DNA of 45,611 nucleotides. It comes from a candidate division TA06 bacterium. GTDB taxonomy: Bacteria; Hydrothermota; DG-26; E44-bin18. Below, piece by piece: positions 1 through 45,611 of the stretch. How positions within the stretch are numbered: position 1 is the stretch's first letter; each line of letters opens with the position of its first letter. The position numbers and the translations under genes were made by a program. Location: NCBI GenBank assembly GCA_004376575.1, contig SOJN01000074.1, positions 1 through 45,611 on the forward strand. The letters are read 5' to 3'. The notes under the pieces are model-generated. The model saw only the letters and a list, made by a program, of their open reading frames with translations, did no database searches and was not told the origin of the DNA.

Positions 1-28
1 CAAAATGTCAAATGTCAAGCACCGTCCC
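1..28 (+). repeat. 28-nt direct repeat, copy 1
   Basis: Identical to 94-121, 93 nt downstream. The unit itself contains a short internal duplication (AAATGTCAAATGTCAA). The copy starts at the first base of the window, so it may continue to the left. Confidence 0.85.
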
Positions 29-93
29 TGATGCAAGCGCGTAAGTACTTTAATTGTAGGGGGTAAGAAAAACAGCAAATGGCGGAAAAGAGG

Positions 94-121
94 CAAAATG
101 TCAAATGTCAAGCACCGTCCC
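94..121 (+). repeat. 28-nt direct repeat, copy 2
   Basis: Identical to 1-28. It is followed by an element containing AAAGCAGA-type sequence that recurs elsewhere in the intergenic spacers. Confidence 0.85.
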
Positions 122-201
122 CAAAGCAGAGAAAGAATCTCCCAAAAGCAGATCCTTCACTTCCGTTCAGGATGACAAAATAACGTCTGTCATTCTGGAG
201 T

Positions 202-272
202 CAAAAAGGCCCGGCTTTTCGAGAGAAAAGACGAGGCATTTTTAATCCTTCGTCGGCGTAAGTCGACGGAGG
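202..272 (-). repeat. 71-nt dispersed repeat, inverted copy of 12792-12862
   Basis: The reverse complement aligns without gaps to 12792-12862, with about nine mismatches. The core 202-243 matches at 40 of 42 positions. A hairpin at 251-268 (CGTCG...CGACG) corresponds to CATCG...CGATG in the other copy, so one stem pair changes on both sides. Confidence 0.8.
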
Positions 273-479
273 AGAAGTCAGGCCCAACCGGCCGAAGAAT
301 CTACCAAAAGCAGATCCGGAGTTTATCCTGAGAGGATCGAAGGGACTCCGTCCTTCGGACTGCGCTCCCCTCGATTTATCTCGGGATTAACTCTCTGTAA
401 CAAGCTCACCACGCTTTGCTTGTGACCTTTAACACAGAGTAAACAGGACGAAAAATACCCCGTGGAACGAGGCAGGCCT

Positions 480-510
480 CATGCCCTCTGCGGATGGCAT
501 GGGTCTTTTT
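480..510 (+). terminator. Possible rho-independent terminator
   Basis: CATGCC (480-485) pairs with GGCATG (496-501) around a ten-base loop and is followed shortly by a run of five T (506-510). It could end a transcript entering from the left of the window. The stem is only six pairs, so the call is tentative. Confidence 0.4.
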
Positions 511-543
511 CGTTTCCATGCTGGTGTGTGCCGGGATTCGGTG

Positions 544-571
544 TTGACAAGGGAAGGGGCTGTGGTATAAT
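544..571 (+). promoter_or_regulatory. Sigma-70-type promoter for the GT9/ABC/kinase operon
   Basis: TTGACA (544-549) and TATAAT (566-571) are both perfect consensus hexamers, separated by 16 nt. They lie 58 nt upstream of the ATG at 630. No other strong promoter is visible between here and about 13.1 kb, and the genes from 630 to 8644 are nearly contiguous, so this may drive a long operon. Confidence 0.75.
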
Positions 572-629
572 GAATCTTCGGTAAGGCCACTAGTGACAAT
601 GGATTGCACCCACGCCTCAGAAGGAGCTT

Positions 630-1706
630 ATGTTCAGGAGAGCTGCAGTAGGCCTATATCTCAGGTTCACGGGGCCTTTCCTGAGAAGACATAAAATACC
701 ATTCACGGATGTCTTGAAGAACGCTGAGCGGATTCTCATTCGTCCGCCCTCTGGGCCGGGTGAGCTCCTCTTTTCTCTTCCTACTATAGAAACGATCAAG
801 CGCAACTACCCTGATTCCGAGGTGAGCCTTCTCATTCCTGAGCGCAAGATCGAACTGGTGACTGGGACAGCGCTTGCAGACCGTATTATCGTGTACAGTG
901 AACCACTGGTCCCATTCGGTAGCAAGTTCAGGGACCTGAAGAAGGGTTTGAGAAAGCTCCGCTTTGACCTATATCTGGATCTGAACAGACCCGGGGATCA
1001 AGACCGGAGGCTTCTTGCATCACTTGGAGCAGCCAAGGTGAGGATTGGCAATAGTAACGGCAGGGATTTTCCGTATCTGAACTGGGAGGTGAGGCCTTCG
1101 GGCCACGAGAGGGATGAGGTGAACAGAAACCTTTCTATGCTCTCATGGATTGATGAATCGAAGCGGGTGTTGATGCACCCTGACGGGCGCTTCGTCGGCG
1201 TTGCCGACAGACTGTGGCTGGAGGACTTCCTTCTGTCTCGTTCTTGGGTCCAAGATGAGAAACGTGTGATAGTAGATCTTACAATCCCCGGGACGAGAAG
1301 AGGATGGGGTACAGAGAGTCTGGTCGATATTCTCAAGGGGCTGGAACAGCTTTGCAGTCCCAGGCTGTTTGTCATTCCTCCGCCGGACTATGAGACGAAG
1401 AAAGGGTTTTTTGACTTGAGCAAGCATGTAACCAGGCAGGTCATACTCTTTAATGAGCCAGTTTCACGCATAACATCTTTGATGGAAAAATCCAATCTGA
1501 TTTTGTCCTCAAAAAGTGACCTCTTCTCTCTTGGTTTTGCTCTTGGTATCCCGTGCATTCTACTGATACCTGAAGACGAAAAATTCTATCCACCAGAGGC
1601 TGAGTGGGTCAGAATCTTCAGACTCAAGAGGGGCAAGAAGGTCCCCTCTGGGGAGATAGTGGGGGCTGCCGCAGGTCTCCTGGAGAAAGAGAGAAGTGCA
1701 CAGTAG
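630..1706 (+). CDS. Glycosyltransferase family 9-like protein (heptosyltransferase-related)
   Basis: The 358-aa product has the layout of GT9 enzymes, which add heptose or related sugars to LPS core on the cytoplasmic side of the inner membrane. The N-terminal RILIRPPSGPGELLFSLP segment (about residues 35-52) matches the family's nucleotide-sugar fold start, with Glu where Asp is common (GPGE for GxGD). A second Rossmann-like half follows from about residue 190 (RVIVDLTIPGTRRGWG) with an SDLFSLGFALGIP segment near the C-terminus, the usual place for donor-binding residues. The ATG has AAGGAG at 621-626. Its end overlaps the ABC exporter start by 11 nt, suggesting joint expression and a role in LPS or another surface glycan. 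The sugar donor cannot be read from the sequence. Confidence 0.7.
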   Translation: MFRRAAVGLYLRFTGPFLRRHKIPFTDVLKNAERILIRPPSGPGELLFSLPTIETIKRNYPDSEVSLLIPERKIELVTGTALADRIIVYSEPLVPFGSKFRDLKKGLRKLRFDLYLDLNRPGDQDRRLLASLGAAKVRIGNSNGRDFPYLNWEVRPSGHERDEVNRNLSMLSWIDESKRVLMHPDGRFVGVADRLWLEDFLLSRSWVQDEKRVIVDLTIPGTRRGWGTESLVDILKGLEQLCSPRLFVIPPPDYETKKGFFDLSKHVTRQVILFNEPVSRITSLMEKSNLILSSKSDLFSLGFALGIPCILLIPEDEKFYPPEAEWVRIFRLKRGKKVPSGEIVGAAAGLLEKERSAQ

Positions 1707-4686
1707 GCTCTTCGCATACATAAAGCCATATCGAAAGCAACTCACCCTGTCAGTTCTGTGTATGGGTTTTCTGGCCTTGTCCAGTGGGCTTTCTCTGGGC
1801 ATGATAATCCCTCTGGTTAATGCCCTTTTCAGGGGAGGCGAGGTCGAAATCTCAATAGGGCACACAGGCCTTGGATGGATACTCGACAGGATAAACGTCT
1901 GGTTAGCTTCTGCTCCGCCGATGGTAACGCTTGGGCGGCTGGCTGCTCTGATAGCCCTGGTCTACTTCTTCAAAGGGTTGTTCACATACCTTCAGAGATA
2001 CTTCTCAGTGGTGGTAGAACAGGGGACAGTCAGGGACTTAAGAGAAGCCATATATAGACACCTGCACACCCTATCTCTCAGTTTCTTTCACACGCAGAGA
2101 ACAGGCGTTCTCACATCAAGGATAACCAACGATGTCGTCTTCATACAGGGTGCTATTGACAAGGGATTCATTGCCCTGATCAGGGAATCTCTGCTTGTTC
2201 TCGTCTATGTGGCGATCGTCATATGGGCCTCCTGGAAACTGGCAATAGTCGCAATATTGATTGTGCCGCTGTCCACATGGATGATAATCCTTCTGGGTAG
2301 GAGGCTGAGGAGCAGCAGTCACAGCGTTCAGGAGGCGACCGGAAGCATCGCTTCCACCCTGACAGAGACGATCTCTGGTATGAGGGTCGTCAAAGCATTC
2401 TCCATGGAAAACTTTGAGATAGGCAAATTCGTGTCCCAGATCTGGGATTACTATAGAGCTTTCCTGAGATTTGAAAGAGTCAGCATGCTTGCCGGGCCCA
2501 TGACTGAGTTTCTGGGCGTGATCGCCGCGTGCATCATACTCATATATGGTGGGTACCAAATTCTCATCATAGGAGAGTTAACTCCAGATAGATTCATACT
2601 ATTCCTTGCCGCTTCCCTTTCTCTGATGCAGCCCATAAAGAGGATAAGTCAGGCGAATACCCAGATACAACAAGGTCTGGCCGCTTCCTCCCGAGTCTTC
2701 AGAGTCCTTGATGTTATGCCAGAGGTGCGGGAGGTCAAGGACCCCGTCACGGTCGAATCTTTCCGAGATTCAATAGTGTTTGATGGAGTCTCTTTTGGAT
2801 ACGAAAGCAATAGGACGATCCTGAACGACATTAATCTCCGGATAGGAGTTGGCGAAGTCGTCGCGCTGGTAGGACCGTCCGGCGCAGGAAAGTCAACCAT
2901 CGCTGACCTTGTGCCGAGATTCTATGATTCCACTGAGGGAAAGGTGACTATTGACGGTATTGACCTGAGAAAGGCCAGGGTGGCCAGCCTCAGGAACCTG
3001 ATGGGTATCGTCACACAGGAGACGATCCTTTTTAACGACACAGTGAGAAACAACATAGCTTACGGTCGGACAGATGCCAGCATGGACGATGTGGTGCTTG
3101 CCGCGACGGCAGCAAACATTCACGATTTCATAACAACTCTTCCAAAGGGCTACGACACTCTTATTGGCGAGAGAGGGGTGAGACTCTCTGGAGGCGAAAG
3201 ACAGAGGATCGCAATTGCGAGAGCAATATTGAAGAATCCGCCTATATTGATACTTGACGAGGCCACCTCATCTCTTGATACCGAATCTGAGATGCTGGTT
3301 CAGGAAGCCCTGGGGAGATTGATGGAAGGCAGGACTTCGCTCGTAATAGCTCACAGGCTGTCCACGGTCAGGCGGGCAGACAGAATAGTCGTGGTCAAGG
3401 ATGGAAAGATAGTTGAGGTTGGCACCCATCAATCTCTCCTTTCCAATGAAGGAACCTACAAACGTTTGTACGACCTGCAGTTCAAGGACATGAGCGGTGA
3501 AACGTATCCGGATACCAGCAAGAAGCCTGTTCTCTCACATTCTGTTGCAGTGAAACGACCGGCTGAGGATGCCGAACAGAAAGTTGACGTTAGAAAGCCC
3601 AAGCATGTGACTGGAGGAAAGAGGAGCTCGAACAAAGACATGGCTGTGCTCGAGCCCACAAGTTCGGATCTCATGCACAGGCTTGATGAAGACAAGAGGG
3701 CGAGGGCGGAGCTGGCTGCGCTTGAGCAGCTGACTGTGGCAATGCAGTCATCTCTCAACCTTCAACAGATCCTGAATGAGGCCGTAAAGATAGTCAGGAA
3801 GAAGTTCTCCTACCTGAACATTGCAGTACTGCTTCTCCAGGATGATGGGTCGCTGAGAATCGCGGCCCATGAAGGGTACAAAGATCTGGATATACCTCGC
3901 GCCGAGAGTAAGCTGGCAAGCAAAGGAGGAATAACCTGGCAGGCCTTGAAGGCGTGCAAACCCGTTGTAGTCAGGGATACTGCAAGTGAACCCCTCTATG
4001 TTGGCTCCAGAGAGAAGCTGAAGTCAGAGATTGCCGTGCCGCTGAGGGTGAAGAAGAGGCTTGTTGGCGTCCTGGACGTTGAAAAGGAAGGGCGGGGCTC
4101 TCTGGGGAGGAGAGATGTAAGGCTTCTGCGCCTGATTGCTTCAAGAATCGCTCTTGCTGCTGAGAACGCAAGACTCTATCAAGAAAAAGAGAGGCTTGCC
4201 GTTACTGATGACTTGACAGGCATATACAACTACCGTTTGTTCAGGGAAAGGCTCGTACAAGAGGTCAAAAGGGCCAGGAAAGAGAAGAGCAAACTGTCAC
4301 TCTTGATGCTGGATGTGGACGACTTCAAACGCCACAATGATATGTTTGGCCACCTTGGCGGAGATCAGCTCCTGCGTGAGCTGGCAGTGCTTTTAAGGTC
4401 GAATGTGAGGAAAAGAGGATTGGTCACGAGATATGGCGGGGACGAGTTCATGATTATTCTTCCTCAATGCAACAAAGAAAAGGCGCTTTTGGTTGGCGAG
4501 AGAGTGAGAAAAGCCGTTGAGGAGTATTCAGGTCTTGAGGATGGTCCCCCAGGGAGCAAATTCACAATAAGCGTGGGCGTTGCCACCTACCCGGCTGATG
4601 CCTCGGACGGAGAAGAGCTTGTGGGCAAGGCGGATAAGGCATTGTACCGTGCCAAGCAGGGCGGCAAGAACAGGATATCAACATGA
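1696..4686 (+). CDS. MsbA-type ABC exporter fused to GAF and GGDEF (diguanylate cyclase) domains
   Basis: This 996-aa protein joins two systems in one frame. Residues 1 to about 300 are a six-helix type I ABC exporter transmembrane domain. An ABC ATPase follows, with Walker A GPSGAGKST (393-401), signature LSGGE (about 497), Walker B ILILDEATS (about 517-525) and an H-loop His in VIAHRLS (about 550), as in MsbA lipid A flippases of about 580 aa. After a charged linker (590-670) come a GAF domain (about 685-820) and a GGDEF domain (832-996) with intact RYGGDEF at about 912-918. The position of the RxxD inhibitory site reads RKRG, so canonical product inhibition is probably missing. The start is GTG, inside the GT9 gene; the stop overlaps the kinase ATG. 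Exporter and cyclase identities are firm. Their coupling, and lipid A as substrate, are inferred. Confidence 0.88.
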   Translation: MHSRLFAYIKPYRKQLTLSVLCMGFLALSSGLSLGMIIPLVNALFRGGEVEISIGHTGLGWILDRINVWLASAPPMVTLGRLAALIALVYFFKGLFTYLQRYFSVVVEQGTVRDLREAIYRHLHTLSLSFFHTQRTGVLTSRITNDVVFIQGAIDKGFIALIRESLLVLVYVAIVIWASWKLAIVAILIVPLSTWMIILLGRRLRSSSHSVQEATGSIASTLTETISGMRVVKAFSMENFEIGKFVSQIWDYYRAFLRFERVSMLAGPMTEFLGVIAACIILIYGGYQILIIGELTPDRFILFLAASLSLMQPIKRISQANTQIQQGLAASSRVFRVLDVMPEVREVKDPVTVESFRDSIVFDGVSFGYESNRTILNDINLRIGVGEVVALVGPSGAGKSTIADLVPRFYDSTEGKVTIDGIDLRKARVASLRNLMGIVTQETILFNDTVRNNIAYGRTDASMDDVVLAATAANIHDFITTLPKGYDTLIGERGVRLSGGERQRIAIARAILKNPPILILDEATSSLDTESEMLVQEALGRLMEGRTSLVIAHRLSTVRRADRIVVVKDGKIVEVGTHQSLLSNEGTYKRLYDLQFKDMSGETYPDTSKKPVLSHSVAVKRPAEDAEQKVDVRKPKHVTGGKRSSNKDMAVLEPTSSDLMHRLDEDKRARAELAALEQLTVAMQSSLNLQQILNEAVKIVRKKFSYLNIAVLLLQDDGSLRIAAHEGYKDLDIPRAESKLASKGGITWQALKACKPVVVRDTASEPLYVGSREKLKSEIAVPLRVKKRLVGVLDVEKEGRGSLGRRDVRLLRLIASRIALAAENARLYQEKERLAVTDDLTGIYNYRLFRERLVQEVKRARKEKSKLSLLMLDVDDFKRHNDMFGHLGGDQLLRELAVLLRSNVRKRGLVTRYGGDEFMIILPQCNKEKALLVGERVRKAVEEYSGLEDGPPGSKFTISVGVATYPADASDGEELVGKADKALYRAKQGGKNRIST

Positions 4687-5930
4687 TCAGACTTCCGGGA
4701 AGATCCAGGACAGCCTTCAAGAACTACATCTTTCTGGGCGCTCTCGTAATCGCTCTTGGGTCCTTCTTCTATACACAGAGCCTGGTGAGAAGGCTTGAAG
4801 ATGCCTCAAAGACGATCACCAAGATGTTTGCCGAGTTCTACGCGAAGATGAGCCTTCCGGCTACTGCAACTTCATCTGTGGAAACCGGGATATTCTTTGA
4901 ACAGATAGTGATGAAGATTACTTTCCCGGTCATTTTTACTGATGAGCGTGGCGTGCCCACTGCATGGAGGAACATAGGAATAAGCCCGGATGTCATATCC
5001 AGAGAAGAACTTGCGGCGGTCGATCCGGAAAACCCTCCCAGGGTTCTGGAGAGGGTATTCAATACGATAACAAAACTCGATTCTGAGCATGAACCCATAC
5101 CCATGAATTTTGGCCGCCGCGTGGTTGGCTATGTCCATTACGGTGAGTCAAGAGCTGTGAGGGAGTTGAGATGGGCACCGATCATCCAGCTTGTTGTCAT
5201 TGCCCTTTTTGTCATTGTGGGGTTTTTGGGGTTCAAGGCCATCAGGGTCGCCGAGGAGAATTTCATCTGGGCTGGTATGGCAAAGGAGACCGCACACCAG
5301 TTGGGGACGCCCATATCTTCGCTCTTGGGTTGGCTCGAGGCGCTCAAGGATTCCGGGAAGAGGAAGACAAAAGAGGAGATCATTTCTGAGATGGGGAGAG
5401 ACCTGGCTAGATTAGAGTCAGTCACCTCCAGGTTCAACAGGATAGGTTCGCCTCCCAGGTTTGAAAGGAAAGACCTTACAGGCATGCTTTCCGAGACTGC
5501 CGATTATTTCAGGCTGAGGCTACCCAAACACGGGAAGAGGATTGAAATAGTGGAGCATCATGAACCTATTCCTGAGGTCGATGTCGATGAGGAACTCTTC
5601 TGCTGGGCGATTGAGAATCTTGTCAGGAACTCGCTTGACGCGATTGCAGGTGGTTCAGGGAAGATAGAAATCTCGGCCGGGTGTTCGTCTTCGGAGCCGG
5701 CTGTTGAGATAAGGGTAAGAGACAACGGCAGAGGGATGAGCCGGGATGAGAAGAGGAGGGCCTTCATGCCCGGATATACAACCAAGAAGTTCGGCTGGGG
5801 CCTGGGGCTTCCTCTTGCAAAGAGAATCATAGAGAACTATCATGGTGGCCGGCTGTTGATTGAATCGAGCCAGCCCGGCAAAGGGACGTGTTTTCTCATA
5901 CGGATGCGGACCCAAGGGAACATAAGGTGA
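4683..5930 (+). CDS. Membrane sensor histidine kinase, PorY-like
   Basis: The 415-aa protein is a two-transmembrane sensor kinase (segments about 14-32 and 165-188) with a periplasmic region of roughly 130 residues between them. The phosphoacceptor H-box AKETAHQLGTPISSL places the histidine at residue 205. The N-box NLVRNSLDAI (about 312-321), G-box VRDNGRGM and the GLGLPLAKRII segment complete the HATPase domain. Its ATG overlaps the exporter-GGDEF stop (ATGA), and its own stop overlaps the GTG of the REC-PglZ gene, which makes that protein the likely partner. The arrangement resembles PorY next to PorX, which is encoded apart from PorY in Bacteroidetes type IX secretion systems. The periplasmic ligand is unknown. 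Confidence 0.85.
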   Translation: MIRLPGRSRTAFKNYIFLGALVIALGSFFYTQSLVRRLEDASKTITKMFAEFYAKMSLPATATSSVETGIFFEQIVMKITFPVIFTDERGVPTAWRNIGISPDVISREELAAVDPENPPRVLERVFNTITKLDSEHEPIPMNFGRRVVGYVHYGESRAVRELRWAPIIQLVVIALFVIVGFLGFKAIRVAEENFIWAGMAKETAHQLGTPISSLLGWLEALKDSGKRKTKEEIISEMGRDLARLESVTSRFNRIGSPPRFERKDLTGMLSETADYFRLRLPKHGKRIEIVEHHEPIPEVDVDEELFCWAIENLVRNSLDAIAGGSGKIEISAGCSSSEPAVEIRVRDNGRGMSRDEKRRAFMPGYTTKKFGWGLGLPLAKRIIENYHGGRLLIESSQPGKGTCFLIRMRTQGNIR

Positions 5931-7477
5931 AGAAGTCAGGAAAGAGAATTCTCTGGGTTGACGATGAGATTGAAGCTCTGAGCTCTCATGTCTACCTCCT
6001 GGAGGGAAGAGGGTATGAGGTGTCCACTGCAACGAACGGTGACGACGGTGTATCTCTGTTGAGGTCCGAATCGTTTGACCTGATTCTCCTTGATCAAATG
6101 ATGCCAGGCATGGATGGGATTACGACTCTAGCAGAGCTGAGGAGGCTCGACTCCAACGTGCCCATAGTGATGGTGACCAAGAGCGAAGAAGAGAGCCTCA
6201 TGGATGAAGCATTTGGCAGGGACGTTGCCGATTTCCTGGTGAAGCCAATAAATCCGCGCCAGTTGATATCCACCTGCAAGAGAATCCTGGAGAAACGGCA
6301 TATGATTGAGGAAAGGATGCCGCAGGACTATGCTTCAGACTTCAATAAGATTTCACAGATGAGGCTTTCAAGTCCTGACTGGAGTGACTGGGTGGACATA
6401 TACTCGAGGCTTTGTGAGTGGGATGTATGGATGGACAGGTTCAAGGATGAGGGGCTTGGCAAAACCCATGCCGGCCAGAAGAAAGACTGTAACAGTGATT
6501 TCTGTAAATATGTTTCCTCAGAGTATACTTCCTGGGTATTGGGTAAAGAAGGGCCTCTTCTTTCACCACATATCTTCAAGGAGCATGTATTTCCTAGATT
6601 GAGAAAGAACCGGCAGGTAGTGTTCCTGCTTCTGGACTGTATGAGGCTGGACCAGTATCTTTCTATCGAACCTCTCCTGAAGCAAAGTTTCAACATAAAG
6701 AGGAATTTCTACTACTCCATTCTTCCCAGCGCGACTCCTTATGCCAGGAACGCAATCTTCAGTGGTCTGTTTCCCGTGGAGATGTCCAGGCATCATCCTC
6801 AGTTCTGGAGCACCAAAGGAGAAGGGAGTCAGAACAGGTATGAACGAGAGTTTCTTGAACTCGCACTGAAGAAGGAGATGGTGAGGCCCCGAGGGTTTGA
6901 ATATGTCAAAGTCCTGAGCGCCAAGGATACAGAGAAACTCGCCGAAAATCTGCCGCATCTTCTGAACAATCAGCTTCTTTGCATTGTCGTCAATTTTGTG
7001 GACATTCTCACCCACTACCGATCCGAGTCGACAGTGGTCACGCAGATGACTGCTGATGAGGACGCATTGAGGTCCTTCACACATACATGGTTTGCCAGAA
7101 GCCGGATATATGAACTGCTTGGACGGATTGCCAGGAAAGATGTAGATGTGATACTAACGTCCGACCACGGTTCGATTCAGGGCGAACGGCCGTGCACCAT
7201 TTATGGCGGAAGGGAGATCTCCTCCAATTTGAGATACAAGTTCGGCAGTTCGATAAGGTGTGACGAGAAACAGGCCTTAGTGATAAAGGATCCCGTTGAG
7301 TATATGCTTCCGACAGACGTTCCAAACAAGCGGTACTGCATAGCAAAGGAAGACTACTACTTTGTATACCCGACACACTACCAGCGGTACGTAAAGCAAT
7401 ACAGAGGGACTTTCCAGCACGGCGGAATATCAATGGAGGAAATGATATTGCCTGTCTGCACTCTCACTTCGGAATAG
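5927..7477 (+). CDS. porX: PorX-like response regulator with PglZ (alkaline-phosphatase-fold) domain
   Basis: I chose the GTG at 5927 (AAGGGA at 5914-5919), giving 516 aa. Residues 1-125 are a receiver domain with Asp-Asp at VDDE, phosphoacceptor D56 in LILLDQMMPG and the conserved Lys in VKPIN. The rest is a PglZ domain of the alkaline phosphatase superfamily: candidate metal/nucleophile residues are D237 (LDCMRLD), T270 (SATPYAR), D413-H414 (TSDHGS) and H498 (QHGGIS). This is the layout of PorX, which controls type IX secretion in Bacteroidetes and has been reported to hydrolyse oligoribonucleotides. No type IX secretion gene is in this window. The kinase gene overlaps it upstream, so phosphorylation by that kinase is likely. 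The substrate is inferred from the family. Confidence 0.82.
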   Translation: MKKSGKRILWVDDEIEALSSHVYLLEGRGYEVSTATNGDDGVSLLRSESFDLILLDQMMPGMDGITTLAELRRLDSNVPIVMVTKSEEESLMDEAFGRDVADFLVKPINPRQLISTCKRILEKRHMIEERMPQDYASDFNKISQMRLSSPDWSDWVDIYSRLCEWDVWMDRFKDEGLGKTHAGQKKDCNSDFCKYVSSEYTSWVLGKEGPLLSPHIFKEHVFPRLRKNRQVVFLLLDCMRLDQYLSIEPLLKQSFNIKRNFYYSILPSATPYARNAIFSGLFPVEMSRHHPQFWSTKGEGSQNRYEREFLELALKKEMVRPRGFEYVKVLSAKDTEKLAENLPHLLNNQLLCIVVNFVDILTHYRSESTVVTQMTADEDALRSFTHTWFARSRIYELLGRIARKDVDVILTSDHGSIQGERPCTIYGGREISSNLRYKFGSSIRCDEKQALVIKDPVEYMLPTDVPNKRYCIAKEDYYFVYPTHYQRYVKQYRGTFQHGGISMEEMILPVCTLTSE

Positions 7478-7482
7478 AAAAG

Positions 7483-8004
7483 ATGGATGAGGAAGTTGCA
7501 TATCTTGGGCTGGGGACAAACATAGGCGACCGTTTGAACAACCTGATTGATGCCAAAAGCAGGTTGAAATCTATTCCCGGGATCAGGCTCCAAAAGACCT
7601 CTTCTGTATACGAGACTGAACCTGCTGGAATGTCGGTGGCAAATAGCTTTCTGAATGCCGCCTTTTCAGTAATGACTTCCCTCTCCCCCCATCAACTGCT
7701 ATACTCACTCCAGGGTCTTGAGTCGGATATGGGAAGACAAAAGGGAATGAAGATGGAGCCTCGAATAATGGACGTAGATCTACTCATGTACGGCTCTTTC
7801 AGGATTCAGGAAGAAGACCTTATTGTACCTCATCCTCGTATGCACCAGAGGAGATTCGTACTCGTCCCCCTTTGTGAAATAGCTCCAGAAGCCGTTCATC
7901 CCGTATTGGCTAGGAAGGTTCGTGATATATTACTTGAATTGGGTGATGAAGACGGCGTAAGATTCTATAGTGAATTTCCACTGAAGGACATCGGAGAGAG
8001 ATGA
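7483..8004 (+). CDS. folK: 6-hydroxymethyl-dihydropterin pyrophosphokinase
   Basis: The 173-aa product matches FolK (usually 150-180 aa), which transfers pyrophosphate from ATP to 6-hydroxymethyl-7,8-dihydropterin in folate synthesis. It begins with the typical YLGLGTNIGDR motif; SSVYETEPAG, FLNAAF and EPRIMDVDLLMYG (the Mg-binding DxD) follow in the right order, and IVPHPRMHQRRFVL near residue 110. The ATG is 5 nt after the REC-PglZ stop. It is followed after one base by a deoxynucleoside kinase, a pairing frequent in FCB-type genomes. Confidence 0.92.
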   Translation: MDEEVAYLGLGTNIGDRLNNLIDAKSRLKSIPGIRLQKTSSVYETEPAGMSVANSFLNAAFSVMTSLSPHQLLYSLQGLESDMGRQKGMKMEPRIMDVDLLMYGSFRIQEEDLIVPHPRMHQRRFVLVPLCEIAPEAVHPVLARKVRDILLELGDEDGVRFYSEFPLKDIGER

Positions 8005-8005
8005 G

Positions 8006-8644
8006 ATGAATGAGCCGCGATTTCTCGCCGTGGAAGGCCCCATAGCTGTGGGCAAGACAGATCTGGCCAATGCCCTTGCCAGGAGGTTGAAGGCGAAAAC
8101 GATACTGGAGGATGTCGCGGAGAATCCATTTCTTGCCGGTTTCTACAGAGATATGAGGGCTCACGCTTTTCAAACTCAAATATTCTTTCTCCTGTCAAGA
8201 CACAGACAGATGCGAGAGATTGCGCAGGCTGATCTCTTTTTTGAAAGGGTGATAAGCGACTATATCTTCGCAAAAGACAGAATTTTTGCATATCTGAACC
8301 TGGATGACGAGGAGCTCTCTCTCTATGAGAAGATATATCCGTTCTTTGAAAGCGAAATTATACTTCCCGACCTGGTAATCTACCTGCAGGCAAATCCGGA
8401 TCGTCTCTTCGAAAGAATGAACAAAAGGGAGAGACCGTACGAGCGGGCAGCTACACTCGAATATCTCAGAGAACTGAGTGAAGCGTACAACAGGTTCTTC
8501 TTTCACTACTTCAGCACTCCACTTCTGGTGGTGAATGCAAACGCGCTTGACTTCTCCAAGGATGAGGAGGCAGTCAAGGACCTGATAAAACAGTTCGAAA
8601 AGCCCTTCTCAGGCACCAGGTACTATGTACCACCTGCGGAGTAA
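8006..8644 (+). CDS. Deoxynucleoside kinase (dGK/dAK/dCK family)
   Basis: The 212-aa protein has the family P-loop EGPIAVGKTDLA near residue 10, then NPFL and the FERVISDYIFAKDR segment carrying the catalytic Glu and DR(Y/F) residues. A lid-type arginine region, RMNKRERPYERA, lies around residues 137-148. Such enzymes phosphorylate salvaged deoxynucleosides to dNMPs in the cytoplasm. The start lies 1 nt after the folK stop with a purine-rich GGAGAGAG upstream. The preferred base (dA, dG or dC) cannot be assigned. Confidence 0.85.
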   Translation: MNEPRFLAVEGPIAVGKTDLANALARRLKAKTILEDVAENPFLAGFYRDMRAHAFQTQIFFLLSRHRQMREIAQADLFFERVISDYIFAKDRIFAYLNLDDEELSLYEKIYPFFESEIILPDLVIYLQANPDRLFERMNKRERPYERAATLEYLRELSEAYNRFFFHYFSTPLLVVNANALDFSKDEEAVKDLIKQFEKPFSGTRYYVPPAE

Positions 8645-8668
8645 GTTCGAATTCAGAAGGCGAGACCT

Positions 8669-9526
8669 GTGAGGCTGGTTGAGAACATCTCTGAAATGAA
8701 GGAATTGTCACTGAAAGCATTGTCCTCCAACAGGACAGTCGGCTTTGTGCCAACCATGGGCTATCTTCACGAAGGTCATTTGAGTCTGGTGAGGATCGCA
8801 AGAGAGAAGTGCGAACTTCTGGTTGCCTCCATATTCGTCAATCCCACACAGTTTGTTGAAGGAGAGGACTACGACTCATATCCAAGGGATATGGAGCTGG
8901 ACGTACAGCTCCTGGATAAGGAGGGTGTAGATTTGGTCTTCTTGCCGAGAATAGAGGAGATGTATCCTGAAGATTACTCCACTTTTGTTGAAGTTGAGGA
9001 TTTGACTTCGGTCTTGTGCGGAGCAAGCAGGCCGGGCCATTTCAGGGGGGTCACCACGGTTGTAGCAAAGCTCCTCAACATCGTGAGACCCCATTTTGCC
9101 GTTTTTGGTGACAAAGACTACCAACAAGCAATTGTGGTCAGAAGGATGGTACGCGACCTCAACATCGATACTGATATTGTGATGGGGCCAACTGTAAGGG
9201 AGGAGGACGGGCTCGCCATGAGCTCCAGAAATCTCTATCTGAATGACAAGGAGAGGAGCGATGCGACCATCCTTTACAGGTCACTTTTGAAAGGGAAAAA
9301 AATGGTCGCCTCCGGGACGGCCAATGCTTCAGAAGTGAAACTTGCTGTCAGAAAGATGATAGAAGAGAAGGATACTGCCAGAGTGGACTATGTGTCTGTG
9401 GTTCACCCTGAGAGGCTCAAAGAACTGCAGAGAATTGACGATGAGGCTGTTATTGTCGTAGCAGCCAGGTTCGGGAAGGCAAGGCTTATTGACAACATCA
9501 GAGTCTCTAGAAAGGAGCGAAACTAG
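8669..9526 (+). CDS. panC: Pantothenate synthetase
   Basis: The 285-aa protein joins pantoate and beta-alanine with ATP to make pantothenate. The nucleotidyltransferase motif HEGH is at 34-37 after VPTMGYL. FVNPTQF, the PRD segment, FGDKDYQQ and MSSRNLYL (the KMSKS-like loop) are all present, and the length is typical. The start codon is GTG with AGAAGG at about 8655. The stop TAG is directly abutted by the panD ATG, so the two pantothenate genes are probably co-translated. Confidence 0.95.
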   Translation: MRLVENISEMKELSLKALSSNRTVGFVPTMGYLHEGHLSLVRIAREKCELLVASIFVNPTQFVEGEDYDSYPRDMELDVQLLDKEGVDLVFLPRIEEMYPEDYSTFVEVEDLTSVLCGASRPGHFRGVTTVVAKLLNIVRPHFAVFGDKDYQQAIVVRRMVRDLNIDTDIVMGPTVREEDGLAMSSRNLYLNDKERSDATILYRSLLKGKKMVASGTANASEVKLAVRKMIEEKDTARVDYVSVVHPERLKELQRIDDEAVIVVAARFGKARLIDNIRVSRKERN

Positions 9527-9889
9527 ATGCTCAGGATGATGTGCAAATCAAAGCTTCACACGCTAACGGTGACCGACTCAAACCTCAACTATGAGGGGTC
9601 GATAGAAATCGATGCTGACCTTCTAGATAAGTCTGATATTTTGCCCAACGAGATAGTGCTCGTGATAAACATGAACTCTGGAGCGAGGTTTGAGACCTAC
9701 GTGATGAGGGGCGAACCCGGAACTGGTGTGGCGAGGTTAAACGGCGGCGCGGCGCGGTTGGGTGTACCGGGCGATGAGCTGATAGTCATCTCGTATGGCT
9801 TTATGGAGAGTGGCGATGCGCGCACATACAAACCGAAGGTTGTCCTCGTTGGTGAAAGGAATAAAATCATAGAAAAGAAGACGAGATGA
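9527..9889 (+). CDS. panD: Aspartate 1-decarboxylase proenzyme
   Basis: PanD makes beta-alanine from aspartate for PanC next door. The 120-aa chain (normal 115-140) carries the self-cleavage site as Gly24-Ser25 in NYEGSIEID, where Ser25 becomes the pyruvoyl group. K9, Y22 and the GARFETYV and LNGGAARL segments agree with the family. The gene starts at the base after the panC stop. Its stop overlaps a candidate 40-aa reading frame. Confidence 0.95.
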   Translation: MLRMMCKSKLHTLTVTDSNLNYEGSIEIDADLLDKSDILPNEIVLVINMNSGARFETYVMRGEPGTGVARLNGGAARLGVPGDELIVISYGFMESGDARTYKPKVVLVGERNKIIEKKTR

Positions 9890-10008
9890 ATGTGGCAAAC
9901 GAGAATGATGGTTGCTCGCTGATTGGTGGGTATGACTTGAAGGCTAGGGGCGCAGAGCAACCCCGTTGGTTAGGTAATAACGTAGGCGATGTACTATTTT
10001 TCTGGTAG
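9886..10008 (+). CDS. Candidate 40-aa small protein between panD and the LytR_C gene
   Basis: An ATG at 9886 overlaps the panD stop as ATGA and opens a 40-codon frame that ends in TAG at 10006-10008, eleven bases before the next gene. It fills the 130-nt gap almost exactly. The product starts MNVANENDG, includes GGYDLKARG and ends VLFFW. It has no signal peptide or family resemblance that I recognise. Support is positional only: the overlap geometry matches that of real genes here. The upstream purine stretch (GAAGACGAG) is a poor ribosome binding site. Confidence 0.3.
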   Translation: MNVANENDGCSLIGGYDLKARGAEQPRWLGNNVGDVLFFW

Positions 10009-10019
10009 GATTTGGAGTC

Positions 10020-10481
10020 ATGCGCAGGGTGAAGAAGGGGACTGAGGAGGGAGCGAAGCTTGGCACTGCACTACTCCTGGTGGTCACTCTGCTGGTGATG
10101 TTTTTTGCTGCGTCCTTCATTTTCAGAATGGTGCACGAACTCCCGCAGCCGAAAGAAGAACCTCTGCCCAAAGGGATGAGAGTCGAGGTCTTGAATGGAA
10201 GCAGACATGACAGAATGGCTAGGAAGGTGGCTGTCCTTCTGAGGTGTGAGGGGGTAGATGTGGTAAATATCGACAACGCCAAATCGAATGATTTTCCCAA
10301 GACCGTGGTCGTCGATAGAGTGAGCAACGATATGAGATATGCGAAGGCTGTGGCCAAGAGGATTGGCTGCGGCGAAGTGATGGCTGAGCCCGATCCGTCT
10401 CTTTATCTGGAGGTGAGTATCATCATTGGGAACGATTGTGCGAAGTTGTTTCCGAGGGCGATGGAGGAGCAGTGGTGGTAG
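10020..10481 (+). CDS. Membrane-anchored LytR_C-domain protein
   Basis: The 153-aa protein has a basic N-terminus, one transmembrane helix (about 13-36) and an extracytoplasmic LytR/CpsA/Psr C-terminal (LytR_C) domain. That domain opens with the characteristic VEVLNGS (about residue 55) and continues with A.KVAVLLR..GVDVV, TVVVDR and an ending like VSIIIGND. Many bacteria place such a gene just before rsfS, as here. Function is not established; an envelope role is inferred from topology. AGGA at 10007-10010 is a plausible ribosome site. Confidence 0.75.
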   Translation: MRRVKKGTEEGAKLGTALLLVVTLLVMFFAASFIFRMVHELPQPKEEPLPKGMRVEVLNGSRHDRMARKVAVLLRCEGVDVVNIDNAKSNDFPKTVVVDRVSNDMRYAKAVAKRIGCGEVMAEPDPSLYLEVSIIIGNDCAKLFPRAMEEQWW

Positions 10482-10491
10482 AGAGGGAAGC

Positions 10492-10866
10492 TTGAATCTG
10501 GGGCCTGTGGAGGTCGCGGAAATAGCGGCGGAGGCTGCGCAGGAGAAGAAATCAAAGAATACGTGCATCCTTGACTTGAGAGGTCTATCGTCAATAACAG
10601 ACTATTTCGTCATATGCAGTGTGACTTCTGATGTGCAGGGAAGAGCGGTTGCTGATAACGTGCAGGAGGAGCTCTCCAAGAGCGGCGCTGATGTCTGGTT
10701 TGTCGAGGGGTATGAACATGCTAAATGGATTCTTCTGGACTATGTTGATGTGGTGGTGCATGTTTTCGAAGAGGAAACCAGAGATTTCTATGGTCTTGAC
10801 AGGCTTTGGGGAGATGCTCCTCGAGCAAAACTGAGTACGGCTGCCAAAAAGGGCAAAAAGAAGTGA
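10492..10866 (+). CDS. rsfS: Ribosome silencing factor RsfS
   Basis: RsfS (Iojap family) binds ribosomal protein L14 and blocks 50S-30S joining under starvation. The family core is clear: ILDLRGLSSITDYFVICS, SDVQGRAVADNVQEEL, then GYEHAKWILLDYVDVVVHVFEEETRDFYGLDRLWGD in successive segments. I prefer the TTG at 10492 (AGAGGGA at 10482-10488), giving 124 aa and avoiding overlap with the upstream gene; longer frames add unconserved residues. The basic tail AAKKGKKK ends in a stop overlapping the argS GTG. Confidence 0.9.
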   Translation: MNLGPVEVAEIAAEAAQEKKSKNTCILDLRGLSSITDYFVICSVTSDVQGRAVADNVQEELSKSGADVWFVEGYEHAKWILLDYVDVVVHVFEEETRDFYGLDRLWGDAPRAKLSTAAKKGKKK

Positions 10867-12512
10867 AATCCCCGAAGACATATGTGAAAGATGTACTACT
10901 GGAAGCTTTACGCAGCTGCGGGTTTGATAGGCCGCATACTGAAAAGGTAGGTGTCTCACTTCCCAAGAACCCCAGGTGGGGTGACTACTCTACCAATTCT
11001 CCTTTCTTGTTGGCTGAGGTGAGCGGGAAGGAGCCCGAGGAGACGGCAGCACGGATTGTGGATGCTATCCCAAAAGAGATGTTTGATAGAGTTGAAGTTG
11101 CCGCAGGATTCATTAACTTCACGCTCAGCCGTGACTTCCTTTTCGAGTTCGTGCGCGAAGCTTCAAGAAGCGGCCTTGAGTATGCAAGAAACGATTCAGG
11201 GAAAGGAAAGTCAATACTGATAGAGTTTGTGAGCGCTAACCCCACTGGTCCACTCGTGGTAGTGAATGCCAGGGCCGCAGCCATAGGCGATTCTCTGACA
11301 AGGATATTCAGGCACTGCGGGTACAAGGCTGAGTCTGAGTTCTACATAGACGATGCAGGCCGTCAGGTTGAAATGCTCGCTCTTTCTGTGGAAGCCAGAC
11401 TCAAACAACTCCTCGGCCAGGAAGCAAAGATCCCGAAAGATGGCTATGCTGGTGAGTATGTTGTTGACCTTGCAAAGGGGCTCCTGAGTGATGCCGAGCA
11501 TCTTCTTTCTCTGGGGCCGGAAGAGAGGTTATCCAGATTCAGGGAGTATGCCCTGGAGAAGATGCTAGCTTCTCAGAAAGACTCACTGGAGGCATTCGGG
11601 GTTGAGTTTGATAACTGGGCTAACGAAAGCAGTTTCAGGGGTGAGGGTGGAACAGACAGACTGTTGGAAACACTGAAAAAGGTGGGCGACACCTATGAGG
11701 ATGGTGGCGCCCTCTGGTTCAGGTCTTCCGGATACGGAGATGAGCGGGACAGAGTTATCAAGAAATCGACCGGCGACCTGACCTATCTTGTTGCTGATAG
11801 CGCCTACCATGCTAATAAGTTTGATAGGAAATTCGACAGGATTCTCGACCTTTTCGGGCCTGATCACCACGCGCAGGTGCCCAGCCTGAAAGCAGTGCTG
11901 AAGGCTCTGGGTTATCCCGGGGAGAAGCTGGAGGTCCTTACTGTTCAGTGGGTCACACTTGTGAAAGAGGGAAAGAAGCTGAGCATGTCCAAACGCGGCG
12001 GCACATTCATAACCATGGATGAACTGACTGAAGATGTGGGGAAGGATGTTGCTAGATTCCTCTTCTTGATGAGAAGGCCATCATCTCATCTTGACTTCGA
12101 TATCGACCTGGCCAGGAAGACCTCTGAGGAGAATCCTGTCTATTATGTTCAGTATGCGCACGCCAGGATTTGTTCAATCCTGGATTATGCTGGGCAACAG
12201 GGTGTGGCAATGCCCGGGTTAGAAGAGGCAGATCTTTCGCTGTTGAGCAAGCCAGAAGAGAGAGATCTGATGGTCCGCATCGCATCATTTACTGATCTGG
12301 TTGTTGAGTGCATGGAAGAACTATCTCCCCACAGGATTCCCTTTTTCCTCCAGGATCTGGCATCGTCCTTCCACAGCTTCTATCACAAACACAGGGTGGT
12401 GACAGATGATAAGCCTCTGAGCCAGGCACGGCTGCTTCTGTGTGACGCCCTGCGGGCAACCATTACGACGGGGCTTAGCCTGATTGGGGTCTCCGCCCCT
12501 GAAAAAATGTGA
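10863..12512 (+). CDS. argS: Arginyl-tRNA synthetase with altered HIGH motif
   Basis: The 549-aa protein charges tRNA-Arg. It has the N-terminal Add-1 domain (about 1-90), the class I catalytic core, YIDDAGRQVEMLALS, the SMSKRGGT version of KMSKS (about residue 376) and the C-terminal DALR anticodon-binding domain ending VSAPEKM. At the HIGH position, where ANPTGPLHVGHGR is usual, the sequence reads ANPTGPLVVVNAR, so both HIGH histidines are replaced. The start GTG at 10863 overlaps the rsfS stop, with AAGGG at 10849-10853; the longer upstream frame overlaps rsfS and lacks similarity. It is the only argS in the window. Confidence 0.93.
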   Translation: MKSPKTYVKDVLLEALRSCGFDRPHTEKVGVSLPKNPRWGDYSTNSPFLLAEVSGKEPEETAARIVDAIPKEMFDRVEVAAGFINFTLSRDFLFEFVREASRSGLEYARNDSGKGKSILIEFVSANPTGPLVVVNARAAAIGDSLTRIFRHCGYKAESEFYIDDAGRQVEMLALSVEARLKQLLGQEAKIPKDGYAGEYVVDLAKGLLSDAEHLLSLGPEERLSRFREYALEKMLASQKDSLEAFGVEFDNWANESSFRGEGGTDRLLETLKKVGDTYEDGGALWFRSSGYGDERDRVIKKSTGDLTYLVADSAYHANKFDRKFDRILDLFGPDHHAQVPSLKAVLKALGYPGEKLEVLTVQWVTLVKEGKKLSMSKRGGTFITMDELTEDVGKDVARFLFLMRRPSSHLDFDIDLARKTSEENPVYYVQYAHARICSILDYAGQQGVAMPGLEEADLSLLSKPEERDLMVRIASFTDLVVECMEELSPHRIPFFLQDLASSFHSFYHKHRVVTDDKPLSQARLLLCDALRATITTGLSLIGVSAPEKM

Positions 12513-12645
12513 ATTCCTTTACGCATAGGCCTTTGTGCTTCGTTGCTCGAAACTAAAGTCTGTCCCTGTCACCACATGCCCAAAAGCACGAAATTGCGAA
12601 AATAGAAAACGACATAGGTCCACGCCATCGGAGAGGGCGGGCAGG

Positions 12646-12676
12646 CCCCGTGTATCTCGCTTCGCAAGAAACGGGG
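12646..12676 (+). repeat. 31-nt hairpin repeat, copy A
   Basis: Outer arms CCCCGT and ACGGGG flank an inner stem TCTCGC/GCAAGA closed by TTC. In this copy the inner right arm has A for G, weakening one pair compared with copies B and C. Confidence 0.85.
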
Positions 12677-12710
12677 GGCCGTGAAACACGCGCTCGTAAG
12701 ACGAGCCGGG

Positions 12711-12741
12711 CCCCGTGTATCTCGCTTCGCGAGAAACGGGG
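12711..12741 (+). repeat. 31-nt hairpin repeat, copy B
   Basis: Both stems are perfect: CCCCGT/ACGGGG and TCTCGC/GCGAGA with a TTC loop and a GTA/A internal bulge. A related small hairpin lies directly upstream at 12692-12706. Confidence 0.87.
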
Positions 12742-12755
12742 CAGGCAGGCAGGCA
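12740..12755 (+). repeat. GGCA tetranucleotide run (four units)
   Basis: Four consecutive GGCA units directly follow hairpin copy B. The run is non-coding here, and its length may vary by slippage between strains. Confidence 0.7.
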
Positions 12756-12791
12756 GGGAGTGTGAGATTGCTTCGTCGCGCCAACCATTCT

Positions 12792-12862
12792 CCTCCATCG
12801 GCTAAGGCCGATGAAGGACCAAAAATGCCTCGTCTTTTCTTTGGAAAAGCCGGGCCTTTTTG
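12792..12862 (+). repeat. 71-nt dispersed repeat, second copy
   Basis: Inverted partner of 202-272. A seven-pair hairpin CATCGGC/GCCGATG lies at 12796-12813. Confidence 0.8.
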
Positions 12863-12986
12863 GCTCGCAATGACCCTCCTTCGCTATTACCATAGCTTCG
12901 TAGGGCAGGCATGGTTTTTTGCCTTCGTCCTTTGCAATCTGTACTTTGTACTTCCAGTAGGGAAAAGCAGATCCTTCACTTTCGTT

Positions 12987-13017
12987 CCCCGTCTGTCTCG
13001 CTTCGCGAGAAACGGGG
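12987..13017 (+). repeat. 31-nt hairpin repeat, copy C
   Basis: Same arms and loop as copy B, with CTG in place of GTA in the internal bulge. Stems are unchanged, so variation falls in unpaired bases. Confidence 0.85.
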
Positions 13018-13133
13018 CGGGGGAGACGTGATGGGAAATTCCCGATTTCGGATGTTGGGGAGTGCGGGGGAGGGAGTTCCGTGTTCTCCAGCCAGGGCTG
13101 AGAGCTGGCGTATAGAGCGCGTTCCCTTTCACC

Positions 13134-13162
13134 TTGACATTGCCGGGTTCGTCATATATTAT
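13134..13162 (+). promoter_or_regulatory. Promoter for the purM operon
   Basis: TTGACA (13134-13139) and TATTAT (13157-13162) are separated by 17 nt, and the purM ATG follows 21 nt later. It is the first good promoter after the repeat island and likely drives purM and the genes behind it. Confidence 0.7.
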
Positions 13163-13183
13163 AGTGCCAAAAGAGGTTAGCAA

Positions 13184-14212
13184 ATGCGCTACAGAGAGGC
13201 CGGGGTGGACATCGAGGCTTCCGATGAGGCTAAGAGAAGAATAGCCAAGATGGTCAAGGACGCTTTTGGTGATTCTCATCCCCTGAAGTTTGGTGGGTTC
13301 GGCAGTCTCTACAAGCCAGATTTTAGCCCCGCTGACGAGAACTATCTGGTGTCCAGTGTGGACGGTGTGGGAACGAAAGTGAAAGTAGCCATGATGGCAG
13401 ATAGGCACAACACCGTTGGAGTAGATATTGTCAACCACTGTGTTAACGATATACTGGCCTGTGGAGCAGCACCTCTCTATTTCATGGACTACATTGCGAC
13501 AGGAAAGATGAATCCGGATACTATTGAAAGCATAGCCTCCGGTCTTGTCAAAGCATGCAAGGAAGCAGGGTGTGTGCTCATCGGCGGAGAGACTGCTGAG
13601 ATGCCCGGCCTCTATGCTGACAGCGATTACGATCTGGTGGGATTCATTGTGGGAGCGGTTAGTCGCTCTAATCTGATTGATGGCAGTACAGTGGAGGAAG
13701 GAGATGTCCTGGTGGGACTCGCTTCCAACGGCCTGCATACCAATGGATATTCCCTCGCAAGAAGAATCTTTTTTGAAGGCTGTGGACTTGAGATTGACAG
13801 CTATGTGGAAGAACTCGGCTCCTCAGTGGGTGAAGAACTCCTGAAGATTCACAGATGTTATCTGGATCCAGTTAGGGCGATCATGAAGGATCAGCAGATA
13901 AAAGCGATCGCTCACATTACCGGAGGGGGCTTCTTCGGCAACCTGCCGAGAACCTTTCCCGGGAATCTTGATGCGGTTATCAAACTGGGCTCATGGCCGG
14001 TTCTCGAAGTGTTCAATATGATACAGAGAGAAGGGAAAGTCCCGAGAGACGAGATGTACAGGACGTTCAACATGGGGATAGGCATGATTATTGCCGTGTC
14101 TGCTGGGTCATCGGCAGCCATTCTCTCCAGGCTGAAGAGTAGTGGAGCTCCTGCGTGGGAGATCGGCCGCATGGAAAAGGGGAGCGGCACGGTAACATTG
14201 AGAGAGGGATAG
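13184..14212 (+). CDS. purM: Phosphoribosylformylglycinamidine cyclo-ligase (AIR synthetase)
   Basis: The 342-aa protein closes the imidazole ring of purines, making AIR from FGAM with ATP. It begins YREAGVDI and carries the signature VSSVDGVGTKVK, VNDILACGAAPLYFMDYIATGK, LIGGETAEMPG and HITGGGF, all at family positions. AAGAGG (13171-13176) lies 7 nt before the ATG. The stop TAG is directly abutted by the next ATG. No other purine gene is nearby, so purM sits outside a pur cluster here. Confidence 0.96.
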   Translation: MRYREAGVDIEASDEAKRRIAKMVKDAFGDSHPLKFGGFGSLYKPDFSPADENYLVSSVDGVGTKVKVAMMADRHNTVGVDIVNHCVNDILACGAAPLYFMDYIATGKMNPDTIESIASGLVKACKEAGCVLIGGETAEMPGLYADSDYDLVGFIVGAVSRSNLIDGSTVEEGDVLVGLASNGLHTNGYSLARRIFFEGCGLEIDSYVEELGSSVGEELLKIHRCYLDPVRAIMKDQQIKAIAHITGGGFFGNLPRTFPGNLDAVIKLGSWPVLEVFNMIQREGKVPRDEMYRTFNMGIGMIIAVSAGSSAAILSRLKSSGAPAWEIGRMEKGSGTVTLREG

Positions 14213-14599
14213 ATGGAGAGTGAAAGTCGTACTTCTGCCATGAAACAACTCTGTGAAATCGCCCAGGAGGACGGCAGATACAGCGTTGATAGCTACGTCT
14301 TTCTTTTTGAGGCCCTCAGGTTCGCTCAAGCAAGGTTTCAAAAAAAGAAACACGTCAGCGGGAAAGAACTTCTGGAGGGAATAAGGGGACTTGCACTGGA
14401 GAAATTCGGGCCCATGTCCAAGAATGTGTTTGAACACTGGGGTGTCAGGAGCACTGATGATTTCGGAGAGATGGTTTTTCTCCTGGTGAAAGATGGCTTG
14501 CTCAGCAAGACGGACACTGACGACATTGAAGACTTTCATGAGGTTTATAGTTTTGATGAGGTCTTCATAAAAGGCTACAAGTATGGCTCCAAGGTTTAG
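14213..14599 (+). CDS. Minf_1886-type conserved protein of unknown function
   Basis: The 128-aa soluble protein resembles the small family named after Minf_1886, seen in Verrucomicrobia, Planctomycetes and related or candidate phyla. Family-like features are the start ..EDGRYSVDSYVFLFEALRF, the segment VSGKELLEGIRGLALEKFGP and the end ..DFGEMVFLLV..GLLSKTDTD. It has no membrane segment and no catalytic motif that I recognise. It begins at the base after the purM stop and overlaps the next frame by 17 nt, so it is in the purM operon. Its role is unknown. Confidence 0.7.
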   Translation: MESESRTSAMKQLCEIAQEDGRYSVDSYVFLFEALRFAQARFQKKKHVSGKELLEGIRGLALEKFGPMSKNVFEHWGVRSTDDFGEMVFLLVKDGLLSKTDTDDIEDFHEVYSFDEVFIKGYKYGSKV

Positions 14600-14849
14600 C
14601 ACCATGGTCGGATATTCAGAGATTTTGAAGGAAGAAGTGAAGCTGGGAGTACTCAAGAGTATGGTGGACAGTGTTTGCATGGACATAGTGAATGGAAAAC
14701 TGAGTAGGGATGAAGCGAATAGTAGGGCCGCTAGGGTAAGAGAGAAAGCCGAACTTTTGATACCTGATATGATGGGCACCTTTGACATGATTTATGGCAG
14801 CAGATTCAAAAGACTAATACAGCAGTTTATTCTTGAAAAGAATGGCTAA
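14583..14849 (+). CDS. Unknown 88-aa protein
   Basis: I do not recognise this protein. It is predicted soluble and largely helical with many charged residues; it includes the stretches EVKLGVLKSMVDSVCMDIVNG and SRDEANSRAARVREKAEL, and ends FILEKNG. It overlaps the Minf_1886-type gene by 17 nt and the SAM hydrolase-type gene by 8 nt. This double overlap and unbroken frame support a real, translationally coupled gene. An alternative start ATG lies at 14604 (MVGYSEIL). Confidence 0.6.
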   Translation: MAPRFSTMVGYSEILKEEVKLGVLKSMVDSVCMDIVNGKLSRDEANSRAARVREKAELLIPDMMGTFDMIYGSRFKRLIQQFILEKNG

Positions 14850-15633
14850 TCTAGTTACGCTGACCACAGACTTTGGAGACTCGCAGGGGTGTGTTGGAAT
14901 CATGAAAGGTGTTATGGCCTGTATCAATTTGAATGTCAAATTCATAGATATGGCTCACGATATTCCGTCACACGATGTCTTCCACGCTGCCTTTGTGCTC
15001 AAGACTGCTTATAGATACTTCCCGGAGGGAACCGTACACCTGGCCGTGGTTGATCCCGGGGTGGGCGGATCGAGGAGACCAATCGCGGTTCGAACAGACA
15101 TGTACTACTTTGTTGGACCAGATAACGGGCTATTCACATACATATACGGCGAAAACGAATTTGATGTGAGAGAGATAACCGAAGCCAAATACACACTGGG
15201 GGTGGATTCTACGACATTTGACGGGAGAGACATATTCGCACCCGTGGCAGCTTATCTTTCTCTTGGTGTTTCCATTGAGCAGTTTGGACAGGAGATAAGT
15301 GATCCTGTAAGGCTTGACATCTACAGACCTGAATACGGCAAAGGGTTCATCAAGGGTCATGTAATCCACATCGATCAATTCGGCAATTTGATAACTGACA
15401 TAAAAAGAGATGAATCTGAGCAGGTGATGGACTTCAGGGATGTGAGAATAAGGGCTGGTGACTTGGTCATTGAGAGAGTATCTGGGGCCTACTCAGATGG
15501 TCCGCCTGGAGAGCCTGTATGTGTTTGGGGAAGCCACGGACATCTGGAGGTAGCTGTCAGCCAAGGCAGAGCTGTAGATTCGATAGAGGGGATGGGTAGA
15601 GGCGCAGAGGTTTTTGTGCAAGCGAACGAATAG
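14842..15633 (+). CDS. SAM hydrolase / SAM-dependent hydroxide adenosyltransferase (DUF62)
   Basis: The 263-aa protein belongs to the fluorinase-like DUF62 family, most members of which split S-adenosylmethionine to adenosine and methionine using water. Visible markers are LVTLTTDFGDSQGCVGIMKG at the start, VVDPGVGG with the GPDNGLF loop, TFDGRDIFAP and DQFGNLITD. I use the ATG at 14842, since a TTG at 14833 adds only three residues. It overlaps the preceding 88-aa gene. The fluorinase-specific loop is not evident, so hydrolysis is the more likely reaction. Confidence 0.87.
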   Translation: MANLVTLTTDFGDSQGCVGIMKGVMACINLNVKFIDMAHDIPSHDVFHAAFVLKTAYRYFPEGTVHLAVVDPGVGGSRRPIAVRTDMYYFVGPDNGLFTYIYGENEFDVREITEAKYTLGVDSTTFDGRDIFAPVAAYLSLGVSIEQFGQEISDPVRLDIYRPEYGKGFIKGHVIHIDQFGNLITDIKRDESEQVMDFRDVRIRAGDLVIERVSGAYSDGPPGEPVCVWGSHGHLEVAVSQGRAVDSIEGMGRGAEVFVQANE

Positions 15634-15677
15634 TTCTACCTCAAGCCCCGGATAACTAGATTTCTTTGGAGGATCAC

Positions 15678-16118
15678 ATGCCGAGGGACTGGTTTGATAT
15701 TGTAAAAAGAACACAGGAAGATCTTGAGTCTATATTCGACGATTTCTTCTTTTTCAAGAGTCCTATTGCCATGAGACCTGAGGCCGTGTGGAGACCTGAG
15801 GTAGATGTTTATCAGACAGAAGAGAATGTCATCGTGTGTATTGAATTGGCTGGCGTTCCCAAGGAGTCTATTAACATGTCTATACACAGAGATATTCTCG
15901 TCGTCTCCGGTGTCAGGAAAGAGAAGGGGACAGGTGCCGAGAAGAGGAGTTACTACAAGATGGAGATCAGCTTCGGCCCGTTTGAAAAGAAGATTCACCT
16001 GCCATGCCACTGTGATTCCGCTAAGGCGAGAGTGGAAGAACATTGTGGTATGGTGAAAATCATTCTGCCGAAGCTGGCAAGCCCTTCAACTGAAACGACG
16101 GAGATTGAAATAGAATGA
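15678..16118 (+). CDS. Small heat shock protein, Hsp20/alpha-crystallin family
   Basis: The 146-aa protein has a short N-terminal arm (FDDFFFFKSP), then an alpha-crystallin domain from about residue 38 (RPEVDVYQTEENVIVCIELAGVP in two parts), with KESINMSIHRDILVVSGVRK and ending LPCHCD...VKIILPK. Such proteins hold unfolding proteins in the cytoplasm. GGAGG at 15668-15672 fits the ATG at 15678; a TTG at 15666 overlaps the ribosome site. The lon ATG lies inside its last codons, coupling a holdase with a protease. No heat-shock operator such as CIRCE is visible. Confidence 0.88.
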   Translation: MPRDWFDIVKRTQEDLESIFDDFFFFKSPIAMRPEAVWRPEVDVYQTEENVIVCIELAGVPKESINMSIHRDILVVSGVRKEKGTGAEKRSYYKMEISFGPFEKKIHLPCHCDSAKARVEEHCGMVKIILPKLASPSTETTEIEIE

Positions 16119-18487
16119 ATGATCAAGAGCATGGATTACTGGATCTCAGTGAGCGGCAAGCTGAAATAACTATACCAACCGGGCTGCCCATTCTGCCCAT
16201 CAAGACCGGTGTGGTCTTCCCGTTCATGATAGTTCCGCTAATAGTCTCTGACAAGCAGTTGATACAACTGGTAGATGATGCCCTGGGATCTGACAAGCTA
16301 GCCGGTGTGGTAACTCAAGAGAAGCCTGAAATCGAGAATCCCGGGCCTGACGATCTCCACAAATACGGCACAGTTTCCCTCATTGTGAAGATGCTCAGAT
16401 TCCCTGATGGCAGTCTGAGAATACTGGTCCAGGGCGTTGGTAGGATAAAGTTGACCCGGTTTACTCAGATGTCTCCTTACATGAAGGCCAAGGTAGACGT
16501 GATCAAAGAGCCGAAAGAAAAGTCGCTAGAATTGGAAGCGCACGTGAGAAATGCGGTAAATCTGTTTCAGAAGGTTGTTTCCATGGCCTTCTATCTACCG
16601 GATGAACTGCAGGCTGTTGTTCTGAACATCCACGATGAGAGTAAGCTTGCGGACTTTATCGCCTCCAACGTTAACTTTGACGTGAAAGACAAACAGTCCA
16701 TCCTTGAGGCTGTGGACCTGAAGGAAAGGTTCAAAAGGCTCATTTCTCTCCTGTCAAAAGAGGTGAACGTGCTTGAGCTGGGTGCGAAGATAAGATCCCA
16801 GGTGAAGACAGAGCTGGACAAAGATCAGAGAGAGTACTACCTGCGAGAACAACTGAAGGCCATACAAAGAGAGCTGGGTGAAGAGGATGAGAGGGTGACA
16901 GAAAAGAGAGAGATGACGAAAAAGATACATACCGCCAAAATGCCCAAGGATGTTGAAGATGTGGCTTTAGCAGAGCTGGACAGGCTGTCCAAGATGTCAG
17001 TAGCGGCCGCGGAATACACAGTTTCCAGAACCTACCTCGATTGGCTCGTTTCGCTGCCGTGGTCTGTGGAGAGCGAGGATAACCTCGACATAAAGGGTGC
17101 AGAGAGCATACTCGATGAGGACCATTATGATCTCAAAGATGTGAAGGAGAGGATGCTGGAGTACCTGGCAGTGAGAAAACTAAAACATGACACCAAGGGC
17201 CCCATACTCTGTTTTATTGGACCACCTGGAGTTGGGAAGACATCCCTTGGGAAGTCAATCGCACGAGCCCTGGGCAGGAAGTTTGTCAGACTTTCTCTGG
17301 GAGGTGTCAGAGACGAGGCTGAGATAAGAGGCCATAGAAGGACTTATGTTGGAGCGCTCCCCGGAAGAATCATTCAGGGGATAAGGAAGGCAGGGTCCAT
17401 GAATCCGGTTTTCATGCTTGATGAGGTTGACAAGATTGGCGTCGATTTCAGGGGCGATCCAGCAGCCGCGCTTCTCGAGGTTCTTGACCCAGAGCAGAAC
17501 AACTCATTCAGTGATCACTATCTGGAGGTCTCCTTCGATCTGAGCAAGGTCATGTTCATAACCACTGCCAATATTGCAGATCCGATTCCGCCGGCGCTGA
17601 GAGACAGAATGGAAATGCTTGAACTCCCGGGCTATATCCTTGAGGAAAAGGTCCTGATAGCACGCAAGTTTCTCATCCCCAGACAGATTGAGGAGAATGG
17701 GCTCAGCACAGACCAGATAACTTTCCAGGGAAAAGCGATAACGACCATTATCGGCGAGTATACCAGGGAGGCAGGTGTAAGGAACCTGGAGCGGGAAATA
17801 GCCTCCATCTGCAGGAAAGCGGCCAGAAAGGTGGCTGCCGGTGAGAAGAAGAAGTTCGTCATTAGCAAGAAGACGGTTTCTGACATGCTCGGTCCGCGCA
17901 AGTTCTATTCTGAGGTTGCTTCAAGGACAGGAGAAGTAGGTGTGGCCACAGGTCTCGCCTGGACCCCGTCAGGAGGGGAGATACTATTTGTCGAAGCCAG
18001 CAAGATGAGGGGTCGCAAATCGCTTACTCTGACCGGCCATCTGGGAGAGGTGATGAAGGAATCCGCGCAAGCTGCCCTTTCCTACGTACGATCCGAAGCA
18101 CACAAGTTTGGGATTGATGAATCCTTCTTTGAGAAATTCGACATCCATATCCACGTTCCCGCTGGTTCCACCCCCAAAGACGGCCCATCAGCCGGAATCG
18201 CCATGGCTGTCGCCCTTACCAGCCTTCTCAGTAATAGAAAAGTGAAACCTGCGATTGCGATGACTGGTGAGATGACGCTAAGCGGAAAGGTCCTCCCAAT
18301 AGGAGGAGTGAAGGAGAAGGTACTGGCTGCCAAAAGGTCGGGTATCAAACAGGTCATACTTCCAGACAAGAACGAGAAAGATCTCCAGGAGATACCACCA
18401 GAGGTTAGGGAAGGGCTCAAATTCCACTTTGTGGGCCGAATTGATCAGGCAATCCGCATAGCCATCGAAGATAGAAAGAAGAGGTAA
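16115..18487 (+). CDS. lon: ATP-dependent protease Lon
   Basis: The 790-aa LonA protease degrades damaged and regulatory proteins. The N-terminal substrate domain (LPILPIKTGVVFPFMIVPL) is followed by a coiled coil, the AAA+ module with Walker A GPPGVGKT at 369-376 and Walker B FMLDEVDKIG, then the protease domain with catalytic Ser692 (DGPSAGI) and Lys735 (GGVKEK), spaced 43 residues as usual. Its ATG overlaps the hsp20 stop. Full length and intact. Confidence 0.97.
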   Translation: MNDQEHGLLDLSERQAEITIPTGLPILPIKTGVVFPFMIVPLIVSDKQLIQLVDDALGSDKLAGVVTQEKPEIENPGPDDLHKYGTVSLIVKMLRFPDGSLRILVQGVGRIKLTRFTQMSPYMKAKVDVIKEPKEKSLELEAHVRNAVNLFQKVVSMAFYLPDELQAVVLNIHDESKLADFIASNVNFDVKDKQSILEAVDLKERFKRLISLLSKEVNVLELGAKIRSQVKTELDKDQREYYLREQLKAIQRELGEEDERVTEKREMTKKIHTAKMPKDVEDVALAELDRLSKMSVAAAEYTVSRTYLDWLVSLPWSVESEDNLDIKGAESILDEDHYDLKDVKERMLEYLAVRKLKHDTKGPILCFIGPPGVGKTSLGKSIARALGRKFVRLSLGGVRDEAEIRGHRRTYVGALPGRIIQGIRKAGSMNPVFMLDEVDKIGVDFRGDPAAALLEVLDPEQNNSFSDHYLEVSFDLSKVMFITTANIADPIPPALRDRMEMLELPGYILEEKVLIARKFLIPRQIEENGLSTDQITFQGKAITTIIGEYTREAGVRNLEREIASICRKAARKVAAGEKKKFVISKKTVSDMLGPRKFYSEVASRTGEVGVATGLAWTPSGGEILFVEASKMRGRKSLTLTGHLGEVMKESAQAALSYVRSEAHKFGIDESFFEKFDIHIHVPAGSTPKDGPSAGIAMAVALTSLLSNRKVKPAIAMTGEMTLSGKVLPIGGVKEKVLAAKRSGIKQVILPDKNEKDLQEIPPEVREGLKFHFVGRIDQAIRIAIEDRKKR

Positions 18488-18493
18488 TCCCAC

Positions 18494-19387
18494 TTGTTCA
18501 GCGGGTCTTTTGTTGCGCTGGTGACACCTTTCAAGGGTGAATCGATAGATGAGGAAGGCCTGAGAAAGAATATCCGTTTTCAGATTGAAAACGGGACTTC
18601 CGGACTCGTTCCCTGCGGAACAACTGGAGAGAGCCCCACTCTCGGTCAAAAGGAGTGGGAAACGGTAGTATCCATAACTGTTGAAGAGGCAAAAGGAGAG
18701 GTGCCAGTCATTGCCGGCACAGGCACAAACTCAACCAAGAAGACGGTTGAAATGACCAAACGTGCGAGAGAACTGGGAGCCACAGCGGCACTGGTCGTCA
18801 CGCCCTATTACAACAGGCCGACCCAGGAAGGTCTCTACTCGCACTATAGGAGTGTGGCCCTCGAGACCGGATTTCCCATGGTTCTCTACAATGTACCGAG
18901 CAGGACAGGTGTTAACCTCTTACCTGGGACCGTCCTGAGACTTTCTCGACTGGAGGAGGTTGTTGCTGTCAAGGAAGCCAGCGGGAACCTGGCACAGGCC
19001 GGTGAGATTGCAAACGACTGCAAAGGGCAGCTCGTTCTCTTGTCAGGGGATGACGTATTGACCCTCCCCCTGCTTTCTCTGGGCGCGACGGGTGTCATTT
19101 CCGTTGTAGCGAATGTTCTGCCAGGTGATGTATCACGCATGGTTAGAGACTTTCTTTCAGGAAAAGGGAGGGAGGCCAGACAGGGTCATGAGCGACTTCT
19201 TCCTTTGTGCAGGGCCATGTTCCTTGAGTCCAATCCTATCCCGGTCAAGGCGGCAATGAATATTCTCAAGATGCCGGCTGGGAAACCTAGATCGCCTCTT
19301 ACTGAAATCTCGGAAAAGAACAAACATCTCCTTAGGGGAGCACTTGCTCGGTATGGTCTAATTGGGAAAGAGGGGACGAAGGGGTGA
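18494..19387 (+). CDS. dapA: 4-hydroxy-tetrahydrodipicolinate synthase
   Basis: The 297-aa enzyme condenses pyruvate with aspartate semialdehyde, the first committed step to lysine and DAP. Markers are GSFVALVTPF at the start, GTTGESPTL, YYNRP, catalytic Tyr132 (LYNVPSRTG) and Schiff-base Lys160 (VAVKEASG). The start is TTG with AAGAGG at 18479-18484; the expected N-terminus is reached only with this codon. It begins a four-gene lysine/DAP run. Confidence 0.95.
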   Translation: MFSGSFVALVTPFKGESIDEEGLRKNIRFQIENGTSGLVPCGTTGESPTLGQKEWETVVSITVEEAKGEVPVIAGTGTNSTKKTVEMTKRARELGATAALVVTPYYNRPTQEGLYSHYRSVALETGFPMVLYNVPSRTGVNLLPGTVLRLSRLEEVVAVKEASGNLAQAGEIANDCKGQLVLLSGDDVLTLPLLSLGATGVISVVANVLPGDVSRMVRDFLSGKGREARQGHERLLPLCRAMFLESNPIPVKAAMNILKMPAGKPRSPLTEISEKNKHLLRGALARYGLIGKEGTKG

Positions 19388-19432
19388 ACACCTTACCCTC
19401 CTGAATGCCTAACTCCGGAGTCCTTCACATTC

Positions 19433-20164
19433 ATGGAAAGTGAAAAGATAAAGGTTGTGCTTTGCGGAGCTGCCGGTAGAATGGGTTGTGCGGTGATAGA
19501 TTGTTTTCATGCTGCTGAAGACGTGGAAGTGAGATACGGCATAGAGAAGAAGGGCCATCCAGAGGTGGGTAGTGCGCTAGAAGGTGTGCCCATCGTCTCA
19601 GATATCTCTTCTGCAATGGAGGATGCAGACTGCCTGGTCGATTTCAGCAGTCCAGCTTTTACTGATGAACTCGTAAAAATGAGTGATGAAAGAGGCAAGC
19701 CTCTTGTAGTCGGAACTACCAACCTGAGCGGAGAAACTCTTGGCCTGATAGAAAATGTTTCAGAAAGAATTGGGATTGTTCTCTCCCCTAACATGTCACC
19801 GGCAATGAATGTTCTATTCAGGATTGTCCCAGATGTGGCAAGGGCCCTGGAGAAAGGGTTCGATGTTTCGATTGTTGAGACCCACCACAGGTGGAAAAAG
19901 GATTCACCGAGCGGAACGGCTCGCAAACTCATGCGAATCTTGAAAGATGCAGGTTCAAAAGATCCACAGGTGAGGTCCTTGAGAATGGGCGAGATTATTG
20001 GAGAGCATGTGCTCACCTTCGCAGGAGAGGGTGAGACGCTCAAGATTGCTCATTGCGCGCAGTCTAGGGGGGCTTTCGCTTCGGGAGCCCTGCTTGCCGT
20101 GAGATTCGTGGTCAAGGCGAATCCCGGGCTCTATGATATGTTTGATGTCCTCAGACTGAGGTGA
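19433..20164 (+). CDS. dapB: 4-hydroxy-tetrahydrodipicolinate reductase
   Basis: The 243-aa enzyme reduces the DapA product with NAD(P)H. The Rossmann start VVLCGAAGRMG, DFSSP, GTTNLSGE, SPNMSPAMNV and the active-site VETHHRWKKDSPSGTA are all present. It is separated from dapA by 45 nt and followed 3 nt later by lysC. A slightly short chain compared with the usual 250-270 aa reflects a compact N-terminus rather than truncation. Confidence 0.95.
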   Translation: MESEKIKVVLCGAAGRMGCAVIDCFHAAEDVEVRYGIEKKGHPEVGSALEGVPIVSDISSAMEDADCLVDFSSPAFTDELVKMSDERGKPLVVGTTNLSGETLGLIENVSERIGIVLSPNMSPAMNVLFRIVPDVARALEKGFDVSIVETHHRWKKDSPSGTARKLMRILKDAGSKDPQVRSLRMGEIIGEHVLTFAGEGETLKIAHCAQSRGAFASGALLAVRFVVKANPGLYDMFDVLRLR

Positions 20165-20167
20165 GCC

Positions 20168-21418
20168 GTGGGTCTTATTGTCCAGAAATATGGCGGTACA
20201 TCCTTGGCTTCCCCGGCCAAGATAAAGAGCGTGGCAAAGAGAATCGTGGATCGAAGGGAGAAAGGGGATTCTGTGATAGTTGTCGTTTCAGCGATGGGCA
20301 GAGATACTGACCGTCTTTATGGGCTAGCCAGGAGGATTTCGAAGTCCCCACCCACGAGGGAGCTGGATATGCTTCTCACTGCGGGTGAACGTATCTCTAT
20401 GGCCCTTTTGGCCATGGCTGTACATGACCTGGGTTATGAGGCAATATCGTTTACAGGCTCGCAGGTCGGGATCATAACCGATTCACGCCATACAGATGCG
20501 AAGATACTGGAGATAAAGGGGGATAGAATAGTTGAGGGCTTAAGACAGGATAAAGTGGTCATTGTTGCTGGCTTCCAGGGAGTAAGCAAGGAAAAAGAGG
20601 TGACGACCCTTGGGAGAGGCGGGTCCGATACCACGGCGGTTGCCATAGCAGCATCCCTCGGTGCAGACCTTTGCGAGATATTCACGGATGTGGAGGGTGT
20701 CTTTGCCGCTGACCCTGCGGTTGTTGCCGGTGCGAAATTGCTTGAAGAGGTATCCTATGATGAGATGATTGAACTTGCGAGCCTTGGTGCTTCAGTACTC
20801 CACCCGCGTGCCGTTGAGATTGCGGCAAAGACCAATCTGAAGCTGGTGGTGAGTTCGAGCCGCGCTAAGAACTTAGGCACCATTATCCGGGAGGGCAAGA
20901 AGATGGAGAGGGCTTTGGTGAAGGCTGTCACTAGCGATGTTCATATCGGTCTTTTGACCATGATGGATGTGCCGAGAAGCCCGGGGAGTATGTCTCAGAT
21001 AGTGACCACTCTTACCGACAATGGTGTGCACCTGAAGTTCTTCTTCCACGGAGCTGGTCGTGAGAGGTGCGATCTATCCTTCATAGTTGCTGACGAGGAC
21101 ATAAAAACGTGTGATGAGATATTGAGCGCAATTTCCAGAAGGCTGGGTGGGAAAGGCCTCACCAGGAGGGATGATGTAGCATCCGTCAGCATTGTGGGGC
21201 CGGGAGTAGGTTCCTCAAACGACACCTTGACGAAAATGTTCGATTGTCTCGAGACAGAAGGCGCACATGTGGAGGCTGTGTCCACAAGCGAACTGAAGGT
21301 GACATGTGTGATTGGTCAGGATGTGGTAGACAAGGCAGTGAATGGTATGGCCAGGGTGTTCAAACTGCTCGATAAGGACAGTCAGAAGTCTTCATCTCCT
21401 TCCAAGAAAAGGCGGTGA
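20168..21418 (+). CDS. lysC: Aspartate kinase with possible internal beta-subunit start
   Basis: The 416-aa monofunctional aspartokinase phosphorylates aspartate for lysine, threonine and methionine synthesis. KYGGTSLA opens the kinase domain; [12 protein letters not shown] and [11 protein letters not shown] follow, and two ACT regulatory domains occupy about 250-405. The start is GTG. At codon 246 an in-frame ATG (20903) has GGGAGGG at 20889-20895, the position and context used in Bacillus-type LysC for a separate beta subunit. Feedback inhibition by lysine and/or threonine is expected from the ACT pair. Confidence 0.94.
20889..20905 (+). promoter_or_regulatory. Internal ribosome binding site and ATG within lysC
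   Basis: GGGAGGG at 20889-20895 stands 7 nt before an in-frame ATG at 20903, codon 246. Translation from here would give about 171 residues made only of the ACT domains. Confidence 0.5.
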
Positions 21419-21445
21419 GGAGCTGTTCCAATCGGAGGTTTCAAA

Positions 21446-22477
21446 GTGAGGGTGGCAATAGTAGGCGCGACAGGTCTTGTCGGGGAGATGATGAGGAAGG
21501 TTCTTGAAGAGCGGAACTTCCCCGTTGATGATCTCTTGCTCCTGGCCTCTGAACGGTCATCCGGAGCCAAACTCAAATTCAAGGGAGACTATCACGAGAT
21601 TGTAGAACTGGACGCAGCTCACCTTGAAGGGATTGATATTGCCCTTTTTGCCACTGAGGCGGAGATTAGCAGGGAGTACGTTAACGCAGCAGTCAAAGCT
21701 GGCGCTGTAGCGATAGACAACTCCAGTGCCTTCAGAATGGATGAGGATGTACCCCTGATTGTGCCTGAGGTGAACTCAGAAAGGCTGCGTGATCACAAGG
21801 GGATTATTGCTAACCCCAACTGCTCAACGATTCAGCTTGTTGTGGTGCTCTGGCTGATTCACACCCACTCTACCCTCAGGCGGGTTGTTGTCTCCACCTA
21901 CCAGTCAGTATCGGGGAAGGGGAGACAAGCACTGGAAGAACTTGCAGCCCAGATGGAGCGGTACAGGCCTCGTGTTTCAGATTCTCCTTATTCACTGCGT
22001 CCCAACGCAGAAGCGGAGGTCTTTCCTCATCGGATGATTTCGAACTTAATTCCACAGATCGACGATTTCACAACGGATGGACATACGAAGGAAGAAGAGA
22101 AGATGATCAAGGAGAGTCAGAAAATCATGGAGCTTCCGGACCTGAAAATTACTGCAACTTGCGTTCGCGTACCAGTCCTGTTTTCCCACAGCGAATCTGT
22201 CAACATTGAGACGGAGAAAGAGATAGGGCCTGAGGAAGCAAAGAGGTTGCTGTCTGCCTGTGCTGGCATCAAGATTGTCGATGAACCGCAACTTCAATCC
22301 TATCCTCTCCCATCACAGGCTTCCGACACTGACCTTGTGTATGTGGGGAGGATAAGACGGGACCGTTCTGTACCGCACGGCCTGAACCTGTGGATTGTGG
22401 CTGATAATCTTAGAAAAGGTGCCGCTACCAACGCCGTTCAGATAGCGGAGAAATTGCTTGACTTGGGTTTGCTCTGA
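21446..22477 (+). CDS. asd: Aspartate-semialdehyde dehydrogenase
   Basis: The 343-aa enzyme reduces aspartyl phosphate to the semialdehyde used by DapA. VAIVGATGLVG opens the NADP-binding fold. Cys126 in NPNCSTIQ is the nucleophile, with YQSVSGKG and a C-terminal catalytic His region (RVPVLFSHSESV) following. The GTG start lies 28 nt after lysC, completing the dapA-dapB-lysC-asd set. Confidence 0.95.
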   Translation: MRVAIVGATGLVGEMMRKVLEERNFPVDDLLLLASERSSGAKLKFKGDYHEIVELDAAHLEGIDIALFATEAEISREYVNAAVKAGAVAIDNSSAFRMDEDVPLIVPEVNSERLRDHKGIIANPNCSTIQLVVVLWLIHTHSTLRRVVVSTYQSVSGKGRQALEELAAQMERYRPRVSDSPYSLRPNAEAEVFPHRMISNLIPQIDDFTTDGHTKEEEKMIKESQKIMELPDLKITATCVRVPVLFSHSESVNIETEKEIGPEEAKRLLSACAGIKIVDEPQLQSYPLPSQASDTDLVYVGRIRRDRSVPHGLNLWIVADNLRKGAATNAVQIAEKLLDLGLL

Positions 22478-22508
22478 CTTATGATAGGCCGAGCGGAGGT
22501 TCAGAAAA

Positions 22509-23336
22509 ATGGTAGAGGGGATGAAGGCAGCAAGAGAAGTTTTCCAGGTGCTTTCGAAGAAGGTTCAATTCAAGCCCGGCATAGGCATAATCCTGGGGAC
22601 AGGATTGGGCAGACTGGCCGAAGACATAAAGGCGGTAAACGAAGTCTCATACGAAGACATACCGAACTTCCCTGTTTCCACGGTTGAAAGCCATGCAGGA
22701 AGGTTCATCTTCGGGAATCTTTCCGGAAAGAAGGTCGTGGCAATGCAAGGGAGATTCCACTACTACGAGGGCTACTCCATGCAGGAGATTGTGCTCCCGA
22801 TTAGAGTGATGAAGCTTCTCGGCATTAAGGTCCTTATAGTCTCCAACGCCTGCGGCGGCATCAACCCACTTTTCTCTGCCGGAGATATTATGCTTATTGC
22901 TGACCATATAAACCTTCTGGGGCAGAACCCACTCATTGGTCTCAACGACGAGTCGATCGGTCCAAGGTTTCCTGACATGTACAACTGCTATGACGGGGAA
23001 CTGGCGCAGGTCGCCGTGAAGGTTGCTCTTGAAGAGGGAATAGATCTAAAGACAGGTGTCTACGCCGCCCTGAGCGGTCCCAATCTGGAAACTGCCGCAG
23101 AGTACAGGATGCTGAGAATAATAGGTGCAGACGTGGTAGGGATGTCCACCGTACCAGAGGTGATTGCCGCTAGACATATGGGGATCAAAGTGATTGGGTT
23201 CTCGGTTATTACAGACATGGGTCTACCAGATGCTCTGGGCCCAATGAATCTTGAGAAGATAATAGCCACAGCCAATAGATCGGAACCGATCCTGACCAAG
23301 CTGATCGGTTCTGTGACGGGGAGGATAAGAGTCTGA
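22509..23336 (+). CDS. Purine nucleoside phosphorylase (trimeric class I)
   Basis: The 275-aa protein cleaves purine nucleosides with phosphate. Motifs GIILGTGLG (phosphate loop), HAGRF, HYYEGY, NACGGIN and SGPNLETAAEYRML are conserved. The base-specificity position, Asn243 in human PNP (SLITNK), is Asp here (SVITDM), as in several FCB-type homologues. The true preference for 6-oxo or 6-amino purines is therefore uncertain. GGGGAGG near its 3' end (23318-23324) seems to serve the downstream bamD. Confidence 0.88.
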   Translation: MVEGMKAAREVFQVLSKKVQFKPGIGIILGTGLGRLAEDIKAVNEVSYEDIPNFPVSTVESHAGRFIFGNLSGKKVVAMQGRFHYYEGYSMQEIVLPIRVMKLLGIKVLIVSNACGGINPLFSAGDIMLIADHINLLGQNPLIGLNDESIGPRFPDMYNCYDGELAQVAVKVALEEGIDLKTGVYAALSGPNLETAAEYRMLRIIGADVVGMSTVPEVIAARHMGIKVIGFSVITDMGLPDALGPMNLEKIIATANRSEPILTKLIGSVTGRIRV

Positions 23337-24010
23337 GCAGGATCGGGATATTTCTGGTTCTTCTCATCTGTATGACTTTGGTGAGTTGTGCATCCAAGGA
23401 ACAGCTCGTGCGTCTTGATGCGGAAGATCAGTTCGCTGTGGCAAAGAGGGATTTTGACAAGGGGAAATACTCCCGGGCTGCCGATGGTTTCAGAAGGCTA
23501 ACATTCGAACATCCCGGTTCTGCCAGAGTGGATGAAGCACAGTTCCGGCTGGCAATGTGCTACTATAAGATGAAAGACTACACACAGGCTGAAGCCGAGT
23601 TCAGGCACCTTGCCGTCAACTATCCGGATAGTCCTTTTGCCAATGATGCGTTCTTCTACACAGGGATGACACATTACAGGCAAATGCCCGCCTACTACCA
23701 CGATCAGTCTGAAACGCATAAGGCCATAGACTCCTTTTCCAGATTCCTGGTGAGATACCCTGAGAGCGAGTTTAGCTCCATGGCGAAGGAGAGAATCAGA
23801 GAGTGCAGGGACAGGCTCGCGCATAAGGAGTTGGAGAACGGCAAGCTCTACCTCAAGCTTGGAGTGTATGAGTCTGCCGTACTCTATTTCCAGCTGGTGG
23901 TCCTGGAATATCCTGACACCAGGTGGAGCGAGGAGGCGAAGAGGCTCCTGAATAAGTGGCAGGATAAGATTGGCTCAAGCGAGTCAGACACATCCCAGAC
24001 CAAAAAGTGA
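23333..24010 (+). CDS. bamD: Outer membrane assembly lipoprotein BamD, probable CTG start
   Basis: BamD-family TPR lipoproteins work with BamA in inserting outer membrane proteins. TPR-like repeats run through the protein (DFDKGKYSRAADGFRRL, KMKDYTQAEAEFRHLA, SETHKAIDSFSRFLVRYP). With ATG at 23372 the N-terminus would be MTLVSCASK, half a lipoprotein signal. Reading back in frame adds SRIGIFLVLLIC, a full hydrophobic core before the LVSC lipobox, and no ATG, GTG or TTG occurs before the stop at 23276. A CTG at 23333 overlaps the PNP stop and has GGGGAGG 8 nt upstream, so I take it as the start (225 aa). Confidence 0.82.
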   Translation: MSRIGIFLVLLICMTLVSCASKEQLVRLDAEDQFAVAKRDFDKGKYSRAADGFRRLTFEHPGSARVDEAQFRLAMCYYKMKDYTQAEAEFRHLAVNYPDSPFANDAFFYTGMTHYRQMPAYYHDQSETHKAIDSFSRFLVRYPESEFSSMAKERIRECRDRLAHKELENGKLYLKLGVYESAVLYFQLVVLEYPDTRWSEEAKRLLNKWQDKIGSSESDTSQTKK

Positions 24011-24016
24011 GGTTTC

Positions 24017-24625
24017 TTGTTGAGAAGAGGCTCCGTATGTATCTTCGGGGGTGCTTTTGACCCTATACACATAGGCCATCTCATCGTTGCCGAAGATGTG
24101 AGGGTGAGGATGAATTTCGAAAAGGTCTATTTCGTTCCCTGTAATGTGCCCCCCACCAAGGATACGGCAGAGGCTTCCCCACGGGACAGAATGGAGATGG
24201 TAAAGCTTGCCATAAAGGGCAATTCGGGCTTTGAAGCTTCCGACATTGAAATAAGAAAGGAAGGTAGGTCCTACACGGTTGACACTCTGAGAGAGGTTTC
24301 AAAGACACTTGGAAAGAACAAGACGATTTACCTTCTTATGGGGACGGACCAGTCAAACGCCATAGAGAGCTGGCACAGGCCTGAAGAGATTGTGAAGATG
24401 AGCACCATAATCGCGATGAGGCGCCCGGGGTTCACCGGGAAGAAAACGCCGGAGGAGTTTGCTCGAAAAGTGAGTGTGATCCATGTCAGGCAGGTTGACG
24501 TTTCTTCGACAGAGATAAGAAAGCGGTTGCACCTTGGGTTGTCAATAAGATATCTGGTCACAGAACCTGTTCTGGACTATATATACTCGCGTGGATTGTA
24601 CACCCAGGCGACTGAACACAGGTAA
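24017..24625 (+). CDS. nadD: Nicotinate-nucleotide adenylyltransferase
   Basis: The 202-aa enzyme adenylates nicotinate mononucleotide in NAD synthesis. GGAFDPIHIGHL (11-22) carries the nucleotidyltransferase HxGH, and VSSTEIRKR near residue 160 is the second ATP-binding motif. Start is TTG at 24017 or the next codon TTG at 24020, with GTGAGG at 24006-24011; no ATG gives a full N-terminus. It follows bamD by 6 nt and is followed by a repeat spacer. Confidence 0.93.
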   Translation: MLRRGSVCIFGGAFDPIHIGHLIVAEDVRVRMNFEKVYFVPCNVPPTKDTAEASPRDRMEMVKLAIKGNSGFEASDIEIRKEGRSYTVDTLREVSKTLGKNKTIYLLMGTDQSNAIESWHRPEEIVKMSTIIAMRRPGFTGKKTPEEFARKVSVIHVRQVDVSSTEIRKRLHLGLSIRYLVTEPVLDYIYSRGLYTQATEHR

Positions 24626-25084
24626 AGTACAGGGTACGGAGTACAGAGGACTGGGGGAAATTAGGAATTGCTGATTACGAAACCGATCCCTTCCTCACCT
24701 TTGACGGGGACCCGTCTGTCATTGCGAGTTGAATAGGCCCGATCTATCCAAAGATAGAGCGCGGCATATTCAATCCCGAGGGAAGTCGAGGGGAAGCGAA
24801 GTCACCACCCACCAACCTCCGTCCCTTGAGGGAGGGAGTAAGAGGGAGCGTGTTAATATCGAAGAACGCAGAACTAAGAACGAAGATCGAAAACTCACGC
24901 GCTCTTTTATTCCCCTTGACGGGCTCCCTCCGACGGAGTTTATGCTTGGCGAAGCCGAGTGCGAAGGACAGGCAGGACGAGATATGTCCCATCCCGCCGA
25001 CGGCGAGCTGGACGTATTTCGTTTTCGATCTTCGTGTTGGTGGGGGTGTAGTTTCTCAATTCCTGGCAGGGCAGAGGTAATGAG
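24626..25084. other. Repeat-bearing spacer between nadD and polA
   Basis: No supported gene. The stretch contains a fragment of the widely seen TCATTGCGAG-type extragenic repeat (about 24718), tracts shared with other spacers here, and at 24974-25026 an element similar to the reverse complement of 43531-43598. No consensus promoter for polA was found. AGAGG before 25085 is its ribosome site. Confidence 0.65.
24974..25026 (+). repeat. Dispersed repeat related to 43531-43598 (inverted)
   Basis: It shares CATCCCGCC and the GGCG..GCTGG.C.TATTTC pattern with the reverse complement of the spacer after lpxA. The two even translate alike (DEIC.IPPT...W.YF.F), an effect of nucleotide homology rather than coding. 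The other copy has an insertion in the middle. Confidence 0.6.
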
Positions 25085-27721
25085 ATGGCAACTAAGTTAT
25101 TTCTCATAGACGGTTCAGAACTGGTTCACCGTTCATACTTCGCATTCATAAGGAATCCTCTCTTCAACTCCAGAGGTGAGAACACAAGTGCGGTGTTTGG
25201 CTACACCAATTCGCTCCTGAAAATCCTGGAGGAGTACGAGCCCACACACGTGGTGGTCTGTTTTGATACGTCGGCTCCAACATTCAGACACAAGATATTT
25301 GCAGAATACAAGGCGACCAGAGAAAAGATGGCTCCGGAGCTGAGGAACCAACTCCCGATGATCCATGAGCTAACAAGCGCACTGGGGATCTCGATTGTTG
25401 AAATGGATGGATTCGAGGCGGATGACATCATGGGGACTCTCGCTAAGGAGGCTGCTGCGAAGGGTCATTCGGTCTATCTCGTTTCCTCTGACAAGGATTT
25501 TCTTCAGTTGGTCGGCCAGAGAATAAAGGTGATAAGTCCAGGAAGGATGGGCGCTGAGTCGGTGACCTATGACATTGACAAGGTGAGGGAGAAATTCGGC
25601 GTTCGCCCTGAAAGAGTGGTTGACGTTCTGGCGCTTGCCGGTGACAAGATTGACAATGTCCCCGGCATTGATGGGATAGGCGTGAAGGGAGCTGCTAAAT
25701 TGATTCATGCCTTCGGTTCAGTAGAAGAGTTGGTGGAGAGGAGTCCTGAGATTGAAAAGAAGAGTCTGAGGGAAAAAATCGAAGAAGGTTGTGAGCAGGC
25801 GCTTCTTTCCAAGGAGCTGGTCACCATAAAGGTTGATACCCCCGTTGATCTTGACATGGACACCTTCTCTTTGAAGAAGAAGGACACCAGCAAGCTGCGA
25901 GATTTGCTGAGGAGGCTGGAGTTCTTCTCTCTCATGAAGAAGTTGCAGGTGCAGGTTGAGTTCAGTGTCGAGTATGTTCTGGTGGGTAGTTCAGAGGGTT
26001 TGCCGGAGTTGGATCCGAAAGGAGGGAGCGTCGGCCTGTATGTTCTCAGTTCATCGAAAGACGTTCACCATGGTATTGCAGTCAGTTTTGGTGATGGGCG
26101 ATGTTACTACATCACGCACTCTTTGCTGAAAAGCTCAGATGAGATACTCACATGGCTGAAGAACCTGGTGTCATCTCCAGAGAGTATTAAGGTTGGGGAT
26201 GATCTCAAGAGGGTTTTGAGATATCTCTTGAGTTTTGGAGTCAGAATGGAAGGGTCTCTATTCGATACTTGTGTCGCCTCTTACCTCCTGGATCCCGAGA
26301 GGCGTGACCACAGCCTCGGCTACTTGATAGAGGGAGAGTACGGTCTTTCTCTTCCTGAGTTGAAAAGCCAAACGAAAGCTGCAAAGAAGGAAGATGCGGG
26401 ACTCTTTGGTGAAGAGACTGTGCCTCCAGCGTGTTCGAGAGCGGAGGGTGTGTTGAAGGTACAGGAATCCCTGGAGGGAAGACTGAGGGAGGATGGCCTC
26501 CTCGACTTATACAACCGTGTTGAGGCACCTTTGATAGCTGTACTTGCCGACATGGAAGAGGCAGGCGTTCGCATAGATGTGGATTTCTTTTTGCGGATGT
26601 CTGAGAACCTTTCCACTGCTTTGAATAAAATAGAGAAAAAGATTTACGATCTGGCCGGGGAGCAGTTCAACATCAGGTCAAACAAGCAGTTGGCAGGCAT
26701 ATTGTTCGACAAGCTAGGGTTACCCTACGGCAGAAAGACTAAGACGGGTTACTCTACCTCGCAGGATCTGCTCGAAAACTTGTCCTCAGAGCACGAACTT
26801 CCCAGATGGGTTCTGGACTACAGGGAGCTCTTCAAGCTCAAATCGACCTATGTGGATGCACTTCCCCATCTTGTATCCGATAAGACGGGCAAGATTCATA
26901 CCAGTTTCAATCAGACTGTGGTAGCAACGGGAAGGCTCTCCTCGAGCCAGCCCAATTTGCAGAACATACCGATGAGAACAGAACTGGGAAGAGAGGTAAG
27001 GAAAGGGTTCATTGCGGACAAGGGATATGCGCTTCTCTCTCTGGACTATTCCCAGGTGGAACTCAGGATACTCGCGCACCTCACAGGGGAAGAAAAGCTG
27101 AAAGATGCTTACGTGAGAGGTGAGGATATACACAGGGCGACGGCTGCACTCATTTTTGGAGTGGAACCAGAAGCTGTAACAGGCGAGATGAGAAATGCGG
27201 CCAAGATGGTGAACTATGGGCTTTTGTACGGGATGAGCGCCTATGGCCTCTCCCGGCGTCTGGGAATCAGCAGAGAAGAAGCGATGGAGTTTGTACAAGG
27301 CTACTCCGCCAGTCTGCCAAAAGTGAAGAAGTGGAAGGATTCAAATCTGGATTCTGTTCGAGAAGAGGGATATACAACCACACTCATGGGGAGAAGGAGG
27401 TACATCAGGGACATAAGGGCCACAGACCGCAGCCGCAGAGAGTTTGCTGAAAGAGCTGCAATCAACTCGCCCATTCAAGGTAGCGCCGCAGACATGATAA
27501 AGCTAGCGATGGTCAATATACACAAGGAACTGGCAGGTATGAATTCCAGAGCGAAAATGACTATCCAGATACACGATGAACTCCTTCTGCAAGTGCCTGA
27601 AGAAGAAATAGAGAAAATCTGTTCCATGGCAAAGGAAAAGATGGTGACGGCTTTAGAACTTGACGTGCCAATCGAGGTTGATGCTGGGTGGGGTCCAACG
27701 TGGTACGATGCTCACCATTAG
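25085..27721 (+). CDS. polA: DNA polymerase I
   Basis: The 878-aa protein has a 5'-3' exonuclease domain (about 1-290; LFLIDGSELVHRSYFAF, DGFEADDIMGTLA, SSDKDFLQLV), a central 3'-5' exonuclease-like domain (about 310-500) and the polymerase domain with D654 (LLSLDYSQVELR), the KMVNYGLLYGMSAYGLS helix and H830-D831-E832. The middle domain starts GLYVLSSSKD where a proofreading enzyme has DxE, so proofreading is probably lost, as in Taq polymerase. It serves Okazaki fragment processing and repair. Confidence 0.95.
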   Translation: MATKLFLIDGSELVHRSYFAFIRNPLFNSRGENTSAVFGYTNSLLKILEEYEPTHVVVCFDTSAPTFRHKIFAEYKATREKMAPELRNQLPMIHELTSALGISIVEMDGFEADDIMGTLAKEAAAKGHSVYLVSSDKDFLQLVGQRIKVISPGRMGAESVTYDIDKVREKFGVRPERVVDVLALAGDKIDNVPGIDGIGVKGAAKLIHAFGSVEELVERSPEIEKKSLREKIEEGCEQALLSKELVTIKVDTPVDLDMDTFSLKKKDTSKLRDLLRRLEFFSLMKKLQVQVEFSVEYVLVGSSEGLPELDPKGGSVGLYVLSSSKDVHHGIAVSFGDGRCYYITHSLLKSSDEILTWLKNLVSSPESIKVGDDLKRVLRYLLSFGVRMEGSLFDTCVASYLLDPERRDHSLGYLIEGEYGLSLPELKSQTKAAKKEDAGLFGEETVPPACSRAEGVLKVQESLEGRLREDGLLDLYNRVEAPLIAVLADMEEAGVRIDVDFFLRMSENLSTALNKIEKKIYDLAGEQFNIRSNKQLAGILFDKLGLPYGRKTKTGYSTSQDLLENLSSEHELPRWVLDYRELFKLKSTYVDALPHLVSDKTGKIHTSFNQTVVATGRLSSSQPNLQNIPMRTELGREVRKGFIADKGYALLSLDYSQVELRILAHLTGEEKLKDAYVRGEDIHRATAALIFGVEPEAVTGEMRNAAKMVNYGLLYGMSAYGLSRRLGISREEAMEFVQGYSASLPKVKKWKDSNLDSVREEGYTTTLMGRRRYIRDIRATDRSRREFAERAAINSPIQGSAADMIKLAMVNIHKELAGMNSRAKMTIQIHDELLLQVPEEEIEKICSMAKEKMVTALELDVPIEVDAGWGPTWYDAHH

Positions 27722-27753
27722 TGGTTTTTATTTCTTGTGCAAAGGACAGGGTT

Positions 27754-28338
27754 ATGGTAGTTGGTATTACTGGAACGATTGGGAGCGGCAAGACGACTCT
27801 GGCAGGTTTCTTCAAGGAATGGGGAGCGGCTTTGATAGAGGCTGACAGGATAGGTTGGGAGATTCTGGATAGGCTAGAGATAAGGGAGGCATTGATTTCT
27901 GAATTTGGTCAAACAATTGTGAACGAAGCCGGATGCGTGGATAGGAGGCTTCTGGGTGAGAGGGTCTTTCAGGGACGTGACCAGCTTGAAAAGCTTAACA
28001 GGATTGTCCATCCCACTCTGTTGAAGGAACTGAAAAAGGCGATAGACCTACGGGCCAAAGAATCAAAGATAGTTGTGGTCGATGCAGCTCTCATAGTTGA
28101 GTGGGGGATAGCTGACTGGTTTGACAAGTTGATCGTCCTCACCTGTCCTGAGAGCCTCAAAGTAGGGCGTCTGGTAGAGGACGGCATTAGTGAGGATGCA
28201 GCCAGAAGAAGGCTGGCTTGCCAGTTGAAGGATGAGGAGAGAAAAAGGTTTGCAGATTTCGTGGTGGACAACTCCGGCGACCTGGAAGACCTGAGAAAAA
28301 AGGGAAGAGAGCTCTTCTCAGTATGCGGGCCGGCTTGA
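27754..28338 (+). CDS. coaE: Dephospho-CoA kinase
   Basis: The last step of CoA synthesis: phosphorylation of the ribose 3'-OH of dephospho-CoA. The P-loop is GTIGSGKTT at about 6-14, and EADRIGWEIL, IVHPTL and a lid region LACQLKDEERKRFADFVVDNSG follow. ATG 27754 with AGGA at 27743-27746 gives 194 aa, the usual size; longer frames overlap polA. PanC, PanD and CoaE in one window cover early and late CoA synthesis. Confidence 0.92.
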   Translation: MVVGITGTIGSGKTTLAGFFKEWGAALIEADRIGWEILDRLEIREALISEFGQTIVNEAGCVDRRLLGERVFQGRDQLEKLNRIVHPTLLKELKKAIDLRAKESKIVVVDAALIVEWGIADWFDKLIVLTCPESLKVGRLVEDGISEDAARRRLACQLKDEERKRFADFVVDNSGDLEDLRKKGRELFSVCGPA

Positions 28339-28372
28339 CCGGCTGGAGTTTCTCAAAGTGGAGGAGGAAAAG

Positions 28373-29501
28373 ATGGCAGAAGGCCTAAAATCGCAGGTTT
28401 CGTCTTTGAGGGAACGGCTTGCTAATCTGCGAGGTTATCTTTGACCTGGATTCCATGGAATCGGAAATGGCGACCCTGTCCAAGCAAATGGAGTCGCCTC
28501 AATTCTGGGATGATCAGGAGGTTGCCCAGAAGAAGCTGAAGAGGTTCAACGAGCTGAAGACATGGGTTGAAGAATGGGAAAGGCTTGATGCGAGCACAGG
28601 AGATTTGCAGGAACTCCTGGACATCTCCACAGAAGAAGAGAAAGCTGAGTTTCAGGCCGAGATAGACAGTGCAGACAACAAGATCTCTGAACTGGAACTG
28701 AGGTTGATGCTGAGTGGGCAGGATGATGGCCGCGACGCAATAGTTTCGATACACCCTGGAGCGGGAGGGACAGAGTCCTGTGACTGGGCCCAAATGCTCT
28801 TCAGAATGTACACGCGGTGGATAGAGAGGAGAGGTTTCAAGACCAAGGTGCTCGATTATGCTCCAGGGGAAGAGGCTGGACTGAAAGATGCAACCATAGA
28901 GGTGAAGGGCAAGTATGCCTACGGGTACTTGAAGTCGGAAAGGGGTATTCACAGGCTGGTAAGGCTTTCTCCTTTTGATGCTGCGCACAGAAGGCACACC
29001 TCATTCGCCTCTGTTTTCGTCTATCCGGAGATAGAAAGACAGGTGGAGGTGGAAATTAAGGATGCGGATGTGAAGCTCGACACCTTCAGGTCTTCGGGCC
29101 CGGGCGGTCAGAATGTGAACAAGGTAAACACTGCTGTTCGCTTAACACACATACCAACGGGCCTTGTCGCCACCTGCCAGACGGAGCGTTCCCAATTTCA
29201 GAACAGGCAGAATGCAATGAAGATCCTGGTGGCGAAACTCTACCAGATGCGCAAGGAGGAGGAACTGAAGAAGTTGAGCAAGGTTGAAGAGGAGAAGACT
29301 GATATAGGCTGGGGAAACCAGATCAGGAGTTACGTGTTTCATCCGTATAACATGGTGAAAGACCATAGGACAGGACATCAGATGGGCAATGTTGAGGCGG
29401 TGATGGATGGGGAGATTGACGGGTTTATCAGGGCATATCTTCTCAAGACGGGGATGACCGGGGCAAAAGGAAGGGCTCAGAAGGCCAGGAAGAAGAGCTG
29501 A
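28373..29501 (+). CDS. prfB: Peptide chain release factor 2, with programmed +1 frameshift
   Basis: RF2 ends translation at UGA and UAA. The gene starts at ATG 28373 behind GGAGGAGG and runs 23 codons to an in-frame TGA (28442-28444). Reading resumes +1 from GAC at 28443, giving about 375 aa. The slippery CTT-TGA-C has GAGGT three bases upstream, the classic autoregulated RF2 site. Further on, SPF (stop-codon recognition) and [10 protein letters not shown] (peptidyl hydrolysis) are intact. A simple caller would start the gene late, at 28419 or beyond, missing the N-terminus. Confidence 0.94.
28433..28445 (+). promoter_or_regulatory. prfB +1 programmed frameshift site
   Basis: GGT TAT CTT TGA C: a Shine-Dalgarno-like GAGGT (28431-28435), a three-base spacer TAT, the slip codon CTT and the in-frame stop TGA followed by C. 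When RF2 is scarce, ribosomes slip by one base and finish the protein. Confidence 0.92.
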
Positions 29502-29515
29502 TGGCTTCTTCTTTC
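29491..29515 (+). terminator. Possible weak terminator after prfB
   Basis: AGAAGAGC (29491-29498) can pair with GCT(T)CTTCT (29504-29512) with one bulged T, followed by a short TTT. It overlaps the prfB stop codon. A strong promoter for lysS lies just behind, so some transcript end here is reasonable, but the T run is short. Confidence 0.3.
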
Positions 29516-29556
29516 GCTGAGATCTGCTGCAGCATACGGTTGCGGGCTGTTTGGGG

Positions 29557-29585
29557 TTGACATGGGGTAGAAGTGTTACTATAAT
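29557..29585 (+). promoter_or_regulatory. Consensus sigma-70 promoter for lysS
   Basis: TTGACA (29557-29562), 17-nt spacer, TATAAT (29580-29585): both hexamers and the spacing are ideal. A start around 29592 would leave a leader of about a dozen bases before the TTG at 29604. Confidence 0.85.
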
Positions 29586-29603
29586 AACCACTTGGAGGGT
29601 TGT

Positions 29604-31076
29604 TTGTCAGAGGAAACCCTTGACCAAAGAGAAAAAAGGATAGAAAAGTTAAGGGAACTGAAAGAGAGGGGCATCGACCCCTTTCCGTATAGTTTTACCC
29701 TTACCCATACAGCATCTGAGATTCTTGCGCAGTCCGACAAGCTGCAAGCCTCAGAGGCAAGGGTCCGTCTGGCAGGCAGGATAATGTCCGTCAGGAGGCA
29801 CGGGAAGACTACTTTTGCCCACCTGATGGACCGAACCGGAAGGATTCAGATCTACCTTAGAAGGGACGGGTTGGGCGAAGAGGCCTACTCGCTCTTCAAG
29901 CTCTTTGATATTGGAGACATCTTAGGCGTGGAGGGAAGTACTTTTCAAACGAAGACCGGAGAAACCACAGTAGATGTCGACGGGTTTGTCCTTCTGGCAA
30001 AAGCACTTAGACCGCTTCCGGAAAAGTGGCACGGGCTCAGAGACAAGGAGCTGAGGCTCAGGCGCAGGTATCTCGACTTGATCATGAATCCGGAGTCTAG
30101 AGAGGTGTTTCTAAACCGGAACAAGATTATCAGGTCTATCAGGTCCGTGCTCGATTCCAAAGGGTTTATTGAGGTGGAGACTCCCATACTTCAACCCCTG
30201 TATGGTGGTGCGTTTGCCACCCCGTTCAAAACCCACTACAAAGCACTGGATATTGATGTCTACCTGAGAATCGCGGATGAACTCTACCTGAAGAGGCTGA
30301 TAGTGGGAGGCCTCGAGCGTGTCTATGAGTTCGGAAAGGATTTTCGCAACGAGGGTGTAGATTCGTTTCACAATCCAGAATTCCTTCAGCTAGAGGCCTA
30401 CCAGGCTTACGCCGATTACAGTGACATCATGGATTTGTTTGAAGAGATGATTGGGGCTGCAGTTCTGGAGGTGAAGGGAGGCACGAAACTGGAATATCAA
30501 GGGGCTGAGGTGGACTTCAAACGACCCTGGGCAAGGCTCTCCTTTTTCGATGGAATTAACAAGGAACTGGGAAAGGACATTCGAGGAATGGATCTGGAGG
30601 ACCTGGCCGGAATCTGCAGTCGATTGGGCATAGACGTTCCTGAAAATGCCAGGCTGGGTAAGCTTCTTGATACGATATTCGGCAAGGTTGTCCAGCCCAA
30701 GATAGTTGAGCCTACCTTCGTTGTTGACTACCCCAAGGAGATATCTCCTCTTGCCAAGGAAAAGAGGGGAGATGCTGATCTTGTGGAGCGGTTCGAACCG
30801 GTCATCTGCGGCGTGGAGATTGGTAATGCTTTCAGTGAATTGAACAATCCCCTGGAGCAGAGGTTGAGGTTCGAGGAACAGCAGAAGATGAGGAGGGAGG
30901 GGAGTGAGGAGGCTCAACAGCTCGACGAAGATTTCCTTATGGCCCTGGAGTACGGCATGCCTCCAACTGGTGGGCTGGGTTTGGGAGTCGACAGGCTGGC
31001 AATGCTCATCTGCAACACGAGCTCAATCAGAGATGTGATACTCTTCCCGCAACTCAGACCCCAAGGCGGTCAGTAA
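29604..31076 (+). CDS. lysS: Lysyl-tRNA synthetase, class II
   Basis: The 490-aa enzyme charges tRNA-Lys. An N-terminal OB-fold (RLAGRIMSVRRHGKTTFAHL) precedes the class II core: motif 2 FGKDFRNEGVDSFHNPEF and motif 3 GLGLGVDRLAML. I take TTG 29604 as the start, because GGAGGG at 29594-29599 must be its ribosome site; an upstream TTG at 29592 would overlap it. The stop TAA shares a base with the LolC/E start codon, so lipoprotein export genes may be read from the same strong promoter. Confidence 0.95.
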   Translation: MSEETLDQREKRIEKLRELKERGIDPFPYSFTLTHTASEILAQSDKLQASEARVRLAGRIMSVRRHGKTTFAHLMDRTGRIQIYLRRDGLGEEAYSLFKLFDIGDILGVEGSTFQTKTGETTVDVDGFVLLAKALRPLPEKWHGLRDKELRLRRRYLDLIMNPESREVFLNRNKIIRSIRSVLDSKGFIEVETPILQPLYGGAFATPFKTHYKALDIDVYLRIADELYLKRLIVGGLERVYEFGKDFRNEGVDSFHNPEFLQLEAYQAYADYSDIMDLFEEMIGAAVLEVKGGTKLEYQGAEVDFKRPWARLSFFDGINKELGKDIRGMDLEDLAGICSRLGIDVPENARLGKLLDTIFGKVVQPKIVEPTFVVDYPKEISPLAKEKRGDADLVERFEPVICGVEIGNAFSELNNPLEQRLRFEEQQKMRREGSEEAQQLDEDFLMALEYGMPPTGGLGLGVDRLAMLICNTSSIRDVILFPQLRPQGGQ

Positions 31077-32293
31077 TGTCATTTCAGTTCTTCATTGCCA
31101 AGAGGTATCTCAAGTCAACGGGCTCTGTTTTTCTCTCCACCATAACGGTTTTTTCGATTGGTGGAATTTTTGTTGGGGTTGCGGCCATTCTTGCAGTTCT
31201 ATCCTCCATGAACGGGTTCAGGGAAGACTTGAAGGAAAAAATAGTGGGGACGAATGCTCATGTTGCCATCCTCAAATACTTCAACGAACCAATTGAAGAC
31301 TACGCAGAGCTCCTGCCTGAAGTGGTGCAGTTCAAGCATGTTGTCTCTGCCGCTCCGTTCATATACACCAAGGCGATGATAAGCATGGGTAGCTATGTAG
31401 ATGGGGTTGTGGTGAGGGGTCTTGATCCTGAGCTCGAGAAGTCGACCGCTAACGTGAGCAGAGACATTGTGGATGGAGATTTCGAACTTGGGGGTGATCC
31501 ACCCGGAGTTGTCTTGGGCATCGACCTGGCAAGCAACATCAGAGCACACGTCGGTGACACGGTGACGCTGGCTTCTCCCTTTGGGGCGACGGTTACACCG
31601 GTAGGAGTGTTTCCCAAGATGATGCAGCTGAGAGTGGCAGGTTTATTTGACGCTGGGATGTATGAGTACAATACGGGGCTGGTGTACATGTCCTTATCGA
31701 CAGCACAGGAGTTTTTGAATACGAAAGATGCGGTTACAGGGATAGAGTTGAGGCTTGACGACGTTTACCAGGCTCCGCAGGTGGGCCGCCATATCGCCAA
31801 CCAACTTGGATACCCTTACAGAACGACGAATTGGATAGACTTGAACCGAAATCTTTTCGCAGCCCTGAAACTTGAGAAGGTCTTCATGTTCGTAATACTA
31901 ACGCTCATAGTTATTGTTGCGGCATTCAATATTGTTAGTACTTTGATCATGATGGTGATAAAGAAGACAAGAGAGATAGGAATCTTGAAATCAATGGGAG
32001 CGACCGCAAGAACAATCATGGGTATTTTCATGCTCGATGGTCTCATAATTGGCGTCACAGGTACTGCTCTGGGCGCTCTAGGAGGATTCCTGATATCATG
32101 GTTGCTCGGAAAATACCGCTTTATCTCTCTTCCGCCAGATGTATACTTTCTGGATACACTCCCTGTTCACATGGAGGTGAGTGATTTTGTAGTTGTCTGT
32201 CTTGCTGGAATTGGAATCAGTTTTTTGGCTACAATCTACCCTGCATTGAGGGCATCCAAGCTTACGCCTGTGGAGGCCATTCGCTATGAATGA
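31076..32293 (+). CDS. Lipoprotein-releasing system permease, LolC/LolE family
   Basis: The 405-aa inner membrane protein has the MacB/LolC layout: one N-terminal helix (about 20-45), a large periplasmic domain of some 220 residues, and three C-terminal helices (about 270-300, 320-350, 370-395). The start FFIAKRYLKS and the end LRASKLTPVEAIRYE are typical of LolC/E. With LolD it would extract lipoproteins from the inner membrane. Only one permease gene is present, so the complex is probably a homodimer (LolF-like) unless a paralogue lies elsewhere. Confidence 0.87.
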   Translation: MSFQFFIAKRYLKSTGSVFLSTITVFSIGGIFVGVAAILAVLSSMNGFREDLKEKIVGTNAHVAILKYFNEPIEDYAELLPEVVQFKHVVSAAPFIYTKAMISMGSYVDGVVVRGLDPELEKSTANVSRDIVDGDFELGGDPPGVVLGIDLASNIRAHVGDTVTLASPFGATVTPVGVFPKMMQLRVAGLFDAGMYEYNTGLVYMSLSTAQEFLNTKDAVTGIELRLDDVYQAPQVGRHIANQLGYPYRTTNWIDLNRNLFAALKLEKVFMFVILTLIVIVAAFNIVSTLIMMVIKKTREIGILKSMGATARTIMGIFMLDGLIIGVTGTALGALGGFLISWLLGKYRFISLPPDVYFLDTLPVHMEVSDFVVVCLAGIGISFLATIYPALRASKLTPVEAIRYE

Positions 32294-32332
32294 GATTTTC
32301 TACGGCGTCATATTTGGTAAGGTGTTGAGTTT

Positions 32333-33007
32333 ATGGTTCTTGAAGCATTAGATATTCATAAGAGTTTTCGGAACAAATACGAAGATCTACACGTCCTGAG
32401 AGGGGTGAGCTTCACAGCAGGCGAGGGTGAGATACTGTCTATTGTGGGGCCATCAGGTTCCGGTAAGTCGACTCTTCTGCACATACTTGGCAGTCTTGAC
32501 AGGCCTGACAAGGGACGGGTGAGGCTGGGCTCAACTGAGCTATTTGACCACTCTGACGGCGATCTGGCAAGATTCAGAAACGAGAATATCGGCTTCATAT
32601 TCCAGTTTCATCATCTACTTCCTGAGTTTAGTGCTCTTGAGAATGCGATGATGCCGCTCATAATAAGAGGTATGGACACCCGGATTGCAGTAGCAAAAGC
32701 GAGGAAGGCCCTCCGCGATGTAGGCCTGATAGACCGCGAGAGGCACAGGCCTAATGAGCTTTCCGGTGGTGAAAGGCAGCGTGTGGCTGTGGCGCGGGCG
32801 CTCATAAATGAACCGAAGCTTGTGCTTGCAGACGAGCCTTCAGGCAACCTCGACTCTGAGTCTAGTGAGATGCTTCACGCACTAATCCGGAGTCTGTCCA
32901 GAGATAATGGGCTCACATTCGTGATAGTCACCCACAATCTGAGCTTTGCACAGAGTGCCGATAGAGTGCTCAGGCTGGTGGGCGGAAAAACTGAGGAGGG
33001 CGAATAA
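32333..33007 (+). CDS. lolD: Lipoprotein-releasing system ATPase LolD
   Basis: The 224-aa ABC ATPase shows Walker A GPSGSGKST, Q-loop FIFQFHHLLPEFSALEN, signature LSGGERQRVAVARAL, Walker B LVLADEPSGNLD and the H-loop VTHN. The FQFHHLLPEF version with PEF is typical of LolD rather than MacB or FtsE. It follows the permease by 39 nt. Its 3' end (GAGGAGGG) supplies the ribosome site of mcsA. Confidence 0.92.
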   Translation: MVLEALDIHKSFRNKYEDLHVLRGVSFTAGEGEILSIVGPSGSGKSTLLHILGSLDRPDKGRVRLGSTELFDHSDGDLARFRNENIGFIFQFHHLLPEFSALENAMMPLIIRGMDTRIAVAKARKALRDVGLIDRERHRPNELSGGERQRVAVARALINEPKLVLADEPSGNLDSESSEMLHALIRSLSRDNGLTFVIVTHNLSFAQSADRVLRLVGGKTEEGE

Positions 33008-33008
33008 T

Positions 33009-33539
33009 TTGCTCTGTGACTCTTGCAAAAAAAGGGTGGCGACTGTACATTATACAGAGGTAGTTGGAGGGAACGTTACTGACCTTCATCTCTGTGCCGA
33101 GTGTGCGGACAGGAAGGGGCTGGTTAAGCCGCTCTCTAAGTCCAAATTCGTGGTTGCTGATTTTCTGGCAGGGCTTGCAGAAGGTCTGGATGCAGATGAG
33201 CTTGAGAAAGAGACTCAGATTCGGTGCAAAACCTGTAACCTTTCCTATGCTGAATTCAGGAGGGGTGGAAAGCTCGGGTGTGCGGACTGCTACCCTTCAT
33301 TTGCTGGCAGACTTGACCCACTTCTACGAAGAATCCACGGTTCAACTAGACACGCAGGTAAGCTCATCCTTAAGACTGGAGCCAAGGCTGAGCTTAAGAG
33401 GGAACTTGCCGGTATTCAGAAGAGACTTGAAGCTGCCATTCGTGACGAGAACTTCGAGGATGCTGCCAGCCTACGAGATAGGATGAGAGCAATTCACGAG
33501 AGCCTGGGTTCTAAGGACACTGATGATGCCAAATCCTAG
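33009..33539 (+). CDS. mcsA: Protein-arginine kinase activator McsA
   Basis: The TTG at 33009 is 8 nt after GAGGAGGG (32993-33000) and gives the expected N-terminus LLCDSCKKR in a 176-aa protein. Four CxxC pairs (CDSC, CAEC, CKTC, CADC) form two treble-clef zinc sites, and a UVR domain (LKRELAGIQKRLEAAIRDENFEDAA in two parts) sits at the C-terminus. McsA binds and activates the kinase McsB. The end overlaps the mcsB start by 17 nt. In Firmicutes this gene follows ctsR; here no ctsR is seen and lolD precedes it. Confidence 0.92.
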   Translation: MLCDSCKKRVATVHYTEVVGGNVTDLHLCAECADRKGLVKPLSKSKFVVADFLAGLAEGLDADELEKETQIRCKTCNLSYAEFRRGGKLGCADCYPSFAGRLDPLLRRIHGSTRHAGKLILKTGAKAELKRELAGIQKRLEAAIRDENFEDAASLRDRMRAIHESLGSKDTDDAKS

Positions 33540-34581
33540 AATTGATGGTCTGGTGGGGGTTGGTTCAAAGTGGCTCGAGGCCACGGGCCCGTTTTCAGAG
33601 ATAGTCCTATCCAGCCGGGTGAGACTTGCCAGAAACCTGTCGAGTTTCCCCTTTGTTCACCGGGCAAGAGTGAAGGACCTCAAGGAGATCATTTCCAGGT
33701 GCAAGTCTGCCGCAGACGCGACTTCTCACCTGAAGGACGGCTTCTACGTCGATGTGAAAAGGCTTTTGCCTGTGGACCTCCAGTTTCTTGTCGAAAGGCA
33801 TTTGATAAGCCTGGAGATGGCGGGTGATGGAAAGAGCAGAGGTCTGATAGTGGGCCATGGTGAGGTCTTGAGCCTTATGATTAATGAGGAGGACCACCTG
33901 AGGCTACAGGCTTTTGCATCTGGCCTGCAGGTTGAGAGGGCATATGAACTGGCCAGTGACTTGGATGATGCTTTAGAGAGTAGACTGGATTACGCCTTCT
34001 CGGAGAAGTGGGGTTTCCTCACGGCTTGCCCCACCAATACCGGTACCGGGTTGAGAGTTTCGGTTCTGATTCATCTTCCTGGTCTCGTCCTCACCAAAGA
34101 CATAGACAAAGTCTTGAGGGGAGTGAGCCAGGTTGGCCTCGCGGTGAGAGGTTTCTATGGCGAGGGGAGCGAAGTAGAAGGTAACTTCTTTCAGGTGTCA
34201 AACCAGACGACTCTGGGAAAGAGTGAGGAAGACATAATAAGTGGTTTGAACAAGGTGGCAAAACAGATCATAGAATACGAGAGGAACGCGAGGGAGATGC
34301 TCGTGGCGAGTGCCAGGCTTGAGGTAGAAGACAAAATCTGGCGGGCTTTTGGGATCTTGGCGAATGCGAGAACTCTAACCTCTGATGAGATAATAAACCT
34401 GTGCTCAGCGGTCAGATTGGGGGTAGGCTTGGGAGTCATGAGGTCTGTGAGCACCAAGGATTTGAATGAGCTTCTGGTGCTGACTCAGCCGGCCCACCTT
34501 CAAAAGATATTCGACAGCGAGATGGAACCGCAGGAAAGGGATGTAAGAAGAGCTGAATACGTCAGAAACAAGCTTTCTTGA
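33523..34581 (+). CDS. mcsB: Protein arginine kinase McsB
   Basis: The 352-aa guanido-kinase-fold enzyme phosphorylates arginines on proteins, marking them for ClpC-ClpP. SSRVRLARNL, the catalytic NEEDHLRLQ, CPTNTGTGLRVSV and the EGNFFQVSNQTTLGKSEEDI loop are conserved. RDVRRA at 339-344 is the allosteric phosphoarginine-binding RDxxRA motif known from Bacillus McsB. ATG at 33523 or 33526 is possible. It lies between its activator mcsA and its target unfoldase clpC. Confidence 0.94.
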   Translation: MMPNPRIDGLVGVGSKWLEATGPFSEIVLSSRVRLARNLSSFPFVHRARVKDLKEIISRCKSAADATSHLKDGFYVDVKRLLPVDLQFLVERHLISLEMAGDGKSRGLIVGHGEVLSLMINEEDHLRLQAFASGLQVERAYELASDLDDALESRLDYAFSEKWGFLTACPTNTGTGLRVSVLIHLPGLVLTKDIDKVLRGVSQVGLAVRGFYGEGSEVEGNFFQVSNQTTLGKSEEDIISGLNKVAKQIIEYERNAREMLVASARLEVEDKIWRAFGILANARTLTSDEIINLCSAVRLGVGLGVMRSVSTKDLNELLVLTQPAHLQKIFDSEMEPQERDVRRAEYVRNKLS

Positions 34582-34602
34582 ATGGTGACTGGAGGTTAAG
34601 AT

Positions 34603-37086
34603 ATGGAAGAGAGGTTCAGTGAGCGGGTTAGAAGAGTTATGTACCTCTCCAGAGAAGAGGCTGTCAGGCTACAGCACGACTATATAGGCACCGAGCACAT
34701 TCTACTTGGACTGATAAGAGAAGGAACAGGGGTCGCTGCCATGGTTCTTACCAACTTAGGGCTGGACCTCGAATCTGTTCGGCAGGCGGTCGAGGACTCT
34801 GTGGAAGCCGGCGGCTCAACCATGACAATTGGAGAAATCCCCTTAAACCAGAGCGCCAAGAAGGCCCTGGAGCTTGCTGTGGAGGAGGCTAAGACCCTCG
34901 GGCACAACTACGTAGGCACAGAGCATCTTCTCCTTGGCCTGCTGAGAGAGAAGCATGGGGTTGCAGCAGGTGTCCTTTCCAGTCTGGGAGTGGACCTCGA
35001 GGCTGTCAGGAAAGAGGTGTTGAGGCTTCTAGGAGGTACATTTGAAGCATTCCAACCCCCGAAATCAAAGAAGAGCAAGACCCCCGCTCTTGACTTCTTC
35101 TGCAGGGACCTTACCAAACTTGCAGAGGAGGGGAAGCTTGACCCCATAATCGGTAGAGAGGGGGAGATTGAAAGGGTCGTTCAGATATTGAGCAGGAGAA
35201 AAAAGAACAACCCCGTTCTCATAGGAGAACCAGGAGTTGGGAAGACCGCTATTGTGGAGGGGTTGGCCCAGAAGATCATCGCAGGAAGTGTACCTGATGC
35301 ACTCCTTGATAAGAGGGTTCTGGCTCTGGACATGGCTGCTGTTGTCGCGGGCACAAAGTACAGAGGGCAGTTTGAGGAGAGGCTCAAGGCGGTTCTTAAC
35401 GAGATAAAGACAGCATCCAACGTTGTCATATTCATAGATGAGCTTCATACCATCGTTGGTGCCGGCGCTGCCGAAGGGGCTATTGACGCCAGCAATATGC
35501 TCAAGCCCTCACTGGCTCGAGGTGAGGTCCAGTGTATAGGGGCAACAACCATGGAAGAGTACAGGAAACACATTGAGAAAGATGGCGCTCTGGAGAGAAG
35601 GTTCCAGACTATAGTTGTAGAGTCACCTTCAGTCGATGAGACTATTGAAATCCTTCAAGGGTTGCGCGAGAAGTACGAGGTGCACCACAGGGTGAAGTAC
35701 ACAGAGGCAGCACTCGTGGCCTCCTCAAGACTGTCTGACAGGTACATATCTGACAGGTATCTTCCTGACAAAGCCATAGACGTGATTGACGAAGCGGGCT
35801 CAAGGGTGAAGCTACGCAGGTATCCTTCTTCACCTGATTTCAAGGAAGAAGAGAAGAAACTGGATGACCTGAAAAGGAAGAAGGAGGAGGCGATTTCCAA
35901 CCAGGACTTTGAGGCGGCAGCGAAGTACAGGGACGAGCAGAAGAACGCTGAGGCAAGAATAGAGAAGATGAAGAAGGAGTGGGGAAAGAAGCTGAAACTT
36001 GAGATTGGTGAGGTTACTGAGGAAGATGTGAGGCAGGTGATATCCATGTGGACAGGTGTCCCTCTTGTGAAGCTGGAAGAGAAGGAGCAGGAGAGGTTGC
36101 TTCGCATGGAGTCAGAGCTAAGGAAAAGAGTTGTTGGCCAGGATGAAGCCCTGAAAGTCATATCGAGGGCGATCAGGAGAGGCCGTGCAGGCTTGACGGA
36201 CCCCAGACGTCCCATAGGATCGTTCATATTCCTTGGACCGACCGGGGTGGGGAAGACTGAGCTGGCAAAAACTCTGGCATCCTTTCTGTTCAGCGATGAA
36301 AATGCACTGGTAAGAGTGGACATGAGCGAATACATGGAGAAGTTTTCTGTTTCAAGACTGATAGGTGCTCCTCCCGGATACGTAGGATATGACGAGGGGG
36401 GACAGCTGACGGAAAAGGTGAGGAGGAAGCCCTACAGCGTAATTCTTCTGGATGAGATTGAGAAAGCACATCCGGATGTGTTCAATATACTTCTACAGAT
36501 TCTTGAAGATGGGCAGTTAACAGACTCCTTCGGCAGGAAGGTGAACTTCAAAAACTCTGTCCTGATCATGACTTCCAACATTGGTGCAAGGCAGATCAGG
36601 AAGGGCGTCACGCTAGGGTTCGGGAAAGCCGATGAGGCGGAAACATACGAGAAGATGAAGAAGATGCTTCTGGCAGAGTTGAAGAGAACCTTCAATCCTG
36701 AGTTCCTTAACAGAATCGATGAGACAGTCATATTCAGGACACTTGGCAGAGTGGAGATGAAGCTTATTGTTGACATTCTATTCAACGAGGTCAGGTCGAG
36801 AGTGAGAGAGAAAGCTCTTGACCTCGTTCTAGCTGATGATGCGAAGGAGCTCCTTATTGATGAGGGTTTTGATCCAACCTATGGCGCAAGGCCACTAAGG
36901 AGAGCGATCCAGAAACTTCTGGAGGACCCTCTATCTGAACAAATATTGAGGGGCAAGCTGGTTGTAAACATGAGTGTTTACATCACCAGAGGAGAGGGGG
37001 GCAAGCTTAAGTTCGAATCGGTCTGCAAGGAAGAGATGGCCGCGACGGATGCGGACAGACTCGGCAGGCTGGGCGAGAACCACTGA
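34603..37086 (+). CDS. clpC: ATP-dependent unfoldase ClpC
   Basis: The 827-aa double-AAA+ unfoldase has two Clp-N repeats, each with the GTEH motif whose Glu (E31 and E107) corresponds to the phosphoarginine-docking residues of Bacillus ClpC. NBD1 has Walker [11 protein letters not shown] middle domain with a UVR-like segment ([16 protein letters not shown]) follows, and NBD2 has Walker [15 protein letters not shown] sits upstream of the ATG. It feeds substrates to ClpP, which is not in this window. A strong terminator follows. Confidence 0.95.
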
Positions 37087-37114
37087 GTGTGACAATACTA
37101 TCCAAAACTAAGAT

Positions 37115-37151
37115 AGGCGGAGGCTTACGCGCAAGCGAGTTCCGCCTTTTT
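37115..37151 (+). terminator. Rho-independent terminator after clpC
   Basis: AGGCGGA (37115-37121) pairs with TCCGCCT (37141-37147), with an inner GCTT/AAGC stem, followed by TTTTT (37147-37151). It ends the operon that includes lolD-mcsA-mcsB-clpC. Confidence 0.85.
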
Positions 37152-37154
37152 CTG

Positions 37155-37183
37155 TTGACTCTGGAATGGCCATCTGATATATT
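37155..37183 (+). promoter_or_regulatory. Promoter for the bamA-lpx operon
   Basis: TTGACT (37155-37160), 17-nt spacer, TATATT (37178-37183), directly after the terminator and 27 nt before the bamA ATG. No clear envelope-stress (sigma-E) element was recognised. Confidence 0.7.
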
Positions 37184-37209
37184 GCAACTCAAACAAGGTT
37201 TGGTGTAAG

Positions 37210-39456
37210 ATGCGGATTTTCAAGACGTTAGTATTCGTTTTCTTTCTTCTTTTTCCCTGTGTGGTGGCTTCTGGCCAACAGGTGGTGAACGTCACCGTTG
37301 CTGGCAACACCAACACAGATGGCCATTTTATAATCTCTGCTTCCGGGATTACTGGTGGTAGCGAGCTGAAGCTCGGTGTGACCAGAGATGCCATCAAGAA
37401 GATTTACAGACTGGGCCTCTTTTCCGACGTGGATATCGACACCACACTGGTGCCCGCCGGCGTGGATGTGACAATTCGGGTGAAGGAATTCCCCGTCGTT
37501 GCATCAGTCAAATACACAGGAAATAAGAAAATATCGGATAAGAAACTGGAGGAAGAGACCAAGGTGGTGGAGGGGGAGATTGCATCTTCCCAGAGGATAC
37601 TGCTCTGGAAGAAGAGGATACTGGATGCCTATCAGGATAAGAGCTATCTCCTGGCAGAAGTGACCGACAGGCAGATCCCACTTGAAGACGAGCAGATAAA
37701 GCTGGAGTTTTTGATAGATGAGGGGAAAAGGGTGAGGATCAAGCAGATAACGATTTTGGGTAACGAACATTTTCCAGACAATAAGGTTGAAGGGAGCATG
37801 AAAAACAGAGAGAAGACCTGGTACAGGTCTGCATCGTTTAGTGAGGAGGAGTTTGAGGAGGATCTGTATCGGATTGTGGAGTTCTATCGAAAGCGCGGCT
37901 ACGCGGATTGCAGGGTTACTGAGCATGAAATAACGTATGATGACGCAAAAGAGTGGATGTACATAACTATCACCATGGATGAAGGTAAGAGGTTCAGAGT
38001 GGGCAACATATCTCTTGAAGGGAATGAGGTTTTCGGAACAGATCTCCTGAAGAGGGCGCTGAAGTACAAAACCGGAGACATATACGATTCTGAGAAGATG
38101 GAAAAATCTCTGATGGAGATGTATTCCATTTTTGGGGAGGGAGGGTACATCTATGCGTCCATCATACCAGATGAGACTGTTCGCTCAGACACTATCATAG
38201 ATGTGCATTACAAGGTAACTGAGAACAATCCTGCGCACGTGAGGAAGATTGATATTGAAGGTAACATGAAGACGCGTGAGAAAGTGATAAGGCGGGAGAT
38301 AAGAATCCTGCCAGGAGACATCTTCAAACGTTCTCTTTTGGTCAAAAGCCAGAGGGCAGTCTTCAACCTGGGATTCTTTGAGGACGTACTGATCGATTCC
38401 AGACCGTCGAATGAAGAGGGAGACATAGATCTTATATTCAAGGTCACGGAGAAGATGGCAGGCCAGATAGGTATGGGAGTCGCCTACAGTCAGGTGGACC
38501 AGTTGACCGGATATTTGACGCTGTCGTTGCCCAACCTCATGGGCAGAGGTGAAAGCAGTTACATAAAGCTGGAGCGGGGTGGGAGAAAAACGAATGTTCA
38601 GGTTGGATACACAGAACCCTGGCTTTTCGACACTCCCCTCACAGTGGGCGCAGACCTTTTCTATGTTACCCGGATAAGAGACGGCTATGATGAGAAGCGG
38701 ATAGGCGGTGCTGTAACCGCCTCCAGATCCATTCCCTGGCCGGAATACACCAGGGGCTACTGGATGTATAGACTGGAAGACGTAGAATACATAGTTGACA
38801 CCACCTCCAGCCAGGCCTTCTTGGACTGGGAAGGGAAAAGAAGGGCCTCGACAACCAGGCTCACTCTGGTTAGAGACACCAGAGACAGTTTCTTCAACGC
38901 AACCATAGGAACCAGAAACATGATCTCCGGCGAGTTTGCTGGCGGCTACCTGGGAGGACAGGTAAGGTATCAAAAGTATGAAGCCGAGAGCAGATGGTAC
39001 CATCCGCTCGTGTGGAAGAATGTGATTATGTTCAGGGCTCGGGGCGGATATGTGGGCAGTTATCAGGAAGTCGAAGCCGTTCCGATCAGTGAGCGATTTT
39101 TTGTTGGGGGTGTGGGAGATTGGGGCGTCAGAGGCTATGGCGATTGGGGCCGTGACATAGGGCCCAAGTCCGGCCTCAATCCTATGGGAGGGAAGATCGC
39201 GCTGGTTCTAAACGCTGAATATAAGATTCCCCTTACCAAGGGTGTTTACTGGCTCTTCTTTGCAGACGCGGGCAATGTCTGGGAAGGCTTGAGGGAGGTA
39301 GAGTTTGACAGCAGAGATGATATGAAGAAGAGTGCAGGTTTTGGTGTTAGAATAGAGATTCCCATGATGGGCATTATGGGCTTTGATTTTGGCTATGGAT
39401 TCGATAAGCGCTACCCGGGCTGGGAGCCCCATTTCCAGATTGGAACTGCCTTTTAG
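37210..39456 (+). CDS. bamA: Outer membrane protein assembly factor BamA
   Basis: The 748-aa protein has a signal peptide (about 1-22, ending near ASGQQ), five POTRA domains (about 25-420) and a C-terminal 16-strand barrel (about 425-748) closing with the beta-signal FQIGTAF. The conserved barrel loop VRGY appears as WGVRGYGD near residue 640. BamA inserts outer membrane proteins. Gene order bamA-skp-lpxD-lpxC/fabZ-lpxA is the common outer-membrane biogenesis cluster. It opens the operon after its own promoter. Confidence 0.95.
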   Translation: MRIFKTLVFVFFLLFPCVVASGQQVVNVTVAGNTNTDGHFIISASGITGGSELKLGVTRDAIKKIYRLGLFSDVDIDTTLVPAGVDVTIRVKEFPVVASVKYTGNKKISDKKLEEETKVVEGEIASSQRILLWKKRILDAYQDKSYLLAEVTDRQIPLEDEQIKLEFLIDEGKRVRIKQITILGNEHFPDNKVEGSMKNREKTWYRSASFSEEEFEEDLYRIVEFYRKRGYADCRVTEHEITYDDAKEWMYITITMDEGKRFRVGNISLEGNEVFGTDLLKRALKYKTGDIYDSEKMEKSLMEMYSIFGEGGYIYASIIPDETVRSDTIIDVHYKVTENNPAHVRKIDIEGNMKTREKVIRREIRILPGDIFKRSLLVKSQRAVFNLGFFEDVLIDSRPSNEEGDIDLIFKVTEKMAGQIGMGVAYSQVDQLTGYLTLSLPNLMGRGESSYIKLERGGRKTNVQVGYTEPWLFDTPLTVGADLFYVTRIRDGYDEKRIGGAVTASRSIPWPEYTRGYWMYRLEDVEYIVDTTSSQAFLDWEGKRRASTTRLTLVRDTRDSFFNATIGTRNMISGEFAGGYLGGQVRYQKYEAESRWYHPLVWKNVIMFRARGGYVGSYQEVEAVPISERFFVGGVGDWGVRGYGDWGRDIGPKSGLNPMGGKIALVLNAEYKIPLTKGVYWLFFADAGNVWEGLREVEFDSRDDMKKSAGFGVRIEIPMMGIMGFDFGYGFDKRYPGWEPHFQIGTAF

Positions 39457-39492
39457 ACCGACACACTGTAGGATTCATACAAGGGAAAAAGC

Positions 39493-40473
39493 GTGAAACG
39501 AAAGAGGAAGACATATTTAAGAGGAAGTTTAGTTGCATTGTTGTCCTCGCTCGTTTTTCTGTCAAGTCTGGTTGTTGCAGATGCAGCCAAGATAGGATAT
39601 ATCAGTTCAGGCCGAATATTCAGAGAGTTTGTAGGCGCGTCAGACGTGCAGAAGCAGTTTCAGAAGGAAGTAGATGAATGGCGCAAGAAGGCCGAGGAAA
39701 TGAAGAAGGAGATTAATAGGCTCTCCGAGGAATTCAAGGACCAGGTTTTGATGCTCAGCGAGGAGGCGAAGGAGAGGAAGAGATCTGAGCTGGAGCAGAA
39801 GAAGCAGAAGTACGAAGCGTTCATATCAGAAATCTGGGGTCCGGATGGGAAGGCAGCCAGGAAGGAAATTGAACTGACAAAGCCTCTCGTCACCAAAATA
39901 GACAAGATCCTCGAGAAGCTCGCAGAGGAGGAGGGATTCGATCTCATATTGGACATTGATGAGAGTAGTATAGTCTATTCAAGAGAAGGACTCGATCTGA
40001 CCGATAGGGCGCTTGAGGAGCTGAACAAAGAGGTGATTCATGTTGGGGCTGAGAAGGCCAAGCTTGCGGTCTTCAAGTTCAAGGAGACGAGTCCCCAAGC
40101 AATGGAAGGAAACTTTGGCCGCCAGATCTCGGATCTTCTTGAAAAGGCGCTGGTGAAGTTGGGGATGTTTGAGCTGTGGGAGGGAAACCTCAGCGCTGCA
40201 CTCATTCAGGAGGCGATTGACAAGGAAGAAGAGGCGGACGAGAAGAGGGCCGTGGATGTATGCAGGATTGCCGGTGCTGAAGTTGCAGTGATTGGAACAG
40301 TTACGAAACTCGGGGCGACCGTTGAAGTCGAGATAAAGCTGCTAGATGTCAAGACCGCAGATGTGCTGACCACGGAGCAGGCGAAAACTACGCGCAGCGA
40401 GACTCAGGAAGACCTTCTTCCCATGGTCGGTGATCTTGCCTCAAGACTTGCCAACGTGTACAGGGCAAAATGA
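39493..40473 (+). CDS. Skp/OmpH-type periplasmic chaperone with a C-terminal CsgG-like domain
   Basis: The 326-aa product is twice the usual Skp length (150-190). A signal peptide (about 1-31) is followed by [13 protein letters not shown] and a charged coiled coil (about 50-125), with [21 protein letters not shown] completing the OmpH domain near residue 180. Residues 189-326 read like CsgG/FlgT-type domains: [54 protein letters not shown] and [14 protein letters not shown]. Start is GTG with AAGGG at 39481-39485. The stop overlaps the lpxD ATG. Chaperone function is inferred from family and position; the tail's role is unknown. Confidence 0.83.
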
Positions 40474-41516
40474 AACTGAAAGAGATGGCTCATATTCTGG
40501 ACGGGAAGCTTCGGGGCGACCCTGATGCCGATGTGGTTTCGGTTGCTCCGATTGATAGTGCGGGAGAAGGTGTACTTGCGTTTGCTGCTTCAGAGCAGTA
40601 CCTCAAAACCGCCGAGCGTTCAGGAGCGTCATGCATAATAGTGCCCAAAGGCTTTCATGTGGAAGGCAAGAACCTCATAGAGGTGGAGAACCCGAGGTTG
40701 GCTCTGGCAAAGGCGATGGAGGTTCTCTACAAACGCGAGAGGATAGGCCCTGGGATAGAAGAGGGAGCCCATGTGGCCGAGACGGCGCGGGTAGCCCCGT
40801 CCTCACACATTGCCACACTTGCATACATCGGTGATGATACCAGGGTTGGTGATAGGACTGTCATCTACCCTTTTGCCTACATAGGCCCGGATGCAGAGAT
40901 AGGGTCAGACTGTGTGATACATCCAAATGTTACCATCTGTTCAGGTGTGATCCTGGGTGACAGAGTTGTGGTTCATGCCAACGCGGTGCTGGGCTCTGAT
41001 GGTTTTGGCTATGCACGGGATGGAGTTGGCCACAGAAAGATACCCCAGGTGGGTACAGTCGTTGTTGAGGACGATGTTGAGATAGGTGCCAACACTGCAA
41101 TAGACAGGGCTACAATGGGTAGGACCCGTATTGGCAGGGGGACAAAGATAGACAATCTGGTGCACATAGCGCACAATGTGACGATTGGTTCAAACTGCCT
41201 TGTTGTTGCCCAGGCGGGAATCGCAGGTTCGACTGAGATAGGCGAAAATGTCCTAATCGGTGGACAGGCTGGCTTGGTGCACCACATAAAGATCGGGAGC
41301 AGGGCTTTCATAGGTGCACAGGCCGGTGTGACCAGGTCCTTTCCAGCAGATTCGAAAATATCAGGCTATCCAGCCAGGGACCACAACAGGTCAATGAGAG
41401 GCTATGCCGCGCTGAACAAACTCCCTTCGCTGATCAAGAAGGTGGACAAAATTGACAAAAGGATTGAGAAACTGGAGCAAAAAGGTGGAAAGACCTCAGA
41501 AGACGATAGCAGGTGA
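40470..41516 (+). CDS. lpxD: UDP-3-O-acylglucosamine N-acyltransferase
   Basis: The 348-aa enzyme adds the second acyl chain in lipid A synthesis. An N-terminal substrate domain (about 1-100) precedes left-handed beta-helix hexapeptide repeats and the catalytic HNVTIG region with [21 protein letters not shown] before it. A short C-terminal helix ([14 protein letters not shown]) is typical. It overlaps skp upstream by 4 nt and lpxC downstream by 32 nt. Confidence 0.95.
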
Positions 41517-42759
41517 GACAGCCTGTTCCGGGATTGGCCTTCACAGCGGCAAGACCTCTGAAGTGCGATTTCTTCCAGCGAAACCGGACAAAGGCATAGT
41601 ATTCAAGAGGACAGACTTAAAGGGTTCTCCAAGTTTGAAACCCACTCTGGACAGTGTCAACTATACCATCCATCAGACTTCTATTAGAGAAGGTGACACC
41701 GAGGTTTTGACTGTCGAGCACCTCCTTTGCGCCGCCTACGGGATGGAGATCGACAATATGATTGTCGAGATAAATGGCCCTGAGATCCCCATAATGGACG
41801 GAAGCGCCAAACCCTTCATGGAGGCATTCAACAATGCTGGCGTGGTTGATCAAAAAAACAGCTGCAGCCCGAAGACGCTCCAGCATCCTGTCAAATATGA
41901 GAAAGACGGAGTGTGCATAGCAGCACTCCCTTCGGACTCTCTTACCATAACGTTCGGTATTCAATATGATCATCCGCATCTGCTCAGCCAATACGCGCGC
42001 TTCGAGATAACCCCTGAAGTCTTCCAGAACGAACTGGCACCCGCTCGCACCTACAGTTTTGATGAATGGGTTAAGCCACTGAGAAAAAAGGGTCTCATCA
42101 AGGGCGGTAGTCTTGAAAATGCAATCTTGATCGGTGAAAATGGTTTGGTCAACAAAGAGCCTCTCAGGTTCAAAGATGAGTTCGCCAGGCATAAGATAGC
42201 CGATATGATTGGGAACATTGCAATGTTGGGTTATCCTTTACACGCGGATATTTATGCTTTCAAGTCCGGGCATCTTCACAATGTTCAGTTTCTGAAGAAG
42301 TTGAGAAAGGAGGTCGGTGGATTGAAACCAGCCTTTGAAATAGCAGACATTCTCAAGATAATGCCTCATCGCTACCCATTTCTCCTTGTGGACAGAATAC
42401 TTGAGCTCGAAGAAAACAGGGTCGTGGGGACCAAGAATGTGACAATTAACGAGCCTTTCTTTGCGGGTCATTTTCCAGGACATCCGATCATGCCGGGCGT
42501 TCTTATCGTGGAGTCGATGGCGCAGGTTGGTGGTTTCTTGCTTCTGCACAAGGTTGATCAATCGGACGGAAAAATTGTTTATTTCACCAAAATAGCGGAT
42601 GTGAAGTTTAGAAAGCCAGTCACGCCTGGTGATCAACTCAGGTCTGTTGTGACTTTGGTTAAGTATAAGAAGAACCTTTGTGTTATTAAAGGTCAGGCCT
42701 TTGTGGGCAGAGACCTTGTTTGTGAAGGCACACTCACTGCAATGATGGTTGATAAATGA
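41485..42759 (+). CDS. lpxC/fabZ: Fused LpxC deacetylase and FabZ dehydratase
   Basis: The first about 275 residues are LpxC, the zinc deacetylase that commits to lipid A: zinc ligands H79 (TVEHLL), H236 and D240 (RHKIADMIG), and KSGHLHN near the end. From about 285 comes FabZ, the 3-hydroxyacyl-ACP dehydratase, with [12 protein letters not shown] and [24 protein letters not shown] 41485 with GGAG at 41474-41477 gives 424 aa; an upstream TTG at 41452 is less likely. Such fusions are known in Bacteroidetes/Chlorobi-type genomes. Joining them may balance fatty acid and lipid A synthesis. Confidence 0.94.
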
Positions 42760-43535
42760 GCGACGTAGTTGTTCATAAGACCGCGGTTGTCCATCCTGGA
42801 GCCACACTGGGGTCCGGAGTAGTCGTGGGTCCATATGCGATCATTGGTGAGAATGTTGTTATCGGGGACAATGTCGAGATCTTGGCTCGAGCATGTCTTG
42901 AAGGGTGGACTGAAGTCGGAAGAGGAAGCAAGATCGGATATGGAGCTGTGATAGGTGGGCCGCCTCAGGATGTAAAGTATAAGGGCGAGAAATCATTTTG
43001 CAGGATAGGTGAGAACTCAATTATCAGAGAATATGTCACAATTCACAGGGCCACAGGCGAAGGCAAAGAGACCGTAGTTGGCGATGGCTGTTTTATCATG
43101 GCCTATGCCCATGTTGCACACAATTGCCGGATTGGAAACGGTACAGTGATCGCCAATGCAGCGCAGCTCGGCGGTCATGTGCTTGTGGAAGACCTTGTGT
43201 TGGTGAGCGGTCTGGTTCCTGTACACCAGTTTGTCAGAATAGGGAAGCTGTCTGTCATAGGCGGTGGGGTCAGGGTGACGATGGATATTGTTCCTTTTGT
43301 CTGCGCTTCTGGTTATCCAATAAGAGTGAAGACCCTTAACCTTGTTGGTTTGAGGAGACAGGGATATTCAAATGAAGATATCGGGCTTTTGAAAAAAGCC
43401 TTCAAGATTCTATTTCGTTCAAAGCTCAACACTACCCAGGCACTGGATGAGTTGAAGAACGGATTCCCCCAGACTGCTGAGATTAAACATCTTGTGAAGT
43501 TCATTGAGTCTTCCGCCCGGGGAATCAAAAAATGA
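42756..43535 (+). CDS. lpxA: UDP-N-acetylglucosamine O-acyltransferase
   Basis: The 259-aa enzyme carries out the first acylation of lipid A synthesis. Hexapeptide repeats run through residues 1-180. H119 and H122 in AYAHVAHNC match E. coli H122 and the catalytic H125. The C-terminal helical domain (NLVGLRRQGYSNEDI) is complete. It overlaps lpxC/fabZ by ATGA. lpxB, often next, is not present; a repeat spacer begins at the stop codon. Confidence 0.95.
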   Translation: MSDVVVHKTAVVHPGATLGSGVVVGPYAIIGENVVIGDNVEILARACLEGWTEVGRGSKIGYGAVIGGPPQDVKYKGEKSFCRIGENSIIREYVTIHRATGEGKETVVGDGCFIMAYAHVAHNCRIGNGTVIANAAQLGGHVLVEDLVLVSGLVPVHQFVRIGKLSVIGGGVRVTMDIVPFVCASGYPIRVKTLNLVGLRRQGYSNEDIGLLKKAFKILFRSKLNTTQALDELKNGFPQTAEIKHLVKFIESSARGIKK

Positions 43536-43598
43536 AATAGGCCCAGCCCGCCGAAGCTATATGAAGCGTAGGCGGGATGAGGCATATTTCATCCTGAG
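43531..43598 (-). repeat. Dispersed repeat abutting the lpxA stop codon
   Basis: The reverse complement resembles 24974-25026. The element starts within the last codon of lpxA, so the repeat may have supplied the gene's final bases. It is followed by a GGATCTGCCTTT-type fragment related to repeats at 144-168. Confidence 0.55.
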
Positions 43599-43860
43599 TG
43601 GAACGAAGGATCTGCCTTTCCCTTGTCTCGAGCGATTCCCCTCCCCTCTGACACCCAAAACAAGCCATGTCATTGCGAGCGACCGAAGGCCGCGAAGCAA
43701 TCTCCCACAAGCCGGATCGCCCTCGGTCTTACGGGGTCATTCTGAGGCGCAGAGCGCCGAAGAATCTGCTTTTGCCAACTGATAGCTGAAAGCTGACAGC
43801 TTCTTGTCTGGGGTAGCGGCGCCTGTCCTGAGCTGGATCGAAGGGCTTGCGCCGCGCATC
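43536..43860. other. Repeat spacer between convergent lpxA and the HD-domain gene
   Basis: No gene supported. It holds pieces of common extragenic repeats: a GTCATTGCGAGCGA...GCGAAGCAATCTC palindrome (about 43670-43706), CATTCTGAGGCGCAGAGCGCCGAAG in two parts (about 43738-43765), an AGCTGAAAGCTGACAGCT hairpin (about 43784-43802) and a GCGGCGC/GCGCCGC inverted repeat (43816-43822 and 43849-43855). Any of these could stop transcription from either side. Confidence 0.65.
43816..43855. repeat. Inverted repeat between convergent genes
   Basis: Seven-base arms GCGGCGC (43816-43822) and GCGCCGC (43849-43855) with a 26-nt loop. No T run follows on either strand, so it is not a classic terminator. 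Confidence 0.5.
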
Positions 43861-44628
43861 CTAGCCGAGTTGTTTGGTTTCGAGGATTTTCAGTTGAAGC
43901 TGACCCTTGAGGACTTTTAGGAACTGCTGTGATGCGACTCTTCGGAGAGGCTTGACAACATCTTCCGAAGGGATTCCATCTTTGGCACACTGGCTGATGA
44001 CATCAAGAATGCGCAGGGCGGCCTTTTCGTCTGCGAAGAAGTCCCGAAGGGCGCCTTCATACGGGGCAGCAATCCGTCTAGAGACATCCAAATAGAGGTT
44101 TTCCTTGCGCTCATCAAGGTGTTTTGGGAGATGTGTAAGTAATTGGGCGGGGGTAAGTTCCAGCGACATCTTCCAGGAATGCCTTAGCACGCCAAGTGGA
44201 CCTATCTTGTCGAGCGTATCCGCATCATGTACTATTTGAGCTTCGACAGTCCCTGCCTCCACACCCTTACCTTCCATTCCCCGGTCATGGGCCTCGACGC
44301 AATGTTCGATTCTTACCCTTGTTGCATCTTCTATGCCCAGGCTTCTGAGTAGCGCGCCTGCTACCGTTTTTCCTCTTGAGGCGTGCTCCCAGTTTCCATT
44401 TATCAGTCCGACACCGTGAAGCCACGCTCCTGCAAGAACAACAAACCTGTCGCCACATTTTTCGCCCACTTCACTGAGAAGATGTCCGGCTATCTTTGAG
44501 ACTCTTTCCAGGTGATGATTGCCACTTGACTTTCCTGCAAAGGCCACATCCCAATCGAGTTCAATGGCTAGTTTTGAGATTTTTTCCAGTAACTCCATTT
44601 GTTCACCGGTCAGTTTGTGTTTTGGCAA
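43861..44628 (-). CDS. HD-domain phosphohydrolase-like protein with altered HD motif
   Basis: The 255-aa protein resembles HD-superfamily hydrolases of the YedJ type: an early His (NHHLERV), then AGAWLHGVGLINGNWEHAS, IEHCVEAHDRG, and DADTLDKIGPLGVLRH. The defining HD pair, normally LLHDIG, reads WLHGVG, so the metal-binding Asp is Gly. Other ligands seem kept. It may be inactive or bind metal differently. Its start overlaps the end of the upstream methyltransferase by 26 nt, so the two are co-transcribed on the minus strand. Substrate unknown. Confidence 0.7.
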   Translation of the reverse strand: MPKHKLTGEQMELLEKISKLAIELDWDVAFAGKSSGNHHLERVSKIAGHLLSEVGEKCGDRFVVLAGAWLHGVGLINGNWEHASRGKTVAGALLRSLGIEDATRVRIEHCVEAHDRGMEGKGVEAGTVEAQIVHDADTLDKIGPLGVLRHSWKMSLELTPAQLLTHLPKHLDERKENLYLDVSRRIAAPYEGALRDFFADEKAALRILDVISQCAKDGIPSEDVVKPLRRVASQQFLKVLKGQLQLKILETKQLG

Positions 44629-45235
44629 CGATCCTCGCTATTACACTCACAATCTCGTGGAAGTGCGGTTGTTCAGCTCCAGGGTGCCCCTCAGTTTCAA
44701 CCCTGCCTTCCCAGTGGTGGATTATATGATCTTCTATGAATAGTTGTTTGTACTCACCTAGCTGTGCGAAGTTCATGACCTGGTCTCTGAACTTGAGCGT
44801 GCACAAGCCGATTGCATGGTCCTTATTCGATTGCAACCTCTTCCAGACTGGTTCCTCAACGGTAAATTGGCTGATTGCAATGAGGCCCCCCTTCTTGATT
44901 GAAGCCCTGAATTTGTCAAACAATTCATTCCTCTGTGTGCGCGTCATGAACTGAAGAGAGTTGTTTGCAAATATGAGGTCGTATCTATCCGGCTTAAAAT
45001 TCATTTGCGTAATATCATCAACAATAATCTTTACGTCCAGGTCCTTCTTCTTTGCAATCCTTTTTTTCATGGTCTCTGTTGCATTGACAGAGGCTTCTAC
45101 TGCAGAGACCTGATGCCCGAGGCTGGCAAAGAATATGCTGTCTTTCCCCTCACCTGCGCCGACATCAAGTATTACAGCGTTGGCTGGCAGCTCTTTGGCT
45201 GCCTTCTTTGCTAGTCCTGAAGGCCCAGACCCCAT
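44603..45235 (-). CDS. SAM-dependent methyltransferase, TehB-like
   Basis: The 210-aa class I methyltransferase has motif I VILDVGAGEGKDSIFFASLG, an acidic VEAS at the end of strand 2, DDITQMNF, and LIFANNSLQFM as motif IV, close to the TehB/tellurite-type branch. The ATG at 45235 follows GGTGGGAGGAA, a purine-rich ribosome site. That site and ATG lie in the first of a set of direct repeats. A longer frame from a TTG at 45256 is less likely. The methyl acceptor is unknown. Confidence 0.75.
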   Translation of the reverse strand: MGSGPSGLAKKAAKELPANAVILDVGAGEGKDSIFFASLGHQVSAVEASVNATETMKKRIAKKKDLDVKIIVDDITQMNFKPDRYDLIFANNSLQFMTRTQRNELFDKFRASIKKGGLIAISQFTVEEPVWKRLQSNKDHAIGLCTLKFRDQVMNFAQLGEYKQLFIEDHIIHHWEGRVETEGHPGAEQPHFHEIVSVIARIVAKTQTDR

Positions 45236-45240
45236 TTCCT

Positions 45241-45415
45241 CCCACCTCCCGTTCAAATGTTCAAATGTTCAATATTGAACCTTCCGAGGCCCATCTCCTC
45301 CCACCTCCCGTTCAAATGTTCAAGTGTTCAATATTGAACCCCAGAACCTCCCCCTCTTCCTCCCCACAACTCCCGTTCAAGTGTTCAAGAGTTCAAGTGT
45401 TCAATATTGAAACCT
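45241..45415. repeat. Three direct repeats ending in a 14-nt palindrome
   Basis: Three units, each with CTCCC followed by tandem GTTCAAAT/GTTCAAGT-type octamers and ending GTTCAATATTGAAC, a perfect palindrome in units 1 and 2. Repeat cores are at 45251-45280, 45310-45339 and 45375-45412 (unit 3 has an extra octamer and ends GAAAC). On the minus strand units 1 and 2 also carry GGGAGGTGGGAGGA(A/G)ATG, a duplicated ribosome site and ATG. They precede the methyltransferase gene. Confidence 0.85.
45292..45309 (-). promoter_or_regulatory. Duplicate ribosome site and ATG in the second repeat unit
   Basis: On the minus strand GGGAGGTGGGAGGAG leads to an ATG at 45294. It opens a 13-codon frame ending TGA at 45253-45255, upstream of the real start at 45235. 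It may be a leader peptide or a by-product of the repeat duplication. Confidence 0.35.
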
Positions 45416-45423
45416 GTTTTAAG

Positions 45424-45455
45424 TGGCACGCCCGAGAGGATTCGAACCTCTAACC
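45424..45455 (-). pseudogene. tRNA 3'-end fragment with CCA
   Basis: On the minus strand: a T arm AGAGG-TTCGAAT-CCTCT, acceptor 3' strand CGGGCGT, a discriminator G and encoded CCA (45424-45426). The bases upstream (45456-45500) do not form D and anticodon arms or an ACGCCCG acceptor at the right distance, so this appears to be a detached 3' end rather than a working tRNA. The 29 nt at 45427-45455 are identical to 45583-45611. Confidence 0.6.
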
Positions 45456-45582
45456 TGCCGAGCCCGAGTTACGCGAGGGCGAAGGTCCCGTTTCTCGCGG
45501 AGCGAGATACACGGGACGGATTCGTGGCCCCGTAGGGGGCATTTCCCTCCCCGGTTGAAAAACCACTGAGCTTGTTTTGATA
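45456..45582. other. Spacer between two tRNA 3' ends, with hairpins
   Basis: It contains the reverse-oriented 31-nt hairpin repeat (45486-45516) and a small GCCCC-GTAG-GGGGC hairpin (45527-45540). No coding or RNA gene is apparent. Confidence 0.6.
45486..45516 (-). repeat. 31-nt hairpin repeat, copy D (inverted)
   Basis: On the minus strand it has the same layout as copies A-C, but the outer arms are TCCCGT and ACGGGA: the end pair changed from C-G to T-A on both sides, and the loop is TCC for TTC. The inner stem TCTCGC/GCGAGA is unchanged. Confidence 0.85.
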
Positions 45583-45611
45583 CACGCCCGAGAGGATTCG
45601 AACCTCTAACC
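45583..45611 (-). tRNA. tRNA 3' part, cut by the window end
   Basis: On the minus strand: T arm AGAGG-TTCGAAT-CCTCT, acceptor CGGGCGT and discriminator G. CCA is not encoded (TATC follows). The anticodon half lies beyond the right edge, so identity cannot be read. The acceptor sequence is like that of many tRNA-Arg genes, but this is only a suggestion. Confidence 0.55.

Follow-up and report, generated by a model that had tools for sequence, protein, structure and literature searches.

Organization of the locus

The window analyzed here, a 45,611-nucleotide stretch of contig SOJN01000074.1 from a candidate division TA06 bacterium (phylum Hydrothermota), carries on its forward strand an open reading frame in which an MsbA-type ABC exporter continues into a diguanylate cyclase. 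The features of this frame and its neighbors are as follows.

630–1706, + strand: heptosyltransferase-like gene (weak NCBIfam match), its last 11 bases shared with the start of the exporter
1696–4686, + strand: fused open reading frame, MsbA-type ABC exporter + linker + GAF + GGDEF (996 aa, GTG start)
1924–2634, + strand: ABC_membrane, residues 77–313 (Pfam, 147 bits); model like MsbA structures
2821–3270, + strand: ABC_tran ATPase, residues 376–525 (Pfam, 111 bits)
3487–3660, + strand: predicted disordered linker, residues 598–655 (about 58 residues), at the place of the orthologues' first GAF
3490–3493, + strand: ATGA at the natural exporter end, which may be what remains of a 4-base overlap of stop and start (or a misread one)
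3661–3750, + strand: pre-GAF helix, residues 656–685 (from model and alignment)
3754–4158, + strand: GAF domain (GAF_2), residues 687–821 (Pfam, 60 bits), equivalent to the orthologues' second GAF
4198–4674, + strand: GGDEF diguanylate cyclase domain, residues 835–993 (Pfam, 160 bits)
4683–5930, + strand: membrane histidine kinase (HK), overlapping the fused gene by ATGA
5888–7477, + strand: PorX, a response regulator carrying a PglZ phosphodiesterase domain (profile alignment starts at 5945)

The fused frame runs from the GTG at 1696 to the TGA at 4686 with zero internal stops in the assembly DNA, and its start site agrees with that of relatives (MYLRL... in genomes G012 and G007). Pfam placed ABC_membrane, ABC_tran, GAF, and GGDEF along it in that order, all with scores far above the cut-off, confirming the single frame with exporter, GAF, and GGDEF domains described in the first-pass annotation as true of the assembly. 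The intact ATPase and cyclase motifs reported there were also located in the frame: Walker A (GPSGAGKS, residues 393–400), LSGGE (497–501), Walker B (ILILDEATS, 517–525), an H-loop (AHRLS, 552–556, nucleotides 3349–3363) lying 3' of the ABC_tran match, and an intact cyclase active site (RYGGDEF, 912–918).

The best NCBIfam match of the exporter half was TIGR02203 (MsbA_lipidA) at 534.5 bits, below the equivalog cut-off of 602, and it is therefore described here as MsbA-type rather than as a certified MsbA. Four other exporters scored in the same genome matched this family less well (416–470 bits), and relatives of the exporter in G012 and G002 likewise fell below 602 (548 and 546 bits). LpxC is encoded in the same window (41497–42306, 309 bits). 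Lipid A synthesis by the host is therefore probable, which would call for an exporter of lipid A, the putative substrate of this half. The earlier assignment as an MsbA-type exporter thus stands as a type, by its best match and the LpxC gene nearby, and falls short of equivalog rank.

The metal- and substrate-binding residues of the GGDEF domain are canonical (LDVDDFK, 872–878; NDMFGHLGGD, 881–890), with Asp, as in ordinary c-di-GMP synthases, at the position equivalent to Asp344 of PleD. The domain is predicted to be a diguanylate cyclase with c-di-GMP as its product. An inhibitory RxxD site (I-site) is common in GGDEF proteins and not required; it is incomplete in the fused protein (RKRG, no Asp) and reads VDEG in the related genome G001, while nearly all other listed relatives keep RxxD and all of them keep its Asp. 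With this Asp lost, no product inhibition is predicted. All nine related cyclases scanned with Pfam carry a further GAF N-terminal to the GGDEF-proximal GAF. This first GAF is absent from the fused protein, where alignment with orthologues puts the linker in its place, and similarity to stand-alone cyclases starts at about the helix 656–685.

Because a full-length structure model was poor in the GAF-GGDEF region (no aligned rows there), a separate model of residues 599–996 was used instead (mean pLDDT 82), in which 51 disordered residues precede a helix and the GAF domain, and a long signalling helix leads from the latter to the GGDEF domain. After the disordered stretch this model is mostly confident and resembles the sensor-regulated cyclases 5llw and 4zmu. 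About residues 598–655 are likewise disordered in the full-length model (pLDDT mostly below 50).

Distribution of the fusion among relatives

The survey covered 147 genomes of the phylum and the 80 exporter loci of GTDB most similar to this one. A good match to the cyclase half was found in 42 of the 147 genomes, and only the genome studied here has a frame of more than 820 residues with such a match (1/147); its source assembly is in 150 contigs, which we counted against the fusion. None of the 80 GTDB loci has an exporter continuing more than 60 residues past the normal C-terminus, and at no locus does a GGDEF motif follow within 3 kb insofar as sequence is available (at least 1.5 kb downstream at 69 of the 80). 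On this evidence, the ABC-GGDEF fusion is not a conserved family, and a reading of it as one is not borne out. The statement of the first-pass annotation that it knew of no described family with this combination agrees with our finding no description in the literature searched.

The comparison set contained only two other genomes of the same class, G001 (the sole one of the same order) and G002. The exporter of G001 has a stop equivalent to about 3500, then a gap of about 90 bases and a cyclase gene encoding a 493-residue GAF-GAF-GGDEF protein that has kept the first GAF; matching genes are 53% (exporter), 42%–45% (cyclase), 52% (HK), and 54% (PorX) identical between the two genomes. Exporter and cyclase lie on different contigs in G002. 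In more distant members of the phylum they are adjacent and separate (G018 and G022), overlapping by 14 bases in the former and by ATGA in the latter, and in G012 and G007 the exporter lies directly 5' of a histidine kinase with no cyclase between. A stop near 3500 in sister genomes, which the first-pass annotation had named as evidence that would refute its reading, is present in G001; the two genes are split in G018 and G022 as well. The G012 locus sequence is identical to SOIS01000054.1, which is labelled Candidatus Cloacimonadota bacterium E29_bin43.

Three candidates for further fusions were rejected. An apparent 1,213-aa open frame in G001 is interrupted by the stop after the exporter and by further stops before the cyclase; locus L113, which matched to residue 827, has a separate 234-aa GAF-type gene after the exporter and no cyclase; and an 820-aa frame in G096 contains GAF and GGDEF domains in Pfam and no ABC domain.

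Origin of the fused frame

A chimeric contig was rejected, as the gene order GT-ABC-GGDEF-HK-PorX-HPPK-dNK-PanC is identical in G001, where the exporter and cyclase are two separate genes. An assembly or sequencing indel is a more serious alternative. Under this account, the exporter would end in ...LQF[K/R]T at the TGA of 3491–3493, which is in register if there is one base fewer upstream; one extra base at 3480–3489 would have joined the genes, and a separate 398-aa cyclase gene would start at the ATG at 3490, overlapping the exporter stop. The ATGA falls where nearly all homologous exporters end, the same junction is ATGA in G022 and a 14-base overlap in G018, and the next junction downstream (4683–4686) is also ATGA; moreover, two KSB1 exporters end in QFRT and that of G001 in QFRTMLT. 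However, ATGA occurs in frame once per about 133 codons in the window, giving a chance of approximately 17% of one within 24 codons, and K597-D598 continues the QF[KRS]D ending common to many homologous exporters, so the frame looks right through base 3489. In the rest of the window, the conserved genes that were scanned match their domains over full length, from which the error rate appears low, and an indel leaves the missing first GAF unexplained. Codon usage of the linker is coding-like in the fused frame only (0 of 2,000 shuffles reached its score); the same would hold if the linker were the start of a free cyclase protein, so codon usage by itself does not discriminate between fusion and indel. 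Taken together, we regard an indel as unlikely.

A real lineage-specific fusion is favored because the first GAF is missing and a disordered linker is in its place. The linker itself was rejected as a remnant of that domain, as sequence comparison with the first GAF of orthologues found no similarity. The fusion is thus probably genuine and private to this lineage, and a single polypeptide would be made from it in the cell. It could also be that the fusion is made alongside a free, soluble GAF-GGDEF cyclase from an internal start and that the latter does most of the signalling. Candidate starts exist at ATG 3490 and at ATG 3640 behind GGAGGAAAGAGGAG, a purine-rich stretch lying 13 bases 5' of the latter, and the cyclase is a separate protein in relatives. 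Yet ATG 3640 lies rather far from that stretch, and no Shine-Dalgarno sequence stands at the proper distance before ATG 3490, making such a dual product, in our estimate, somewhat less probable even than an indel.

Proposed role of the exporter-borne cyclase

Our preferred reading, to which we assign a probability of roughly 0.55, is a lineage-specific fusion of two operon neighbors that gives an exporter-borne, membrane-anchored cyclase within an HK/PorX signalling unit. The partners would have been an MsbA-type ABC exporter gene and the adjoining gene for a GAF-GAF-GGDEF diguanylate cyclase, with the exporter stop lost by deletion or a small indel and the first cyclase GAF gone; one deletion running from the exporter stop through the spacer and first GAF would yield the observed structure. 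The product would be a cyclase anchored in the membrane on the exporter homodimer, and the disordered linker of ~58 residues would allow the two coiled coil-GAF-GGDEF arms to pair independently. MsbA and GGDEF proteins both work as homodimers, and GGDEF proteins normally dimerize via their own coiled coil. The ABC part may therefore provide location and dimer stoichiometry rather than a mechanical stroke, with the GAF domain setting cyclase activity and the absent I-site Asp removing product inhibition. The messenger would be part of one signalling unit with the histidine kinase and PorX encoded downstream, and the PglZ phosphodiesterase of PorX may have the messenger or a breakdown product of it as substrate.

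The models suggest tethering to the exporter dimer as the role of the fusion for the cyclase, and the length and disorder of the tether favor co-localization over stroke coupling. The suggestion of the first-pass annotation that ATPase movement brings the cyclase halves together, so that lipid export directly gates c-di-GMP synthesis, accords with two modules of established homodimeric habit in one frame, but is unsupported and appears very improbable, as residues 598–655 are long enough to uncouple any movement, the pre-GAF helix can pair the arms alone, and relatives keep exporter and cyclase as separate proteins. If the fusion is real, second-messenger synthesis is physically tied to a lipid exporter, and the protein is, as far as the literature searched shows, the first diguanylate cyclase carried covalently on an ABC exporter.

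A cyclase-kinase-PorX operon

The histidine kinase and PorX context, absent from the earlier reading, is a better clue to function. The PorX gene scored 639 bits to NF052313, above the equivalog cut-off of 300, and contains Response_reg and PglZ in Pfam. PorX is present in 112 of the 147 phylum genomes, and at least 14 genomes from seven families show the order GGDEF-HK-PorX directly (G000, G001, G013, G019, G025, G030, G035, G045, G050, G096, G097, G099, G108, and G109), the cyclases of G097, G099, G108, and G109 being matched in their C-terminal part only. An eighth family (G018) is compatible with this order, although its contigs end within the cluster, one carrying GGDEF-HK and another HK-PorX, and other families have HK-PorX only, or PorX alone, at the sampled loci. 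The heptosyltransferase-like gene is also found 5' of the exporter in G001, G012, G007, and G018. Cyclase is kept and PorX absent in G002, which argues against strict dependence.

The genome has more than 80 hits to Por_Secre_tail, the tail domain of type IX secretion, and eight HD_5 (HD-GYP type) domains, candidates for c-di-GMP breakdown. A domain search of the genome found no PilZ and no EAL, which we counted against the preferred reading.

The natural messenger of the PorX PglZ phosphodiesterase is not settled in the literature searched. PorX of P. gingivalis has been crystallized with pGpG and reported to hydrolyze cyclic and linear oligoadenylates and pApA, and phosphodiesterase activity has been described in F. 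johnsoniae PorX (PMC10951265, PMC11320123); a PglZ from a BREX system cleaves c-di-GMP as well as pGpG (PMC12205998). In the literature searched, no paper was found on PorX with a diguanylate cyclase, or on PglZ with GGDEF and a histidine kinase. This nucleotide chemistry makes it plausible that a guanine-dinucleotide signal is read or cleared by PorX, to which the cyclase's messenger would thereby be linked. More tentatively, GGDEF, HK, and PorX could constitute a conserved nucleotide-signalling module of this phylum for the envelope or type IX secretion, in which PglZ would sense or remove c-di-GMP or pGpG and, in this lineage, the joining of cyclase to lipid A exporter would tie messenger synthesis to outer-membrane building; we consider this broader proposal possible and rather unlikely. 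With the cyclase beside PorX in several families, a guanine dinucleotide is a directly testable candidate messenger, and the conserved cyclase-kinase-PorX operon merits more attention than the fusion itself.

Comparison with known systems

The exporter half aligns over its whole length with the MsbA lipid A flippase (TIGR02203; PDB 9bd6, 6bpl), and the full-length predicted model is most similar to MsbA structures (36% identity to 9bd6). Unlike MsbA, the fused protein has a C-terminal linker-GAF-GGDEF extension, and it scores below the equivalog cut-off. The cyclase half has the same fold and catalytic residues as sensor-regulated diguanylate cyclases (DcsBis, 4zmu; the phytochrome-regulated 5llw), whereas its N-terminal partner is an ABC exporter and its I-site Asp is missing. 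The closest counterpart of the whole arrangement is the split operon of G001 (ABC / GAF-GAF-GGDEF / HK / PorX), with a gene order common to both genomes; G001 differs in having two genes, an intervening stop, a gap of about 90 bases, and a retained first GAF. The locus also resembles the PorX/PorY system of type IX secretion in its equivalog-level PorX, adjoining histidine kinase, and many Por_Secre_tail domains in the genome; in contrast to that system, a diguanylate cyclase is encoded alongside here, and the histidine kinase beside PorX is a candidate PorY.

Gene order and domain content around the cyclase

The gene order of GGDEF cyclase, histidine kinase and PorX is kept in at least 14 genomes from seven families, and in several genomes it is followed by genes for HPPK, deoxynucleoside kinase and PanC.

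4198-7477 of the window: GGDEF - histidine kinase - PorX
Further loci with this order, in compared genomes: L118, L130, L131, L171, L175, L183, L220, L221, L230, L231

At L170 (G002:C52), from a genome of the same class as the window, the cyclase adjoins HPPK and deoxynucleoside kinase; no histidine kinase was matched at this locus, and PorX was not found anywhere in the G002 genome. Across the whole genome carrying the window, we detected more than 80 matches to Por_Secre_tail, the type IX secretion C-terminal tail, and eight HD_5 domains, while neither PilZ nor EAL was found. Among the cyclases compared, all but those of this genome and of G001, of the same order, keep the Asp of the RxxD inhibitory site.

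4405-4449 of the window: RxxD inhibitory site without Asp (also in the cyclase gene of L118, from G001)

Locus L129 of the more distant genome G022 is another exporter-cyclase pairing, unfused: a divergent exporter (~31% identity, 560-aa frame) shares an ATGA overlap with a GAF-GAF-GGDEF gene whose product is hydrophobic at its N-terminus (L129 6546-9739).

Other genes in the window

33523-37086: ATP:guanido phosphotransferase domain (McsB-like arginine kinase), then an 827-aa ORF
41452-42759: 435-aa ORF, LpxC in its first part

At 33523-37086, the domain scan covered the ATP:guanido phosphotransferase gene, the first of the two; the 827-aa ORF that follows could encode ClpC. The C-terminal ~150 residues of the LpxC ORF may represent FabZ, and an LpxC-FabZ fusion is known elsewhere.
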